Source: Helicobacter sp. 13S00477-4 (GTDB taxonomy: Bacteria > Campylobacterota > Campylobacteria > Campylobacterales > Helicobacteraceae). From it: a stretch of DNA of 64,000 nt. This document shows positions 1-64,000 of the stretch, piece after piece; position 1 is the first letter of the stretch; every line of letters begins with the position of its first letter. A program made the position numbers and the translations under genes. The notes below the pieces were generated by a model. It was given only the letters and a program-made list of their open reading frames with translations. It was not told the DNA's origin and ran no database searches. The DNA lies in NCBI RefSeq assembly GCF_002272785.1, contig NZ_MLAS01000003.1:59355-123354 (forward strand), in the 5' to 3' direction.

Positions 1-2
1 CA

Positions 3-848
3 AAATTAAAAAGCTGGAGCCTTATAGAGATAAATCAACAAGACAACACTGATAGCTCACTTTATTTTACAGGGAAAAAACATTTTGGCATCAAAATAGA
101 TGAGGATTTTGAAGAACTCAAACTAGATGAGATCCTAGAAAATACTGATCCTTATATCAAACCCATCAATTTAGAACAAAAAATGCTCTACACGATGCTT
201 ATTCATCCAAAAAACTCAATCACTATTGCGACTGGCTCTACTGGTAGTGGTAAAACCCTCATCGCACTCCAAGCAGGTATTTATTTAGTCAAAAAAGGCA
301 TTGTAGATGGTATTATCTATATACGCAACACAGTAACTGCAACCGATAGAGAATCTGAATTAGGATTCCGCAAAGGAGATGAAACACAAAAACTTAGTTA
401 TTTTATGTATCCCCTCTATAGTGCAATCAATTTTACTATCAATAAACTCCAAGAACAATCTTTGTCTAAAAAAATTGAATATCACGGGGATGTGAATACT
501 ATTGAAAAGAGAGACGCAACCGAATATTTTTTAAAAAAACACAATATTGAAATTATTGATATTGCTCATGCAAGAGGAATCACTATAGGAAAAAAATTTG
601 TGATATTTGATGAAGTGCAAAATGCTTCAAATGCTACAGTCAAACTCATTGGTACACGTATTGGAGAAGAAAGCAGGATTGTATTTCTTGGGGATTGGGC
701 ACAAATTGATCATCCTTATTTAAGTAAATTTCGCAATGGTGCAGTCAGTCTTTTACAAAAAGCCTTGAAGGATAATATTTTAGCAGGTATACAGCTCAGA
801 CAAACCATAAGAAGTGATATTGCTGCTTATTTTGGAGAAAGCTTTTAA
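3..848 (+). CDS. PhoH-family ATPase, 5'-truncated by the window edge
   Basis: The frame is open from base 3, so this is the C-terminal 281 residues of a longer protein whose start lies outside the window; the ATG at 183 is internal. A Walker A motif GSTGSGKT lies at 234-257 and a Walker B-like stretch FVIFDEVQNA about 120 residues later, followed by FLGDWAQIDHP, which is the usual order of the PhoH P-loop domain. In bacteria such domains are often fused to an N-terminal PIN nuclease domain and are tied to RNA metabolism; whether a PIN domain exists here cannot be seen. It converges on ruvX with only 5 bases between the stop codons. Confidence 0.85.
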   Translation, partial: KLKSWSLIEINQQDNTDSSLYFTGKKHFGIKIDEDFEELKLDEILENTDPYIKPINLEQKMLYTMLIHPKNSITIATGSTGSGKTLIALQAGIYLVKKGIVDGIIYIRNTVTATDRESELGFRKGDETQKLSYFMYPLYSAINFTINKLQEQSLSKKIEYHGDVNTIEKRDATEYFLKKHNIEIIDIAHARGITIGKKFVIFDEVQNASNATVKLIGTRIGEESRIVFLGDWAQIDHPYLSKFRNGAVSLLQKALKDNILAGIQLRQTIRSDIAAYFGESF

Positions 849-853
849 TATCA

Positions 854-1249
854 CTAAAATCTTTTATCATCAAAATAACGTTGCAAGATTTTACATGCTG
901 CCAAAGAGTCTGATTGACCATTTTTTTGAGCTTCTCTCCTTTTCTTTCTCCCCATATAAAGTAAATCTTCAAATGCCTCTATACTTGAATAATCCTCATT
1001 TATATAAACAATTTTTCCCTCAAAATTTACAAGCCCTACAAAATGCCTGATACGATTGGACATGCCTGGATTATGAATTGGCAAACCAACAACAAGCGTG
1101 TGAGCATTTTTCAAATGTAAAAAATCAGAAAGTTCTTCACTAGCTTGCCTTCTATTCCTACGCACAATAGGCTCTAATGGAAGAATAATTCTATTGATAG
1201 AGCCAGCTAAACCTATCTTCTTTAACCCTAAATCACAAGCAATAATCAT
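854..1249 (-). CDS. ruvX: YqgF/RuvX family putative Holliday junction resolvase-like nuclease
   Basis: This 131-residue protein has the RNase H-like fold signature at its N-terminus (IACDLGLKKIGLA, with the first catalytic Asp) and the later VVGLPI strand typical of YqgF/RuvX. Family members act on rRNA 5' ends or Holliday junctions; which one applies here is unknown. Its ATG overlaps the dprA stop (ATGA), so it is the last gene of the ilvC-minDE-dprA operon. The dprA-ruvX pairing is the same as HP0333-HP0334 of H. pylori as I recall it. Confidence 0.85.
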   Translation of the reverse strand: MIIACDLGLKKIGLAGSINRIILPLEPIVRRNRRQASEELSDFLHLKNAHTLVVGLPIHNPGMSNRIRHFVGLVNFEGKIVYINEDYSSIEAFEDLLYMGRKKRREAQKNGQSDSLAACKILQRYFDDKRF

Positions 1250-2034
1250 AAAATTACTTTCAGATAACCATCTTGACGTTTGATTTTACCCTCAAGCTCA
1301 TATTCTAAAATCTTATCACCATATTTAGAATAAGCTTCTTCAAAGGTTGGTATTTTTTCACAAAAATTCAAAATTTCATCATTGGTTTTTTCTTGTTTAC
1401 CAAAAATCATTTCAAGGAATATATCAATATCATAAATAGCCCTTGCCAAAGAATTTTGAAGTAAAAAATTCGTCCCACTACTTTCATCAATACGTTGAGG
1501 TAAAACAAAAATAGGTTTTTTACAAAACTCAGCAATCTGAGCACTTTGCATAGATCCACTATTCATATCTGCTTGTGGGATGACTACCCAATCACTTAAT
1601 GCAATAACAATGCGATTGCGTTCAATAAAAGAATATTTTTTTGGAATATAATTTTTTTCATATTCACTCAAAATCAATCCATTTTTAGCAATTTGAGAAA
1701 TAATACGAGCATTAGTAGATGGATAGATAATATCTAAACTAGCTGGAGAAACCATAATCGTATCTGGAAATGCTGCACTTTGTGCTACAATATCTATCCC
1801 TAAAGCACCTCCACTCACCACAATACCCCCAAGTGCTGAAATTTTTTTTGATAAAGCAAAGGTAAAATTTTTAGCATATGGTGTTGGACTTCTAGTCCCT
1901 ACAATAGCAACTTTAATAGGCATTTCAAGGAGTTTTTTATTGCCTGTATAATAAAGTTTTTTAGGAATTTTTTTTAAAATATTCAAAGATTTAGGGATAA
2001 ATTCCAAAATAGAATAATCAAAATTACTTTGCAT
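1246..2034 (-). CDS. dprA: DNA processing protein DprA
   Basis: DprA loads RecA on incoming single-stranded DNA during natural transformation. The 262-residue protein shows the DprA Rossmann features in order: VGTRSPTPYAK, VVSGGALGIDIVAQ, a YPSTN segment, LSEYE, then ERNRIVIALS and the SGSMQSAQIAEFCKKP stretch. It has no long N-terminal SAM or HhH domain, which fits the short Helicobacter form. Its start overlaps the deacetylase gene by 11 bases and its stop overlaps ruvX. Presence of an intact dprA suggests the strain is transformable. Confidence 0.92.
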   Translation of the reverse strand: MQSNFDYSILEFIPKSLNILKKIPKKLYYTGNKKLLEMPIKVAIVGTRSPTPYAKNFTFALSKKISALGGIVVSGGALGIDIVAQSAAFPDTIMVSPASLDIIYPSTNARIISQIAKNGLILSEYEKNYIPKKYSFIERNRIVIALSDWVVIPQADMNSGSMQSAQIAEFCKKPIFVLPQRIDESSGTNFLLQNSLARAIYDIDIFLEMIFGKQEKTNDEILNFCEKIPTFEEAYSKYGDKILEYELEGKIKRQDGYLKVIL

Positions 2035-2884
2035 ATCTACCCCTTAACCAAGTATCAATTTCTTTTATATCAACCAAATCTACATCTTGAAACCATTCAT
2101 TTTTTTTGGCTGTTTTAAGTGCTTTAAAGGTCGTTTGATGGGGGTGACAAATTGCAATCACATAACCATTCTTTTTAGCCATAACGACAGATTTCTTAAT
2201 TTGTTTTAAAATACTTTCAAGGGAACTTTCATTATCTAAAAATATTTGCCTAGAAAGCAATGTTTTGTTCATTTGAGCATAAATTTCAGGAGCTTTGGTC
2301 TGTGGAGTTGTGCGAGAATCAACAAAAGTAATATGATATTTTTCTAAAATATCTATAAAATTTTTCATATCAATATAGCTAGCAGTAAATTTACTACCTG
2401 TATGATTATTGATATAAGCTACTGCTGGAAAATCTTCTTTTATTTTCTTTATATAAGCTTCTATTTCCTTCTTACTTTCACCTATTTTCAACCATTTATG
2501 AGGAGACTGATAAAAATGCAAGGCTTCCATAGGCAAATGGATCATATAAAAAATTTCATTTTTTGCCATTCTTGGCGTGAGCTTATTGTCTTTATTGTAA
2601 GGAAAGAAAGAAGGCGTAATTTTTAATTTTAATTGATGTAAAGATTCTAATTGCCATGGATATGCAATATCATCCATGATAATGGCTAATTTTGGCTTTT
2701 TATCTATCATAGAATGGTCAGACAAAGATTGGTTATTATACAAAAAATTAAGATGATGTTCAAAGGGTAGTTTCTCTTGGGGTACATCCAAATCAAGATG
2801 ATCAGATTTAGAAACATAAAACCAATAACCACTCATCCCCCCTACAATCAGACATATAAAAAAGAATAAAAATATTTTTTTCAT
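2024..2884 (-). CDS. Divergent polysaccharide deacetylase family protein (YibQ-like)
   Basis: A 286-residue protein with one N-terminal hydrophobic segment (about residues 4-23), acting as a signal anchor, followed by a segment about 45 residues long and then the domain beginning PKLAIIMDDIAYPWQ. The later pieces HLPMEAL, INNHTGSKFTA, FVDSRTTPQT and VIAICHPHQTT match the divergent polysaccharide deacetylase (DUF610) family. A periplasmic, envelope-glycan role is inferred; the substrate is not known. It sits between minE and dprA with ATGA overlap to minE. I do not remember this gene in the matching H. pylori operon, so it may be a lineage-specific member. Confidence 0.75.
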   Translation of the reverse strand: MKKIFLFFFICLIVGGMSGYWFYVSKSDHLDLDVPQEKLPFEHHLNFLYNNQSLSDHSMIDKKPKLAIIMDDIAYPWQLESLHQLKLKITPSFFPYNKDNKLTPRMAKNEIFYMIHLPMEALHFYQSPHKWLKIGESKKEIEAYIKKIKEDFPAVAYINNHTGSKFTASYIDMKNFIDILEKYHITFVDSRTTPQTKAPEIYAQMNKTLLSRQIFLDNESSLESILKQIKKSVVMAKKNGYVIAICHPHQTTFKALKTAKKNEWFQDVDLVDIKEIDTWLRGRYAK

Positions 2885-3117
2885 TGTCTGCCTAAGACGA
2901 TTTCAACCTCTAATGTATCAATATTTTGATTAGAATCTGCCTTAATGTCAATCCTTGAAGCATGGGTATATTTTTGTACAACTTCTAAAATTTCACGTTT
3001 CATCTCTTCCATATAGGGCAACTTAACACTCCTTTCATGAGCTAAAACAATCTTGAGTCTATCTTTTGCACATTTTGCACTCCCTTGATTTCCAAACCAC
3101 TTTGTCAATAAACTCAT
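2881..3117 (-). CDS. minE: Cell division topological specificity factor MinE
   Basis: A 78-residue protein directly after minD, with ATGA overlap. The N-terminal part holds the MinD-interacting region ([11 protein letters not shown]) and the C-terminal half has the MinE topological specificity pattern ending EVEIVLGRQ. It stimulates MinD ATPase activity and restricts division to mid-cell. No minC is visible in the window, so the inhibitor gene must lie elsewhere, as in H. pylori. Confidence 0.93.
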
Positions 3118-3920
3118 TGGAATAACCTCTTAAATACTTTTAAAAACTTGCCTTCAGTTCTAAATTCTGGGAAAACAACCTCCTGCCCTAAAATTCGTTG
3201 TGTAATTCTTCTGTAAGCTTCACCACTAGGACTATTACTATAAATTACAGGTTCTCCAGAATTGGTCGCTGAAACAACTTTGCTATCTTCAGGCACCAAA
3301 CCTATTAATGGCAAAGCAAGGATATTCAAAACATCTTCATTCGAAAGCATCTCTCCTCTTTCTACAAGTTCAGGCTTTAGGCGATTAATAATGATATGTT
3401 TTTGAACTTCTAATCCATTTTTAGATTTATCAGATTTTGCATCAATAATACCAATCACCCTATCACTATCACGAACAGAACTTACTTCAGGGGTAACAAT
3501 AACAAGTGCACGATCAGCCCAAAAAATAGAATGCTCAAAACCACTCTCTATCCCAGCAGGCGAATCAAGCAAAATATAATCAAAATCTCTTTTAAGATTT
3601 TCAATCAAAGTTTTAACTTTTTCTTTATCTAAAATATTTTTATCTTTGCTTTGGGAAGCAGGAATGAAATAAAGATTTTTTGTTTTTTTATCATTAATGA
3701 GTGCTTGAGAAAGATTACACTTCCCCTCCATTACATCGACAACATCATAAACAATTCGATTTTCAAGCCCTAAAATCATATCCAGATTTCGTAAGCCGAT
3801 ATCAAAATCTACTGCAACAACTTTTTTGCCACTCTGTGCCAAGCCTACAGCAATATTTGCTGTGGCAGTGCTTTTACCTACACCGCCTTTTCCAGAAGTT
3901 ATTGTGATTACTTCAGCCAT
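3114..3920 (-). CDS. minD: Septum site-determining ATPase MinD
   Basis: A 268-residue ParA/MinD ATPase. It starts with the deviant Walker [10 protein letters not shown], then [36 protein letters not shown] and NRLKPE, all MinD hallmarks. The C-terminus ([10 protein letters not shown]) is an amphipathic membrane-targeting helix. An AGGAT ribosome site precedes the ATG. It lies 8 bases downstream of ilvC, so the two are probably cotranscribed, the same odd coupling of ilvC with minD seen in H. pylori. Confidence 0.95.
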
Positions 3921-3928
3921 TGATATCC

Positions 3929-5003
<1,075 letters not shown>

Positions 5004-5084
5004 TGTTAAGAAAACTTAGTCATCTCTTTGTTAAAATAAAATTTGTTTCCAATTTGCAACAAAAATACTTTATGATGCGTATGT

Positions 5085-5090
5085 TATAAT
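5085..5090 (+). promoter_or_regulatory. ppc: Probable -10 element of ppc
   Basis: A perfect TATAAT lies 28 bases before the ppc ATG in the 164-base gap shared with ilvC. No clear -35 element is visible, as is usual for this group of bacteria. Confidence 0.45.
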
Positions 5091-5118
5091 CTTTAAAAAT
5101 AACCAAAAAAGAATTAAA

Positions 5119-7815
5119 ATGGACAATCGTTTTGAATCTGAATTGAACTTTATCTATGAAATAATGATTGAAATGCTTAGCGAACTCAATCCGAAATGTT
5201 TGGATTTTTTCTTAAAACTACGTGAACAAATCTTACAAACACATAAACCTGAAAAAAAAATAAAATCTATCCTCCAAAACATTACTTTATCAGACAATAC
5301 ACTTGAAGTTATCAAAGCTTTTTCGCTTTATAATATTTTGCTTAATATCATTGAAGAACGTCATTATCTCAAAAATCAAGCAACGCTATCTACCATAAAA
5401 AAATCTTATAATGAACTTTTGAATGAAGGTTTTGACAAACAAGATATTGATAAAATTTTAAACACCATACAATTTTATCCTGTCTTCACCGCCCATCCAA
5501 CAGAATCAAGAAGACGAACTTTTCTTGAGGCTCACCACGAGATCAGTAATGATTTGCACAAAATTTTTGAATTCAATGATGAAGAGGCAAAACAACACTT
5601 AAAATATCGCCTCAGACTTTTATGGCAGAGCCATCTAGTAAGGAGTGAAAAACTTGAAGTTCTTTTTGAACTTGACAATCTCTTATATATTATAGAAAGC
5701 TCTATTTTAAAAAGCAGTCAAAAAGTTTTAGATTACATTCAAAATCTCCTTCAAAAACCACTGCAATCTTCTCCAATACATTTAGGAAGCTGGATAGGAG
5801 GGGACAGGGATGGCAATCCATTTGTTACTAATGAATTGATGACTCAAACAATGCGAACCCAACATGAACTCATCATAAAAATTTACTTGAATAAAATCAA
5901 AAAACTTAGCCGAGAACTTTCTATCTCTACAGATTTTATACCCATCAATGCAGAGCTTGAAGATTCTCTAAAAAAAGAAAAAAATGAACAAAGCAGGGTT
6001 GAAATAAAACTTCATAATCGAGAACCTTTTCGTGCCAAGCTAAATTTAATGGCAAAAAAACTCAAAAATCGCTTGATAGCAGTCAATTCACTAAATTCTA
6101 TTGATTTTAGTTATAAACATCCTCAAGAACTCATTGCAGATATTGATTTACTTATCAATAATTTGGACAATGTTAGTGCCACCTACCTTAAGGAATTCAG
6201 GAACCTCGTACTCTTAGGGGGCTTTCACTTAATGTGCATTGACTTTAGAGAGCATCGTGATGTTTTTGTAGATGCGATCAGTGAAGTTTTTTGTCTTTTG
6301 AATATATCAGATAGCGATTTTGGAACTTTCAGAGAAGAAAAAAAGATACAAATACTCAATACAGCACTTGAGATGCCAAAATTAGAACTCAATAGCATTC
6401 TTGACAAAGTAAGTAAAAGTACTCAAAATATTTTAGAAGCATTTTTAAGGATTGATTGGGCAAAAAAATATATTTCTGAAGATATTATCAAATCTGTTAT
6501 TATATCAATGACCACTCAAGCTAGTGATATATTATGCGTGCTTTGGCTTACTAAACAGAGTGGATTGTGGGAACCAAGCAAGAAAAATAATACTCATAAT
6601 AAAATAAACACCAAAATTCGTATCACACCACTATTTGAAACAATTCAAGATCTAGAAAAAGCAAAAGATATTATCAATACTCTAAGTCAAAATCCTCATT
6701 ACGCTCATTATCTGCACGATCTAAATATGACTCAAGAAATCATGATAGGTTATTCAGATTCTAGTAAAGATGGTGGCATCTTTACTAGCAACTATAGTCT
6801 TTATAAGGCTATATTCGAATTGATGGCTTTGGGGGAAAATTTGGGTATAAAATTTATCTTATTTCACGGCAGAGGTGGAAGTGTGAGTCGAGGTGGTGGC
6901 AATCTTGAATCTGCTTTGCTTGCTTCACCTCCAAAAAGCGTTTGTGGCTTTTTGAAAACAACTGAACAAGGTGAGGTTATCAGCTCAAAATACCTTAATC
7001 CAAAAAATTCCCAATCCAACTTATCAAACACAATAGGAGCATTGCTAAAAAAATCCGTGCATGATAGTTTCTGTTCTAATACAACATCAAATACCAAGAC
7101 AAATAAAAATATCTGCCATATTGCTCCTATACATTGGGAAACTATGCAAGAAATTTCACAAACCTCTCACAATACATATCGAAAACTTGTATATGAAACA
7201 GATGGTTTTATTGAGTATTTCAAACAAGCCACTCCTATTGATTTCATCCAACAGCTCAATCTTGGTTCAAGACCAGGAAGACGGAAGGATAGTGCAAAAG
7301 TTCAAGACCTCAGAGCCATCCCTTGGGTATTTGCATGGACACAAAATCGTAGTATTATTCCAGCTTGGTATGGATTAGGCAGCGGATTAGAATCCATACA
7401 TAATCAAAACAAAACTAAAATTTGCTATCAAGAATCAGAATTTTTCAAAACCACTATTGATAATATTTCACAAGCTTTATTAAAAGTAGATATAGATATC
7501 GCTGGACAATACAATCAGTTCGCTCAAGATCAATTGACCTCACAAAAGATTTGGAAAATGATTCAAAATGAATACCATAAAACAATGGATTTTATATTAT
7601 GGGTGCGAGACGAAAAAGAACTGCTTGAGAATCAACCTAAAACGAGAGAATCTATTTTATTGAGAAAACCATACATTACAGCACTCAATTTACTTCAAAT
7701 TGAACTCATAAAAAAATATAAACTCTCAACTGATATGCAACAACAAGACAGACTAATAGAACAAATTCACAGCACTATAGTAGGGATTGCACAAGGGATG
7801 AGGAATACTGGGTGA
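5119..7815 (+). CDS. ppc: Phosphoenolpyruvate carboxylase
   Basis: It carboxylates PEP to oxaloacetate. At 898 residues it has the usual bacterial length. The catalytic His motif FTAHPTESRRRT occurs near residue 135, the GGDRDGNPFVT motif follows, then MIGYSDSSKDGG, the PEP-binding loop FHGRGGSVSRGGGN near residue 585, and GSRPGRRKD near 715. The C-terminus ends RNTG, the conserved tail needed for activity and allostery in E. coli. The gene stands alone, divergent from ilvC and abutting the next gene's stop with no spacer. H. pylori lacks this enzyme as far as I know. Together with Frd it would feed a reductive C4 branch from PEP to succinate. Confidence 0.96.
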   Translation: MDNRFESELNFIYEIMIEMLSELNPKCLDFFLKLREQILQTHKPEKKIKSILQNITLSDNTLEVIKAFSLYNILLNIIEERHYLKNQATLSTIKKSYNELLNEGFDKQDIDKILNTIQFYPVFTAHPTESRRRTFLEAHHEISNDLHKIFEFNDEEAKQHLKYRLRLLWQSHLVRSEKLEVLFELDNLLYIIESSILKSSQKVLDYIQNLLQKPLQSSPIHLGSWIGGDRDGNPFVTNELMTQTMRTQHELIIKIYLNKIKKLSRELSISTDFIPINAELEDSLKKEKNEQSRVEIKLHNREPFRAKLNLMAKKLKNRLIAVNSLNSIDFSYKHPQELIADIDLLINNLDNVSATYLKEFRNLVLLGGFHLMCIDFREHRDVFVDAISEVFCLLNISDSDFGTFREEKKIQILNTALEMPKLELNSILDKVSKSTQNILEAFLRIDWAKKYISEDIIKSVIISMTTQASDILCVLWLTKQSGLWEPSKKNNTHNKINTKIRITPLFETIQDLEKAKDIINTLSQNPHYAHYLHDLNMTQEIMIGYSDSSKDGGIFTSNYSLYKAIFELMALGENLGIKFILFHGRGGSVSRGGGNLESALLASPPKSVCGFLKTTEQGEVISSKYLNPKNSQSNLSNTIGALLKKSVHDSFCSNTTSNTKTNKNICHIAPIHWETMQEISQTSHNTYRKLVYETDGFIEYFKQATPIDFIQQLNLGSRPGRRKDSAKVQDLRAIPWVFAWTQNRSIIPAWYGLGSGLESIHNQNKTKICYQESEFFKTTIDNISQALLKVDIDIAGQYNQFAQDQLTSQKIWKMIQNEYHKTMDFILWVRDEKELLENQPKTRESILLRKPYITALNLLQIELIKKYKLSTDMQQQDRLIEQIHSTIVGIAQGMRNTG

Positions 7816-8283
7816 TTATTGAAAATCTAATTTTATCTGTTCTTTTTGACTGCCAAAATATTTTAAAACAAATTCTCTTTCAATTCCGTAAAGTTCATAA
7901 CGAATATTTTTAAAAAGTTCGCTTTCTCCAAAAATTTTCAACTCTTCATATTTTAGATATTCCTCTAAAACCCTACAACTTTCTTGAGATCTTTTAAAAT
8001 TCGCTGATACGATTTGCTCAATATTATCTCTACATCCCTCAGATAAAGTTGTTTTTCGTAAAATATCTCCATGTGTATTACGCTGGGTCAAAAGGGTGAT
8101 GGGATGGTTTAAAGAAGCTCTATGGCGTAAATCTTTCAACACTGAAGCAATCATTTTATCATTTTGAAGATACCTTGCAGTATCCTCAACAACTCTAATA
8201 CCTTCTTTTAAACGATTGAGGTTTGCATCAAGTATCCTTTGTGCATTTGAGGTATTAATCGTCTCTGCCACCCAAAAGACCAA
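7816..8283 (-). CDS. ThiD2-like HMP-P kinase family protein (thiamine synthesis)
   Basis: The 155-residue protein contains RILDANLNRLKEGIRVVED near its N-terminus and RSQESCRVLEEYLKY near residue 105, the pattern of the ThiD2 domain otherwise found at the N-terminus of some thiamine-phosphate synthases. Stand-alone ThiD2 proteins have been shown to be HMP-phosphate kinases unrelated to ThiD; that function here is inferred. The start is uncertain: the frame opens with TTG at 8283, and a GTG at 8271 is an alternative; both overlap the end of the BI-1 gene, so translational coupling is likely. No other thiamine gene is nearby. Confidence 0.65.
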   Translation of the reverse strand: MVFWVAETINTSNAQRILDANLNRLKEGIRVVEDTARYLQNDKMIASVLKDLRHRASLNHPITLLTQRNTHGDILRKTTLSEGCRDNIEQIVSANFKRSQESCRVLEEYLKYEELKIFGESELFKNIRYELYGIEREFVLKYFGSQKEQIKLDFQ

Positions 8284-8950
8284 TAAGTTGTAAAATTGAG
8301 ATAAAGATGTTTAAAAAATCTAAATACAAGCTAACAGCAGCCTCTACAGGACTATCATACAAACCTCTGACCATATTTTGAGTATCATATGCAACATAAA
8401 CACTAAACAATACAGCACAAGCACCTGCAATCACGGCTTGAAAAACAGGTGATCCCAAAAATATATTTACTACTGAACAAACTAAAACAACAATCACAGC
8501 AATAAATAAAGTCTTCCCCATATTTGCCAAATCTGCTTTAGTTTTTAAGGCAAAAATACTCATGAGTCCAAAAATAATTGTTGTCATCCCTAATGCTTGC
8601 CAAATTGCTCCTACACCAGCTTTTGTAATCACGAATCCAAGCAAAGGAACTAATGTTACACCTGATAAAAATGTAAAAATAAACAACATTGAAATATTCA
8701 AGCCTGGTTTATTTTTTGAAAACATCAATCCAAAAAATGCTGCAATCTCCGCAATAAAAAATACCCAACGATATTGAATGACTGCTTCAAAATATTGAAA
8801 ACCTATCAAAGCTCCTATAGTAGCAAGCAATAAACTGCCTGCGAATAATTTATATGTTGTTTTTACAAAATTGACTAAAGCAGTTTCGCTAAGAACTTGC
8901 TTGTATTCTTGGGTTCTTTCGTTCATATAATTCCTATCATACAATCCCAT
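8255..8950 (-). CDS. Bax inhibitor-1 / YccA family membrane protein
   Basis: A 231-residue protein with seven predicted hydrophobic segments from about residue 36 to the end, including the family stretch FSVYVAYDTQNMVRG and the C-terminal LDFLNIFISILQLIG. Members are inner-membrane proteins; some are pH-gated calcium leak channels and YccA binds FtsH. Start at 8950 is backed by an AAAGGGG site and by the MGLYDR N-terminus, resembling MALYDR in H. pylori HP0920 as I recall. It is divergent from gap, the same arrangement as HP0920-HP0921. Confidence 0.88.
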   Translation of the reverse strand: MGLYDRNYMNERTQEYKQVLSETALVNFVKTTYKLFAGSLLLATIGALIGFQYFEAVIQYRWVFFIAEIAAFFGLMFSKNKPGLNISMLFIFTFLSGVTLVPLLGFVITKAGVGAIWQALGMTTIIFGLMSIFALKTKADLANMGKTLFIAVIVVLVCSVVNIFLGSPVFQAVIAGACAVLFSVYVAYDTQNMVRGLYDSPVEAAVSLYLDFLNIFISILQLIGLLGGRDD

Positions 8951-9119
8951 TTTAAACCCCTTTCATTTCTCTAAGATTTCAAAGACTTTTTGAGACTCAG
9001 ATTGTATATTATTTATGTCAAGAAATTGTAAATTGAGTAAATCACTTTTTGTCAATCTATAAGATAAAATAACACTAAAAATATTTCACATTAATTAAGC
9101 CTCATTTAGGAGCGAGTTT

Positions 9120-10115
9120 ATGTCTGAATTAAAAATTGCCATTAATGGTTTTGGAAGACTCGGCAGAACTATTGCAAGAATTATAGCCAACAGGCACAAT
9201 GTAGAACTTGTAGCTATCAATGATGCAAGTGATTGGGAAATCCTTGCCTATCTTCTTGAATATGATACCACACATGGGCATTTTCCAAAACCCATTTTTT
9301 ATCAAGATAAAAAACTATTCATTGACAACAAACCTATACAAACTTTTTCCTTTCAAAATCCTCAAGAACTTGATTTTGCTGCCTGTGGTGCAGATATAGT
9401 TATTGAATCATCTGGTAAATTCCTGACCCAATCAGAAGTAGAACACCATATAAAAAAAGGAATCCAAAAAGTAATATTTTCTGCTCCTACCAATGATGAA
9501 ACACCTACTTTCGTTATGGGAGTAAACCACCACCTCTATGCAGGTCAAAAAATAATTTCAAATGCCTCCTGTACAACTAATTGCTTAGCACCAATCTGTC
9601 AAGTTATCAATGAAAATTTTGGCATAAAAGCAGGCATCCTTACTACTATCCATAGCTATACCAATGATCAAAATTTACTTGATTCAGCACATCAAAAAGA
9701 TAAAAGACGTTCCCGTGCAGCAGCAGTAAATATTATACCAACCACAACTGGAGCTGCAAAATCACTTTATAAAATCCTCCCTGAACTTAAAGGTAAACTT
9801 CATGGTCATAGTGTACGTGTCCCTGTTATTGATGTTTCAATGGTTGATTTAAACCTTCAACTCAAACAAAACACAGATACTCAAAAAATAAATGAAGTTT
9901 TACAAGAAGCTTCTATAGGATACCTTAAAGGTATTTTAGGCATAGATGAAAAATATGGAGTGAGTACGGATTTCCTTCAAGATACTCGAAGTAGCATTGT
10001 TGCTAAAGATATGACCTTCAATATCGGAGAAATGGTAAAAATAATGGCTTGGTATGATAATGAATGGGGATACTCTAATCGCATCATTGATTTGGCAACT
10101 TTTATCATGCAATAA
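9120..10115 (+). CDS. gap: Glyceraldehyde-3-phosphate dehydrogenase
   Basis: A 331-residue type I GAPDH. The NAD-binding site NGFGRLGR is at residues 9-16, the catalytic cysteine is in SNASCTTNCLAP near residue 150, and the substrate-binding NIIPTTTGAAK and WYDNEWGYSNR motifs are intact. VAINDASD after the second strand fits NAD rather than NADP. AGGAGCGAGTTT upstream gives a good ribosome site. It acts in glycolysis or gluconeogenesis; with fbp and tpiA also in the window, a gluconeogenic role is likely. Confidence 0.95.
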   Translation: MSELKIAINGFGRLGRTIARIIANRHNVELVAINDASDWEILAYLLEYDTTHGHFPKPIFYQDKKLFIDNKPIQTFSFQNPQELDFAACGADIVIESSGKFLTQSEVEHHIKKGIQKVIFSAPTNDETPTFVMGVNHHLYAGQKIISNASCTTNCLAPICQVINENFGIKAGILTTIHSYTNDQNLLDSAHQKDKRRSRAAAVNIIPTTTGAAKSLYKILPELKGKLHGHSVRVPVIDVSMVDLNLQLKQNTDTQKINEVLQEASIGYLKGILGIDEKYGVSTDFLQDTRSSIVAKDMTFNIGEMVKIMAWYDNEWGYSNRIIDLATFIMQ

Positions 10116-10135
10116 AATCTAATTGGTTTTATTGC
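10109..10135. terminator. Shared hairpin between convergent gap and PLD genes
   Basis: A perfect 9-base inverted repeat, GCAATAAAA and TTTTATTGC with a 9-base loop, spans the gap stop codon and ends next to the stop of the convergent lipoprotein gene. It is AT-rich and lacks a long T run, so it may act as a weak bidirectional terminator or RNA-stabilising end. Confidence 0.45.
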
Positions 10136-11680
10136 TTAAATCTGACTTTCTGGGAATATCTTAGCTAAAAAATTAATCATCCTAACAAAAAAACTAGTGT
10201 CAGGAGAATGTGTTTCACAAACAAGTTTTCCATCTTCATTACCCTCCCAAACAACTTTATGATTTTTTAATACAAGATGCCAAGATTTTTGCATATCTAT
10301 TTGCATTAATTTTTTAGTCTCTTTGGCAAAATCTGCATTATCAAATATAGCAACAACTTCTGTATTAATGCCTTCAGAGCGAGGATCAAGATTAAAACTT
10401 CCTACCCAAGTAATTTTGTCATCAAAAACGATTGTTTTACTATGCAATGATGCCCCAGAACTAATCCTCCCTCGAATCTTTATCTTCCCCTCATTCCTCT
10501 TATATTCATAGACATTTACACCCATTTTAACAAAATCATCACGATATCTTTCCCAAGCACTATAAACAACCAAAGCATCAGTAGAAGAAAGTGAATTGGT
10601 TAAAATACTAATATTAATACCCTTATCTATAGCCATTTTAAAATATTTTACACCTTTTTTTCCAGGCACAAAATAAGCTGAAGAAATATAAATAGAATCT
10701 GTTACATTTTGCCAAATTTTTTTCAGTGCTTCTGATAAAGGGTTTTGTATCTTTTTTTCTATTTTTTCAGGAGAGTCAGCAATGAGTTTTGCATTCCCCC
10801 AATAAATAATATTTTGATGATTTTTATATTTAAAAATAAATTTTTCAATCGCTTCATTATATATTTCCCAGTCTTTTTTAGAACCCTCTATTTTGGTTAT
10901 ATATTTAGGATAATTTTTTAAATATTTTTTCATTTTGGACTTTGAAGGCAAAAAAGATGCGGGAATAGATCGATGAAAATTCCAATATTCATCAAAGCTT
11001 TTTGTAGCCTCTTGAGCAATTTTACCTAAAAAAAATACATCAGTATCAGAAAAATTAACATTAAAATTATTATCAAAATAATCATCAGCGATATTCCTAC
11101 CACCAATAATCAAAGCAATATCATCAACAATAAACATTTTGTTATGCATCCGCTTATTGATCCTGCCAAAATCATATATCATCTCAGGATATCTAAAAAA
11201 TTTTATCCTATTTTTATATGGATTAAAAATTTTTACACTAATATTAGGGTGATTGTCTAATGCGATGACATCAGAAAAATCAGAATCAAGTCCATTATCA
11301 TCAATTAGGATACGGATTTTTACACCACGATTAGCAGCTGTCCATATCTCATGCATTAAAATACGCGAAGCTACATCATTTTTATAAATATAAGTCTGAA
11401 TATCAATGCTTTTTTCAGCCATTCGAGCTAAACTTGCACGATGCAAAAGAGCATAAGAACCATCTTCAATAAGCATTGCACCACTTTTTTGTGGCTCACT
11501 TTCTAATTTTTTAACATACACTTTTCCAATAGTAGTTTCTAAAGGACTAAATTTTTCAATCAAAACTTTTGTAGGGAACTTATTTTTAGGGATATTCTTT
11601 GTAGAAGCAACTATAGAAGAACATCCGCTTAATACAAAAAATGCTATAAATAGCATTACAGCAATATTGGTTTCGCTCAA
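10136..11680 (-). CDS. Phospholipase D superfamily lipoprotein (cardiolipin synthase C-like)
   Basis: A 514-residue protein with two HxKxxxxD motifs: HNKMFIVDD near residue 180 and LHSKTIVFDD near 413, each followed by the expected Gly-Arg/Ser-Asn-Asn turn. The N-terminus has a short hydrophobic stretch and the lipobox LSGC (residues 17-20), so it is probably lipid-anchored. The layout resembles YmdC/ClsC, which makes cardiolipin from PE and PG. The frame starts at TTG 11680 with an AGG 8 bases upstream; an ATG at 11656 is possible but has no ribosome site. It sits downstream of frdB as HP0190 does in H. pylori. Confidence 0.8.
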   Translation of the reverse strand: MSETNIAVMLFIAFFVLSGCSSIVASTKNIPKNKFPTKVLIEKFSPLETTIGKVYVKKLESEPQKSGAMLIEDGSYALLHRASLARMAEKSIDIQTYIYKNDVASRILMHEIWTAANRGVKIRILIDDNGLDSDFSDVIALDNHPNISVKIFNPYKNRIKFFRYPEMIYDFGRINKRMHNKMFIVDDIALIIGGRNIADDYFDNNFNVNFSDTDVFFLGKIAQEATKSFDEYWNFHRSIPASFLPSKSKMKKYLKNYPKYITKIEGSKKDWEIYNEAIEKFIFKYKNHQNIIYWGNAKLIADSPEKIEKKIQNPLSEALKKIWQNVTDSIYISSAYFVPGKKGVKYFKMAIDKGINISILTNSLSSTDALVVYSAWERYRDDFVKMGVNVYEYKRNEGKIKIRGRISSGASLHSKTIVFDDKITWVGSFNLDPRSEGINTEVVAIFDNADFAKETKKLMQIDMQKSWHLVLKNHKVVWEGNEDGKLVCETHSPDTSFFVRMINFLAKIFPESQI

Positions 11681-11765
11681 TACAAATACCTAATTTATAA
11701 TTTATTTAAAGAATATTTATGATTTTACATTACCTTCTATTAACACTAAATTGTCTATATAAAAG

Positions 11766-12515
11766 CTAAGATTTTTTATACCCTACTGAAAGCATTTTAC
11801 GTCTCAAATAAGCAATTTTACTCTGTAAGGGCAGTTCTTTAGGACAAGTATCATGGCAAGCTATCAAACTCATACAACCAAAGACTCCATCATCATTACC
11901 TATAAGCTCATAAAAATCATCATCACTTCTCTTATCATGTGGGTCAATCATAAACCTTACAGTTCGATTCATACCAGCTGCACCAATAAAATCTTCTCGC
12001 ATTAGTTTAGTCGCACAGCTTGCGATACAACAACCACATTCAATACACCTCTCAAGTTCAAATATATCTTGAGCAACATCTGGTTCAACTTTTTGCTCAG
12101 GCTTAGAAATATCAACAGTTTCATTAGTATGGATCCAACTTTCAACTCGTTTGGTCATACCAGCAAACCACTCCCCAGTATTAACACTCAAATCTTTAAT
12201 AAGCTTGAATGCAGGTAGAGGCATCAATGTAATGATTCCCTCAGGGAAACTTTTTGTAAGTGTTTTACAAGCGAGTCTAGGACGTCCATTAATCATCATT
12301 GCACAACTACCACAAATCCCTGCACGACAAACAAAATCAAAACTTAAATCAGGATCTTGATTTTCTCTAATCATATTTAAAGCAATAAAAATCGTCATTG
12401 AATGGGCTTCTTCTAAGCGATACTCTTTAAAATGAGGTTTAGAAACCGCACTTTGAGGATCAAATTTCAAAACTCGAATCGTGATTATTCTTCCCTTTTT
12501 TTGTTGTACGCTCAT
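11766..12515 (-). CDS. frdB: Fumarate reductase iron-sulfur subunit FrdB
   Basis: A 249-residue subunit that passes electrons from menaquinol at FrdC to the flavin in FrdA. The [2Fe-2S] ligands lie in CRAGICGSC plus a later LAC; the [4Fe-4S] and [3Fe-4S] ligands lie in [11 protein letters not shown] and the [16 protein letters not shown] region. AGGAG precedes the ATG, which overlaps the frdA stop (ATGA). Length and motifs fit the di-heme (class B) epsilonproteobacterial enzyme. Confidence 0.95.
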
Positions 12516-14497
12516 TTTTTATCTCCTAATCGTTGGTTTCTAGCTTTGTATTTAGGTAGCAAATCAAATGGCATTAAAGCTTCTTGAATATCATACCTAT
12601 CTCCACCATTGGCCTGAATCTCTTGAGTGATTTTTTCTATTTCCTCATCTCGTTTTTGCTTTAAAGGATGAGGGATAAAATTACCTTTAGCACCATAGCC
12701 CCTAAAATCAGGAGTTATCTCCATTTTCATGATATCTAAATCTTCATATTCTAAAGTTGGCAATGTTTGCTCAGGATTGCTCCAAGAAGCCAAAGTCCTT
12801 TTTAACCAATTTGCATCATCACGTTTAGGATAATCTATCCTAGTGTGTGCCCCTCTAGATTCTGTTCTATCCAGTGCACCTTTTGCGACACAAAGTGCTA
12901 TTTTAAGCATTCTTGGGATCCTATAAGCATCTTCAAGCTCAGGATTATTGTGCATTTTTTTGTTCTTTACATTGATATTCCTTGATCGCTTATAAAGCTC
13001 TTCAAGATCTTTGACAGCTTCTTGCAATAAAGCACCATCTCGAAATACACCAACCTTTTCATCCATAATGATCTTCATTTTATTTTTGATCTCATAGACA
13101 TCTTCATTTCCACTATTATTAAGCAAAGAAGCAAGATATTTTTCTTCTTTGTCAATAAAAGACTGGATTGTTTTAGTTTCAATATCAATATCTGCTTGCA
13201 CACAATGCTCAGCAAAATAATCTCCAATAATCATGCCAGCGACCACAGCTTCGCTCACTGAATTTCCACCCAATCTATTAAATCCATGCAAGTCCCAACA
13301 AGAGGCTTCTCCTGCACAAAATAGACCTTTTAAATGAGTCTCACCCTTGTAATTTGTCCTGACTCCACCCATTGAATAATGTTGCATTGGCTTGATAGGC
13401 ACCCAACCTTTAGAACCTTCATCTGCAGGATCAATACCAGCAAAAGTCTTAGCAATATCTTGCACATCTCTAAGATTACGTTCAATATGTGCACGACCAA
13501 GTATAGAAATATCCAACCATACATGCTCACCATAAGGGGATTTGACACCTTTGCCATTTTTGATATGTTCTAATATCCTTCTTGAAACAACATCCCTACT
13601 TGCGAGTTCTTTTTTTTCAGGCTCATAATCTGGCATAAAACGATAACCATCTTTATCCCTTAAAATACCACCATCACCCCTACAACCTTCTGTCATCAAA
13701 ATACCACTAGGCACCAAACAGGTTGGATGGAATTGAACTGCTTCCATATTCCCAAGCTTTGCAATCCCTGTTTCCATCGCAATAGCTGCACCCACTCCAT
13801 CGCAAATTACAGCATTTGTTGTATGTGCATAAACACGTCCATAGCCACCTGTAGCTAAAAGAGTGCCTCTTGAAATATAAGCAGAAATTTCTCCGCTGAT
13901 TAAATCACGAACAACTGCCCCATAACAGAAACCATTTTCATGGATGATTGACACAGCTTCTTTTCTATCTCTAATATCTACACCATGTTTATAAGCCTCA
14001 TTAGCAACTGAATATAACATTGAATGTCCTGTAGCATCAGCAGTAAAACAAGTTCTCCATTTCTTTGTCCCACCAAAATCTCTTGATTGAATATAACCGT
14101 GTCTATCTGCCTCTTCTGTAATGACAACATGTTCACCATTAATAACAGCTGGACGATCCCCTTTTTTTATCCTCGTCCAAGGCACGCCAAAACTTGCTAA
14201 TTCTCTAATAGCCTTAGGAGCAGTAGTAACAAACATTCTAGCAACATTTTGATCACAACCCCAATCACTTCCCTTTACAGTGTCTAAAAAATGAAGATCT
14301 TCGTTATCTCCTTCACCCATTTTACCATTACCCAAACTTGCTTGCATTCCTCCTTGTGCTGCTGCAGAGTGACTCCTACGAACTGGGACTAAACTCAAAA
14401 CAATCACATTTAAACCTTTTTTTTTCGCTGCAACTCCTGCACGTAGACCCGCTAATCCTCCCCCTATAATCAATGAATCACAATATGTTACTTTCAT
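12512..14497 (-). CDS. frdA: Fumarate reductase flavoprotein subunit FrdA
   Basis: A 661-residue catalytic subunit. It has the FAD-binding [17 protein letters not shown] near residue 12, the flavin-linking His in [11 protein letters not shown] near 43, the substrate-site EAVQFHPTC, and the [18 protein letters not shown] end of the flavin domain. It reduces fumarate to succinate at the cytoplasmic face of the membrane. GGGAG precedes the start; the gene abuts frdC. A run of nine T at 14417-14425 encodes part of a lysine stretch and is not read as a switch. Confidence 0.97.
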
Positions 14498-15259
14498 TTA
14501 TTCTCCCTTGCCATATATTTGCACATCAATATGTTTGTAATCAATTGTGGGGTCAGTTTGACTCAATCCTTTTTTGATATAAGCACCATAAGTCAATAAC
14601 CCTAAAACAATAAAAAATACACTCATAAACCATTTGATACGTCTTAGATTTGTCAGTCCTAATTTTTCAAACCAACCCCATTTTATACACAAGCGATAAA
14701 GACCAATAGACCCATGAAGCTCAACTGCAAAAAGTAAAAATATATATAAAATCCAAAAATGTTCGCTGACAAATCGATAAGCTGAACCATTCGGTCCAAT
14801 AGTATGAGGTTGTGTAAACATTACAAATAAATGGACACTAGCGAGGAAAAACATAGCAAATCCAGTAGCTGCTTGCACAAACCAAAGGCTTGTATCGCTA
14901 TGTTTCATTAAATGTTTATGTGTTTTTAAGATAATAAATTGCTTATAATTAATAGGAAATTTTCTCATCGCTAATAATGCGTGGGCTATCAATACAATAA
15001 TAATAATAAATGCGACACCACTAACAATAGCTGGTTCCCCTGCTTTGAATAAAAAACTTCCCTCAAAAAATTTAGCAACTTTATACATCGCCTCATCACT
15101 AATGAGTATGCTCGAGACCAAGAACATATGAACTATCATAAAAATAGCTAAAAATAATCCCGTTGCACTTTGCCAAAAATCAAGCTTGGCTGGAACCTTA
15201 CTTTTTTTACGCTCTGAAGTGATGCCCAAATAACTTTCAATGATTTTGTCTTGCTGCAT
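14498..15259 (-). CDS. frdC: Fumarate reductase cytochrome b subunit FrdC
   Basis: A 253-residue membrane subunit with about five hydrophobic helices and several conserved histidines placed to bind two hemes (for example VHMFLV near 42, HALLAM near 92, SVHLFVMF near 142 and VELHGSIGLYR near 180). It anchors FrdAB and oxidises menaquinol. AGGAGAAGATAA precedes the ATG. It is the first gene of frdCAB, and its upstream region holds the palindrome listed separately. Confidence 0.95.
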   Translation of the reverse strand: MQQDKIIESYLGITSERKKSKVPAKLDFWQSATGLFLAIFMIVHMFLVSSILISDEAMYKVAKFFEGSFLFKAGEPAIVSGVAFIIIIVLIAHALLAMRKFPINYKQFIILKTHKHLMKHSDTSLWFVQAATGFAMFFLASVHLFVMFTQPHTIGPNGSAYRFVSEHFWILYIFLLFAVELHGSIGLYRLCIKWGWFEKLGLTNLRRIKWFMSVFFIVLGLLTYGAYIKKGLSQTDPTIDYKHIDVQIYGKGE

Positions 15260-15334
15260 TTATCTTCTCCTGATGTTGTGTTTGTAAATTTAGACTTTCA
15301 AATCCTCTTCCTGATAATCTTAATCAATCATTTT

Positions 15335-15368
15335 CAAGTCAAATATGAAAATTTTCATATTTGACTTG
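15335..15368. repeat. Perfect 34-bp palindrome upstream of frdC
   Basis: Each arm is CAAGTCAAATATGAAAA, followed at once by its exact reverse complement with no spacer. It lies 76 bases upstream of the frdC start. Neither side is followed by a T run, so it does not look like a terminator. It could be a dyad operator for a dimeric regulator, or an RNA hairpin in the frd leader. Confidence 0.9.
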
Positions 15369-15541
15369 GATAAAAAGTTTAGAGTTATAGGAAATACCGC
15401 TATAAATGAATTTTTGAGACTATCCTTAAAACGAATATATATTCAACCAACATACAATAAAAATCCGATAAACAAGATGTTGTCGATAAAACATTTATTT
15501 GTATTCAATCTCCCAAATATTTAAGCGATTGTGTGTATTAT

Positions 15542-15568
15542 AAGACAATTTTTGTTAAAAAATGTCTT
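15542..15568. repeat. Imperfect hairpin in the tpiA leader region
   Basis: AAGACA and TGTCTT arms enclose ATTTTT-GTT-AAAAA, giving 11 pairs of 12 around a 3-base loop. It is about 118 bases upstream of tpiA. No T run follows on either strand. Confidence 0.5.
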
Positions 15569-15685
15569 AAAAAATCTAAGTTATATAATAAAAAATTCCC
15601 ACTACAACAAATATGATACTTTTTGTAAATTTTGATAAATAATTGCTACAATAATCTATAAAAAATTTCAAATTAATGGGGTTAT

Positions 15686-16384
15686 ATGGAAAAGATTATT
15701 GTGGCCAATTTTAAAAGTAACTTGACAAGAGTAAACACTGTTAAATATCTAAGATATCTTGATGCAAAACTTCAAAATCTTCCATCAAGACATATCTACA
15801 TATTCCCTTCAATGTCATCTCTATGCAAGGATTCATTCAAAAATTTTCAATTAGGAACACAAAATGCCTATCCTGTTTATAATGGAGCTTATACAGGCGA
15901 AATAGGTCTAGAAGCATTAGATGAGTTTTGTATCAAAACCATTATGATTGGGCATAGTGAACGCAGGTATATTTTTGGAGAAACACAAAAACTTTGCATT
16001 GAAAAATTTGATTTTTTTTCTAAAAAACAATTCACTATTATTTATTGTATTGGTGAAAGTCTATCTATCAGACAACAAGGATTAGAATCTACAATCAATT
16101 TCCTCAAAACTCAACTCAAAGGAATTGATTTTTTATATAAAGACCTTATCATTGCATATGAGCCAATATGGGCAATTGGAACAGGTAGAAGTGCAACGAT
16201 TGAACAAATCAAACAAACCCATCATGCTATCAAAGAAATCTGTTCTGCACCGCTAATTTATGGGGGAAGCGTGAATGAAAAAAATGCTCAAGAAATTTTA
16301 CAACTCCCTGAAGTAGATGGCATATTAGTAGGAAGTGCATCCCTAAATGCAGAAAACTTTTATCATATAATACAAGGAAAATAA
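15686..16384 (+). CDS. tpiA: Triose-phosphate isomerase
   Basis: A 232-residue enzyme interconverting DHAP and GAP. Catalytic residues are visible: the NFKSN lysine at the N-terminus, the His in MIGHSERR, and the Glu in [12 protein letters not shown]; the phosphate-binding YGGSV and GILVGSASL loops close the barrel. It is shorter than the usual 250 residues, as in H. pylori. lpxD begins 1 base after the stop. In H. pylori fabI lies between tpiA and lpxD; here it is absent from this spot. Confidence 0.95.
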
Positions 16385-16385
16385 A

Positions 16386-17390
16386 ATGAAACTCTCTACA
16401 ATGCTTAAATCCATAGGTTTAAATGTCAACCTAAAAAAAGACTTTGAAGTCTCAAATCTCGCACCACTTCAAGAAGCTAAACAAAATGATATTAGCTACA
16501 TTGATCAAGAAAAATACCTCAATGACCTTTCAGATTCTAAAGCTGGAGCTGTTCTTTTGAGACACAAGCATATTGATAGAGTCCCTAGTCATATTGAAAC
16601 AATTTGCGTAGATGATCCTCACTTAATCTTTGCACAACTTTCAAGTTTTTTTGCCAAACCTCAGTTTTCACTTGCTGCCTCACACAATGATTCAAAAATA
16701 CACTTAGAATCCAATCAAAATATAGGTAAAGATACTATTATTATGCCAAATGTCTTTTTGGGGAATGGAATAAAAATTGGGGATAATTGCCTCTTAATGC
16801 CCGGCGTAGTGATTAGTGATAATGTAAAAATTGGGGATAATTGTAAAATATACCCCAATGTAGTAATCTATGCAAATACTCAAATTGGTAATAATGTCTT
16901 TATCCATGCTGGGAGCGTTATTGGTAGCGATGGTTTTGGATATGCTCATACAAAAAAAGGTGAACATATCAAAATAGAACATACAGGTTGTGTCATCATT
17001 GAAGACAATGTAGAAATTGGAGCTAATAATACAATTGATAGGGCAGTATTTGGGGAAACTAGGATAAAAAAAGGTGTAAAAATAGATAACCTAGTTCAAA
17101 TTGGACACAATTGTATTATTGGAGAAAATTCATTATTGGTCTCACAAGTTGGACTAGCAGGCTCGACAACAACAGGATGTAATGTTGTTATGGGTGGACA
17201 ATCTGGTACAGGTGGACATATCCACATTGGAGATTTTACCCAAATAGCAGGAAGAGGAGCTGTAGGGAAAAACCTTCCTCCCAATACCAAATGGGGAGGA
17301 CACCCCCTTATGGAACTTGATGAATGGATGAAATTCTTTGTTATACTAAGGAGATTTGTAAAGAAAAAACTACCTTCTTCAGAAGGTTAA
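16386..17390 (+). CDS. lpxD: UDP-3-O-acylglucosamine N-acyltransferase LpxD
   Basis: A 334-residue protein for the third step of lipid A synthesis. After an N-terminal uridine-binding domain of about 100 residues comes a long left-handed beta helix of hexapeptide repeats ([50 protein letters not shown]), with the catalytic His in [29 protein letters not shown] precedes the ATG. Cotranscribed with tpiA. Confidence 0.95.
17361..17387 (-). terminator. Intrinsic terminator of the mcp-cheB-cheR unit
   Basis: On the minus strand a hairpin ACCTTC-TGAA-GAAGGT is followed by AG and then TTTTTTCTTT. It lies 11 bases past the cheR stop, inside the 3' end of convergent lpxD, so the lpxD coding sequence doubles as the terminator. 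Confidence 0.7.
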
Positions 17391-17397
17391 AACACTA

Positions 17398-18243
17398 TCA
17401 AATCTCTTGTATTTTTTCATAATAGGCTACTTTATTGAATATCTTTTTTTCAAAAAGCCTTGTCTGAGGTACTAAATCAGCATGCCCTGTATACATCCTA
17501 CCGTCCATATTCAAAACCTTATAGAATCTCTCAACAGTTTTCAAGCGATAGGTTTCATTAAAATAAATCATCATATTTCTTGAAAAAACAATATCAAAAG
17601 AACCCATATCTAAAAATTCATCTTCAAAGATATTCACGCGTTTAAAATCGCTTTCAGGAAGCAAATGTCTCTTGATTGCGTATCCTAAATCTATCTTATC
17701 AAAAAATTTATCCTTAAGTGCATTGTCAAGTCTATGTAAAGATCTTTCAGAATAAATACCCTTTAAACTTCTATCAATTGCTTCAGAGTTAATATCAATA
17801 CCCACAATTTTTATCTTATCTAAATTCATACCTGCACAAGAAATAAGCATCCCTATAGAATAAACTTCTTCGCCACTTGAACAAGGTGCTGAAAGAATCC
17901 TAATGGGTTTATTGAATGTTTTTATAAAATCCAATGCAACCTCAAGTTGTGGCAACTCTCTATAAAAATATGTTTCATTCACAGTGATCAAATTGAGAGC
18001 CTCTTGTCTGATAAATGGATCTGCCAAAACCTTCTCACTCAAAAGCTTAAATGTCTTTATGTAATGAGCTTGTGCAAAATATGCCAATCTTTTTTTAATC
18101 ACATCTTGCTTGGGCTTGAGATCGACACCTGAAGTTTTTTTTATTACTTCAATAAATTCCAACAAACCTTCATCATCTTCAGGCAAAGGTATAATTTCTT
18201 CTTTTGGACAAACAACTGGAGACTCTTTTTTTCTAAAAAACAT
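17398..18243 (-). CDS. cheR: Chemotaxis protein methyltransferase CheR
   Basis: A 281-residue SAM-dependent methyltransferase that methylates glutamates of chemoreceptors. It shows the CheR N-terminal helical domain, then VNETYFYRELPQL, the SAM site ILSAPCSSGEEVYSIGM, VGIDINSEAI, and FDIVFSRNMMIYFN. The start overlaps the cheB stop by 11 bases. H. pylori lacks CheR and CheB, so this adaptation pair separates this organism from it. No pentapeptide tether is seen at the C-terminus of the adjacent receptor. Confidence 0.93.
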   Translation of the reverse strand: MFFRKKESPVVCPKEEIIPLPEDDEGLLEFIEVIKKTSGVDLKPKQDVIKKRLAYFAQAHYIKTFKLLSEKVLADPFIRQEALNLITVNETYFYRELPQLEVALDFIKTFNKPIRILSAPCSSGEEVYSIGMLISCAGMNLDKIKIVGIDINSEAIDRSLKGIYSERSLHRLDNALKDKFFDKIDLGYAIKRHLLPESDFKRVNIFEDEFLDMGSFDIVFSRNMMIYFNETYRLKTVERFYKVLNMDGRMYTGHADLVPQTRLFEKKIFNKVAYYEKIQEI

Positions 18244-18796
18244 TCAAAAACCTCTCAAGCCTCTCTCTTATCTTGTCTAAAGGTAAAACATTGACATTGG
18301 GATTAATCTCTCTAGCTCTTTTTGGCATACCATAAACAATAGCACTCTCTTCGCTTTCTGCAATACAAACTGCTCCATGCCTGTACAATTCAAATAACCC
18401 TTTTGCACCGTCTTCTCCAATACCTGTTAAAAGTATGGCTAAAATATCAGCATATTCACAAAGATTAACTGCTGATTGGAATAATATATTAATATCAGGA
18501 TTATAAATACTTTGTGTTTCTTGAGGTTTAATAAAAAAAGGCTCTTTAACTGAAAGCACTGAAGTCTTATCGCAAATAAAAATAGCATTTTTTAAATACT
18601 CTTTATCTCCAACTTCTACAACATCTATACTCATTTCCCGCTTGAATTGAGAAACAAAATAAGGAACAAAAACTTCATTCATATGTTGGGCAATAATGAT
18701 AGGGGCATTATTTTTACTGATACCTTTTAACAATTTAGTAAGATGTCCAGGACCTCCAGTAGAGGCACCTATTAAAACGATTTTTGAATGGCTCAA
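18233..18796 (-). CDS. cheB: Receiver-less CheB methylesterase
   Basis: A 187-residue protein made only of the CheB catalytic domain. The catalytic triad is visible: Ser in [10 protein letters not shown], His in [11 protein letters not shown], Asp in [12 protein letters not shown]. It removes methyl groups from chemoreceptors. The usual N-terminal response regulator domain is missing, as in Campylobacter jejuni CheB, so its activity cannot be switched directly by CheA phosphorylation. It is coupled to the receptor gene upstream (overlap of 4 bases) and to cheR downstream. Confidence 0.92.
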
Positions 18797-20478
18797 GTTT
18801 TAAACTCTGCCAATTTATTATTGAGTATCTCAGTCATTTTATTTAAGTGCTCTGCAACGCTAGCAATTTCTTCTACACTACGTGCATTTTCTGTAGATAT
18901 ATCATTGATACCAGAAACACCTTGAATAATATCTTCAATGCTTTTTCCTGTATCAATATAATTATCCACAGTTTTATCAGCTGTCGTGATAGCACCACTC
19001 ATGATTTTATTCATGCTTGTGATTTTATTTTGAACTTCATTAGAAATATGTGTGAGTTCTTCAATTTTTTGAGAATTTTTATTCATCTGATCGCTTGCAT
19101 CTGCTATTTCTTGTACGATAATATTGATAGTAGAATTAATCTCAGTCAAGCTCTTTTGGGTACGTTCAGCTAGATTCCTAACCTCATCAGCAACCACTGC
19201 AAAACCTCTACCATGTTCACCTGCTCTTGCAGCCTCAATAGCAGCATTTAAAGCTAATAAATTGGTCTGATCAGCAATATCATCAATAATATAAAGGATG
19301 GATTTTACATCATCAGCATTTTTGCTCAATTGTTCAATTTTACTAGCCAATTCAGATTCTGTCTTCGCAGAAACAACAATTTGGTTAGAAAGATTTTCAA
19401 TTGCTTCATTAGCAGTTTGCACATACTCTCTAGCTTCTTGCAAATCTTTTTTACTATTTTGAGCAATTTCAATTGAACTCATCATTTCATCCTTGATTGT
19501 TTTGCTCTTAGTTGTAACACCTGCAACAATATTGGTAGAATCCTCGACTCTATTTCCTGTCTGCAATGATGTAGAGCTAAGCTCATGTGCAATAGAAGAA
19601 TTTTCAGTAGAAAGCTGCTTGGCTTCTACAATCAATATCCTTACTTTTTCAATAAAATCATTTATTGCTGCACTTGCTTGAGCAACTTCATCTCTACCTT
19701 TGATTTCAAGTTTTCTGGTGAGATCTCCATCGCCACTAGAAAGATTCCTAGCCCGGACAATCAATGTTTTTAATGGATTGATAGTAGACCAACGCACATA
19801 GAAAAAAGAAACTACAATGATAATCAATGCAACCACAAAAGCAATAATAAGGAATTTAATCAACCCATCATTTATTGTAGCAGAAACTTCAGTCTTAATC
19901 TTTTTGTTAGCCTTTAAAATATCACTAATATAAGCTGTTACAACCACAATATAACCGCCATCTCTATCTATTTGTGCATAAGCTATTTTTTGTTCTGGTT
20001 TACCACCACCAATCTTTGGCATTTTGTATTGAACAAAACCTCCTCCATTTTTAGCAGCATTGATATAACCTTTGATATATGCTACACCATCTGATGATAA
20101 AGCATTTATAGCATTTCTACCCTGCGTGTCTGGATTGATAGGGTCTAAAAGCACCGTACCATCAGATTTAATAATCAAAGGATAAATTCCATTTTTTCCT
20201 TGATTGATATCTTTTAATATTTGAATAATATCATTCTCCAAATAAGGCATTCTTCCATCTCTAGCATATGAATTCCACATTACATGAGTGGCATGATCAA
20301 TGATATCATAAGCATCTATTAATTGTTGCTTTCTCTCATCAATGGCACTCTGATCAAGCTTTCCAATTAAAAAATTTTCAATCTCGCTATTCAAACGAAA
20401 AGAGCTAAAAACTAAAATCCCTGATAGTAAAATCATTGAAACGAATAACATTGCCACAATACGTGAAGCTATTGTCAT
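18793..20478 (-). CDS. Methyl-accepting chemotaxis protein with a periplasmic Cache-type sensor
   Basis: 561 residues: a first membrane helix at about 8-27, a periplasmic domain of roughly 170 residues resembling the single Cache type 2 fold ([30 protein letters not shown]), a second helix near 205-228, a HAMP segment with [14 protein letters not shown], and the cytoplasmic coiled coil with the hairpin tip [20 protein letters not shown]. The frame begins at 20484, but AAGGA is placed correctly for the third codon, ATG 20478. Ligands are unknown; such domains often bind small carboxylates. First gene of the mcp-cheB-cheR unit. Confidence 0.92.
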
Positions 20479-20622
20479 GAACATCCTTATATCGCAATAT
20501 TTAAAAATAATAATGACATTCTACCATAAATTCAATTTTTTACCTTTGTAAATATGGACTACAAATCAATATTATCTTTAATAAATAATCATAAAAAATA
20601 TTTACGACATTATTTTAAATCA

Positions 20623-21198
20623 TCAAAAACGATAACCAACATTAATATTATAAGTCATATTGCCCCTAATATCAGAACTAATATCTGGTGTAATTACAAC
20701 CCCTTTAGGTTTGTATTTACTTGTAAAAAGCCAAGAAAATCCCCAACCTATAGCACTCCCAACTAAAACCTGCCAAATTGAATGTTTGCGGGCATATACT
20801 CTTGAAGCATCAGTAATCAAAGCTAATGCTATGACTGGAATAGCAGGTTTCCATCCATACCGATAAAAAACAAACCCTGCAGCACTAAAAGCACCTCCTG
20901 CATGTCCACTTGGCATTCCTTTATAATCATCACAACAAGGACGTTTCGCAAAAGCAATATTATGACCATCCTTATGAGCATAATAAAATCCCCATTTTAC
21001 ACCTTCTATAACCCCCTGAGTGACCAAACTACCTAAAGCAAGTTCTCCAAGACCACGATAGTCTTCCATTCCCAAAGAAACAACCCCGACAAAAACAGGT
21101 AACAGCCTAAAAACATCACCAAATTTCTCAAAATCACCCTTTGCAGTCAAATCAATACACCAAAAAATCATTAGAATTAAAATTATTTTCTTCATCAA
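20623..21198 (-). CDS. lpxF: PAP2-family lipid phosphatase, LpxF-like
   Basis: 191 residues with a cleavable-looking N-terminal signal (residues 1-19). The three PAP2 motifs are present: KRP near 86, MPSGHAGG near 95, and SRVYARKHSIWQV near 131, with Gln where many members have Asp. It neighbours wecA as HP1580 (LpxF, lipid A 4'-phosphatase) neighbours wecA HP1581 in H. pylori, which supports the LpxF call. The last residues, MTYNINVGYRF, end in an aromatic like an outer-membrane beta strand, an odd end for this family. Confidence 0.72.
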   Translation of the reverse strand: MMKKIILILMIFWCIDLTAKGDFEKFGDVFRLLPVFVGVVSLGMEDYRGLGELALGSLVTQGVIEGVKWGFYYAHKDGHNIAFAKRPCCDDYKGMPSGHAGGAFSAAGFVFYRYGWKPAIPVIALALITDASRVYARKHSIWQVLVGSAIGWGFSWLFTSKYKPKGVVITPDISSDIRGNMTYNINVGYRF

Positions 21199-21381
21199 AA
21201 ACCTTCTGTTTAGTTATAACCTATCAAAATTATATAAAAAATCTGATTGAGTTTTTTATCTTTTAAAAAAGTCAAAAAGTTTATATAACATTGAAAACAT
21301 TTTTCAAAGATTCCAAAAACGATATAAAAAACAAAATTTTGAAATATTTTGTTAAAATAGCATTTAAAAGGCTATATAATA

Positions 21382-22413
21382 ATGGAAATTTTAGAAATTT
21401 CAAGATACACAGGCATCTTGAATGTCATACTATCTGCATCATTAATTTCTTTTTTCATCACTATAATCATCAAATTTTTTTCAAATAGATTTCATATTTT
21501 TATTGACAAAATTGATGAAAAAAAACCACAAAAAATGCATATTATTTCAACACCAAGAGCCGGTGGAGTAGGGATATTTTTTGGATTTTCTTTGGTGTTG
21601 TTGAGTCCAGAAAAACAATATTTATATTTTTTTATTGCCCTTACAATTATCTTTTTAAGTGGATTATTGGAAGATTTTTTTGGTTCTTTAGGTCCTAAAA
21701 CTAGATTATCACTACAGCTTATTGGATGCAGTGTAGCAATATTTGGACTAGATGCCATCATCACAAATTTATCTCCAGTCATCATTTTACCTTATTGGAT
21801 TGGGATTGTCTTCAGTCTTTTTGGTATCATTGGAGTATGTAATGCAATCAATATTATAGATGGATTTAATGGTCTTTCTAGTGGAATTTGTCTGATGGTA
21901 TTTACAACTATTGGTTTTGCAGCTTTTAGTGTTGATTCAAATTTTGTTTTGTTTGTCTCTATAATAGCAATTGGATCAACACTAGGTTTTTTTGTCTTAA
22001 ACTTCCCTAAAGGAAAAATATTTTTAGGTGATGGAGGGGCTTATATGCTTGGCTTTATCATTGCTATCCTTTTAGCAATCTTGACACAAAGCGATTCAAA
22101 TATTTCAGCTTGGTTTGGATTAGCAGTGATGATTTATCCAGTATGGGAAGTCCTTTTTTCAATCATCAGAAGGATAAAGAACAAACAGCCTGCTATGCAT
22201 CCAGATAAAAAACACTTGCATACCCTTATTTATCATAAAATTCACAATAATCCTTTGACTGCAGTATTTATATGGTTGCTCAATCTGCCATTTATGATAC
22301 TTTCTATTATATTTATGCATAAAGCATGGGTATTAATTTGCATTTGTATTGGTTTTATAATTATTTATAATATGATTTATTTATATTTGAAATCTCAAAT
22401 CAAAGCCATTTAA
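21382..22413 (+). CDS. wecA: Undecaprenyl-phosphate GlcNAc-1-phosphate transferase WecA
   Basis: A 343-residue polytopic enzyme of the MraY/WecA family that starts O-antigen synthesis on undecaprenyl phosphate. It has about eleven hydrophobic segments, the NIIDGFNGLSSG Asp loop, GDGGAYMLGF, and the HPDKKHLHT motif that marks WecA-type rather than MraY-type enzymes. AAAGG precedes the ATG. Its 3' end overlaps the convergent nitroreductase gene by 14 bases. Confidence 0.9.
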   Translation: MEILEISRYTGILNVILSASLISFFITIIIKFFSNRFHIFIDKIDEKKPQKMHIISTPRAGGVGIFFGFSLVLLSPEKQYLYFFIALTIIFLSGLLEDFFGSLGPKTRLSLQLIGCSVAIFGLDAIITNLSPVIILPYWIGIVFSLFGIIGVCNAINIIDGFNGLSSGICLMVFTTIGFAAFSVDSNFVLFVSIIAIGSTLGFFVLNFPKGKIFLGDGGAYMLGFIIAILLAILTQSDSNISAWFGLAVMIYPVWEVLFSIIRRIKNKQPAMHPDKKHLHTLIYHKIHNNPLTAVFIWLLNLPFMILSIIFMHKAWVLICICIGFIIIYNMIYLYLKSQIKAI

Positions 22414-23044
22414 CAGTATCTTCATAAGGCTTTCTATGTTTAGATGAAGCAATACATTTCATGCTATAACCAAAGGCTATCAAACAAACAGGCTCAATAC
22501 GATCAACGCTCATAAAAGTATCCAAAAGCTTTTTAAGTCCTTTTGCATAAAATCCACCAATAATACAAGAATCTATATCCATTAAAGCAGCTACTTGCGT
22601 CATCTGACCAATAGAGATAAAGCACTGTTCCCTTAAATAAGCATTGATCAATTTTTCATCTCCATTCAAACGATTATTACAAATAGAATGAAACATTGAT
22701 TGTATAGCAAGGAAGGTTTCGTTATCTTTATAAAGCGTTTTTAAATAATTAGATTCTGGTGCAATAAGCTCCGTGATTAAATTGCACACTATTAATAAAT
22801 GGGAGCAATTTTGTATTTGATTGTGATTCCCAGAAGAATCCTGTGCAATCTTGTTTTTAATATTTTGAGATGTAACAACTATAAACTCCCAAGGCTCTAG
22901 TCCTAAGGAACTTGGAGCCAAACGACCAGACTCTAAAATCAATTCAAAATCTTCTTTTTGAATCTTTTTATTCTTATCAAAATCTCTACAAGAATAACGA
23001 CGATAAAGCAGTCTTAAAATCTCATCTCTTTGCATTTTAATCAT
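22400..23044 (-). CDS. RdxA-like oxygen-insensitive NAD(P)H nitroreductase
   Basis: 214 residues of the flavin nitroreductase fold: RRYSCRDFDKNKKI, LAPSSLGLEPWEFIVV (FMN phosphate region), YLREQCFISIGQMTQVAALMDIDSCIIGGF, and CLIAFGYSMK. The second half recalls H. pylori RdxA, whose loss gives metronidazole resistance, while the SSLGLEPW segment is closer to FrxA, so orthology is open. Two in-frame ATGs (23044 and 23035) are possible. It follows ilvH by 10 bases and may be cotranscribed. Confidence 0.78.
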   Translation of the reverse strand: MIKMQRDEILRLLYRRYSCRDFDKNKKIQKEDFELILESGRLAPSSLGLEPWEFIVVTSQNIKNKIAQDSSGNHNQIQNCSHLLIVCNLITELIAPESNYLKTLYKDNETFLAIQSMFHSICNNRLNGDEKLINAYLREQCFISIGQMTQVAALMDIDSCIIGGFYAKGLKKLLDTFMSVDRIEPVCLIAFGYSMKCIASSKHRKPYEDTVKWL

Positions 23045-23054
23045 TCTTTATACC

Positions 23055-23525
23055 TTAATATCGCTCCAAAGCTACAGTACCACTACGAATCATTTCTTTA
23101 GGATTGAATTTCTTAATAGCCTTTAAAAAACTTGATATCCTGTAAGGCTTATCAGTTACGGTTACAATGATGTATTTTTCATTTGCATTTGCAACATTAC
23201 CATTATATGCACGGCACAATACTTCAATACTTGCGATATCTTCTTCAATAGGTATTTTTACTAACGCCATTTCTTTTTCTAAAAAATCATCATTCTCTAC
23301 TACATTTAAAACAGGTATTAGTTTATGGAGTTGCTTGATGATTTGTTCAAAGACTTTTGCATCGCCATCAGTAACGATGGTTACTCTAGAAAGATCGCTT
23401 TCGGGTATCGGGGCTACAGTAAGAGACTCTATGTTATATCCTCTACCTGCAAAAAGTCCTGATATTCTTGATAAAACCCCGTGCTCATTAACAACACTCA
23501 CAGAGATTGTACGCTTCTTCTCCAT
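23055..23525 (-). CDS. ilvH: Acetolactate synthase small (regulatory) subunit
   Basis: 156 residues with an N-terminal ACT domain (SVVNEHGVLSRISGLFAGRGYNIESL) that mediates valine feedback, and the C-terminal activation domain. It pairs with IlvB encoded 11 bases upstream. AAGGA precedes the ATG. Confidence 0.95.
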   Translation of the reverse strand: MEKKRTISVSVVNEHGVLSRISGLFAGRGYNIESLTVAPIPESDLSRVTIVTDGDAKVFEQIIKQLHKLIPVLNVVENDDFLEKEMALVKIPIEEDIASIEVLCRAYNGNVANANEKYIIVTVTDKPYRISSFLKAIKKFNPKEMIRSGTVALERY

Positions 23526-23536
23526 TTATCTATCCT

Positions 23537-25225
23537 TCATTCCAATATCATTTTATTCAAAGCAGCCCCGCCAGGTACCATAGGCAAAACATGTTCCATT
23601 CGATCAATCACAACATCAAGCATACATACCCTATTGGATTTTATAGCATCATTAAAGGCTTCTTCAAATCCTTCCTTGCTGTCTACTCTATATCCTTTCC
23701 CTCCAAAAGCTTCAATAAGTTTGACAAAATCAGGCTGCAAAGAGAGATCAGTATGAGAAAATCTACTTTCATAAAAAAAACTCTGCCATTGCCTGACCAT
23801 ACCCAGATAATTATTATTCAAAATAACATTGATAAGTGGGATTTTTTCTTCTACACAAGTCATCAACTCTTGAATATTCATCAAAATTGAACCATCTCCA
23901 GTAATATTGACTACAATCTTATCTCCTTTGGCAAGTTTTGCACCCATACTGGCAGGCAATCCAAAACCCATTGTTCCCAAACCTCCACTTGTAATAAACT
24001 GTCTTGGGAAACTAAAAGGATAAAACTGTGCTGCCCACATTTGGTGTTGTCCTACATCTGTAACAATCAAAGCTTCTTTGCCTAAAATTTCTCCAATTTT
24101 TTCAATCACCCATTGTGGTTTCAAAATTTCTTCAGAATCCTTATAATTAATTGGATGTAAAGTCATATATTTAATAAGATGTTGTCTCCATTCTTTAATG
24201 TTAGAATCATCATAATCTCCAATAAATTCAAAAAGATCTTCACAAACACTTTTTAAATCTCCAACTATTGGAAAATTCACATCAATAATTTTACCAATAG
24301 AACTTGGATCAATATCAATATGGATTATCTTTGCATATTTAGCAAACTCACTGACTTTTCCAGTCACCCTATCATCAAATCGCGCACCCAAACAAATCAA
24401 CAAATCACATTCATACATTGCCATATTTGCAGCATAACTACCATGCATACCTACCATTCCAAGCAAACATGAATGACCATCAGGAAGGATTCCTCTTGCC
24501 ATCAAAGTTTCAACAACAGGAATTTGAGTTTTTTCTATGAGTTTTGCAATAATTCCTGCAGATCCTGAAATAACAGCCCCACCACCAATATAAAATAAAG
24601 GCTTTTTAGCATTTTCAATAACCTGTATAACTTTTTTTATTTGTCTAGAATTTCCTTTTGTAGTTGGCTTATATGTCCTAAGAGAAACTTCTTTAGGATA
24701 ATCAAAATCCCCATAAGTAGCACTAATATCCTTAGGTAAATCAACCAATACTGGTCCTGGTCTACCACTTTTTGCAATATAAAATGCTTCTTTTAAAATT
24801 TTAGGTAATTCAGAAATATTTTTAACCAAAAAATTATGCTTGGTACAAGGTCGTGAAATTCCAACAGCATCAATCTCTTGAAAAGCATCGGTTCCAATTT
24901 GCCCAACAGGAACTTGACCACTTATGACAACCAAGGGAATAGAATCTGTGTAAGCTGTTGCAATACCTGTAACTGCATTAGTAAAACCAGGTCCAGAAGT
25001 TATGATAGCCACACCTACCTCACCACTTGCTCTTGCATATCCATCCGCAGCATGAACAGCACCCTGTTCATGCCTAGTCAAAATATGTTTGAAATAATCC
25101 TGTTTGTAAATTTCATCATACACATTCAAAACAGCCCCACCAGGATAACCAAAAATTACCCTTACTCCTTCCAACCTCAAAGCTTCTATAACCATTTGAG
25201 AACCATTCAATCGTTTGGTTGGCAT
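23537..25225 (-). CDS. ilvB: Acetolactate synthase large (catalytic) subunit
   Basis: 562 residues, a ThDP- and FAD-dependent enzyme condensing pyruvate to acetolactate or with 2-oxobutyrate. Visible are the ThDP-activating Glu in LTRHEQGAVHAADGYAR, the central FAD-binding domain, and the ThDP-binding motif GDGSILMNIQEL to NNNYLGMVRQWQ. AGGAG precedes the ATG. H. pylori needs branched-chain amino acids and lacks this pair as far as I know; with ilvC here the organism is likely less dependent. Confidence 0.96.
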   Translation of the reverse strand: MPTKRLNGSQMVIEALRLEGVRVIFGYPGGAVLNVYDEIYKQDYFKHILTRHEQGAVHAADGYARASGEVGVAIITSGPGFTNAVTGIATAYTDSIPLVVISGQVPVGQIGTDAFQEIDAVGISRPCTKHNFLVKNISELPKILKEAFYIAKSGRPGPVLVDLPKDISATYGDFDYPKEVSLRTYKPTTKGNSRQIKKVIQVIENAKKPLFYIGGGAVISGSAGIIAKLIEKTQIPVVETLMARGILPDGHSCLLGMVGMHGSYAANMAMYECDLLICLGARFDDRVTGKVSEFAKYAKIIHIDIDPSSIGKIIDVNFPIVGDLKSVCEDLFEFIGDYDDSNIKEWRQHLIKYMTLHPINYKDSEEILKPQWVIEKIGEILGKEALIVTDVGQHQMWAAQFYPFSFPRQFITSGGLGTMGFGLPASMGAKLAKGDKIVVNITGDGSILMNIQELMTCVEEKIPLINVILNNNYLGMVRQWQSFFYESRFSHTDLSLQPDFVKLIEAFGGKGYRVDSKEGFEEAFNDAIKSNRVCMLDVVIDRMEHVLPMVPGGAALNKMILE

Positions 25226-25253
25226 AAAAATCTCCTAAAATCATTAATTCTTT

Positions 25254-25261
25254 ATTATAAT
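25254..25261. promoter_or_regulatory. Overlapping back-to-back -10 elements for ilvB and pdxJ
   Basis: The 8 bases ATTATAAT contain TATAAT on the plus strand (25256-25261, toward pdxJ) and TATAAT on the minus strand (25254-25259, 29 bases before the ilvB ATG). Both divergent operons may therefore compete for polymerase at one site. Confidence 0.4.
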
Positions 25262-25316
25262 ATGTTTTGAACTCAAAAAAGACTAAAAATTACTTTTAAA
25301 AACACGGAGATTTTCT

Positions 25317-26090
25317 ATGAATCTAGGACTCAATATTGATCATATCGCAACACTTCGAGAAGCTAGAAAAATAAATGACCCCGATCCTTTAGAGGCTGTA
25401 TTTATTGCTAAAAATGCAGGAGCAAATCAAATCACTATCCATTTGCGAGAAGATAGGCGACACATTCATGAAAGTGATGTGAAACGCATCATAGAATCTT
25501 CAATACTCCCTATCAATGTCGAATGTGCTTGCGATGAAAATATCATCGCATTTTTATGTGAACAAAAGCCTCATAAAATTACCCTTGTGCCTGAAAAAAG
25601 AGAGGAAATTACAACTGAAGGAGGGTTAAACCTCAATCAAAAAGGGCTAAAAGACATCATCAAAGAGTTTCAAAAATATCAGATTCAAGTAACCACTTTC
25701 ATTGATCCAAAAAAAGAAACCATATCCATTTCAAAAGACTTAGGCGTTGATGCTGTAGAGTTGCATACAGGTGAATATGCAAATTTACATGCAATGATTT
25801 ATTCCAATCTATCAAGACATAAAAATTCCATCAAGTCACTCCAACTAAAAAGAGATGTATTAAATTCCTTACTTCAAGAATCTCTAAATAATCTTAAAAT
25901 CTGTTCGAGCCTAGCCCAAAAACTATCTTTAGGAGTTTTTGCCGGACATGGATTGAATTATTTTAATGTAAGTCCAATTGTCAAAATTGACCCTATCACT
26001 GAACTCAATATTGGACAAAGCATCATAGCTCGATCTATTTTTACAGGATTAGATCAAGCTATAAAAGAAATGTTGAGACTTATGAGATGA
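25317..26090 (+). CDS. pdxJ: Pyridoxine 5'-phosphate synthase PdxJ
   Basis: 257 residues, TIM barrel. The N-terminus LGLNIDHIATLREARK, HLREDRRHIHESDV, the NVECACDENII strand and AGHGLNYFNV near the end are PdxJ signatures. It joins 1-deoxyxylulose 5-phosphate with the PdxA product to form PNP. GGAG precedes the ATG; the stop overlaps pdxA (ATGA). Confidence 0.95.
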   Translation: MNLGLNIDHIATLREARKINDPDPLEAVFIAKNAGANQITIHLREDRRHIHESDVKRIIESSILPINVECACDENIIAFLCEQKPHKITLVPEKREEITTEGGLNLNQKGLKDIIKEFQKYQIQVTTFIDPKKETISISKDLGVDAVELHTGEYANLHAMIYSNLSRHKNSIKSLQLKRDVLNSLLQESLNNLKICSSLAQKLSLGVFAGHGLNYFNVSPIVKIDPITELNIGQSIIARSIFTGLDQAIKEMLRLMR

Positions 26091-27010
26091 AGAAAATTGC
26101 CATTTCTATTGGAGATTTAAATGGAATAGGACCTCAAATTGCTATAACACAGCATGATATAATTAAAAAAATATGCCATCCTATTTATTGTGTACATAAA
26201 ACAATACTTGATAATGCTTGTGATATTCTAAAAATTCCTTTGCCTAAATATATGGAATTATCACCACCAAATTCCACTATCCCAGAAATTCATCCCGGTA
26301 TGATTGAAGCTCAAAGCGGTCGATACAGCTATGAGAGCTTTCTTTTAGCTTGTCAACTGACTGAGGAGAAAAAAACACATAGCGTTTGTACATTACCTAT
26401 CCATAAAAAAGCATGGAAACTAGCAGGTATAAATGAAATAGGACATACTGAAGTTTTAGCCAAACGTTATAAAAAAAATACAATGATGATGCTTGGATGT
26501 CAAGAAATGTTTGTTGCTCTTTTTACAGATCATATCCCATTAAAAGAGACAAATAAATATATCAAACCACAAGCAATTAAACAATTCCTCATCTCTTTAC
26601 ACCAATGCATCAAAATGGAAAAAGCCCTTGTGCTTGGATTCAACCCACATTGTGGAGATAATGGACTAATAGGCAATGAAGATGAATTGATCGCAAAAGG
26701 CATAAACCTTGCTAACAAATTGATAAAAAAAGAAGTTTTTATTGGACCTATACCAACAGATACAGCATTCAGCCCAATGAATAGAAAAAAATATAAATTT
26801 TTCATTGCTATGTATCATGATGCAGGGCTTGCACCCCTCAAAGCACTTTATTTTGAAGAAAGCATAAATGTAACATTAAATATTCCGATATTTAGAACAT
26901 CTGTAGATCATGGAGTAGCTTATGATATAGCCTATCGCATACAACCAAACACAAAAAGCTATTTCAATGCAATCACTTTAGCTGCACATAAATGGAGGCT
27001 TGATGAATAA
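26087..27010 (+). CDS. pdxA: 4-hydroxythreonine-4-phosphate dehydrogenase PdxA
   Basis: 307 residues. It oxidises 4-phosphohydroxy-threonine for PLP synthesis. GDLNGIGPQIA opens the protein, and the metal ligands lie in GHTEVLAK, FNPHCGDNGLIG and MYHDAGLAPLKAL. Coupled to pdxJ upstream and overlapping the next gene by 8 bases. Confidence 0.95.
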   Translation: MKKIAISIGDLNGIGPQIAITQHDIIKKICHPIYCVHKTILDNACDILKIPLPKYMELSPPNSTIPEIHPGMIEAQSGRYSYESFLLACQLTEEKKTHSVCTLPIHKKAWKLAGINEIGHTEVLAKRYKKNTMMMLGCQEMFVALFTDHIPLKETNKYIKPQAIKQFLISLHQCIKMEKALVLGFNPHCGDNGLIGNEDELIAKGINLANKLIKKEVFIGPIPTDTAFSPMNRKKYKFFIAMYHDAGLAPLKALYFEESINVTLNIPIFRTSVDHGVAYDIAYRIQPNTKSYFNAITLAAHKWRLDE

Positions 27011-27632
27011 AAATAATTTTAAAGTTTTAGAAGCAAAATTAGATGAACAAAAAGTATACATTCAACAACTTGAAAGTCGCCTAAATGCAAAAAGTTCTGA
27101 AATCATTGATAATAAAAATTTGCTCATAAAAACACACCAACAAATAAAAAGCCTTAATGAAGAACTCAACCATCTTTTAGATTTTATCTTAATGCTACAA
27201 GAAGAAAAATACCTCATCAGACCAAATGAAACACCTAGTTTACAAAAATATATTAGTTCTACAATAATCACTGAAGACAAAGATTTTTTATTTGGAATCA
27301 ATATTGACAAAAAATTCATTCAAGATAAAAGCATCCCAACCATCAAATATTACCTCTATACATCTGATTGTTTTATTACAGAAGAACACCAACTTCAAAA
27401 TCTAAAAATTTCACAAAAAAAGGATTTGTCTATCATAGTAAAAACATTCATTGAATACATTAAATTTTGCTTTAAAAGCAAAAAAACTTCTATCAAAGGA
27501 CTCGTTGAAATCATTCACACTCAAAGTCTTTTCCCTCAAAATCACGAAAATGTAACACTTAGATTCTATGGAAACAAGAGCATAGAAAAAGAAGTTCAAA
27601 ATTTCATCATACTCTATAGCAAAAAAAATTAA
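27003..27632 (+). CDS. Hypothetical protein with N-terminal coiled coil
   Basis: 209 residues, not recognised. Residues 1-70 form a charged coiled coil (heptads through KLDEQKVYIQQLESRL and KSLNEELNHLLDF); the rest is a mixed domain rich in Lys, Ile and Phe without motifs I know. A TTG at 27000 opens the frame, but GGAGG at 26993-26997 favours the ATG at 27003. It overlaps pdxA and should be translated with it. No signal peptide or membrane helix is visible. Confidence 0.7.
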   Translation: MNKNNFKVLEAKLDEQKVYIQQLESRLNAKSSEIIDNKNLLIKTHQQIKSLNEELNHLLDFILMLQEEKYLIRPNETPSLQKYISSTIITEDKDFLFGINIDKKFIQDKSIPTIKYYLYTSDCFITEEHQLQNLKISQKKDLSIIVKTFIEYIKFCFKSKKTSIKGLVEIIHTQSLFPQNHENVTLRFYGNKSIEKEVQNFIILYSKKN

Positions 27633-27635
27633 TAA

Positions 27636-27875
27636 TCAAAATACTAACAATTCTCTTTTAAGTTTATTAAGATTATCAATTTGTTTTTTGAGGGCATCTA
27701 TTTGTTCATTAATCTGTGAAAACAAAGACATATTCATATGCTCAGGCATATCCTGGGAACCTCTTTTTATCATAATATAATCAACCAAACTAATATTAGC
27801 CATTTTTAGCAAAATTTGTATTTCATCACGAATAGATTCTATATTGATAAAAATCTCATCCATTTTTTCAAACAT
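27636..27875 (-). CDS. Small coiled-coil hypothetical protein
   Basis: 79 residues, acidic-basic and helical throughout, ending in a clear heptad stretch INEQIDALKKQIDNLNKLKREL. No function recognised. It lies 8 bases downstream of kdsD on the same strand and converges on the previous gene with a 3-base gap. Its size and spacing look like a real operon member, but no domain supports it. Confidence 0.6.
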   Translation of the reverse strand: MFEKMDEIFINIESIRDEIQILLKMANISLVDYIMIKRGSQDMPEHMNMSLFSQINEQIDALKKQIDNLNKLKRELLVF

Positions 27876-27883
27876 TTTTTTAC

Positions 27884-28849
27884 CTATTTAATACCTGTAC
27901 TTATTAAGGTATGCAGGTGAATTGCTCCTTGAATATTTTTATTTTCATCAGTGATGACAAGCAACTGAATCTTATTTTCTTCAATAAACCTTAAAGAATC
28001 TACAGCCAATAAATCAGGATTATGGCAATATTTTGGATTATCACAAGCATAAAGCATTATAGGATCATTTAAACTAAAATCTTCCTTCATCATTGCTCGA
28101 CGTAAATCTCCATCACTAAGAATACCAATCAATTTATTGTCTTGAGCAATAATTGCATTTCCTAGCCTTGATTCACTCATTTTAACAATCGCTTCTTTCA
28201 AACAAATTTCAGGACCAACAAGGGGTAAGTTTTGAGTTTGCATTAAATCTTTAACTTTCACAAATAATCTTTTGCCTAAGCTCCCGCCAGGATGGAAAGA
28301 AGCAAATTCGTTTTCTCTAAAATTTCTTTTTTTCATCAAACATACCGCTAATGCATCACCTAAAGCTAATGTGAGTGTAGTAGAACTCGTTGGAACAAGG
28401 TTTAAAGGACAAGCTTCAGAATCCACATCAATAGAGATAAAACAATCACCGATTTTTGAAATTGAACTATGGCTATCCTTAGTCATTGTGATTATCCCCC
28501 CAGAAAGACGTTTTAGATGCGGTAATACTGCTAGCAATTCTTCACTTTCTCCACTATAACTGATTGCAAGGATAATATCATCCTTGCTTACCATACCCAA
28601 ATCTCCATGTAAAGCCTCTGTTGGATGTAAAAAAAAACTTGGAGTTCCAGTGCTTGCTAAAGTTGCTGCTATTTTAGCCCCCACCAAACCACTTTTACCA
28701 ACCCCACTCACAATCAATTTCCCTTTTGCTTGCACAATCATTGAAACAATACGATCCCAATCTAAACTTATAGGACTTGAAGCCGCCCTCAAAAGCTCTT
28801 TTGCTTCTTTTTGAAGGACTTCTTTAACAATAAAAGAAAATTTTTCCAT
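27884..28849 (-). CDS. kdsD: Arabinose-5-phosphate isomerase (KdsD/KpsF)
   Basis: 321 residues: a SIS domain (VSGVGKSGLVGAKIAATLASTG, HPTEALHGDLG, AISYSGESEELL, SSTTLTLALGDALAV) followed by two CBS motifs from about residue 205. It makes arabinose 5-phosphate, the precursor of Kdo for the LPS inner core. AAAGGA precedes the ATG. The order kdsD-rnj-rsmA matches HP1429-HP1431 of H. pylori. Confidence 0.92.
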   Translation of the reverse strand: MEKFSFIVKEVLQKEAKELLRAASSPISLDWDRIVSMIVQAKGKLIVSGVGKSGLVGAKIAATLASTGTPSFFLHPTEALHGDLGMVSKDDIILAISYSGESEELLAVLPHLKRLSGGIITMTKDSHSSISKIGDCFISIDVDSEACPLNLVPTSSTTLTLALGDALAVCLMKKRNFRENEFASFHPGGSLGKRLFVKVKDLMQTQNLPLVGPEICLKEAIVKMSESRLGNAIIAQDNKLIGILSDGDLRRAMMKEDFSLNDPIMLYACDNPKYCHNPDLLAVDSLRFIEENKIQLLVITDENKNIQGAIHLHTLISTGIK

Positions 28850-28858
28850 TCAATTCCT

Positions 28859-30862
28859 TTAAGATATAAATACATTACTGATAACAGCTGGGTATTTTTT
28901 AAGTTTTTTAAATAAAAATTTCCTCACTACATTTCTGATTTCATTTTCTAAAGTTCTTTGATTTGTGAACATCTCTTTTTTTGCTGCTTTAATATACAAA
29001 TCTAATGTGTTTTCAATTTCTTTAATAAATTCTTTTTCTTCCATAGGGCCAACAATGCCCAAAGTAGAAATCTTGGTATTTTTAAGTAATTTTTGCTCTT
29101 GGGCAGAAACAAAAGTTGTAATTATTGCAACACCACAATCTGCAAGATCCTGCCTATCTAAAACTACATTATTATCAATCTGTCGATTCATTTGATTATC
29201 AATATAAGTTTTGCCACTTTTAATTGTCCGTACCTTTCTAATATATCCCGGATTGACTTCAACTTGATCTCCATCTTCCATCAGATAAATATTTTTTTCA
29301 GGAACTCCACATTTAATAGCGGTATCACGGTGTTTGGACACATGATTATATTCCCCATGAATTGGCAAGAAAAATTTTGGCTTAATCAAACGCAACATTA
29401 ATTTTTGCTCTTCTTGTGCAGCATGACCACTCACATGGATTTCACTAAAGTCCTGATATGCGACCCTTGCACCAGCTTTCATCAAAAAATTTAACACATT
29501 TGAAACAGATCCTTCATTTCCTGGTATTGCTTTTGCAGATATGATTATCATATCAGTAGGCTTGATCTTAATATGACGATGTTCATCAGTAGCCATTCGA
29601 TAAAGTGCACTCATTGTTTCTCCTTGCGATCCTGTAGTTACAATAAGTATTTCTTCATCTGGATATTTACTGACCTCATGAGCCTCAATAAATAGATTCT
29701 GAGGCAATTCAATGTATCCAAGCTCCCTGGCAATATCAAGATTTTTTTCCATTGAACGACCTATGACAGCAACCTTGCGATTATATTTTATACCATAAGT
29801 AATAGCCTGATAAACACGATGGATATTGGAAGAAAATGTACTCATAATTACCCTACCTTCAGCACCCTTAAAAAGTGCATCAAATGTAGGTCCTACACTT
29901 GCCTCACTTGCAGTAACCCCTGTTTTATGAGAATTAGTAGAATCGCTCAAAAGGAGCATCACCCCTTCTTCTCCATAATGTGCTAATCTATGCAAATCTG
30001 TAGGCAAATTGTCAATAGGAGTATGATCAATTTTAAAATCTCCAGTATGAAGGATAATACCAGCCTCCGTACGGATAGCCAATGCAGATGCATCAATAAT
30101 AGAATGTGTTATATGAATCCACTCCACTTCAAAATCGCCTATCCTAATAGGGTATCTTTTTTGGACAATTTTAAAGAAAGATCGATATTTCTTCAATCCA
30201 TGTTCATCAAATTTATTGCCTATCATCCCTAATGCAAGCGGAGTACCATACAAAGGAAATTGCAATTGTTTATATAAATAAGGTACTGCACCTATGTGAT
30301 CTTCATGTGCATGCGTGATAACCACACCCGCAATCTTGTCTTTAATCGCAAACAAATAACTAAAATCAGGGATTAAAATATCCACTCCATGCATATTTTC
30401 TTCTGGGAAACTCATACCCACATCAATGACAATAGCAGAGTTTTCTGTCTCCATCACCATCATATTCCCACCTATTTCTCCAAGACCGCCAAGTGGAGTG
30501 ATACGAACTTTAGCTTTAGTATTGAGATTGAGTTTATAATGAGGATTCAGGCTATTTTTTTGAATGCGATTGTTTGCTTCTACACCTTTTTTAAGGTCTT
30601 TATGGAATCCTAAATTGCCTCTTTCATTGACACTTTGAACATTTGTAACACCATTTTTAAACTCAATTGGGTTATCATTTTGAGTCATAGGATTATTGGC
30701 ATTTTTATTTTTTCCTACCCAACGACGAGGACGGGATTGATGTTGTTGATCTTGTTGTGTCTCTTTATTATTTTCTTTTCTAAATCTTGGTTTAAAAAAT
30801 CTCTTTTTTTGTCCTTCTACTCCTGTACCCGTTTGGTTAGTGTTGTTGTTGTTATTTTCCAT
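28859..30862 (-). CDS. rnj: Ribonuclease J
   Basis: 667 residues. A basic Asn/Gln/Lys-rich extension of about 130 residues, including a run of five Asn, precedes the metallo-beta-lactamase core. That core shows ITPLGGLGEIGGN, the metal motif THAHEDHIGA, LHTGDFKIDHTP, the beta-CASP region with DSTNSHKTG, and SGHAAQEEQ plus LPIHGEYNH. Such an extension is typical of Helicobacter RNase J, which works with the RhpA helicase as the main mRNA degradosome. The start lies inside the 3' end of rsmA (11-base overlap). Confidence 0.93.
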   Translation of the reverse strand: MENNNNNTNQTGTGVEGQKKRFFKPRFRKENNKETQQDQQHQSRPRRWVGKNKNANNPMTQNDNPIEFKNGVTNVQSVNERGNLGFHKDLKKGVEANNRIQKNSLNPHYKLNLNTKAKVRITPLGGLGEIGGNMMVMETENSAIVIDVGMSFPEENMHGVDILIPDFSYLFAIKDKIAGVVITHAHEDHIGAVPYLYKQLQFPLYGTPLALGMIGNKFDEHGLKKYRSFFKIVQKRYPIRIGDFEVEWIHITHSIIDASALAIRTEAGIILHTGDFKIDHTPIDNLPTDLHRLAHYGEEGVMLLLSDSTNSHKTGVTASEASVGPTFDALFKGAEGRVIMSTFSSNIHRVYQAITYGIKYNRKVAVIGRSMEKNLDIARELGYIELPQNLFIEAHEVSKYPDEEILIVTTGSQGETMSALYRMATDEHRHIKIKPTDMIIISAKAIPGNEGSVSNVLNFLMKAGARVAYQDFSEIHVSGHAAQEEQKLMLRLIKPKFFLPIHGEYNHVSKHRDTAIKCGVPEKNIYLMEDGDQVEVNPGYIRKVRTIKSGKTYIDNQMNRQIDNNVVLDRQDLADCGVAIITTFVSAQEQKLLKNTKISTLGIVGPMEEKEFIKEIENTLDLYIKAAKKEMFTNQRTLENEIRNVVRKFLFKKLKKYPAVISNVFIS

Positions 30863-31661
30863 ATTCTTTAGCCTTTAGATTTTCAAATATTTGGTGATAA
30901 GTCGTTGTTGTAACTTCGTGTGCTCTAATATTTTCTCCAATTGAGAACCTTTCAAACAAAATCTGCAAAAATGTTTTATCATATCTACTTGCAAGATTAT
31001 TGAATAATTTTTTTCTAGGGGAGCAAAAAGCAACTTTGAGCATCTCTTCAAAACCATCTTGCAATATAGTTATATTTTTCCTCATCATAAATACTGACGA
31101 AGTAACCTTAGGTGCAGGATAAAAGGCTTCTTTAGGAACATCAAAAAGCATTTGAGGCTGTCCTAGTGTATGGGTTATAACACTTAAAGCACAAAATTCT
31201 CTTTCTTTACTCTTGGCACAAAACTTTTGAGCGACTTCCTTTTGAGTCATCACTACAAAACCTTTACATTGAGGATCTCTCAATACTTTCAGTAAGATAT
31301 GAGAAGCAATATAATAAGGAAGATTGGAAACCAAAATATATTCTTTTTTATCCAACCAACCTTTATCATAAGATATTTGTAAAACATCCTGACAAATCAG
31401 CTCAAGTCTACCAGCAACAATCAGAGGGTCATATTTTTGCACAAGAAGAGAACACAAGTCTTTATCGACTTCATAGGCTTTAAGCTTATAAAGCTCAAGC
31501 AACCTATCTGTTAAATCACCCAAGCCAACCCCAATTTCTACTATCTTCTCACCTTGAGATATATTGGGAATGGATTGGATAATCCTATTTATATATGATA
31601 TATCTTTTAAAAAATTTTGCCCAAATTTTTTTTTAGGAGTATGTTGAATTTCTCTCTCCAT
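30852..31661 (-). CDS. rsmA: 16S rRNA dimethyladenosine transferase RsmA/KsgA
   Basis: 269 residues. KKFGQNFLKD at the N-terminus, the SAM site VEIGVGLGDLTDRLLE, and the adenine-binding SNLPYYIASHI (NLPY) mark the KsgA family, which dimethylates two adjacent adenines at the 3' end of 16S rRNA. The C-terminal helical domain is present. The ribosome site is weak (TATGGAAAT). First gene of rsmA-rnj-kdsD. Confidence 0.93.
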   Translation of the reverse strand: MEREIQHTPKKKFGQNFLKDISYINRIIQSIPNISQGEKIVEIGVGLGDLTDRLLELYKLKAYEVDKDLCSLLVQKYDPLIVAGRLELICQDVLQISYDKGWLDKKEYILVSNLPYYIASHILLKVLRDPQCKGFVVMTQKEVAQKFCAKSKEREFCALSVITHTLGQPQMLFDVPKEAFYPAPKVTSSVFMMRKNITILQDGFEEMLKVAFCSPRKKLFNNLASRYDKTFLQILFERFSIGENIRAHEVTTTTYHQIFENLKAKEYGK

Positions 31662-31747
31662 ATTTCCATATTCTTTGTAATATTTTTAAATTTAAATTCT
31701 ATCTATTTTTTCTCTATTTGTAAATAGTAAATAAGGTCGGAAAATAA

Positions 31748-31753
31748 TATAAT
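31748..31753 (+). promoter_or_regulatory. hisF: Probable -10 element of hisF
   Basis: A perfect TATAAT lies 31 bases before the GTG start of hisF, with the TGGAG ribosome site between them. It would drive hisF, the nucleosidase-like gene and rlmN. Confidence 0.45.
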
Positions 31754-31778
31754 GCTATAAGAATTCTGGAGAAAAAAT

Positions 31779-32549
31779 GTGAATTATTTTGCAAAACGTA
31801 TCATTCCATGTTTGGATATTGATAATGGAAAAGTTGTAAAAGGTACAAACTTTATCAATATCAAAGAAATGGGCGACCCCACATCAATGGCAAAAAAATA
31901 CAATGATGAAGGTGCTGATGAATTAGTCCTATTAGATATCAGTGCAACCTATCAAGAACGAAATACAATGATAAATGTTGTTTCTTCTGTGGCAAAAGTT
32001 ACTTTCATACCCCTAACTATAGGAGGCGGTATTAGGAACCTTGATGATATTTATCGACTCTTAGAGGCTGGTGCTGATAAAATCAGTCTTAATAGCATCG
32101 CTATCAAAAATCCAGAGCTTATTACCCAAGCAGCAAAAAGATTTGGCACACAATGTGTTGTTGTTGCGATTGACACTAAAAAAGACCCTTCAAAAGACAA
32201 TAAAAGAAAAGTATACATACAAGGAGGCAGGCAATATTCAGGGAAAGAGCTTACTGTTTGGGCAAAAGAAGTATACGATCGTGGTGCTGGAGAAATACTA
32301 CTTACCAGTATGGATACAGATGGTACTAAAAAAGGTTATGATACTCAAGCACTTGAATCCATTAAAAAACTCATAAATATCCCCATTATTGCTAGTGGTG
32401 GTGCAGGTAAAAAAGAGGATTTTTTAGAAATTTTTCAAAAAAATATTGCTGATGCTGCACTAGCAGCAAGTATTTTTCATCAGGATGAAATTAAAATCTC
32501 AGGACTAAAAAATTATCTTAAAATCAATAAAATACCCATAAGGATATGA
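31779..32549 (+). CDS. hisF: Imidazole glycerol phosphate synthase cyclase subunit HisF
   Basis: 256 residues with a GTG start 7 bases after TGGAG. All HisF hallmarks are intact: RIIPCLDIDNGKVVKG with the first catalytic Asp, LTIGGGIRNLDD, VAIDTKK with the second, LLTSMDTDGTKKGYD and ASGGAG. It uses ammonia from HisH to make IGP and AICAR. No other his gene is in the window. Some HisF/HisH copies in related bacteria serve sugar amidation, but those usually sit in glycan loci, so histidine synthesis is preferred. Confidence 0.92.
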   Translation: MNYFAKRIIPCLDIDNGKVVKGTNFINIKEMGDPTSMAKKYNDEGADELVLLDISATYQERNTMINVVSSVAKVTFIPLTIGGGIRNLDDIYRLLEAGADKISLNSIAIKNPELITQAAKRFGTQCVVVAIDTKKDPSKDNKRKVYIQGGRQYSGKELTVWAKEVYDRGAGEILLTSMDTDGTKKGYDTQALESIKKLINIPIIASGGAGKKEDFLEIFQKNIADAALAASIFHQDEIKISGLKNYLKINKIPIRI

Positions 32550-33095
32550 ATGTTCATTTGTGCAGGAAAAACTGAAAATTTTAATTTTGCAAAATCAGTT
32601 GGCATTGGATTGATAGAAAGTGCTATTAATCTAAGTAAAATCTGTAGCTATGATTTTATTGACTCTCTTATCTTTATTGGAACGGCAGGATCTTATGATA
32701 CACAAAATAAAATCCTTGATATCTACATAAGTACACAATCAACACAAATAGAAGCCAGTTATACAAATCAACAGAGCTATACGCCTATAGACAATCAAAT
32801 TCAATCTGAACCTAAAAATGTTCCATGTGAAACAAAAAATCTCATCGTCAATTCAAGTAATTATATTCATACAAATACAGATTTTTCTAAAAAAATGTTA
32901 ACTGCTGGTATAATGCTAGAAAATATGGAATTCTTTTCTGTAATGAAAACAGCACAAAGCTTCAATATTGAGTGTTATGGGATATTTTGCATTACTAATT
33001 ACTGCAATCCAAATGCTCATCAAGATTTTTTGACAAATCACCAAAAGGCAAAAGAAAAACTAGAATCTTTTGTGCGAAAAAATTATATTTTATGA
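32550..33095 (+). CDS. Putative purine nucleoside phosphorylase / nucleosidase family protein
   Basis: 181 residues, short for the PNP/UDP phosphorylase family. Visible family parts are FIGTAGSYD (nucleoside-phosphate loop) and [14 protein letters not shown], which matches the purine-site ENMExxA element, followed by [11 protein letters not shown]. The last stretch carries Asn where MTA/SAH nucleosidases have the catalytic Asp (ISD). A central 55-residue part rich in Thr, Gln and Asn looks like a degenerate or lineage-specific insertion. Start directly follows the hisF stop. It may correspond to the small protein called PunB in H. pylori; activity is not assured. Confidence 0.6.
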
Positions 33096-33102
33096 GACTT
33101 CA

Positions 33103-34173
33103 ATGAAAAAAAATATTTATGACTACACACTTAATCAGCTACAAATTATGTTTCAACCTTCTTTTCGTGCAAAACAAATCTATCAATGGCTATATATCCA
33201 GTATGAAAATGATTTTTCAAAAATGCAAAACCTCCCAAAATCAATGCGAGAAAATTTGAATAATAATTATATAATCAAAAATTTAGAAATCTTACATATT
33301 GAAACTAGTAAAGATGGCAGCAAAAAATATTTATTTAAAACAAAGGATAACTTAACTTTTGAAAGCGTACTGATAAAAATGAGGGATAAAAAATATGACA
33401 ATAATGGCAAAATTATTGAAAGTGAAAAATGGACTTTTTGCCTCTCTAGCCAAATAGGTTGTAAAGTTGGGTGTACCTTTTGCTACACAGCAAAAGGTGG
33501 CTTTGTCCGCAATTTAAGCAGTGGAGAAATCGTCGAACAAGTAGTTCAGCTCAAAAAAGATAATGCAATCCTGCCAGAAAAAAGAATCAATATTGTATAT
33601 ATGGGGATGGGAGAACCTCTCAACAATATTCAAAATGTAACCAATGCAATCAAAATCTTAAGTGAACTAGATGGGTTATCAATATCAACAAGGAGACAAA
33701 CTATCTCTACAAGTGGTATTACACCTAAAATTAGGGAATTGGGAAATATGAATTTGGGAGTTCAACTCGCTATTTCACTGCATGCTGTTGATAACAATCT
33801 CAGGAGTAAACTTATTCCAATGAACAAAGCTTACAATATTGAAAGTGTTATAAATGCTGTAAAAGCATTTCCTATTGATGAACGAAAAAGGGTTATGTTC
33901 GAATATTTAGTCATCAAAGATATCAATGATGACCTTACAAGTGCTAAAAAACTCTTACAACTTCTCAATGGAATAAAAGCAAAGGTTAATCTCATCTTGT
34001 TTAATCCTCACGAAGGATCAGAATTTCAAAGACCCGAAATAAAAAAAGTAAAACAATTTGCTGATTTTCTAATTCAAAAGGGTCTTTTATGTACAATCAG
34101 AGAATCTAAAGGTATTGATATAAGTGCAGCCTGCGGTCAATTAAGAGAAAAAGAATTGGCAAAGACATCCTAA
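33103..34173 (+). CDS. rlmN: Dual-specificity 23S rRNA/tRNA A-methyltransferase RlmN
   Basis: 356 residues from ATG 33103; the frame extends 33 bases upstream, but the family N-terminus begins at [14 protein letters not shown]. It is a radical SAM enzyme: [14 protein letters not shown] holds the CxxxCxxC cluster ligands near residue 117, GEIVEQV and GMGEPLNN follow, and the C-terminal Cys in ISAACGQL is the methyl-carrying catalytic residue. It methylates A2503 of 23S rRNA and A37 of some tRNAs. It overlaps no longer ORF and ends 42 bases before a small membrane protein gene. Confidence 0.94.
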
Positions 34174-34215
34174 GAAATTGTTCCACGTAGAACATTTAAA
34201 AAATAAAAAGGAAAT

Positions 34216-34317
34216 ATGATGGATATATTAGATTCTAGTCTGTTAATATTCTTGATATTGGTATTTGTTTTTGGGGTAGGATATTACCTCTGGATTGTCT
34301 TAAGAAACAAGGAGTAA
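34216..34317 (+). CDS. 33-residue single-pass membrane protein
   Basis: ATG ATG starts 5 bases after AAAAAGGA and codes for a peptide with about 6 polar residues, one hydrophobic helix (LLIFLILVFVFGVGYYLWIV) and a charged tail LRNKE. The next gene's ribosome site GGAG overlaps its last codons, so the three genes rlmN, this one and queH form a unit. It resembles the very short DUF3149-type membrane peptides in size and layout, but I cannot confirm a family. Confidence 0.6.
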   Translation: MMDILDSSLLIFLILVFVFGVGYYLWIVLRNKE

Positions 34318-34319
34318 CA

Positions 34320-35471
34320 ATGTTGGTACATATTTGTTGTTCAGTAGATAGCCACTATTTTTTGAGCGAATTGAAAAAAATCTATCCTGATGAAAATTTT
34401 ATAGGTTATTTTTATAATCCTAATATCCATCCAAAAAGTGAGCATGACTTACGATTTGCAGATGTCAAAAGAAGTTGCAATATGCTCGGTATTAAACTTA
34501 TTGAAGGAGAATATGATACACAGAATTGGTTTAAAAATGTCAAGGGACTAGAATGCGAACCAGAAAAAGGAGAACGGTGTACACAATGCTTTGACATTCG
34601 TCTGATAAAAAGTGCTTCCATAGCCAAAGCTATGAATGAACAAAAATTTACCACTACTTTACTTTCAAGTCCAATGAAAGAACAAGAAAAACTTTATGCA
34701 CAAGGGGATGATATTGCACAAAAAAATGGCTTGGAATTCATTAAAGTAAATGTTCGTGCAAATGGGGGGACTCAAAAACAAAATGAATTAGCCAAAGAAG
34801 ATAAGCTTTATAGGCAAAATTATTGTGGCTGTAAATTTGCTCTTGAACAACAAAGGAATAAACAAAATAAAATTTCTCTTGAAATGATTAGTGATATAGG
34901 TTCTCAAATACTTCCAGGAAGTATTGAAGAAAGACGAGAAATTTTTGCCCACAGAGACTATTTAGAAAAAAATAATAAAGAATATATTTTATCACAAAGG
35001 AAATATATTGTATGGAGACTTTTGAATGCAAAAATCCTATTAGGTGAAAATCATTTATCTGCATATATTATTGCCAAATCACAAAACAAAAAAGATACCA
35101 AAACAGGTTCTGTAATTTGGATAAAACCAAATCTTTTTGAAAATATATCTAAATATTATACACTCAAAGAAAAAATTCAAAAATATGAAAATGAAAAATA
35201 CCTTGTAGGATATTCAAAAAAAGATGATAGTCTCTTTGTCCATCTCAAATTACTCAACCTTATTTTAGATACTTCTTATCAAAGCATTGAAGAATTATTA
35301 TATCATCCACCAAAATATGATGAAGAAATATTTTTTAGGAATATTTTATGTGGATATGAAAGTATCAATCCCATTATAATCATTGATAAAATATTTTCTG
35401 GGAGTGTTCGCATTAATATTCAATCCATCTTTCAAGAAGAATCAATCTTTAGAGTAATAGAAAATTTGTAA
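34320..35471 (+). CDS. queH: Epoxyqueuosine reductase QueH with C-terminal extension
   Basis: 383 residues. The first 180 match QueH (DUF208): HICCSVDS with paired cysteines, GYFYNPNIHPKSEH, ERCTQCFDIRL, FTTTLLSSPMKEQEKLYAQG and YRQNYCGCKFAL, which supply the iron-sulfur ligands. QueH reduces epoxyqueuosine to queuosine in tRNA. The last 200 residues are a second, Lys- and Ile-rich region with no motif I know, so the protein is nearly double the usual QueH length. GGAG lies 5 bases before the ATG. Confidence 0.85.
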   Translation: MLVHICCSVDSHYFLSELKKIYPDENFIGYFYNPNIHPKSEHDLRFADVKRSCNMLGIKLIEGEYDTQNWFKNVKGLECEPEKGERCTQCFDIRLIKSASIAKAMNEQKFTTTLLSSPMKEQEKLYAQGDDIAQKNGLEFIKVNVRANGGTQKQNELAKEDKLYRQNYCGCKFALEQQRNKQNKISLEMISDIGSQILPGSIEERREIFAHRDYLEKNNKEYILSQRKYIVWRLLNAKILLGENHLSAYIIAKSQNKKDTKTGSVIWIKPNLFENISKYYTLKEKIQKYENEKYLVGYSKKDDSLFVHLKLLNLILDTSYQSIEELLYHPPKYDEEIFFRNILCGYESINPIIIIDKIFSGSVRINIQSIFQEESIFRVIENL

Positions 35472-35533
35472 TTAGAATATATTTTGCTAAAATTACAAAT
35501 ATTTAAAGAAAGCCAATGTTAAAAAGGTCACAG

Positions 35534-35989
35534 ATGATGGATATCAATAATATCAAAAAAATACTCCCCCACCGTTACCCAATGCTTTTGGTTGATAGGA
35601 TCACACATTTAGAACCCAATCAAAACATAAAAGCATATAAAAATATTACTATCAATGAAGAAGTTTTTTTAGGGCATTTTCCAAAACAGCCTATTTATCC
35701 CGGAGTAATGATTGTCGAAGGAATGGCTCAAGCTGGAGGCGTATTAGCATTTGTGAGTACTTGGGGTGATGATATTAAGGTGGCAGAAGATAAAATAGTC
35801 TACTTTATGACAATAGATAAAGTAAAATTCCGCATACCTGTAACACCTGGAGATAAACTTGAATATCACTTAAATGTCATCAAGCATAAAGGTAGTGTAT
35901 GGCAACTAGAAGGCAAAGCTTTTGTAGATGAAAAAATGGTTGCTGAAGCCGAATTAAAAGCAATGGTGGCAGATAGGAAAAAGGACTAA
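35534..35989 (+). CDS. fabZ: 3-hydroxyacyl-ACP dehydratase FabZ
   Basis: 151 residues from ATG 35534. An upstream ATG at 35516 exists, but AAAAAGG lies within that extension at the right distance for 35534. The hot-dog fold active site is clear: ILPHRYPMLLVDR (His) and GVMIVEGMAQAGG (Glu). It dehydrates 3-hydroxyacyl-ACP in fatty acid elongation. First of the fabZ-lpxA-clpX-mreB-mreC series shared with HP1376-HP1372. Confidence 0.94.
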   Translation: MMDINNIKKILPHRYPMLLVDRITHLEPNQNIKAYKNITINEEVFLGHFPKQPIYPGVMIVEGMAQAGGVLAFVSTWGDDIKVAEDKIVYFMTIDKVKFRIPVTPGDKLEYHLNVIKHKGSVWQLEGKAFVDEKMVAEAELKAMVADRKKD

Positions 35990-35995
35990 ATTATA

Positions 35996-36799
35996 ATGAT
36001 GAATCAAAAAATGATAGCTCAAAATGCCATCATCAAAAAAGGTGCAAAAATATCTCAAAATGTTGAAATTGGCGATTTTTGCATTATTGGTGAAAATGTA
36101 GAAATTGAAGAGGGTTGTAAACTATACAATAATGTAACGATTCTGGGGAATACCAAAATCGGAAAAAACACAACCATATTTCCTTATGCAGTATTAGGGA
36201 CAATCCCTCAAGACCTAAAATATGAAGGTGAAGAAGTCGAACTTATTATTGGGGAAAATAATCTTATTCGAGAACATTGTATGATAAATCCAGGCACAAA
36301 AGGCGGGATCAACAAAACCATTATTGGAAATCAAAATCTTTTGATGGCATATGTACACATAGCACACGATTGCATTATCGGAAATCAATGTATCCTAGCC
36401 AATAATGCAACACTAGGAGGGCATATTACAATTGGGGATTATGTCAATATTGGCGGAATGACACCCGTACACCAGTTTGTACAGATTGGAGATGGGGCAA
36501 TGATAGCAGGAGCATCTGCGCTTACCCAAGATATCCCTCCATTTTGTATGGCAGAAGGCAATAGGGCAATCATCAGAGGACTCAACAAACACCGTATGAG
36601 GAAATTGTTTTCTCACGAAGATATTGACTTTATCAGTCAGCTTTATAAAAAACTTTTTTCAGGAAATGCCCCTATCAGAGAAGTGGCACAAAATGAAATC
36701 ATAAACGATCCTCAAAATGAATATGTATTAAAAATATGCAATTTTATACTACAATCTCAAAGAGGCATTCCAATCAGAAAAGGTTCGTTAAATGAATAA
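35996..36799 (+). CDS. lpxA: UDP-GlcNAc acyltransferase LpxA
   Basis: 267 residues of hexapeptide-repeat beta helix followed by a C-terminal helical part. It transfers the 3-hydroxyacyl chain in the first step of lipid A synthesis. The catalytic His is in [13 protein letters not shown] near residue 122; [18 protein letters not shown] and [24 protein letters not shown] sequence (here HRMRK) are typical. Overlaps clpX by 8 bases. Confidence 0.95.
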
Positions 36800-38066
36800 A
36801 AATAGACACTGTAGCTGGTGCGATAAACCGGAAACATTAGAACGAGTAATATTCTCATCAAATACAAATATAAGCGGTATTGAGTCCCATATTTGTCAAG
36901 ATTGCATAAAAGTCCTTTATGACATTATATTTGGAGAGAAAAAAGCCCATCAAAGCCCATCAAAAGAAATAGCAGATTTTGACAAAATACTTTCTCCAAA
37001 AGAACTCAAAAAAACCTTAGATGAATATGTGATAGGTCAAGAAAATGCAAAAAAAGTATTTTGTGTAGCCGTATACAACCATTATAAAAGAATATTATCT
37101 AATGATTTAATCGATGAAGAAGATGATATTGAAATTTCAAAATCCAATATCCTACTAATAGGACCAACAGGAAGTGGAAAAACTTTAATGGCTCAAACAT
37201 TAGCAAGATTCTTGAACATCCCTATTGCAATTTGTGATGCCACAAGCCTCACAGAAGCTGGTTATGTTGGCGAAGATGTTGAAAATATCCTCACCCGATT
37301 ACTACAAGCTGCAGATGGGGATGTAGAAAAAGCTCAAAAAGGAATTGTTTTTATTGATGAAATTGATAAAATATCAAGGTTATCAGAAAATCGATCTATC
37401 ACTAGAGATGTTTCTGGAGAAGGAGTGCAACAAGCACTTTTAAAAATCATTGAAGGCAGTTTGGTCAATATCCCTCCAAAAGGTGGACGAAAACATCCTA
37501 ATCAAGATTTTATCCAAATAGATACAAGCAATATTTTATTTATTTGTGGTGGTGCTTTTGATGGCTTAAGCGAAATCATCAAAAAACGATCCGGCAGCAA
37601 TACTTTAGGTTTTGAGAGTGATAAAAAAAATATAAATGAAGAAGAAAATGTCCTACACCTAGTCGAACCTGATGATTTGATAAATTTTGGACTCATACCT
37701 GAACTCATCGGAAGACTTCATGTCATCACAACCTTAGAAAGTATCACAAAAGAAGCAATGATAGCTATACTAACAAAACCTAAGGATGCTATCATCAAAC
37801 AATATCAAAAACTATTTAAAATTGATGGTGCTGAATTGATTTTTGAAAAAGATGCTATAGAAAAAATAGCTCAGCTAGCACTAGCTAGAAAAACTGGTGC
37901 AAGAGGACTTAGGGCAATTATTGAAGAATTCAGCACTGATATTATGTTTGACCTGCCCGAGCTAGAAGGATATGAGGTTATAATAACAAAAGATTGTGTT
38001 ACAAAAGCATCAAAACCACTATTGATAAAAAAGAAAAAAATCTCTCAAAATAATAAAGGAGCATAA
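36792..38066 (+). CDS. clpX: ClpXP unfoldase subunit ClpX
   Basis: 424 residues. An N-terminal zinc-binding domain (CSWCDK and CQDC) is followed by the AAA+ core with [32 protein letters not shown] and the sensor 2 stretch [13 protein letters not shown]. The ClpP-docking IGF loop reads LGF here. It unfolds substrates for ClpP. Overlap with lpxA and an ATAATG junction to mreB show operon membership. Confidence 0.95.
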
Positions 38067-39106
38067 TGATATTAGATAAAATAATAGGGCTATTCTCTCA
38101 TGATATAGCTATAGATTTAGGTACAGCAAATACTATTGTATTATTAAAAGGGCAAGGGATTATTATTAATGAACCTTCAATAGTTGCTGTCAAGACAAGT
38201 AGATATGACAGAGATGGCGAAATACTAGCAGTTGGGCACGAAGCAAAAGAAATGATAGGCAAAACACCCGGGGGAATCCAAGCCATCAGACCAATGAAAG
38301 ATGGCGTCATTGCTGATTTTGACGTCACAGAAAAAATGATCCGCTACTTCATTGAAAAAGCGCACAAAAGAAAATCACTCATCAGACCTCGCATAATGGT
38401 CTGTGTGCCTTACGGTTTGACAGGAGTGGAAAGAAAAGCCGTCAAAGAATCTGCAATGAGTGCAGGTGCAAGGGAAGTATTCCTTATTGAAGAACCGATG
38501 GCAGCTGCCATCGGAGCAGGACTACCCATCAGAGAACCACAAGGAAGTCTTATTGTCGATATTGGTGGTGGGACAACCGAGATTGGTGTTATTTCATTAG
38601 GTGGGCTTGTTATTAGCAAATCAATACGAGTTGCAGGTGACAAATTAGATGTGGCAATTGTTGATTACATCCGCAAAAAATATAATCTACTTATCGGCGA
38701 ACGAACTGGCGAAGAAATAAAAATTCAAATCGGTTCAGCCTCCCCTCTAGAAACTCCATTGACAATGCAAGTAAAAGGCAGAGATCAGGTCAGCGGACTT
38801 CTCAATACTGTAGAGCTAACAAGTGAAGATATAAGAGACTCTATCAAAGATCAACTCAGAGAAATAAGCAATGCTTTAAAAAATGTCTTAGAATCTGTCC
38901 CGCCAGATTTGGCTGGTGATATTGTTGAAAATGGCATTGTATTAACAGGAGGAGGGGCACTCATAAGAGGACTGGACAAATATCTTTCTGATATCGTAAA
39001 ACTACCTGTGTATGTAGGCAATGAACCATTGCTTGCAGTAGCCAAAGGAACTGGAAAGGCTATTGAAGAACTTGATTTATTGCATCATATTGGTGCGAAT
39101 GATTGA
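38066..39106 (+). CDS. mreB: Rod shape-determining protein MreB
   Basis: 346 residues, bacterial actin. [23 protein letters not shown], the [19 protein letters not shown] segment, [14 protein letters not shown] and [17 protein letters not shown] are all present. AAAGGAG precedes an ATG that shares one base with the clpX stop. It guides lateral wall growth together with MreC. Confidence 0.97.
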
Positions 39107-39124
39107 TAAAATAAGTTATTTTGG

Positions 39125-39937
39125 ATGAAATATAAGCCACTTACCCTTATTATAATTTTATTGGCATTGATTTTTATCATTTTCGATTCAAATGATTTTT
39201 TACATTCAAAAACACTCCTTCTAGGAGATAAAACAAAAATTTTATTTTTTGAAAGCAAAGAAAATATCAAGCTATTTTATGAAAAATATATGCAACAAGC
39301 ACATAGCATTGAAGAATACAAAGCAAAGCTTCAAGATTATTCCAAACTCCAACTTCAATTCCAAACTCTTCAGACAAGATTCAATCAACTATCAGAATTT
39401 CTAAATCAAAAAATGCCTTATCAAAAACCAGATTTTATACCAACAAGATCTTTTTCATACGTAACCATAGGTAACTATAATCGTATATGGCTAGATTTTG
39501 ATATTTCTTCTTATCCAAAAAATAAAATTTTTGGGATTGTCCAAGATGGAAATGCTTTAGGTATAGCAACAATAAAAAATAATAGATTAATGGGCTTATT
39601 AAATGGGGATGAAAACTCTAGTTATGTAGTCCATATTGGCAAAGACAAAATCCCTGCTATCATCAGATACAATAGCACTGATCCTGAAAAAATATTGGCA
39701 GATTTTATCCCTTCTTGGATGAAAGTCAATATTGGTGATGAAGTTATCACAAGCGGTTTAGATGGTATTTTTACACCAAATATCCCAGTGGGGAAAATCA
39801 CCAACATTATCCAAAACTATGGCTATATCACAGCTGAAATCATCCCTTATGCTAAAAAAAACCATCCTGAATATGTATGGTTAGTCGACACCAAAAAACC
39901 ACAAACAAATTTTAGTTTAGAAAAAGACAATAAATGA
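39125..39937 (+). CDS. mreC: Rod shape-determining protein MreC
   Basis: 270 residues: one N-terminal membrane helix (about 5-20), a coiled coil near 60-97, then the periplasmic beta-rich MreC domain with ITSGLDGIFTPNIPVGKI. It bridges MreB and the elongasome enzymes. The ribosome site is weak. Its stop overlaps the start of the large glycosyltransferase-like gene, so the following surface-glycan genes may be transcribed with the shape operon. Confidence 0.9.
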   Translation: MKYKPLTLIIILLALIFIIFDSNDFLHSKTLLLGDKTKILFFESKENIKLFYEKYMQQAHSIEEYKAKLQDYSKLQLQFQTLQTRFNQLSEFLNQKMPYQKPDFIPTRSFSYVTIGNYNRIWLDFDISSYPKNKIFGIVQDGNALGIATIKNNRLMGLLNGDENSSYVVHIGKDKIPAIIRYNSTDPEKILADFIPSWMKVNIGDEVITSGLDGIFTPNIPVGKITNIIQNYGYITAEIIPYAKKNHPEYVWLVDTKKPQTNFSLEKDNK

Positions 39938-42018
39938 ACCAGAACAACTTGATGGAAAATAATCTGATTGAGATCGTTCATTTACTTGAAAATGCCACAA
40001 ATAAAAATCATATTGACCTAGCCTTCAACCAATACTTAAAGTTATTGGGAAACAATCATCAAATACAAGACAAAACCCAATCAAAAAAACTCATAAACCT
40101 ATTTAGAGACAAAATATATTCTCTGATTTTTTCAAAAGGTGATATCCTTGATAAAATTTATCTTTACCTCTATGAACTAGTTGATGCGAATAATGAAATA
40201 GATTTGAGGTTTGAACCTTTCATAAAAATTGCAGAAAAAAATGTATTTTCTAATAATATTAACGATGAAGAAAATATGATGCTCATTGAACTTGGAAGTA
40301 TTTGCAAAATACTATCAGGGCATAAGTTTGAAGGCATTACATTCTATATAAAAAATATCTGCCTGATAGACATCCATTCTAATGCTGCCCAACGATCTAC
40401 AAGCTTTATCATTAAGGTTTTTGAAACACTTATGATCCCAATTGATATTTTTATCCAAGCAATGCAAGAAATTTTAGAAAAAAATTATTTTTTTACCCTA
40501 CAAACCAAACAAAGACGTTCTATTTTTAACTGGCAACTACATATTTTCTGGAATATAAAACATTTTTTTAATCACAGAGATTGGCTCTTGCTCTACCCCT
40601 TATGGAAAGAAATATTTTATGAACTTCTTGATAGTTCTGATACCAAAAAAATTGATGAAGCCCTCTATGTGCAATTTTTCATCTATCATATATGTGGCAA
40701 TAACTTCACTTCTCAAGAAGAATGGAAAAAATTTAATCAAGATATCACACAAAAAGCTTCCAAAACTTATTCAGAATTTGGAAAAAAATTCAGATTGACA
40801 CCTTCAAGCAAACATCAAAAACCAAAAAAAATCATTGCATTCTTACGCGATAGGCTAGTAGAAAATTCTCCTTACAAAGTTGAATATAGCTTTCTAAAAA
40901 CCCTCATACAACAAAAAAAGTTCATGCAAAATTACGAAATCAAAATCTATTTGATGAATTTTTTAGAAAAAAGTGATAATGATCCTTTGATAAAAAAATC
41001 TTATGAAGAATTAGGTATTGAGGTCATTGATGTGGTCAGCATTTTCAATCAAGAAGGCTATTACAATTCACACTTTTCTAAAGCACTCAGTATTCGAGAA
41101 TCTATCATTAAAAATCAAATAGACATTATCATCAGTCCAAATAATGGTTATGGAATCAGCGATTTTATCCTCGCATCTAAAAGTGCACAAAAACAAATAT
41201 TTTGGAGTCATGGTAATTTTGTGTATGATTTACCTCAAATTGATACCAAAATCACACATATATGTCCACAATCAGGTATCATAAAACACGAAGGGTACGA
41301 TTTCTTTGGGTTCACTGTGCCAATGGAAGAAAAATTTTACAATCCTCCTATACCTGAAGACATTATCCAAAAAGAAAAATCAAAATACCCACAAAACAAA
41401 ATCATATTAGGACTCATCGGCAGATTGACAAAAATTGATTCACTCCCTTATCTTGAATCCATCATTAATATAATGATAAAAAAACCCAATAGCATATTTT
41501 TAGCTTGTGGTACAGGAAATATACACGAGATAAAACAAAAAATTGCCTCTATTAATATCAATATATTAGAAAGATTTTTTTTCCCTGGATACATTAATCC
41601 TTCTATTTATGGACACATCATTGACTTTTGGCCTGACAGTTTCCCGATGGAACAAGGTGAAAGCAAAGTGGAGTTTAATGCCAAAGGAGGGCTTATACTA
41701 AACTTCTCAAAAGAGAGTAAAGAATCCTATGAAATCCGTGCAAAAAAATGGATAGAAGAAAACACACATACTATCAAACAAGAATGCGAGAAAATGAATG
41801 TTTCATTTGAAGAATTCAAAAAAATTCGCATTCAAGAAACCTCTTGGATTGCTTTCAGTCAAAAAGAATATATCCAAAAAGCACTCAATCTTTTAAGCCT
41901 TACCAAAAATGAAAAGCAAATCCTCTCAGACAAAAGACTTCTACTCAGAAAGATTTATGAAAGCACTCGGAAAAACAATGGTTTAGAATCTTTTTTAAAA
42001 GCACTTGAAAATGTCTGA
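39934..42018 (+). CDS. Large GT-B-like glycosyltransferase (predicted)
   Basis: 694 residues, family not recognised with certainty. The first 280 residues are helical and repeat-like without clear TPR consensus. From about 300 on it looks like a GT-B fold: IIAFLRDRLVENSPYKVEYSF, a WSHGNFVYDLP stretch, then a nucleotide-sugar half with ILGLIGRLTKIDSLPYL, FLACGTGN, FFPGYINPSIYGHIIDFWPDSFPMEQGESK and GGLILNF. The overall design (helical domain plus GT-B) recalls OGT or HMW1C-type protein glycosyltransferases, but that is only a resemblance. It follows mreC with an ATGA overlap. Confidence 0.55.
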   Translation: MNQNNLMENNLIEIVHLLENATNKNHIDLAFNQYLKLLGNNHQIQDKTQSKKLINLFRDKIYSLIFSKGDILDKIYLYLYELVDANNEIDLRFEPFIKIAEKNVFSNNINDEENMMLIELGSICKILSGHKFEGITFYIKNICLIDIHSNAAQRSTSFIIKVFETLMIPIDIFIQAMQEILEKNYFFTLQTKQRRSIFNWQLHIFWNIKHFFNHRDWLLLYPLWKEIFYELLDSSDTKKIDEALYVQFFIYHICGNNFTSQEEWKKFNQDITQKASKTYSEFGKKFRLTPSSKHQKPKKIIAFLRDRLVENSPYKVEYSFLKTLIQQKKFMQNYEIKIYLMNFLEKSDNDPLIKKSYEELGIEVIDVVSIFNQEGYYNSHFSKALSIRESIIKNQIDIIISPNNGYGISDFILASKSAQKQIFWSHGNFVYDLPQIDTKITHICPQSGIIKHEGYDFFGFTVPMEEKFYNPPIPEDIIQKEKSKYPQNKIILGLIGRLTKIDSLPYLESIINIMIKKPNSIFLACGTGNIHEIKQKIASININILERFFFPGYINPSIYGHIIDFWPDSFPMEQGESKVEFNAKGGLILNFSKESKESYEIRAKKWIEENTHTIKQECEKMNVSFEEFKKIRIQETSWIAFSQKEYIQKALNLLSLTKNEKQILSDKRLLLRKIYESTRKNNGLESFLKALENV

Positions 42019-42994
42019 AATAGGTATTTTTGGTTTTGGGAATGTGGGGAAGAATTTTTATTCTCTGCTCCTTGATTTAGATTTTAAAAATATTATTATT
42101 TGTGATGAATATTTAAATGATTCGACAATCCAGCACAATCCTACCTGTCTCAAAGGTTGCAAAGCTATCATTATCTGTACTGCAAAAAAAGACCTTAAAG
42201 AAATATTTTTACAAAAACTCCTAAAATTGTCCATACAAAAAGAAAAAATCCGTTTTTATATGGGATGTTTTTATATCCCATATTGGTTAAAAAATAATAT
42301 CAAAAATTACTTTGATACCTTGAACCAAATCTTATTTATCAACAATATCTTATCAGATACACCTAACCTCACAAGACTTCAAAAAATACTCAAAACAGCC
42401 ATCAATTCAACTACAAAAACTCAAAAAAATGCAGCATTCTATGATAGAGTGTATCAAAAAGACAAATCAATAAAAAATTACAAAACAAGCATCTATTATC
42501 CAGGTTGGGAATATGCTTGTAAAATCTTGACTGAATATGGTATAAATAATGCCAATATACTTGATATTGGATGCGGGAGTGGTGATTTTGCCCAAATGCT
42601 TTATGAAAAAAAATTCCATCAATATAAAGGCATAGACTTCAGCATCCAAGCCCTAAATATAGCCAAAGAAAAAACTCCTCTTTGGAAAAATCATTTTAAA
42701 TTACAAGATATTTCTAAAATCTCTAAAATCTCTAAAATCTATACCCATATATGTATTTTTGAAGTGTTAGAACATATTGATGAGGATTTTTCTATCTTAG
42801 AAAAAATCCCTAGCAAAACCAATATCATTGCCTCTGTGCCTAATTTTTATTCACAAGGACATGTTAGGATTTTTGAAAACCAAGAAACTATTATCTCTAG
42901 ATATAATCACTTGCTTTTTTTCAAAGATTTTTTTGAACTTGAATTAGAAGGGGATAGGGATAAAATATTTTATTTCAATGCTGTAAAAAAATGA
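42011..42994 (+). CDS. Two-domain SAM methyltransferase with N-terminal nucleotide-binding-like segment
   Basis: 327 residues. The first 100 have a Rossmann start IGIFGFGNVGKNFYSLL and ICTAKKDL, like an NAD- or sugar-binding domain; the C-terminal 200 form a class I methyltransferase with ILDIGCGSGDFAQML, GIDFSIQALNIA and FEVLEHIDED. A TTG at 42005 opens the frame but the ATG at 42011 is the better start. It overlaps the genes on either side. A glycan or lipid-linked substrate is likely from context. It holds a short in-frame 9-base tandem repeat. Confidence 0.7.
   Translation: MSEIGIFGFGNVGKNFYSLLLDLDFKNIIICDEYLNDSTIQHNPTCLKGCKAIIICTAKKDLKEIFLQKLLKLSIQKEKIRFYMGCFYIPYWLKNNIKNYFDTLNQILFINNILSDTPNLTRLQKILKTAINSTTKTQKNAAFYDRVYQKDKSIKNYKTSIYYPGWEYACKILTEYGINNANILDIGCGSGDFAQMLYEKKFHQYKGIDFSIQALNIAKEKTPLWKNHFKLQDISKISKISKIYTHICIFEVLEHIDEDFSILEKIPSKTNIIASVPNFYSQGHVRIFENQETIISRYNHLLFFKDFFELELEGDRDKIFYFNAVKK
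42712..42738 (+). repeat. Three-unit 9-bp tandem repeat inside the methyltransferase gene
   Basis: The unit CTCTAAAAT occurs twice exactly after a first copy with one change (TTCTAAAAT). It encodes a repeated Ile-Ser-Lys in DISKISKISKIY. Unit length is a multiple of three, so copy changes would add or remove three residues without a frameshift. Confidence 0.85.
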
Positions 42995-44154
42995 ATACCT
43001 CAACACAAAATCATCAACTAAAAATCCTTATTCTATGTGCGGCAAATCCAGCTACTAATCCAAGACCAAGTCGGATGATAAGCCTTTTGAAAAAAAAACA
43101 TAAAGTCTACGCAATGGGCATTTGTGCTTCTGCGATGAAAGACATAAAAGTCTTCAGTTATCCTGCCTTCAAAAAAAGAAATTTGTTTGAAGAAATCAAG
43201 CTTTATAAAAATATTGTTTTCAAAAAATACCAAGAACTCATACATACCCCTAATCGATTAAAAATCATACAAATATTGCAAGAACATCATTTTAATCTCA
43301 TTATATGTCACGATCTTGTTCTGCTCCCTATTGTGCTTGCACACAAAAATAATGCCAAAGTTTTATTTGATGCTAGAGAATTCTACCCTGCCCAAAACAG
43401 CACTGATTTTAGATGGAAACTATTATTTTATAAATTCAATGATTTCTTGTGCAAGACTTATCTCCCACTTACTGATTTCAATATCACAGTTTCTAAAGGA
43501 CTCCAAGAATCTTATAAAAAGCACTATAATATAGATTGTGAGTTATTTTATTCATTGCCAAAATATCATGACATCACTCCAAAGCCAACCAAAGCCAAAT
43601 ATATTAAAATCATCTATCATGGTGCAGCCAACCCTAATCGTAAAATACAAAATATGATTGAAATGTCCCAATATCTCCAAGACAGATTTAAGATAGATTT
43701 GATGCTCATCAATACAGACAATAAGTATATGGATTTCCTAAAAAAATTATTAGCAAAAAAACAAAACAAAAATATAAATATCATCCCTCCAGTCCCTTTT
43801 GAAGAACTCATACCATTCAGTTCTGATTATGACTTAGGACTATACATTATCCCTCCAACTACACTCAATCTAAAATACGCCTTGCCTAATAAATTTTTTG
43901 AATATATTCAAGCACGATTAGGGCTCATAATTGCTCCTAGTATTGAACTAATACCTTTTGTGAAGACCTTTAAAAATGGTATCATCACTAAAGATTTTCA
44001 CCCCAAAAATATCGCAACAAGCATCAATTCCTTACAAACAGACGATATCAAGCATTACAAACAAAATTCACATAAAGCTGCCAAAATCCTAAATCTACAA
44101 AATAATCAAGAAAAACTAGATTCTATCCTCAAACAATTATTTTCAATGAGATAA
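42991..44154 (+). CDS. Family 4-type glycosyltransferase
   Basis: 387 residues. The N-terminal half begins LKILILCAANPATNPRPSRMISLLKKKHKV, typical of GT-B enzymes of the GT4 group, with FDAREFYPAQN at the domain core; the C-terminal half has IYHGAANPNRKIQNMI and the donor-site stretch LPNKFFEYIQARLGLI. Acceptor and sugar are unknown; LPS or a surface glycan is likely. A run of nine A at 43090-43098 encodes KKK early in the gene. ATGA overlap with the methyltransferase shows cotranslation. Confidence 0.8.
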   Translation: MNTSTQNHQLKILILCAANPATNPRPSRMISLLKKKHKVYAMGICASAMKDIKVFSYPAFKKRNLFEEIKLYKNIVFKKYQELIHTPNRLKIIQILQEHHFNLIICHDLVLLPIVLAHKNNAKVLFDAREFYPAQNSTDFRWKLLFYKFNDFLCKTYLPLTDFNITVSKGLQESYKKHYNIDCELFYSLPKYHDITPKPTKAKYIKIIYHGAANPNRKIQNMIEMSQYLQDRFKIDLMLINTDNKYMDFLKKLLAKKQNKNINIIPPVPFEELIPFSSDYDLGLYIIPPTTLNLKYALPNKFFEYIQARLGLIIAPSIELIPFVKTFKNGIITKDFHPKNIATSINSLQTDDIKHYKQNSHKAAKILNLQNNQEKLDSILKQLFSMR

Positions 44155-44172
44155 AAAACATTATGGTTTTTT
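44153..44172. terminator. A/T-stem hairpin between convergent GT and dnaQ genes
   Basis: AAAAAAC and GTTTTTT arms flank a 6-base loop right after the glycosyltransferase stop; T runs appear in both reading directions. The stem is weak, so termination efficiency is doubtful. Confidence 0.35.
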
Positions 44173-44910
44173 TCCTTTAGAAAAATCAATCAAATCTTGC
44201 GTGCTAAAAACCCAAGCTGGCAAAGAATACAAACAAATTTCAAAAACCCGTAAAGAACTCAAAGCATCTGCATAGGCTCGATGAGATACAGGCGTATTGA
44301 TACCCAAAAACACATTCAAAAATGCTAAAGAATATCTCGATGATAAAATACTCTTGCGAGCTAAGTCAATAGTACACAATCTTGGGTTGAGCATTTTATT
44401 CAACCCAATTTGTTCCATATGAAAACTGATAAAATCATAATCAAAATTCACATTATGTGCAACAAAAACACTATCCTCTAAAAACTCTCTAAAAGAAAAT
44501 AAAACTTCTTTGTTATCAGGAGATGCCTGAGTATGTTTTGGAGTAATGCCTGTAAGTTCAGTGATTTTTTCAGGGATTTCTTGAGCATAAACAAAGCTTT
44601 CAAATTTATCTATTATCTGATTATTACAATATTTTATAGCTCCAATTTCAATGATAGAGGAAGAGGCTGGTTTTGAACCTGTTGTTTCAATATCTACAAA
44701 ACAAAAAACCTGTTCCTGCCATCGTGTCTTTGTAGTGCTTAGGATAATATCGTCATCTTCTTGTAATAGTGGTAAACCACAAGATTTCAAAATTTCCAAT
44801 CTAACTTCAAAATCATCACAAACATCTATCATATTATGCAAGTGATTCGAAAAATCAGCCTTTTTTATTGAGGAAACTTTTAGCCGTTCAAGCAATTTAG
44901 AAAAATTCAT
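44161..44910 (-). CDS. dnaQ: DnaQ-like 3'-5' exonuclease (Pol III epsilon-type)
   Basis: 249 residues. The DEDDh exonuclease motifs are FVDIETTG near residue 72, AHNVNFDYDFI near 153 and SHRAYADALSSL near 208. About 65 residues precede the exonuclease core. It likely proofreads for the replicative polymerase. The ATG overlaps the rpe stop; rpe-dnaQ adjacency is the same as HP1386-HP1387. Confidence 0.88.
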   Translation of the reverse strand: MNFSKLLERLKVSSIKKADFSNHLHNMIDVCDDFEVRLEILKSCGLPLLQEDDDIILSTTKTRWQEQVFCFVDIETTGSKPASSSIIEIGAIKYCNNQIIDKFESFVYAQEIPEKITELTGITPKHTQASPDNKEVLFSFREFLEDSVFVAHNVNFDYDFISFHMEQIGLNKMLNPRLCTIDLARKSILSSRYSLAFLNVFLGINTPVSHRAYADALSSLRVFEICLYSLPAWVFSTQDLIDFSKGKKP

Positions 44911-45545
44911 CGCAAAGAACTAATTGCCTTTGCATAATCATTATTAGTAAAAATATAACTTCCAGCCACAACTATGTCTACTCCTACTATTTTAAGTAAA
45001 TCAATATTTTTGTTATTGACACCACCATCTACTTCTATGAGACAAGAAGGATTGTATTTATCAATCATTTCTTTAAGATTTGATATTTTTTTCTCTATGC
45101 CATCAATAAATTTTTGCCCTCCAAAACCCGGATTCACGCTCATCACTAAAACCATTTCAATATCTTTTATGATATATTTGAGGGTTTCTTCACTGCTGTG
45201 AGGATTCAAGACAACAGAAGGTCGTATCCCATAACTTCGTATATACTGAATCAATCGATGTAAATGCTTTTCCTCTTCAATATGCACACTCATAAATTCA
45301 GGCTTCAATGGAGCAAATAAATCAACAAAAAATCCGGCATTTCGCACCATTAAATGAATATCCAAAGGCTTAGAAGAAATTTCTGCAACTTTTTTGACGA
45401 CTAAAGGACCAATGGTGAGGTTTGGCACAAAATGCCCATCCATTACATCAATATGGACATAATCACAGCCTGCTTGGCAAATGGATTTTATTTCAGAGCC
45501 TAAATTTAAAAAGTCTGCAGACAAAATACTGGGTGCGACCAACAT
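44907..45545 (-). CDS. rpe: Ribulose-phosphate 3-epimerase
   Basis: 212 residues, TIM barrel. PSILSADFLNL, HIDVMDGHFVPNLTIGP, HLMV, SVNPGFGGQKF and EVDGGVN carry the metal ligands and catalytic Asp pair. It interconverts Ru5P and Xu5P. AAGG precedes the ATG; divergent from fbp. Confidence 0.95.
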   Translation of the reverse strand: MLVAPSILSADFLNLGSEIKSICQAGCDYVHIDVMDGHFVPNLTIGPLVVKKVAEISSKPLDIHLMVRNAGFFVDLFAPLKPEFMSVHIEEEKHLHRLIQYIRSYGIRPSVVLNPHSSEETLKYIIKDIEMVLVMSVNPGFGGQKFIDGIEKKISNLKEMIDKYNPSCLIEVDGGVNNKNIDLLKIVGVDIVVAGSYIFTNNDYAKAISSLR

Positions 45546-45596
45546 AAAAAACCTTCTTAAATCAGATTCTAAAGAATATCATAAAACGCAATAAGA

Positions 45597-45602
45597 TATA
45601 AT
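45597..45602 (+). promoter_or_regulatory. fbp: Probable -10 element of fbp
   Basis: A perfect TATAAT lies 25 bases before the fbp ATG, with the CGGAG ribosome site between them, in the 82-base gap shared with rpe. Confidence 0.45.
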
Positions 45603-45627
45603 TTAAGAAAAAAATTTCGGAGTATAA

Positions 45628-46461
45628 ATGCAGCAAAATTTTATCTCGATATTACAAAATTGTTCACTAAAAATACAAAACATCCTTAGACAATCTCATA
45701 CAAATTATCTAAACAGCACAAATCCAAGTGGTGATACACAGCTTGCTCTTGATATCCAAGCTGATAAAATTATAGAAGAAGAACTTTTAAAACTAGATTT
45801 CATAAAAGGTATTTGTAGCGAAGAAAAATCCAAAGCTATTTATAAAAACAATGGTTCTTACCTTGTTGCTTATGATCCTCTTGATGGATCATCAATCATA
45901 GAATCCAACCTAAGTGTAGGTTCAATATTTGGTATTTATGAAAAAGAATTTAAAGCCAGTAAACTTATAGGAGCTGCTTATATTGTTTATGGTCCTAGAC
46001 TTGAACTTATTTTTGCAGGGGATAAACTGCATTATTATGTGCATACTGGAGAAGATTGGCAAGAAAAATCACCTCCTGCACTCAAGAAAAAAGGCAATAT
46101 CAATGCAACCGGGGGTACGCAAAAATATTGGGAAACCAATCACAAAAAACTGATAGAAAATCTATTTGATGAAGGTTATCGTTTGAGGTATTCTGGAGGG
46201 ATGGTTCCAGATTTGCACCAAATACTTATCAAAGGAGGAGGACTTTTTAGTTATCCATCGACATCAGACGCACCAAAAGGAAAACTAAGAAAACTTTTTG
46301 AAGTTTTTCCTTTTGCTTTCATTTATGAAAAGGCAGGGGGAGAAGCTATTGATGGCAAAAATCGCTTGCTTGAACTTGATATTAAAGATTTACATGAAAG
46401 TACAGCTTGCTTTTTAGGCTCTGAATATGAAATCAAAAAAGTAAGGAATTTTTATGAGTGA
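45628..46461 (+). CDS. fbp: Fructose-1,6-bisphosphatase class I
   Basis: 277 residues, shorter than the typical 330. The metal-binding motif YDPLDGSSIIESN is near residue 90, and RYSGGMVPDLHQIL plus KAGGEAIDG near the end fit the family. It is the key gluconeogenic enzyme and fits an organism growing on organic and amino acids. The next gene starts 8 bases before its stop. Confidence 0.93.
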   Translation: MQQNFISILQNCSLKIQNILRQSHTNYLNSTNPSGDTQLALDIQADKIIEEELLKLDFIKGICSEEKSKAIYKNNGSYLVAYDPLDGSSIIESNLSVGSIFGIYEKEFKASKLIGAAYIVYGPRLELIFAGDKLHYYVHTGEDWQEKSPPALKKKGNINATGGTQKYWETNHKKLIENLFDEGYRLRYSGGMVPDLHQILIKGGGLFSYPSTSDAPKGKLRKLFEVFPFAFIYEKAGGEAIDGKNRLLELDIKDLHESTACFLGSEYEIKKVRNFYE

Positions 46462-46657
46462 AGCCCAAACCCCTAAAGATTTATGGCAAACTAAATTGGA
46501 TGAAAAATTACAATCTTTAAAAGCCTGTCAAAATGAAAAAAATCTTCAAGGCTGTTTTACTTGCAAAGATATTTTGGAATGCCAAATAAGGAAAGATTAT
46601 GTCAAAGCCGTTTATGAAAGTATGAGCAAAGGACAGAGTGGAGATTTTGAATTTTGA
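46454..46657 (+). CDS. Small cysteine-containing conserved hypothetical protein
   Basis: 67 residues with four cysteines: one in KACQNE, two in GCFTCKDILEC-type spacing, giving a C-x9-C-x2-C-x6-C layout that could bind zinc or a cluster. The C-terminus RKDYVKAVYESMSKGQSGDFEF looks conserved from memory in epsilonproteobacteria, but I cannot name a function. It overlaps fbp upstream and the DUF354 gene downstream. Confidence 0.7.
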   Translation: MSEAQTPKDLWQTKLDEKLQSLKACQNEKNLQGCFTCKDILECQIRKDYVKAVYESMSKGQSGDFEF

Positions 46658-47736
46658 TTTGGCTAGATATCATAGATCCAAAATATGTACTGTTTTTTAA
46701 AGATTTTATCCCATATTTAAAACTATTAGATGAAGTCCTAATCACAACTAGAAAAAGCCCTGACTATTCTGAATGTGCAAAACTTTTAGATCTTTTTAAA
46801 ATACCAAATATTGTTATTGGTAGCTATGGTGGACAAAGTTTGGAAGGAAAATTTGAAAAAAGACTTCAACGTCAAAAATCTTTTTTAAAACTTTTTAAAA
46901 AATATAAATCCCCTAATCTTTTTATTACGGGAGCAAGTGTCGATGGAACTCAATGTGCGTATGGCTTAGGGATACCTATCATCCAATTTTCTGACACACC
47001 TATTAAAGATGAGGTTTTTTCTTTAGAAAAAATCACGCTTTTATCTCGACTTACATTGCCATTAAGTTCACTCATATTCCATCCATTTATAGTCCCTCAA
47101 ATCTGTTATACCTCCTTAGGTATACCAACAAAAAATATCATCCCTTATGATTTTATTGATGTAGCCCTATGGCTAAAAAACTTCCAACCACAAAAAGATT
47201 TTAGAGATAATCATAAAATCCCTAAAAACAAGCCTACAATACTTATCCGTGAAGAAGAATACAAAGCTCATTATGTCGATAAAAAACTCCCAATCATCTA
47301 TGAAAGCGTTTCTCTACTCTGTAAAAATCTTGATATTAATATCATCATAATGCCACGATATGAAAGTCAAAGCCTCAAAAAAAGCTTCAAATCCTTCAAA
47401 AATATCTATATCATTGAAGAAAAACTCAAACCAAATGAATTTTATCCTTATATAGATATTCTTATTGGAGGAGGAGGGACAATGAATTTGGAGGCTTGTT
47501 ATTTGGGTATCCCTACAATATCAACACGATCTTTGTTTTTATTTCATGATAGATACCTTTTAAAACACAAGCTAATGAAGCATTGCAAAAGTCCTCAAGA
47601 AGTTTTCAAAACAGTTGAAAAAATTTTACAAAATCCACAAGTTGAACTAAAAAAATCCAATAAAAAATTATTCGAACCAAAAGAAGCAAATTTTGATGGT
47701 ATTTTCAAAACCATCAAAGATAAATTTTATGCCTGA
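46654..47736 (+). CDS. DUF354 family protein (GT-B-like)
   Basis: 360 residues starting at TTG 46654; its start overlaps the previous stop and GGAG lies about 10 bases upstream. The N-terminus IWLDIIDPKYVLFFKDFI matches the DUF354 opening (WIDI..P.D..FF), and GGGGTMNLEACYLGIPTISTRS near residue 275 resembles the nucleotide-sugar site of UDP-GlcNAc 2-epimerase or MurG-like folds. Members often occur in capsule and LPS loci. The exact reaction is unknown. Confidence 0.75.
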   Translation: MIWLDIIDPKYVLFFKDFIPYLKLLDEVLITTRKSPDYSECAKLLDLFKIPNIVIGSYGGQSLEGKFEKRLQRQKSFLKLFKKYKSPNLFITGASVDGTQCAYGLGIPIIQFSDTPIKDEVFSLEKITLLSRLTLPLSSLIFHPFIVPQICYTSLGIPTKNIIPYDFIDVALWLKNFQPQKDFRDNHKIPKNKPTILIREEEYKAHYVDKKLPIIYESVSLLCKNLDINIIIMPRYESQSLKKSFKSFKNIYIIEEKLKPNEFYPYIDILIGGGGTMNLEACYLGIPTISTRSLFLFHDRYLLKHKLMKHCKSPQEVFKTVEKILQNPQVELKKSNKKLFEPKEANFDGIFKTIKDKFYA

Positions 47737-47812
47737 ATTAATTTTATATTAATTAGAGAATGTTTTATTCATAAATAATATTGTCTTAAAATCAAAAAAC
47801 TTCACTATTTCA

Positions 47813-47836
47813 GAAGAATATAAAAGATTATTCTTC
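47813..47836. terminator. Hairpin between convergent DUF354 and receptor genes
   Basis: GAAGAATA and TATTCTTC arms enclose an 8-base loop in the 115-base convergent gap. In the minus direction a T6 run follows after about 15 bases, too far for a classic terminator. Nothing else is visible in this gap. Confidence 0.35.
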
Positions 47837-47851
47837 AGCTCTCTGAATTTG

Positions 47852-50011
47852 TCAAAATCTATAAGAGATTTCAAATCTGCCATCAAATCCTGGATTTGGC
47901 AATGCTTTCCTTACTTGATTGATAGCATCATTTGCAGATCCATCAGCTTCAACTTTAAAGGGTGAAGCTTGATCAATATAAAATCGATTAAAAAGATTGT
48001 TTAATACAATTGAAAATGCTAATCCTTTTATTTTTGGTGGAGTGTAATTTATGTAAATATTATGAATATCATAACCTTGTTTATGGATATGACTAAACTC
48101 TTTGTTATAAATATCATAACCTTCATAATCAAGTTCTTGAATAAATCGACTTACCCAAGATAAGTCCAGCCCAATAGAAGCAAAATTATAATCAAGCTTT
48201 AAAATATAAGTATTACCTGTTGTAGCTCCAAGTTCATAAGTATCTGCAATCAATTTCCCTCTCACAGTAGGGAAACTTCTAGAAAAACCAAAAGTAGCTA
48301 AAAAACTCTTATAATTAAAACTTGCTCCTGCTTCAAATCCATAAATATTAATTTTATCAGTTAAATTTGTCCTCATTCCTCTGTTGGCATCTATATTTCC
48401 TGTAGAATCAATAACATTATCCTTTCCATAACTATTGATAAAATCGCTGATGACTTGATAAAATACAGCTCCCCTCAAGCTAAAATATTCTTGTGTATAA
48501 TCTGCATCAAATTCTACATTTTGTCCTTTTTCAGATTTCAAATGTGGATCAATAATGACATCGGGATCTTGTATCAAAAGAGCATCCCCAGGCAATGCAC
48601 CACGAGTAACATACGCATAAGAAAGTTTTAAATCAATATCTTCAATTGGATTATATAAAATAGCAACAGAAGGAGAAAAACCTTGTGTAATATGATTTTG
48701 AGAGTTTTTGTCAAAATAAGTATACACATCATAACGGGTTCCTGCTCCAATCGTCAATGATTTTACCAGTGAATAATTTGCTTGAATGTAAGCCCCAATT
48801 ATATTACTGCTTTCTTTTCCCCTTTGTTCTGCATTGACTATTTTTTGATCTTTATCCATAACTGTCATATTTTGATAGTCAATTCCATAATCAAATGTAT
48901 TACTATAATCTGTAGCGATAGGGTGAGAGATTTTGAGATCCGCTCCAAAATTGTTTAAAAATATATCTCTAGGTGTACTTCCTTCAAAATCAGCATCTTT
49001 TAGAGCTTCTCCATCAACGGTCTTTGTGGTTTCTGGATTAAATAATGGTGTAAGGTGAATATTCCTAATACTACCATAAGCATTCAACTTAACCTTAGGA
49101 CTCCCAAAATTTTCATCACCTTTATGATTGTATTCTAATGAAAAATTGTTATTACTATCAACATGATGAAAAAGCTCTTGAGCAAAATCAACTTTTGCTT
49201 CGTGTGCATCAGCTGGTGGATTCGTAACATTAGCACGGAATGGTCTGGTTGCATTGTCTCGAGTCATATTGTAACTAAAAGTAATTTTATCTTTTTCATT
49301 GATATAAGCATTTGCCTTAAGAAGAATATTATTTTGCTGAGAAGGAGAACCTAGAACTTTATCTTCTTGGGTTGGATGGAAAAGATGTGAAAAATGATCT
49401 CCATCACGATAATAAAAAATATTTTGATAAGTATAATAAGCTAAAGCATCAAAATGTTTTCCCATTTTTCCATAAATACTTACATTTTCTCGGATACCAA
49501 AATTCGTATAAAATGAACTACCCAAAGAAAAACCAAAATTTTGTCCTTTAGGCAATAAATCAGATGCATCTTTTGTTGTCATAGAAATAGCTCCAGCTAA
49601 TGCACCTGGACCAGCAGAAGCATTAGCTGAACCTTTTGTAATCTCTATTTCTTTAAGCATACCAGGATCAATGACGGTATTACCTTGATGGTGAAAAGCA
49701 TTACCATTTTGTGCTGCTCCATCTATTGTAACGCGTAATAATCTATCTTCTATTCCCCTAACATAAATCTTTTGAGCCATCATTCCCCCGCCACCGACAT
49801 CAACATCAGGCTGAGTTGCAAAAACATCTGACATCTGATTTGATTGTCTTTGACCTAAATCTTTTCCACTTATTACATCTTTATTATTAAATTGAAATTC
49901 CTTATCGCCTAAGGCGGTAACTTTATCTAATGTATAATCCTTTTCATCATCTGCAAATAATACCACTGCAATAAAACAACAACCAAATAAACTAAGTGCT
50001 TTTTTAAGCAT
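47852..50011 (-). CDS. TonB-dependent outer membrane receptor, FrpB-like
   Basis: 719 residues: a signal peptide (about 1-20), a TonB-box-like DYTLDKVTAL, a plug domain with QKIYVRGIEDRLLRVTIDGA, HHQGNTVIDP and GSANASAGPGALAGAISM, then a 22-strand-type barrel ending in EISYRF. The plug pattern is that of FrpB/heme-type receptors. In H. pylori FrpB genes HP1511/HP1512 follow plsY-folB as here, and FrpB4 there is nickel-responsive, so heme, iron or nickel are all possible cargo. It could be read from the folB side or from its own promoter. Confidence 0.85.
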   Translation of the reverse strand: MLKKALSLFGCCFIAVVLFADDEKDYTLDKVTALGDKEFQFNNKDVISGKDLGQRQSNQMSDVFATQPDVDVGGGGMMAQKIYVRGIEDRLLRVTIDGAAQNGNAFHHQGNTVIDPGMLKEIEITKGSANASAGPGALAGAISMTTKDASDLLPKGQNFGFSLGSSFYTNFGIRENVSIYGKMGKHFDALAYYTYQNIFYYRDGDHFSHLFHPTQEDKVLGSPSQQNNILLKANAYINEKDKITFSYNMTRDNATRPFRANVTNPPADAHEAKVDFAQELFHHVDSNNNFSLEYNHKGDENFGSPKVKLNAYGSIRNIHLTPLFNPETTKTVDGEALKDADFEGSTPRDIFLNNFGADLKISHPIATDYSNTFDYGIDYQNMTVMDKDQKIVNAEQRGKESSNIIGAYIQANYSLVKSLTIGAGTRYDVYTYFDKNSQNHITQGFSPSVAILYNPIEDIDLKLSYAYVTRGALPGDALLIQDPDVIIDPHLKSEKGQNVEFDADYTQEYFSLRGAVFYQVISDFINSYGKDNVIDSTGNIDANRGMRTNLTDKINIYGFEAGASFNYKSFLATFGFSRSFPTVRGKLIADTYELGATTGNTYILKLDYNFASIGLDLSWVSRFIQELDYEGYDIYNKEFSHIHKQGYDIHNIYINYTPPKIKGLAFSIVLNNLFNRFYIDQASPFKVEADGSANDAINQVRKALPNPGFDGRFEISYRF

Positions 50012-50045
50012 TTTAAGCCTTTCTTAAAATCATAATATTAATTCT

Positions 50046-50059
50046 TATTATTAATAATA
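50046..50059 (-). promoter_or_regulatory. Palindromic Fur-like operator candidate before the FrpB-like gene
   Basis: TATTATTAATAATA is a perfect 14-bp palindrome 34 bases before the receptor ATG. It fits the AT-only Fur boxes of H. pylori; the NikR consensus needs an 11-base spacer between such half sites and matches less well. Confidence 0.5.
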
Positions 50060-50075
50060 TATACTTAAAAAGAGA

Positions 50076-50438
50076 TTAAAAAAATTTATCTATTTTTACA
50101 CCTACAATGCAATTACTAATAATATCTAATTTTTTAATTGTTAAAGATAAAGATTCTATCACATTAAATTTTTGTTTTAAATTTTGTGTGATATCAAGTA
50201 AAGCCTCTTCTAAAAGCTTATATTTTCTTGTTTTTAGGAGTTCTTCAATCATATCTTTTACAGCCACATAATCAATAAAATTTTTATTTCCAAAAGGATA
50301 AATCAAAGAACCCTCTAAAAGTACTCTTTGAGGATGTATCCTCTCAAAATCTAAAATACCAATGATAGTTTCAAGTTCTAGTTTTTCAATGATGAGTGTG
50401 AAAGATGCAGACAAATCAAAAGACCTTTTTTTCTTCAC
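50076..50438 (-). CDS. folB: Dihydroneopterin aldolase FolB
   Basis: 120 residues. The core LIIEKLELETIIGILDFERIHPQRV has the Gly-Ile-x-x-x-Glu-Arg pattern of FolB, and DYVAVKDMIEELL and KYKLLEEALLDI complete the fold. It acts in folate synthesis. The frame opens at GTG 50438 with no room for a ribosome site; TTG at 50414, 9 bases after AAAAAAAGG and right after the plsY stop, may be the true start. Confidence 0.82.
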   Translation of the reverse strand: MKKKRSFDLSASFTLIIEKLELETIIGILDFERIHPQRVLLEGSLIYPFGNKNFIDYVAVKDMIEELLKTRKYKLLEEALLDITQNLKQKFNVIESLSLTIKKLDIISNCIVGVKIDKFF

Positions 50439-51084
50439 CTTTGAATAAACGAATTATATTTGGTATATGCGTGTATAAAATAATTATACCAATGATAATG
50501 ACTGGAGTATGAGTATGGACTTGATGGAGGATAGAAATAGAATAGGGCAATTTTAAAACATAAGGTGTAATAAAAGTGAATATTATCCCGCTTAAAACTC
50601 CAATGAGTGAAGAAAGTGAAGAAACTTTAAATATTTTACCAATAATTCCCCAAATAATAAGCCCTAAAATACCTTCAACTGGCATAAGCAATATCACAGA
50701 ACCAATGGCTGTTGCTACACCTTTTCCACCATTAAAATTTAAATAAGGGCTATAACAATGCCCTAAAATTGATAAAATAGCGATAGCCCATTGTGTTTCA
50801 TAACTCAAACCAAAAAGTTTAGCTAAAAGCACAATAATTAAGCCTTTGATAGCATCTAAAATGATTGTAAAGATAGATAAGATTTTGGCTTTTTTAGCAT
50901 TAATATCTTTAAGTGCTCGGTAAACATTAGTCGCTCCAATACTCCCTGAACCAAAGTTACGAATATTCACACCACAAAAAATTTTTGCTAAAAATAATCC
51001 AAATGGAATCCCACCAAATAAGTAAGCCAAAATATAAAAAATCACATTAGGATTAGTGATGATATTTAAAACTATATCTTTCAA
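50416..51084 (-). CDS. plsY: Acyl-phosphate:glycerol-3-phosphate acyltransferase PlsY
   Basis: 222 residues, about seven membrane helices. The active-site motifs are FGSGSIGATNVYR and FNGGKGVATAIGS. It makes lysophosphatidic acid from acyl phosphate. Start is TTG 51084, 5 bases after AAAGGA. It follows gyrB by 18 bases. Confidence 0.92.
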   Translation of the reverse strand: MKDIVLNIITNPNVIFYILAYLFGGIPFGLFLAKIFCGVNIRNFGSGSIGATNVYRALKDINAKKAKILSIFTIILDAIKGLIIVLLAKLFGLSYETQWAIAILSILGHCYSPYLNFNGGKGVATAIGSVILLMPVEGILGLIIWGIIGKIFKVSSLSSLIGVLSGIIFTFITPYVLKLPYSISILHQVHTHTPVIIIGIIILYTHIPNIIRLFKGEEKKVF

Positions 51085-51102
51085 TTCTTTCCTTTATTTT
51101 GA

Positions 51103-53427
<2,325 letters not shown>

Positions 53428-53441
53428 TTAAACTCCAAGTA

Positions 53442-54521
53442 TCAGAATATTATAGGCATTATAATGGTTGAGAAATTATTATCTTCTAGCATAAATGGGG
53501 TGTTTGGTTCGTTCAAATATAAAGTAAAATCTGTGGATTCAATTTGTGAAAGGAAATCAAGTATGCTTTTTGAATTTGCTCCAAGTGTTATTTCTTCATT
53601 TATATTAGTATTAATTTCTATTTGAGTGGTAGCTTTTTCAGAGTTTTCATTGCTGATGGATTCAAATAATATATCATTTTGTTTGATAATGAATTTGATA
53701 TTGTTTGATAATGAATTGATGAGTTTAATAGAATCTGTTATAACATCTTTTGGTAGTTTGATTTTGTTTTTTGATTCTTTTGGGATGATTTTTTGATAAT
53801 CTGGAAATTTACCATTGATGAGTTTGGTAAAAAATGTGTAATGGTTATTTTTGATGATGAGTTGAGTTTGATTGTAGAATATTTCAAAGTCATCATAATT
53901 ATCATAGAAAAGTTTTAAGATTTCTATGATTCCTTTTTTTGGGATGATAATAGACAGGTTTTCTATAGATTGGGTATCATGTTTGATGATAGCAAGTCTC
54001 CTTGTATCTGTAGCTACAAAGTTGTAGCAATAATCTTTTATATCTAAGAGTGCTCCGCTTAATTCCGGTTTTTGATTACTGCTTTCAATAGCTGGGTTGA
54101 TTTTTCTGAGGGAATAAATAAATTTTGATGCGTCAATATTGATCTTTTTGTAATTTTCAATTTCAGATGATTTTGGAAATTCTGATGCATTATACATTGG
54201 TAGTTTGAATTTTGATTTTCCTTGTTTGATGTGAATAAAATCATTCTCTGTTTCTAGTATGATTTCACCATCTTTGAGTCTTTTTACGATATCTAAGATT
54301 TTTCTTCCATTTACAGTTGCACTACCATCAGATTCTTTTTTAATGATGTCGATTTTTGATTCAATACCAATTTCATAGTCTGTAGCTTTTAATAATAGTT
54401 TAGAATCTATTATTTCAAGGTAAATATGGGAAGTGATTTGTGAAGAGTCTTTTTTATCTAGGAATGCTTGAAAATTATTTAAAATGATTTCAAAATTGTT
54501 TTTGGCTAAGCTTAGTTTCAT
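53442..54521 (-). CDS. dnaN: DNA polymerase III sliding clamp (beta)
   Basis: 359 residues in three clamp domains of about 120 each. Visible are the N-terminal MKLSLAKNNFEIILNNF, VATDTRRLAI in the middle domain and the C-terminal NTPFMLEDNNFSTIIMPI (usual end IMPMR; here IMPIIF). AAGGAG precedes the ATG. It lies between the downstream DnaA-box cluster and gyrB. Confidence 0.95.
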   Translation of the reverse strand: MKLSLAKNNFEIILNNFQAFLDKKDSSQITSHIYLEIIDSKLLLKATDYEIGIESKIDIIKKESDGSATVNGRKILDIVKRLKDGEIILETENDFIHIKQGKSKFKLPMYNASEFPKSSEIENYKKINIDASKFIYSLRKINPAIESSNQKPELSGALLDIKDYCYNFVATDTRRLAIIKHDTQSIENLSIIIPKKGIIEILKLFYDNYDDFEIFYNQTQLIIKNNHYTFFTKLINGKFPDYQKIIPKESKNKIKLPKDVITDSIKLINSLSNNIKFIIKQNDILFESISNENSEKATTQIEINTNINEEITLGANSKSILDFLSQIESTDFTLYLNEPNTPFMLEDNNFSTIIMPIIF

Positions 54522-54540
54522 TAGTTCTCCTTATTGAAGC

Positions 54541-54666
54541 ATTATAATTTTAAATTTTAACCGCAGTAGTAAGTTTCAGTGAAATAGTGAAAATACTATC
54601 AAAATGCTTTTAGTGTAATGTTTTATATGTGAAAATATTAGATTTTATTTTCACATCTTTTCACAT
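54541..54666. other. oriC: Probable oriC2: DnaA-box cluster and AT-rich unwinding region between dnaA and dnaN
   Basis: DnaA-box-like 9-mers: TTTTCACAT at 54648-54656, 54658-54666 and, on the minus strand, 54627-54635; TTTTCACTA on the minus strand at 54585-54593. An AT-only tract follows toward dnaN (54541-54560), then CAGTAGTAA at 54564-54572, which could act as DnaA-trio. Epsilonproteobacterial boxes follow TTWTNCACN in the work I recall. No gene is present in 54522-54704. Confidence 0.65.
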
Positions 54667-54704
54667 CTTTCTGTGTGATTATACCTAAATTTTTTGGTAT
54701 TTTG

Positions 54705-56024
54705 TTAGGTTCTTTTATTGCTTTGCTCATTTTGTATCTTGTTTTTCATTTCATCAATCATTGCTTTGATATTAATGTTTTCATTGATTTGTGTGGTAAT
54801 CATTTTCATTGCTTTGCTTACAGAACTGTGGTCTTTCATATTTAAAAATTGAGCTAGAGCATACATTGAATTGGGTGCGAGTGTTCTAGCCAGATAGATA
54901 ACTATCCTTCTGGCATTAGCTGTTATTTTGTTCCTTGATTTTGATTTGATTTCACTAGGCTTAATATTAAGTTCTTTTGAAACTATTTTGATGATATTTT
55001 CTAAAGTGATGTTTTCAAGATTTTCTTTTTGTGTATCTTTGATAGCATTTTTCGCCATTGATAAGGTAATATGTTGTCCGATGATAGAAGCTTGAGCATT
55101 GAGTTTTAAGATAATACCTTCAATTTGTCTTATATTGTCATTGATATTTGAGGCTAGGTAATGGATGATTTCTCTATCAATTTCAATTTTATTCAAGCTA
55201 CATTTTTGAATGATGATGGCAATTTTTGTTTCTAAACCAGGTGGTTGTATGTCTGTCATTATACCCCATTCAAATCTGGATTTTAATCTCTCTTCCAATC
55301 CTAATATTTGTTTAGGAGCTTTGTCACTTGTCATGACGATTTGTTTTTTTTTGTCGTGGAGTTCATTAAAAGTATGAAAAAATTCTTGTTGTACACCTTC
55401 TTTTCCACCAAAAAATTGCACATCATCTATCAATAAATAATCACAATTACGATATTTATCGCGGAATCTATCCATTGTATTGTTGTTGATACGAGTGATA
55501 AAGTCATTTAAAAATTGTTCTGCTGTCACATAAATGACGATTTTGTTTTTTTCTGCTACTGCATTGCCAATGGCATTTAAAATATGTGTTTTACCAAGTC
55601 CTGTCCCACCATATATGAGCACTGGATTATAAATATTGGCTTGTTTTTGAGAAATTTTTTTAGCAATCTCAAAACTCAAACGATTAGAATCACCTACTAC
55701 AAAAGAATCAAAAGTATAAGATGGATTCAAAATCGCTTGGGTTTGAAATTTATTCCTATGGATAAAACTTTTCACATCTTTTTTTTGTGATTCTACAATG
55801 ATGTTGATTTCAGGCTTTATTTTTTTATATACCTCAAATAAATGGGATATTTTTTCGCTGTATTTTGTTTTTATCCAATTAGCTATATAGATATTAGGGA
55901 CAATGAAAACTGCTAAATCCGATTTAGAGGTATTTTCATCATATTTCATTTTAGAGATATATGTATTATATTCATATTCGCTGATTTCATCTTTAAGTTG
56001 TTTTAATATATCATTTTCTATCAT
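54705..56024 (-). CDS. dnaA: Chromosomal replication initiator DnaA
   Basis: 439 residues from ATG 56024, which has GGAG 5 bases upstream; the frame opens earlier with GTG 56051, inside the box cluster. Domain I (about 1-75) is followed by AAA+ with GGTGLGKTHILNAIG, LLIDDVQFFGGKEG and the sensor region, then the C-terminal helix-turn-helix with the DnaA signature MKDHSSVSKAMKMI. It binds the DnaA boxes at both ends of its own gene and opens the origin. Confidence 0.97.
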   Translation of the reverse strand: MIENDILKQLKDEISEYEYNTYISKMKYDENTSKSDLAVFIVPNIYIANWIKTKYSEKISHLFEVYKKIKPEINIIVESQKKDVKSFIHRNKFQTQAILNPSYTFDSFVVGDSNRLSFEIAKKISQKQANIYNPVLIYGGTGLGKTHILNAIGNAVAEKNKIVIYVTAEQFLNDFITRINNNTMDRFRDKYRNCDYLLIDDVQFFGGKEGVQQEFFHTFNELHDKKKQIVMTSDKAPKQILGLEERLKSRFEWGIMTDIQPPGLETKIAIIIQKCSLNKIEIDREIIHYLASNINDNIRQIEGIILKLNAQASIIGQHITLSMAKNAIKDTQKENLENITLENIIKIVSKELNIKPSEIKSKSRNKITANARRIVIYLARTLAPNSMYALAQFLNMKDHSSVSKAMKMITTQINENINIKAMIDEMKNKIQNEQSNKRT

Positions 56025-56044
56025 TTTTTCTCCAAAAATTATGT

Positions 56045-56094
56045 TTTTCACATTGTGAAAAGTTTAGTGAATAATAGTGAAAATAATGTGTAAA
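56045..56094. other. oriC: Probable oriC1: DnaA-box cluster between dnaA and ruvC
   Basis: Five box-like 9-mers in 50 bases: TTTTCACAT 56045-56053, and on the minus strand TTTTCACAA 56053-56061, TATTCACTA 56065-56073, TTTTCACTA 56075-56083 and TTTACACAT 56086-56094. The first two form a perfect 17-bp palindrome. The cluster overlaps the dnaA leader, so it may also serve autoregulation. Confidence 0.65.
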
Positions 56095-56120
56095 ATAAAT
56101 AAAATGAGAGTAAAAATTAG

Positions 56121-56603
56121 ATGAATATTTTAGGTATTGATCCAGGTAGCAGGAATTGCGGTTATGCAGTGCTTAATCTGGAAAAAGGTAAAATTTTTTT
56201 AATTGAAGCTGGTTTTATAAAAATCAAAGAACGTATATTACAACATCAGATTTTAGAATTTGTCGAAGGTATTGATCTGGTTTTAAAATCACATAAAATT
56301 GATGAAGTCGCCATTGAAGATATGTTTTATGCTTATAACCCACAATCTGTAATAAAATTAGCTCAATTTCGCGGGGCATTGAGTTTAAAAATTTTACAAG
56401 AATTGGGAAATTTTGCTGAATACACTGCTTTGCAAGTCAAAAAAGCTCTGACAGGGAATGGAAAAGCCACTAAAACCCAAGTAGCTTTTATGGTCAAGAG
56501 GATATTAGGGATAAAAGGTGAAATAAAACCACTTGACATCACAGATGCTATAGCCATAGCCATCACACATTCACAGCGTATAAAGCTGGATAAAAAAATA
56601 TAA
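56121..56603 (+). CDS. ruvC: Holliday junction resolvase RuvC
   Basis: 160 residues. Catalytic acidic residues lie in [15 protein letters not shown] (Asp7), [25 protein letters not shown] (Glu) and [14 protein letters not shown] (Asp pair). It cuts junctions made by RuvAB. Divergent from dnaA across the oriC1 cluster; no strong ribosome site is visible. Confidence 0.93.
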
Positions 56604-56643
56604 AAAATAAATAATCCTTTTTCAATTCAAGATATCAAATCAA

Positions 56644-57450
56644 TCATTTAGAATCCAAAATTTTATGGTAGATTTTATCAATATTATCAAGAATGCGGGG
56701 TGTACCACGCAATAGTGAATAAGTATCAATATAAAAAACTTCTTTGTCTTGTGAGGCTTTGGTTTGATTTAACAAAGGGTTTGTTGAGAAAAGTTCATCT
56801 TGATTCTGCACTCTCAAACCATAAAAAATGATTTCAGGATTAGATTTTAAAATATATTCTTGAGAAAGGATAGGTTTTTTGCCCGGTAAGTTTGCAGCGA
56901 TATTTTTTATGCCTATGGCTTCAAAAACACTGCCTGGTAATGTATTATTTGGGAAAACCATTAAAGGGGAAACTGAATAAATAAAGACACCTTTTTTATT
57001 CAAAGGATTTTCTTTAAATCCTTGTAATTTTTTTTCAAAATCATTTTTTAGTTTGGTCGCTTCGGGTTCTTTATCTAGTATTTTACCCATTTCTTGAATA
57101 TTTTGTCCAATTTCTTTAAGAGTATCAGCTTTGAGATAAAGAGTTTTGATACCGAATCTTTTCAAATTATTTTCAAGATTCAGGCTATAAGAACTTAATA
57201 TAACTATATCGGGCTTTAGAGCGATGATTTTTTCTAAAGAAGGGTTTGAGAATGTCCCTACACTTTTTAGTTTTGAAGTTTTTTCTTTAGGGTAGATTTG
57301 AGAGCTTTGCATTTTGGCGATAGCAAGTATCCTGTCTTCTCCTCCTAGCATATAGGTAATCTCTATGATAGCAGGATCAAGGATAACTAACATCTGTTTT
57401 GTGATTCCAAAAGTGCAGATAAGGCATAGAAATAAAAGCATTTTTTTCAT
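56644..57450 (-). CDS. Periplasmic metal/metal-chelate binding protein of an ABC importer
   Basis: 268 residues with a signal peptide (about 1-18, no lipobox). It has the two-lobed helical-backbone binding fold of class III binding proteins: ITYMLGGEDRILAIAK, SVGTFSNPSLEKIIALKPDIVI, and LPGKKPILSQEYILKSNPEIIFYG. Cargo may be ferric siderophore, heme, cobalamin or a nickel/cobalt complex; the sequence does not decide. Last gene of the receptor-permease-ATPase-binding protein operon, with ATGA overlap to the ATPase. Confidence 0.85.
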   Translation of the reverse strand: MKKMLLFLCLICTFGITKQMLVILDPAIIEITYMLGGEDRILAIAKMQSSQIYPKEKTSKLKSVGTFSNPSLEKIIALKPDIVILSSYSLNLENNLKRFGIKTLYLKADTLKEIGQNIQEMGKILDKEPEATKLKNDFEKKLQGFKENPLNKKGVFIYSVSPLMVFPNNTLPGSVFEAIGIKNIAANLPGKKPILSQEYILKSNPEIIFYGLRVQNQDELFSTNPLLNQTKASQDKEVFYIDTYSLLRGTPRILDNIDKIYHKILDSK

Positions 57451-58244
57451 TTTTTTTCCTTTTTTACAATGATAAATGGATATCCATTGTGGTCAATAAC
57501 ATCACAATCAAAACCGTAAACATCCAGCAATATATTTGGTTGGAACAAGTCTTTTGGGCTTCCCGCATAGAGAATTTTTCCTCCTTTGATGAAAAATATT
57601 TTTGTACAAAATAACCCAGCTAGATTGATGTCATGTAGAACTGCTATAGTCGTTATATGAATTGTTTTGCATAGTTTTTCACAAAGCCTCATTGTTTCAA
57701 GGGCATAATTTAGATCCAAAGCACTTGTAGGTTCATCAAGTAGCAAGATTTTGGGATTTGAAGCTAGGGCTCTAGCGAGCAATACTCTTTGGAACTCTCC
57801 CCCACTAAGACTTAGTGCTATACGTTTTTTAAGATGTTGGATATTTAATGATGAAGCGATTTTATCAATCTCTTGAGTATCTGTTATACTATATCCTTTG
57901 ATAGGATTTTCCAATGAAGAATACCTTCCCATATATAAAATATCTTCAACCAGCAAGGGCATAGAGAGGGAAGATTTTTGTGGCAAAAAACCAAGCATAT
58001 TAGCTAGGTCTTTATGATTGTAATGTGAAATATCTTTATTAAAGAGTTTTACATAGCCTGAGAAGGGTTTTAAGATACCTAATATTTGTTTTATTAGGGT
58101 GCTTTTGCCACAACCATTTGGTCCAAGTATACCGATGAATTCACCTTTTTTTGCATTTAGATTGATGTTTTTGAGGATATTTTGTGTTTGATGATAATCA
58201 AAGCATAAACCTTTGATTTGGAGCAAATCCATTGAACTTACCAT
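57447..58244 (-). CDS. FecE/BtuD-type ABC transporter ATPase
   Basis: 265 residues. Walker A GPNGCGKST, Q-loop LGFLPQKSS, signature LSGGEFQRVLLARAL, Walker B ILLLDEPTSALD and switch VLHDINLA are all intact. The start is ATG 58244, 7 bases after AGGAT. Two bases separate it from the permease stop. It powers uptake through the FecCD-type permease; the pair resembles HP0888-HP0889 of H. pylori. Confidence 0.92.
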   Translation of the reverse strand: MVSSMDLLQIKGLCFDYHQTQNILKNINLNAKKGEFIGILGPNGCGKSTLIKQILGILKPFSGYVKLFNKDISHYNHKDLANMLGFLPQKSSLSMPLLVEDILYMGRYSSLENPIKGYSITDTQEIDKIASSLNIQHLKKRIALSLSGGEFQRVLLARALASNPKILLLDEPTSALDLNYALETMRLCEKLCKTIHITTIAVLHDINLAGLFCTKIFFIKGGKILYAGSPKDLFQPNILLDVYGFDCDVIDHNGYPFIIVKKEKK

Positions 58245-58246
58245 TT

Positions 58247-59185
58247 TTATATCCTTTTGCTGAAAGCTAGATAAAGAAAAAGGGGTGCACCAAAAAATGC
58301 TGTGATAACACCAATGGGTATTTCAATAGGGGCTAAAACACTCCTGCCAAATGTATCACACAGTAGCAAAAAAATCCCACCAAGTAAGCAACACATTGGT
58401 AACATAAGGGTGTGATTATTTGTTTTAGTTAGCATGCGGATAGTATGTGGGATGATAAGACCTACAAAACCTATTAAACCGCTGAATCCGACACAAAAAG
58501 CAACAGCCATTGAGGTGACAATGAGGAGATTTTTTTTGCATTTGTTTACATTGACTCCTAGACTTTTAGCTTCATCATCGCCACTAAGCAAAATGTCTAA
58601 TTCAAATCTTTTGAGATAAAAATAAAACATACATCCTGTCAATGGAATAAAAAGCATAAATACCTGATGCCAAGAAGCCCCACCCAAATACCCCATTAGC
58701 CAAGTGATGATTTTGAAAGAATCTTCACCAATGAGGTAAATACTAAAAGTTGTGAACGCACCTAAAAAAGAAGAAGCTGCAATCCCTATGATTAAAAGTG
58801 TAGTGATGTTTTGTCTTTTTGAGATAGAAAAGATTATTAGTGAAAATATTACACAGCACAAAAATCCCATAGTCCCATAATAAAAATCAGCCATTTTTAA
58901 CAAATAAGCTAGCACAGCACCAAATGTAGCACTTGAAGCAATACCAATGATATAGGGGTCAGCAATAGGGTTGGCAAAAACACTTTGGACAACTAATCCA
59001 GAGCTTGCCAAAAGCATACCAATCAAAATGGCTAATAAAATACGTGGCAACCTGATGTCAAACAAAATGATTTTGCTTGTGGTATCAAGACTTCCCCAAT
59101 CAATGCCTACACTACCTATATTGAGTGCAAGTGGAATAGTGATGAGGTATGCGATGATAACCCAAATATAAAATCTAAAAATCAT
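58247..59185 (-). CDS. FecCD-family ABC transporter permease
   Basis: 312 residues, nine or ten membrane helices. RLPRILLAILIGMLLASSGLVVQSVFANPIADPYIIG and the coupling-helix region GFVGLIIPHTIRMLTK are hallmarks of the FecCD/BtuC family. Its start overlaps the receptor gene upstream by 11 bases, so receptor and importer are made together. Confidence 0.92.
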   Translation of the reverse strand: MIFRFYIWVIIAYLITIPLALNIGSVGIDWGSLDTTSKIILFDIRLPRILLAILIGMLLASSGLVVQSVFANPIADPYIIGIASSATFGAVLAYLLKMADFYYGTMGFLCCVIFSLIIFSISKRQNITTLLIIGIAASSFLGAFTTFSIYLIGEDSFKIITWLMGYLGGASWHQVFMLFIPLTGCMFYFYLKRFELDILLSGDDEAKSLGVNVNKCKKNLLIVTSMAVAFCVGFSGLIGFVGLIIPHTIRMLTKTNNHTLMLPMCCLLGGIFLLLCDTFGRSVLAPIEIPIGVITAFFGAPLFLYLAFSKRI

Positions 59186-61385
59186 ATCTTAGCTCGGCAT
59201 AATAACTCCTTCCTGCAGCCGGTATATAGCCTGCTGGAATATACATATCAGCACTTGTAGCTAGTTGATAGCTATAGTATTGTGAATCAAATATATTACG
59301 CACGCCTGCATTGAATTTGAAACTACCAAATTTATAATTGATGCCTAAATCAGTCAAATTATAAGCATTCATTTTCGTATAACTGGTATCAATTGCTGAA
59401 CCAAAAAAGCTATTGTTGGTAAAAATGCTTAGGAGTTGTTTGGGATTTTTGATGATATCATAAGCGATACCAAAAGTAATTTTGTAATCGCGTGCTAGAG
59501 GAACCCTTTTACCTTTATGCAGACCTTTTGTGATATGTGCATCTAGATAAGATATAGATTCATTAAGGTGTAAGGAATCTGAATCAAATAGGTCTTGGAT
59601 AGCAACAAGCTCAATCCCAATCCTTTGAGTTTGATCAAGATTGGTGTAAGTCCAGACGCTACCATGGGTGATCTGATTGATATTGATTTCATCTTGAGTG
59701 AGGGTGTAATAGAGTGTAGCAGAGAGGTAGCTATAAGTAAACTCATCTTTCCAACCTAGCTCAAAAGTATCATAGACTTCAGGTTTGAGTCCATTGTAAT
59801 AAATACCTGTTTTATCTGAATTAGTCAGTTGATTGGGTCCGGGTGTAATGAAACCCCGTTCATATTTGGCATAAATATTTCCAGTGGAGGAGTATTTGAA
59901 ATTTGGGGTGAGTTCTAAGGCATAATTATTCCTAAAAGTATTTTTAGAATAATGAGGGTCTGTTTTGATAGGACTTGTGGCAGGTTTTGTTGGGGGAATG
60001 CCTGTTGCAGCTCCAACTGCTGCAGTTGGAGGAGTGGGTCTCATAGCCCCCCCCCCTATTGTTCCCCCACTCCCACTTGCTGGCATAGCAGGGCGAGTGA
60101 AACTCATAATCATACGGGTTGTTTTATCCCTACCCATTGTATAATAGCTATTTTCATACCTCACTCCGCCTGTGAGATCAAATTTATCTCCAAAATTGTA
60201 TTTTTCTAAAATATAGATAGAGTTGGCAAGTTTATTGTTCTTCAGATCGGTTGTCCAGCTATGATCTAATTTGAATGAAGAGGAATTGACATTATAATGA
60301 GCTTTTTCTTTGCGGTAAGCATTTTGATAAAGGAGATCATAGCCAAACATCAGGGTGTTGTTGCCTGAAATATATTTGGCTTTGGCATTAAGACCTGCAC
60401 CTTGATTGAAAAATCTTGATCCTGAGTTGTCAAAAGGGGTATTTATGCCTCTGGTTGAGACTGTCATAATATTGGTTGTGTAATTGAGGTTGTCCATTTG
60501 ATAAAATCCAAGCAAGTCAAAATGCCAAGAATCAGTCTTTATCCTATAATCAATAGAAGTACTGACAAAATCTTCAGGACTAATAATCCTCCCATCGCCT
60601 ATTGCAGTCCTGTCTTTTTTGACTTCTGTAAGGCTTAAAGCTGGAGAAGTCGTTGTGAGTGAGTGAGAATAACTGGCATTAAAATGGATGGATTGATTTT
60701 GATTTATCTTATAGAGGGTTTCTAAGGCAACATAATAATTAAATAAACTATCCCCTTGTCTGTATCCACTCGTATTAGCAACGCTTATATCGGCTTTTAG
60801 GAAAAGATTTTGGGTTATTTTTTTACCTGCGGATACATCAGCACGACCAAATAAGCCATTTTTGGTTTCATATGACCCACCTTTGAGGGCAAAATTAGCA
60901 AAATCTTTAGGGTTTTGTTTGGTCACAATATTGATGACCCCACCCCTTGTCCCATTGCCATACACAACAGCCCCACCACCAGGAATGACTTCAATAGATT
61001 CTACATCTTCAATATTGATCATGCCAATTGGTGTGATGCCATGGCTAGTATCCAAAAGGTTGATAGGGACACGATTGATGAGGACTTTGATGGCTGTGTT
61101 TGCCTTATCGCCTTGTCCTCGCAAATCAATATTTTCTCCGAATCCATTATTTGAAAAAGTCAACAAAGGGACGTAGCGAAGTGCATCATCTAAGGTTTGA
61201 TATCCTTTGTTTGTGAGTGTAGGTTTGTCAATGACTAACATATTGCGGGCTTCATCTTTGAGCTGCATATCAAATCCAGTCGCTGAGGTTACGACTTTAT
61301 TGAGAGTAGCTTCTTGTTCGTCTATGGCACTGAGGGTTTGTAATGCTATGATGAGCATTACAAAAGTTTTGTAGAGTTTGTTCAT
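59175..61385 (-). CDS. TonB-dependent receptor with poly-G tract (candidate phase-variable)
   Basis: 736 residues from ATG 61385 (AAAAGGA 6 bases upstream; the frame opens at TTG 61406). Signal peptide about 1-20; plug domain with ATGFDMQLKDEARNMLVID, LINRVPINLL, IEVIPGGGAVVYGNGTRGG; barrel ending YAELRYDF. Around residues 430-490 a Gly/Pro/Thr/Ala-rich insertion, absent from the neighbour receptor, is coded across a run of ten G. The frame is intact here. It heads the ABC importer operon. Cargo unknown. Confidence 0.9.
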   Translation of the reverse strand: MNKLYKTFVMLIIALQTLSAIDEQEATLNKVVTSATGFDMQLKDEARNMLVIDKPTLTNKGYQTLDDALRYVPLLTFSNNGFGENIDLRGQGDKANTAIKVLINRVPINLLDTSHGITPIGMINIEDVESIEVIPGGGAVVYGNGTRGGVINIVTKQNPKDFANFALKGGSYETKNGLFGRADVSAGKKITQNLFLKADISVANTSGYRQGDSLFNYYVALETLYKINQNQSIHFNASYSHSLTTTSPALSLTEVKKDRTAIGDGRIISPEDFVSTSIDYRIKTDSWHFDLLGFYQMDNLNYTTNIMTVSTRGINTPFDNSGSRFFNQGAGLNAKAKYISGNNTLMFGYDLLYQNAYRKEKAHYNVNSSSFKLDHSWTTDLKNNKLANSIYILEKYNFGDKFDLTGGVRYENSYYTMGRDKTTRMIMSFTRPAMPASGSGGTIGGGAMRPTPPTAAVGAATGIPPTKPATSPIKTDPHYSKNTFRNNYALELTPNFKYSSTGNIYAKYERGFITPGPNQLTNSDKTGIYYNGLKPEVYDTFELGWKDEFTYSYLSATLYYTLTQDEININQITHGSVWTYTNLDQTQRIGIELVAIQDLFDSDSLHLNESISYLDAHITKGLHKGKRVPLARDYKITFGIAYDIIKNPKQLLSIFTNNSFFGSAIDTSYTKMNAYNLTDLGINYKFGSFKFNAGVRNIFDSQYYSYQLATSADMYIPAGYIPAAGRSYYAELRYDF
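59848..59924 (-). repeat. 77-bp exact repeat shared with the neighbour receptor gene (copy 1)
   Basis: Identical base for base to 62216-62292, encoding the barrel segment around ALELTPNFKYSSTGNIYAKY and on to GFIT. Confidence 0.9.
60047..60056 (-). repeat. G10 homopolymer tract inside the receptor gene
   Basis: Ten C on the plus strand, ten G on the coding strand, reading ATA GGG GGG GGG GCT ATG. With nine G the next codons become CTA TGA, a stop. With eleven G the frame runs about 38 codons to TAA. This is the only G/C run of such length that I noticed in the window. Confidence 0.95.
60898..61019 (-). repeat. 122-bp exact repeat shared with the neighbour receptor gene (copy 1)
   Basis: Identical base for base to 63056-63177; it encodes the conserved plug segment through GGGAVVYGNGTRGGVINIVT. 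Protein-level conservation alone would not keep synonymous sites identical. Confidence 0.92.
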
Positions 61386-61410
61386 TAAAATCCTTTTATA
61401 AAACAATTTT

Positions 61411-61429
61411 AGTAATTGTTATCATTATA
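61411..61429 (-). promoter_or_regulatory. Fur-box-like sequence upstream of the operon receptor
   Basis: Minus strand TATAATGATAACAATTACT matches the E. coli Fur consensus GATAATGATAATCATTATC at 14 of 19 positions by eye. It lies 25 bases before the ATG at 61385, in the 154-base gap after the other receptor gene. Confidence 0.5.
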
Positions 61430-61539
61430 AATCAAATTGCTTTAGCGATTCTTAAAAGTATTTGATTTTTTGTGAATTATTTAAAAAATAGATTGATATA
61501 GATGGATTTATCTTTTCTAGGTAGGCATAAGAGAAGAAT

Positions 61540-63543
61540 TTAGAAGTTGTATCTTACTTCTGCATAATAGCTCCTATTGGGCGCGGGGATATAAGTAGCA
61601 GTTTCTGTTTTTGATGAATAGTTTTGATAATCGATATAAAGGGCATTGTAGAGATTACGTATTCCGATATTGAATATAAAACCATTTTTTGCTAAGTTTA
61701 ACCCTAAATCACCAAGTATATAGGCATCCATTTTTTGAAATCCATTATCTGCTCTAGGTCCTAAGAAAGAATTGTTTAAAAATACACTCGCAAGGGTTTT
61801 GTTATTTTTAAAAAAATCATAATTCACATTGAGGGTTATTTTGTATTCATTCACATATGGGACTGGTTTGTTTTTTTGATCAGGTATAGAGGTTTTGGTG
61901 ATTTTTGTTTTGATATAAGAGATGGATTCTGCTAAGTGCAGACTATCAAAAAAATCTTGCATACCTATAATTTCAATGCCAAATCTTGATGTTGTCCCAA
62001 TATTTTCATATTGATACCAGAATTTTGAACGATCAATATAGTTGATAATAAATTCATTTTGAGTATCTGTGTAATAGCCTGTTAGGGATAGATATGTCCA
62101 AGCAAATTCATCTTTCCAACCTATTTCATAAGTGTTATAGGTTGAGGGTTGAAGGGTATCATTGATATATGAACCTGTTGAACCCTGTCCTATTAAGAAA
62201 ATTGGCAGAGGCGTGATGAAACCCCGTTCATATTTGGCATAAATATTTCCAGTGGAGGAGTATTTGAAATTTGGGGTGAGTTCTAAGGCATAGCTGTGGA
62301 TCATTCGATTTTTTGAATACATTTCTTTAGAACCAATTTTTTTATAAATATGATAGTAACTATTTTCATACCTTGCCCCACCTGTTAGGTCAAAGTATTT
62401 TATAGGTTTTAGGCTATCAAGGATATAGATTGAGTTTGACCACCTACTATCCCCAGTAGCACTTTTAGAGCCAGTTTTTCTGTCTTTGCTTCCAATAATG
62501 CTTCCTCCATAAATTGAATCTATTCCAAACATCAAGGTATTGTTGGTGATGGTGTGTTTGCCTTTGAGGTTGAGTCCACCTTGTTGGGTATAGAATAATA
62601 TTGGGCTTCCAATTATATTTTTGATGACATATTTGAATTTATCTGAAGTTTGTTGATAAAATCCAAGTGCATCAAATTCTAAAGTATTGCCTACTTTTCC
62701 TTTATAGTTGAGGGAAGTCATCAAAAAATCTAAATCTTTATGAGTCCCTTGATTTCCAGCAGCTCGCCTATCTTCTTTGAGTTGAATTAAGCTAATATTG
62801 TTTGAGTTTAAAGATTTTGTATAAGAATAGGTAGCATTGAAGTTGAGTGAATGGTTTTGATTGAAATTATAAAGAGCTTCAATATTTCCAAACCAGTTGG
62901 TAAATTTTTCTTCTTTCCGGTAGCCTTGTTGGGTCTGGATGGAGGCATTGCCCTTTAAAAAAAACTTATTACTAAGCTTTTTGCCTGCAGATAAATTGTA
63001 TTGGGTGAAGCCAGTTTGTGGAGCTTCATAGACTCCACCTTTGAATGTCATTTGGGCAAAATCTTTAGGGTTTTGTTTGGTCACAATATTGATGACCCCA
63101 CCCCTTGTCCCATTGCCATACACAACAGCCCCACCACCAGGAATGACTTCAATAGATTCTACATCTTCAATATTGATTGAATTAAATGGTGTACTGCCAT
63201 GTGAATTCATCGGGTTTATAGGTACACGGTTTAAAAGGACTTTGACTGATGAATAAGCTTCTCCACCTTGTCCACGCATATCTATCTCATCTCCAAATGC
63301 CCGACTAGAAAAAGTTATCACTGGGATATAACGCAAAGCTTGTTCAACAGATTGGTAACCTTTGTTTTCTATCTGGGATTTGTCAATGACCAACATATTG
63401 CGGGCTTCATCTTTGAGCTGCATATCAAATCCAGTCGCTGAACTCACGATTTTGTCAAGCACTGCTTCTTGCTCATCTAAATCAGTGGCTTCAAGTGTGT
63501 AAAAAATTAAAAGACATAAGATACAAATTTTGAAATATTTCAT
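61540..63543 (-). CDS. TonB-dependent receptor, paralogue of the adjacent receptor
   Basis: 667 residues. Signal peptide about 1-19; the mature N-terminus DEQEAVLDKIVSSATGFDM is almost that of its neighbour. Plug with DMRGQGGEAYSSVKVLLNRVPINPM and the GGGAVVYGNGTRGG loop; barrel ends YAEVRYNF. It lacks the Gly/Pro-rich loop and poly-G run of the neighbour, and extracellular loops differ. It likely imports a related chelate through the same ABC system. Separate Fur-like operator upstream. Confidence 0.9.
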   Translation of the reverse strand: MKYFKICILCLLIFYTLEATDLDEQEAVLDKIVSSATGFDMQLKDEARNMLVIDKSQIENKGYQSVEQALRYIPVITFSSRAFGDEIDMRGQGGEAYSSVKVLLNRVPINPMNSHGSTPFNSINIEDVESIEVIPGGGAVVYGNGTRGGVINIVTKQNPKDFAQMTFKGGVYEAPQTGFTQYNLSAGKKLSNKFFLKGNASIQTQQGYRKEEKFTNWFGNIEALYNFNQNHSLNFNATYSYTKSLNSNNISLIQLKEDRRAAGNQGTHKDLDFLMTSLNYKGKVGNTLEFDALGFYQQTSDKFKYVIKNIIGSPILFYTQQGGLNLKGKHTITNNTLMFGIDSIYGGSIIGSKDRKTGSKSATGDSRWSNSIYILDSLKPIKYFDLTGGARYENSYYHIYKKIGSKEMYSKNRMIHSYALELTPNFKYSSTGNIYAKYERGFITPLPIFLIGQGSTGSYINDTLQPSTYNTYEIGWKDEFAWTYLSLTGYYTDTQNEFIINYIDRSKFWYQYENIGTTSRFGIEIIGMQDFFDSLHLAESISYIKTKITKTSIPDQKNKPVPYVNEYKITLNVNYDFFKNNKTLASVFLNNSFLGPRADNGFQKMDAYILGDLGLNLAKNGFIFNIGIRNLYNALYIDYQNYSSKTETATYIPAPNRSYYAEVRYNF
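62216..62292 (-). repeat. 77-bp exact repeat shared with the neighbour receptor gene (copy 2)
   Basis: Identical to 59848-59924. Confidence 0.9.
63056..63177 (-). repeat. 122-bp exact repeat shared with the neighbour receptor gene (copy 2)
   Basis: Identical to 60898-61019. Confidence 0.92.
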
Positions 63544-63867
63544 TTTTTAGATTCCTTAATTAATAATTATAATAATCGTTATTAATATATAAATATACTT
63601 AACATTTGCTGAATTAATAAATAATTCAACTCCAAATCCCTTCAATATACCTCATTACTCCCCCAAATTGATCTCAAAATATAACATTGTGCAGATGGGT
63701 AAATGGGATGAGGTATTATGGTAGGAGAACTTCAATCCATAAAGATTGGATAAGATTGCATCCTTATGCAATCTATTGAGTTTGATGGGATACTCTATTT
63801 GAAATGAACTTAATAAATCAAAGATAAGTCCAATCTAATCTTAATTTTATGGGGTTTGCCTGTGAAT
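63544..63867. other. 324-base intergenic region with hairpins
   Basis: Holds the promoter side of the receptor gene, then no open frame I can support. Hairpin GATTGCAT-CCTT-ATGCAATC at 63754-63773 (perfect 8-bp stem) and a smaller CAATC/GATTG stem at 63733-63748 lie side by side, without T runs. A small RNA or a 3' UTR of the partial gene at the window end is possible. Confidence 0.5.
63570..63584 (-). promoter_or_regulatory. Fur-like operator candidate upstream of the second receptor
   Basis: TAATAATCGTTATTA is palindromic at 12 of 14 paired positions, 26 bases before the receptor ATG, in an AT-rich stretch of further TAAT steps typical of Helicobacter Fur targets. Confidence 0.5.
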
Positions 63868-63999
63868 TTATTTCTTCACCCCCTTCAACACAGCTTTTTT
63901 GCTTTTATCCCCTGATAAGATTTGAGTGATTTGATCTGCAGTGCTTTGATTCTTCATTGCACCTTCCTTAGTCTTAAACCCACCTAAGAGATAATAATG
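63868..63999 (-). CDS. C-terminal end of an unidentified protein, cut by the window edge
   Basis: The minus frame is open from the window end to a TAA at 63868-63870, giving 43 residues that begin HYYLLGGFKTKEGA and end basic (KSKKAVLKGVKK). The piece YYLLGGFKTKEGA recalls the strand-turn of SPOR-like repeats, but this is too short to call. Confidence 0.5.
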   Translation of the reverse strand, partial: HYYLLGGFKTKEGAMKNQSTADQITQILSGDKSKKAVLKGVKK

Positions 64000-64000
64000 A

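Follow-up and report, generated by a model that had tools for sequence, protein, structure and literature searches.

The window is the whole stretch of 64,000 nucleotides from Helicobacter sp. 13S00477-4 (contig NZ_MLAS01000003.1) that was analysed. Its minus strand carries a gene for a TonB-dependent receptor of 736 amino acids (59175-61385), which matches the Pfam plug and barrel models over their cut-offs (PF07715, 60.6 bits; PF00593, 93.9 bits). Within this gene is a run of ten G on the coding strand (C10 on the plus strand) at 60047-60056, the sole G/C run longer than 6 in the window. The codons from 443 read ATA GGG GGG GGG GCT, and the run starts at codon 444 of a 736-codon reading frame with zero internal stops. 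The frame is open at the present tract length. Read in the other two frames of the minus strand, the gene shows that a one-base change in the tract would lead to an early stop: one frame reaches TGA 2 codons past the tract (CTA TGA, 60041-60043) and the other reaches TAA 33 codons past it (59944-59946). The initial annotation described ten G in the coding strand with the frame kept and a CTA TGA at once in one shifted frame, and the sequence agrees on both. It also put a stop about 38 codons on in the other frame; the stop exists, but at 33 codons.

The end of the receptor gene overlaps by 11 bases a gene for a FecCD/BtuC-type permease (58247-59185). This is followed on the same strand by genes for an ABC transporter ATPase (57447-58244) and a periplasmic binding protein (Peripla_BP_2, 56644-57450), all three recognized by profile matches. 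A paralogous TonB-dependent receptor gene lies upstream, also on the minus strand (61540-63543). According to Pfam, the tract count and a tree it is a second receptor that is 46% identical to the first and has no tract. The receptor had been described as heading the importer operon. It does precede the importer genes, but the tract-free receptor stands just upstream of it on the same strand. The tandem receptors share exact stretches at 59848-59924/62216-62292 (77 bases), 60898-61019/63056-63177 (122 bases) and 61237-61286/63392-63441 (50 bases). Such stretches despite 46% protein identity suggest gene conversion between the two. There are Fur-box-like sites near both genes, all of them weak matches to the consensus. 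The one upstream of the tract gene (61413-61427) agrees at 11 of 14 positions. A/T-rich sites at 63561-63584, just upstream of the tract-free paralogue, agree at 12 and 13 of 14.

A Chu-type heme importer has the gene order receptor, permease, ATPase, binding protein. The order here fits that reference. Hints of heme uptake itself are weak. Some relatives of the receptor have been automatically named heme receptors, for example P0014 at 41% identity. The receptor scores far below the cut-offs of the heme receptor model TIGR01785 (95.8 against 316.85 bits) and of the HmbR-type haemoglobin receptor model TIGR01786 (92.5 against 323.75 bits). The importer ATPase reaches 220.1 bits with the heme ATPase model NF010068, below its cut-off of 261. 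Our guess is heme or another iron chelate, and the "metal receptor" of the initial annotation is unproven.

It is worth considering where the tract falls in the protein. The predicted structure has a mean pLDDT of 69.9 and 22 long barrel strands, a count that omits four short strands within loops, in a model built from an alignment of 13 sequences including the receptor's own. Its closest solved folds are PqqU and FecA. By composition and the model, residues 425-475 (59961-60113, minus strand) are a stretch rich in Ser, Gly, Pro, Ala and Thr that holds the tract. The part around the tract, residues 434-470, falls below a pLDDT of 50 and is flanked by long strands 11 and 12. Counting strands, this disordered insert would be extracellular loop 6. 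Both the tract and the insert are absent from the five direct orthologues (G001, G002, G004, G005 and G006) identified by tree and alignment, which rules out a tract that has been kept for a long time. The gene of Helicobacter sp. 11S02596-1 was rejected as a further direct orthologue. The tree gives it a long branch and an unsure place, nearer to the paralogue at 61540-63543.

The main rival to a switch is that the tract arose as a side effect when a variable surface loop expanded by low-complexity growth. Only steps of three would then persist, giving diversity in loop length, and one-base changes would be rare damage. The insert that holds the tract is indeed rich in Gly, Pro, Ala and Thr and is missing from the five orthologues. 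In four family members (P0005, P0006, P0007 and P0010) the loop preceding the tract loop holds a long insert rich in glycine, and the frame of the window's receptor is open. However, the insert glycines outside the run use mixed codons while the run itself is pure. We consider loop growth unlikely, and two further observations given below count against it.

One can also propose that the tract is a functionless chance run of GGG codons. The intact frame and the absence of the tract from the orthologues are compatible with this. The distribution of run lengths is not. The window has 117 G/C runs of length 4, 20 of length 5, 3 of length 6, none of 7-9 and one of 10. The whole genome (1.776 Mb) has 52 runs of at least 9 against only 11 of 7-8. 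Tract lengths range from 9 to 13 with a mode of 11, and 15 of 53 are of length 10 (these 53 come from the fetched stretches of the genome and are one beyond the 52, the extra run sitting at the first base of a contig). Synonymous-codon resampling of the 16 plug-domain genes in this genome gave a mean of 0.11 runs of at least 9, against 3 observed, and 0 of 400 simulations reached 3. Together, the run lengths and the resampling make a chance codon run so improbable that we rule it out.

The genes that carry tracts in this genome are of several kinds. Pfam searches with 30 of their frames found N6-methylases, type I specificity subunits (HsdS), methyltransferases, a fucosyltransferase and a glycosyltransferase 8 (GT8), and found no match for 11 of the 30. 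The frame is broken at the tract in four loci (L056, L062, L068 and L076). Many tracts are at the 5' end of frames; the receptor tract is mid-gene, in a low-complexity loop. Genes for a formyltransferase, a short-chain reductase and a methyltransferase also bear tracts (L072 and L074-L076, on contigs C40 and C45), in some cases near the 3' end. Their classes resemble those of the tract cluster of Helicobacter canadensis, with its switching at the C-terminus, described in PMC2823697. A 21-base inverted repeat with 10-base arms and a 1-base loop lies at 60011-60031, 15 bases from the receptor tract. A hairpin beside the tract as an aid to slippage found no support, as 2 of 53 tracts have one compared to 11 of 300 random places.

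One-base differences in tract length exist within this assembly. Six copies of one repeated 5' region have the same flanks around a tract, which four carry as G10 and two as G11. A second tract farther upstream, also between identical flanks, is C10 in a single copy and C11 in the other five. The 3' flank comes in two kinds, and both G lengths occur with each; the copies are paralogues rather than isolates. The loci (L040, L047, L052, L065, L073 and L078) are near contig ends, and their open frames run off the contig 650-815 bases later. The C10-11 is upstream of a likely promoter and the G10-11 is just past a short signal-like start. Three such frames, those of L040, L047 and the related L064, gave no match in Pfam. 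From its sequence, the region looks like part of a multi-copy family of exported proteins with two possible switches.

These copies also bear on the idea that the slips occur as the gene is transcribed or translated and not in the DNA. In that case every cell would have an unchanged G10 and a graded, lowered amount of receptor. As a general matter, an open frame that contains a homopolymer might allow such slips. However, the differences between identically flanked copies are differences in DNA, and the usual site of transcript slippage is poly-A/T. We regard this explanation as very improbable.

The same receptor family in other Helicobacter was examined through 27 other named loci found by tblastn with the family alignment, to which several genomes contribute more than one. 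The non-Helicobacter loci L193 and L198 were left out; neither has a run of at least 8 inside it. A run of at least 9 is found in the gene in 4 of the 27, at three further sites, and the frame is broken there in three of the four. In sp. 11S02596-1, frames of 217 and 527 amino acids meet at the tract, which falls on the Pro-Gly-Gly-Gly of the plug. The H. saguini tract lies between a frame of 470 amino acids and one of 359 and, judged by eye, falls where the strand leading into loop 6 ends. Pfam does not match the second of these frames by itself, though the tblastn match spans query residues 18-736. In sp. MIT 00-7814, a 57-residue signal-type frame and a 902-residue body meet at the tract, and an internal start is possible. 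In H. marmotae, the tract is near the N-terminus and the frame is open.

Such a comparison with related genomes had been named in the initial annotation as a way to check the tract. It shows five direct orthologues without a tract and four family loci with tracts at other sites. If the locus in the window is included, 2 of the 5 tract-bearing loci are in frame. On these small numbers, that is compatible with free switching, which would leave one third in frame. The out-of-frame alleles (3 of 4 loci) are all at sites other than that of the window's tract. Three family members broken at their tracts are the first of the further observations against loop growth. The family is not enriched in tracts relative to its own flanks (4 in 62 kb against 7 in 193 kb, P 0.27), so the family argument rests on the broken frames and not on enrichment. 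Poly-G right after the Ile-Pro of the plug motif was seen in 2 of 121 genomes of the family, and in the second of these (G067) it is between two other frames and not in a receptor. A scan of genome contigs with a single protein gave no match.

Plug-domain genes in general were compared at 88 places in seven genomes of the genus, counting a run of at least 9 inside the plug-bearing frame or at its break. Tracts are present in 3 of 16 such genes in the genome of the window (G000), 10 of 16 in G003, which matches sp. 11S02596-1, and 1 of 12 in G006. There are none in G001 (0/10), G002 (0/8), G004 (0/13) or G005 (0/13). The G003 tracts (L133, L134, L136, L137 and L143-L148) are G/C runs 9-13 bases long, many of them close to the 5' end, and the frame is broken at the tract in 2 of 10 (L134 and L146). 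In L134, Pfam finds the plug in one piece and the barrel in the other. Compared to the genome-wide tract density, the G003 receptors have a clear excess (10 against 1.99 expected, P 4e-5), and those of G000 have no clear enrichment (3 against 1.03, P 0.086); this test assumes rounded genome sizes and 2.2 kb per gene. In codon resampling, the 8 tracts in 14 intact genes of G003 exceed the 1.21 expected and all 400 simulations, as the 3 of G000 do. The single tract of G006 does not stand out, as 64 of 400 simulations reached it. The other two receptor tracts of G000 are on conserved glycines of barrel segments and not in loop inserts, which is the second observation against loop growth. One of these two sites bears G9 in G003 too.

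We argue that the best reading of the G10 tract is that it is, quite probably, a contingency locus and a slippage-driven ON/OFF switch of the receptor. The initial annotation had proposed a phase-variable receptor. The tract, the frames, the tracts across the genome, the one-base differences and the broken family members favor this over the other explanations, and the proposal as a whole is partly supported. Several results count against it: the direct orthologues lack both tract and insert, the tract is mid-gene in a low-complexity loop while many others of this genome are at 5' ends, and tracts are neither clearly enriched in the receptors of this genome (P 0.086) nor enriched in the family over its flanks (P 0.27). 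Slipped-strand mispairing at replication would alter the length of the tract. The receptor would flip ON and OFF because only lengths three apart keep the frame, going between the full-length protein of the present state and a product cut at predicted extracellular loop 6. This product would keep strands 1-11 out of the 22 predicted for the barrel and would form no receptor. Translation in the OFF state would end about 0.76-0.86 kb short of the overlapping permease start, so expression of the importer genes may drop as well through lost translational coupling. As for the benefit, our guess is that cells would escape phage, bacteriocin or antibody and still have a working receptor in the neighbouring tract-free paralogue.

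A wider scenario is also conceivable, which we rate somewhat short of an even chance. One heme-type family of TonB receptors in Helicobacter may have gained slippage switches repeatedly, at a different spot in each species (the plug, the end of strand 11, loop 6 and the N-terminus). In one congener most plug-domain genes would be switchable, and nutrient uptake would be a bet-hedged phasome of a whole class. Instead of being inherited, tracts would keep arising afresh from Gly-Gly-Gly codons and G-rich loop inserts. If this is true, chance switching of iron-type receptors is no speciality of Neisseria. It would have evolved anew, and more than once, in Helicobacter, with relatives of reptile-associated isolates among the cases. 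A single family whose tracts differ in site from species to species would then be a natural series for studying how contingency tracts are born and whether phage, bacteriocin, antibody or nutrient cost selects them.

Our search of the open-access literature found no report of TonB-receptor switching in Helicobacter. The reptile-associated Helicobacter, including 11S02596-1 and 12S02634-8, are covered by PMC5566214, in whose main text no word starts with phase, homopolymeric, TonB, iron, poly or receptor. The text on H. pylori B8 (PMC3091624) has a gene labelled tonB that is highly variable between strains, with no tract given there. H. canadensis, of the same genus name, is alike in having poly-G of at least 9 in frames. 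Reads showed variation at all 29 of its listed tracts, among them G9 and G10, and one G10 ranged from 8 to 11; these were 454 reads, which the authors call problematic for homopolymers (PMC2823697). It is unlike the present case in that Tables 1 and 2 of that paper have no TonB receptor. The Campylobacter phasome as described with PhasomeIt (PMC6321876) shares strain-variable G/C tracts, of 7-13, and includes HxuB, a heme/hemopexin transporter protein precursor. It differs in that "TonB" is absent from the main text. The established case of poly-G switching of TonB receptors is Neisseria, with HmbR and HpuA. In Neisseria meningitidis, as described in the text of PMC3786947 and PMC3352162, hmbR and hpuA have an in-frame poly-G switch that works by slipped-strand mispairing and is ON at G9 in hmbR and at G10 in hpuA. 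The likeness to the haemoglobin receptors HmbR and HpuAB is the poly-G in the frame of a TonB-dependent uptake system, HpuA being the lipoprotein partner of HpuB. Unlike HmbR, the receptor here is far below the TIGR01786 cut-off (92.5 against 323.75 bits) and has its tract in a lineage-specific loop insert. Most likely the tract works like the switch of HmbR, in a receptor that is outside the HmbR family.
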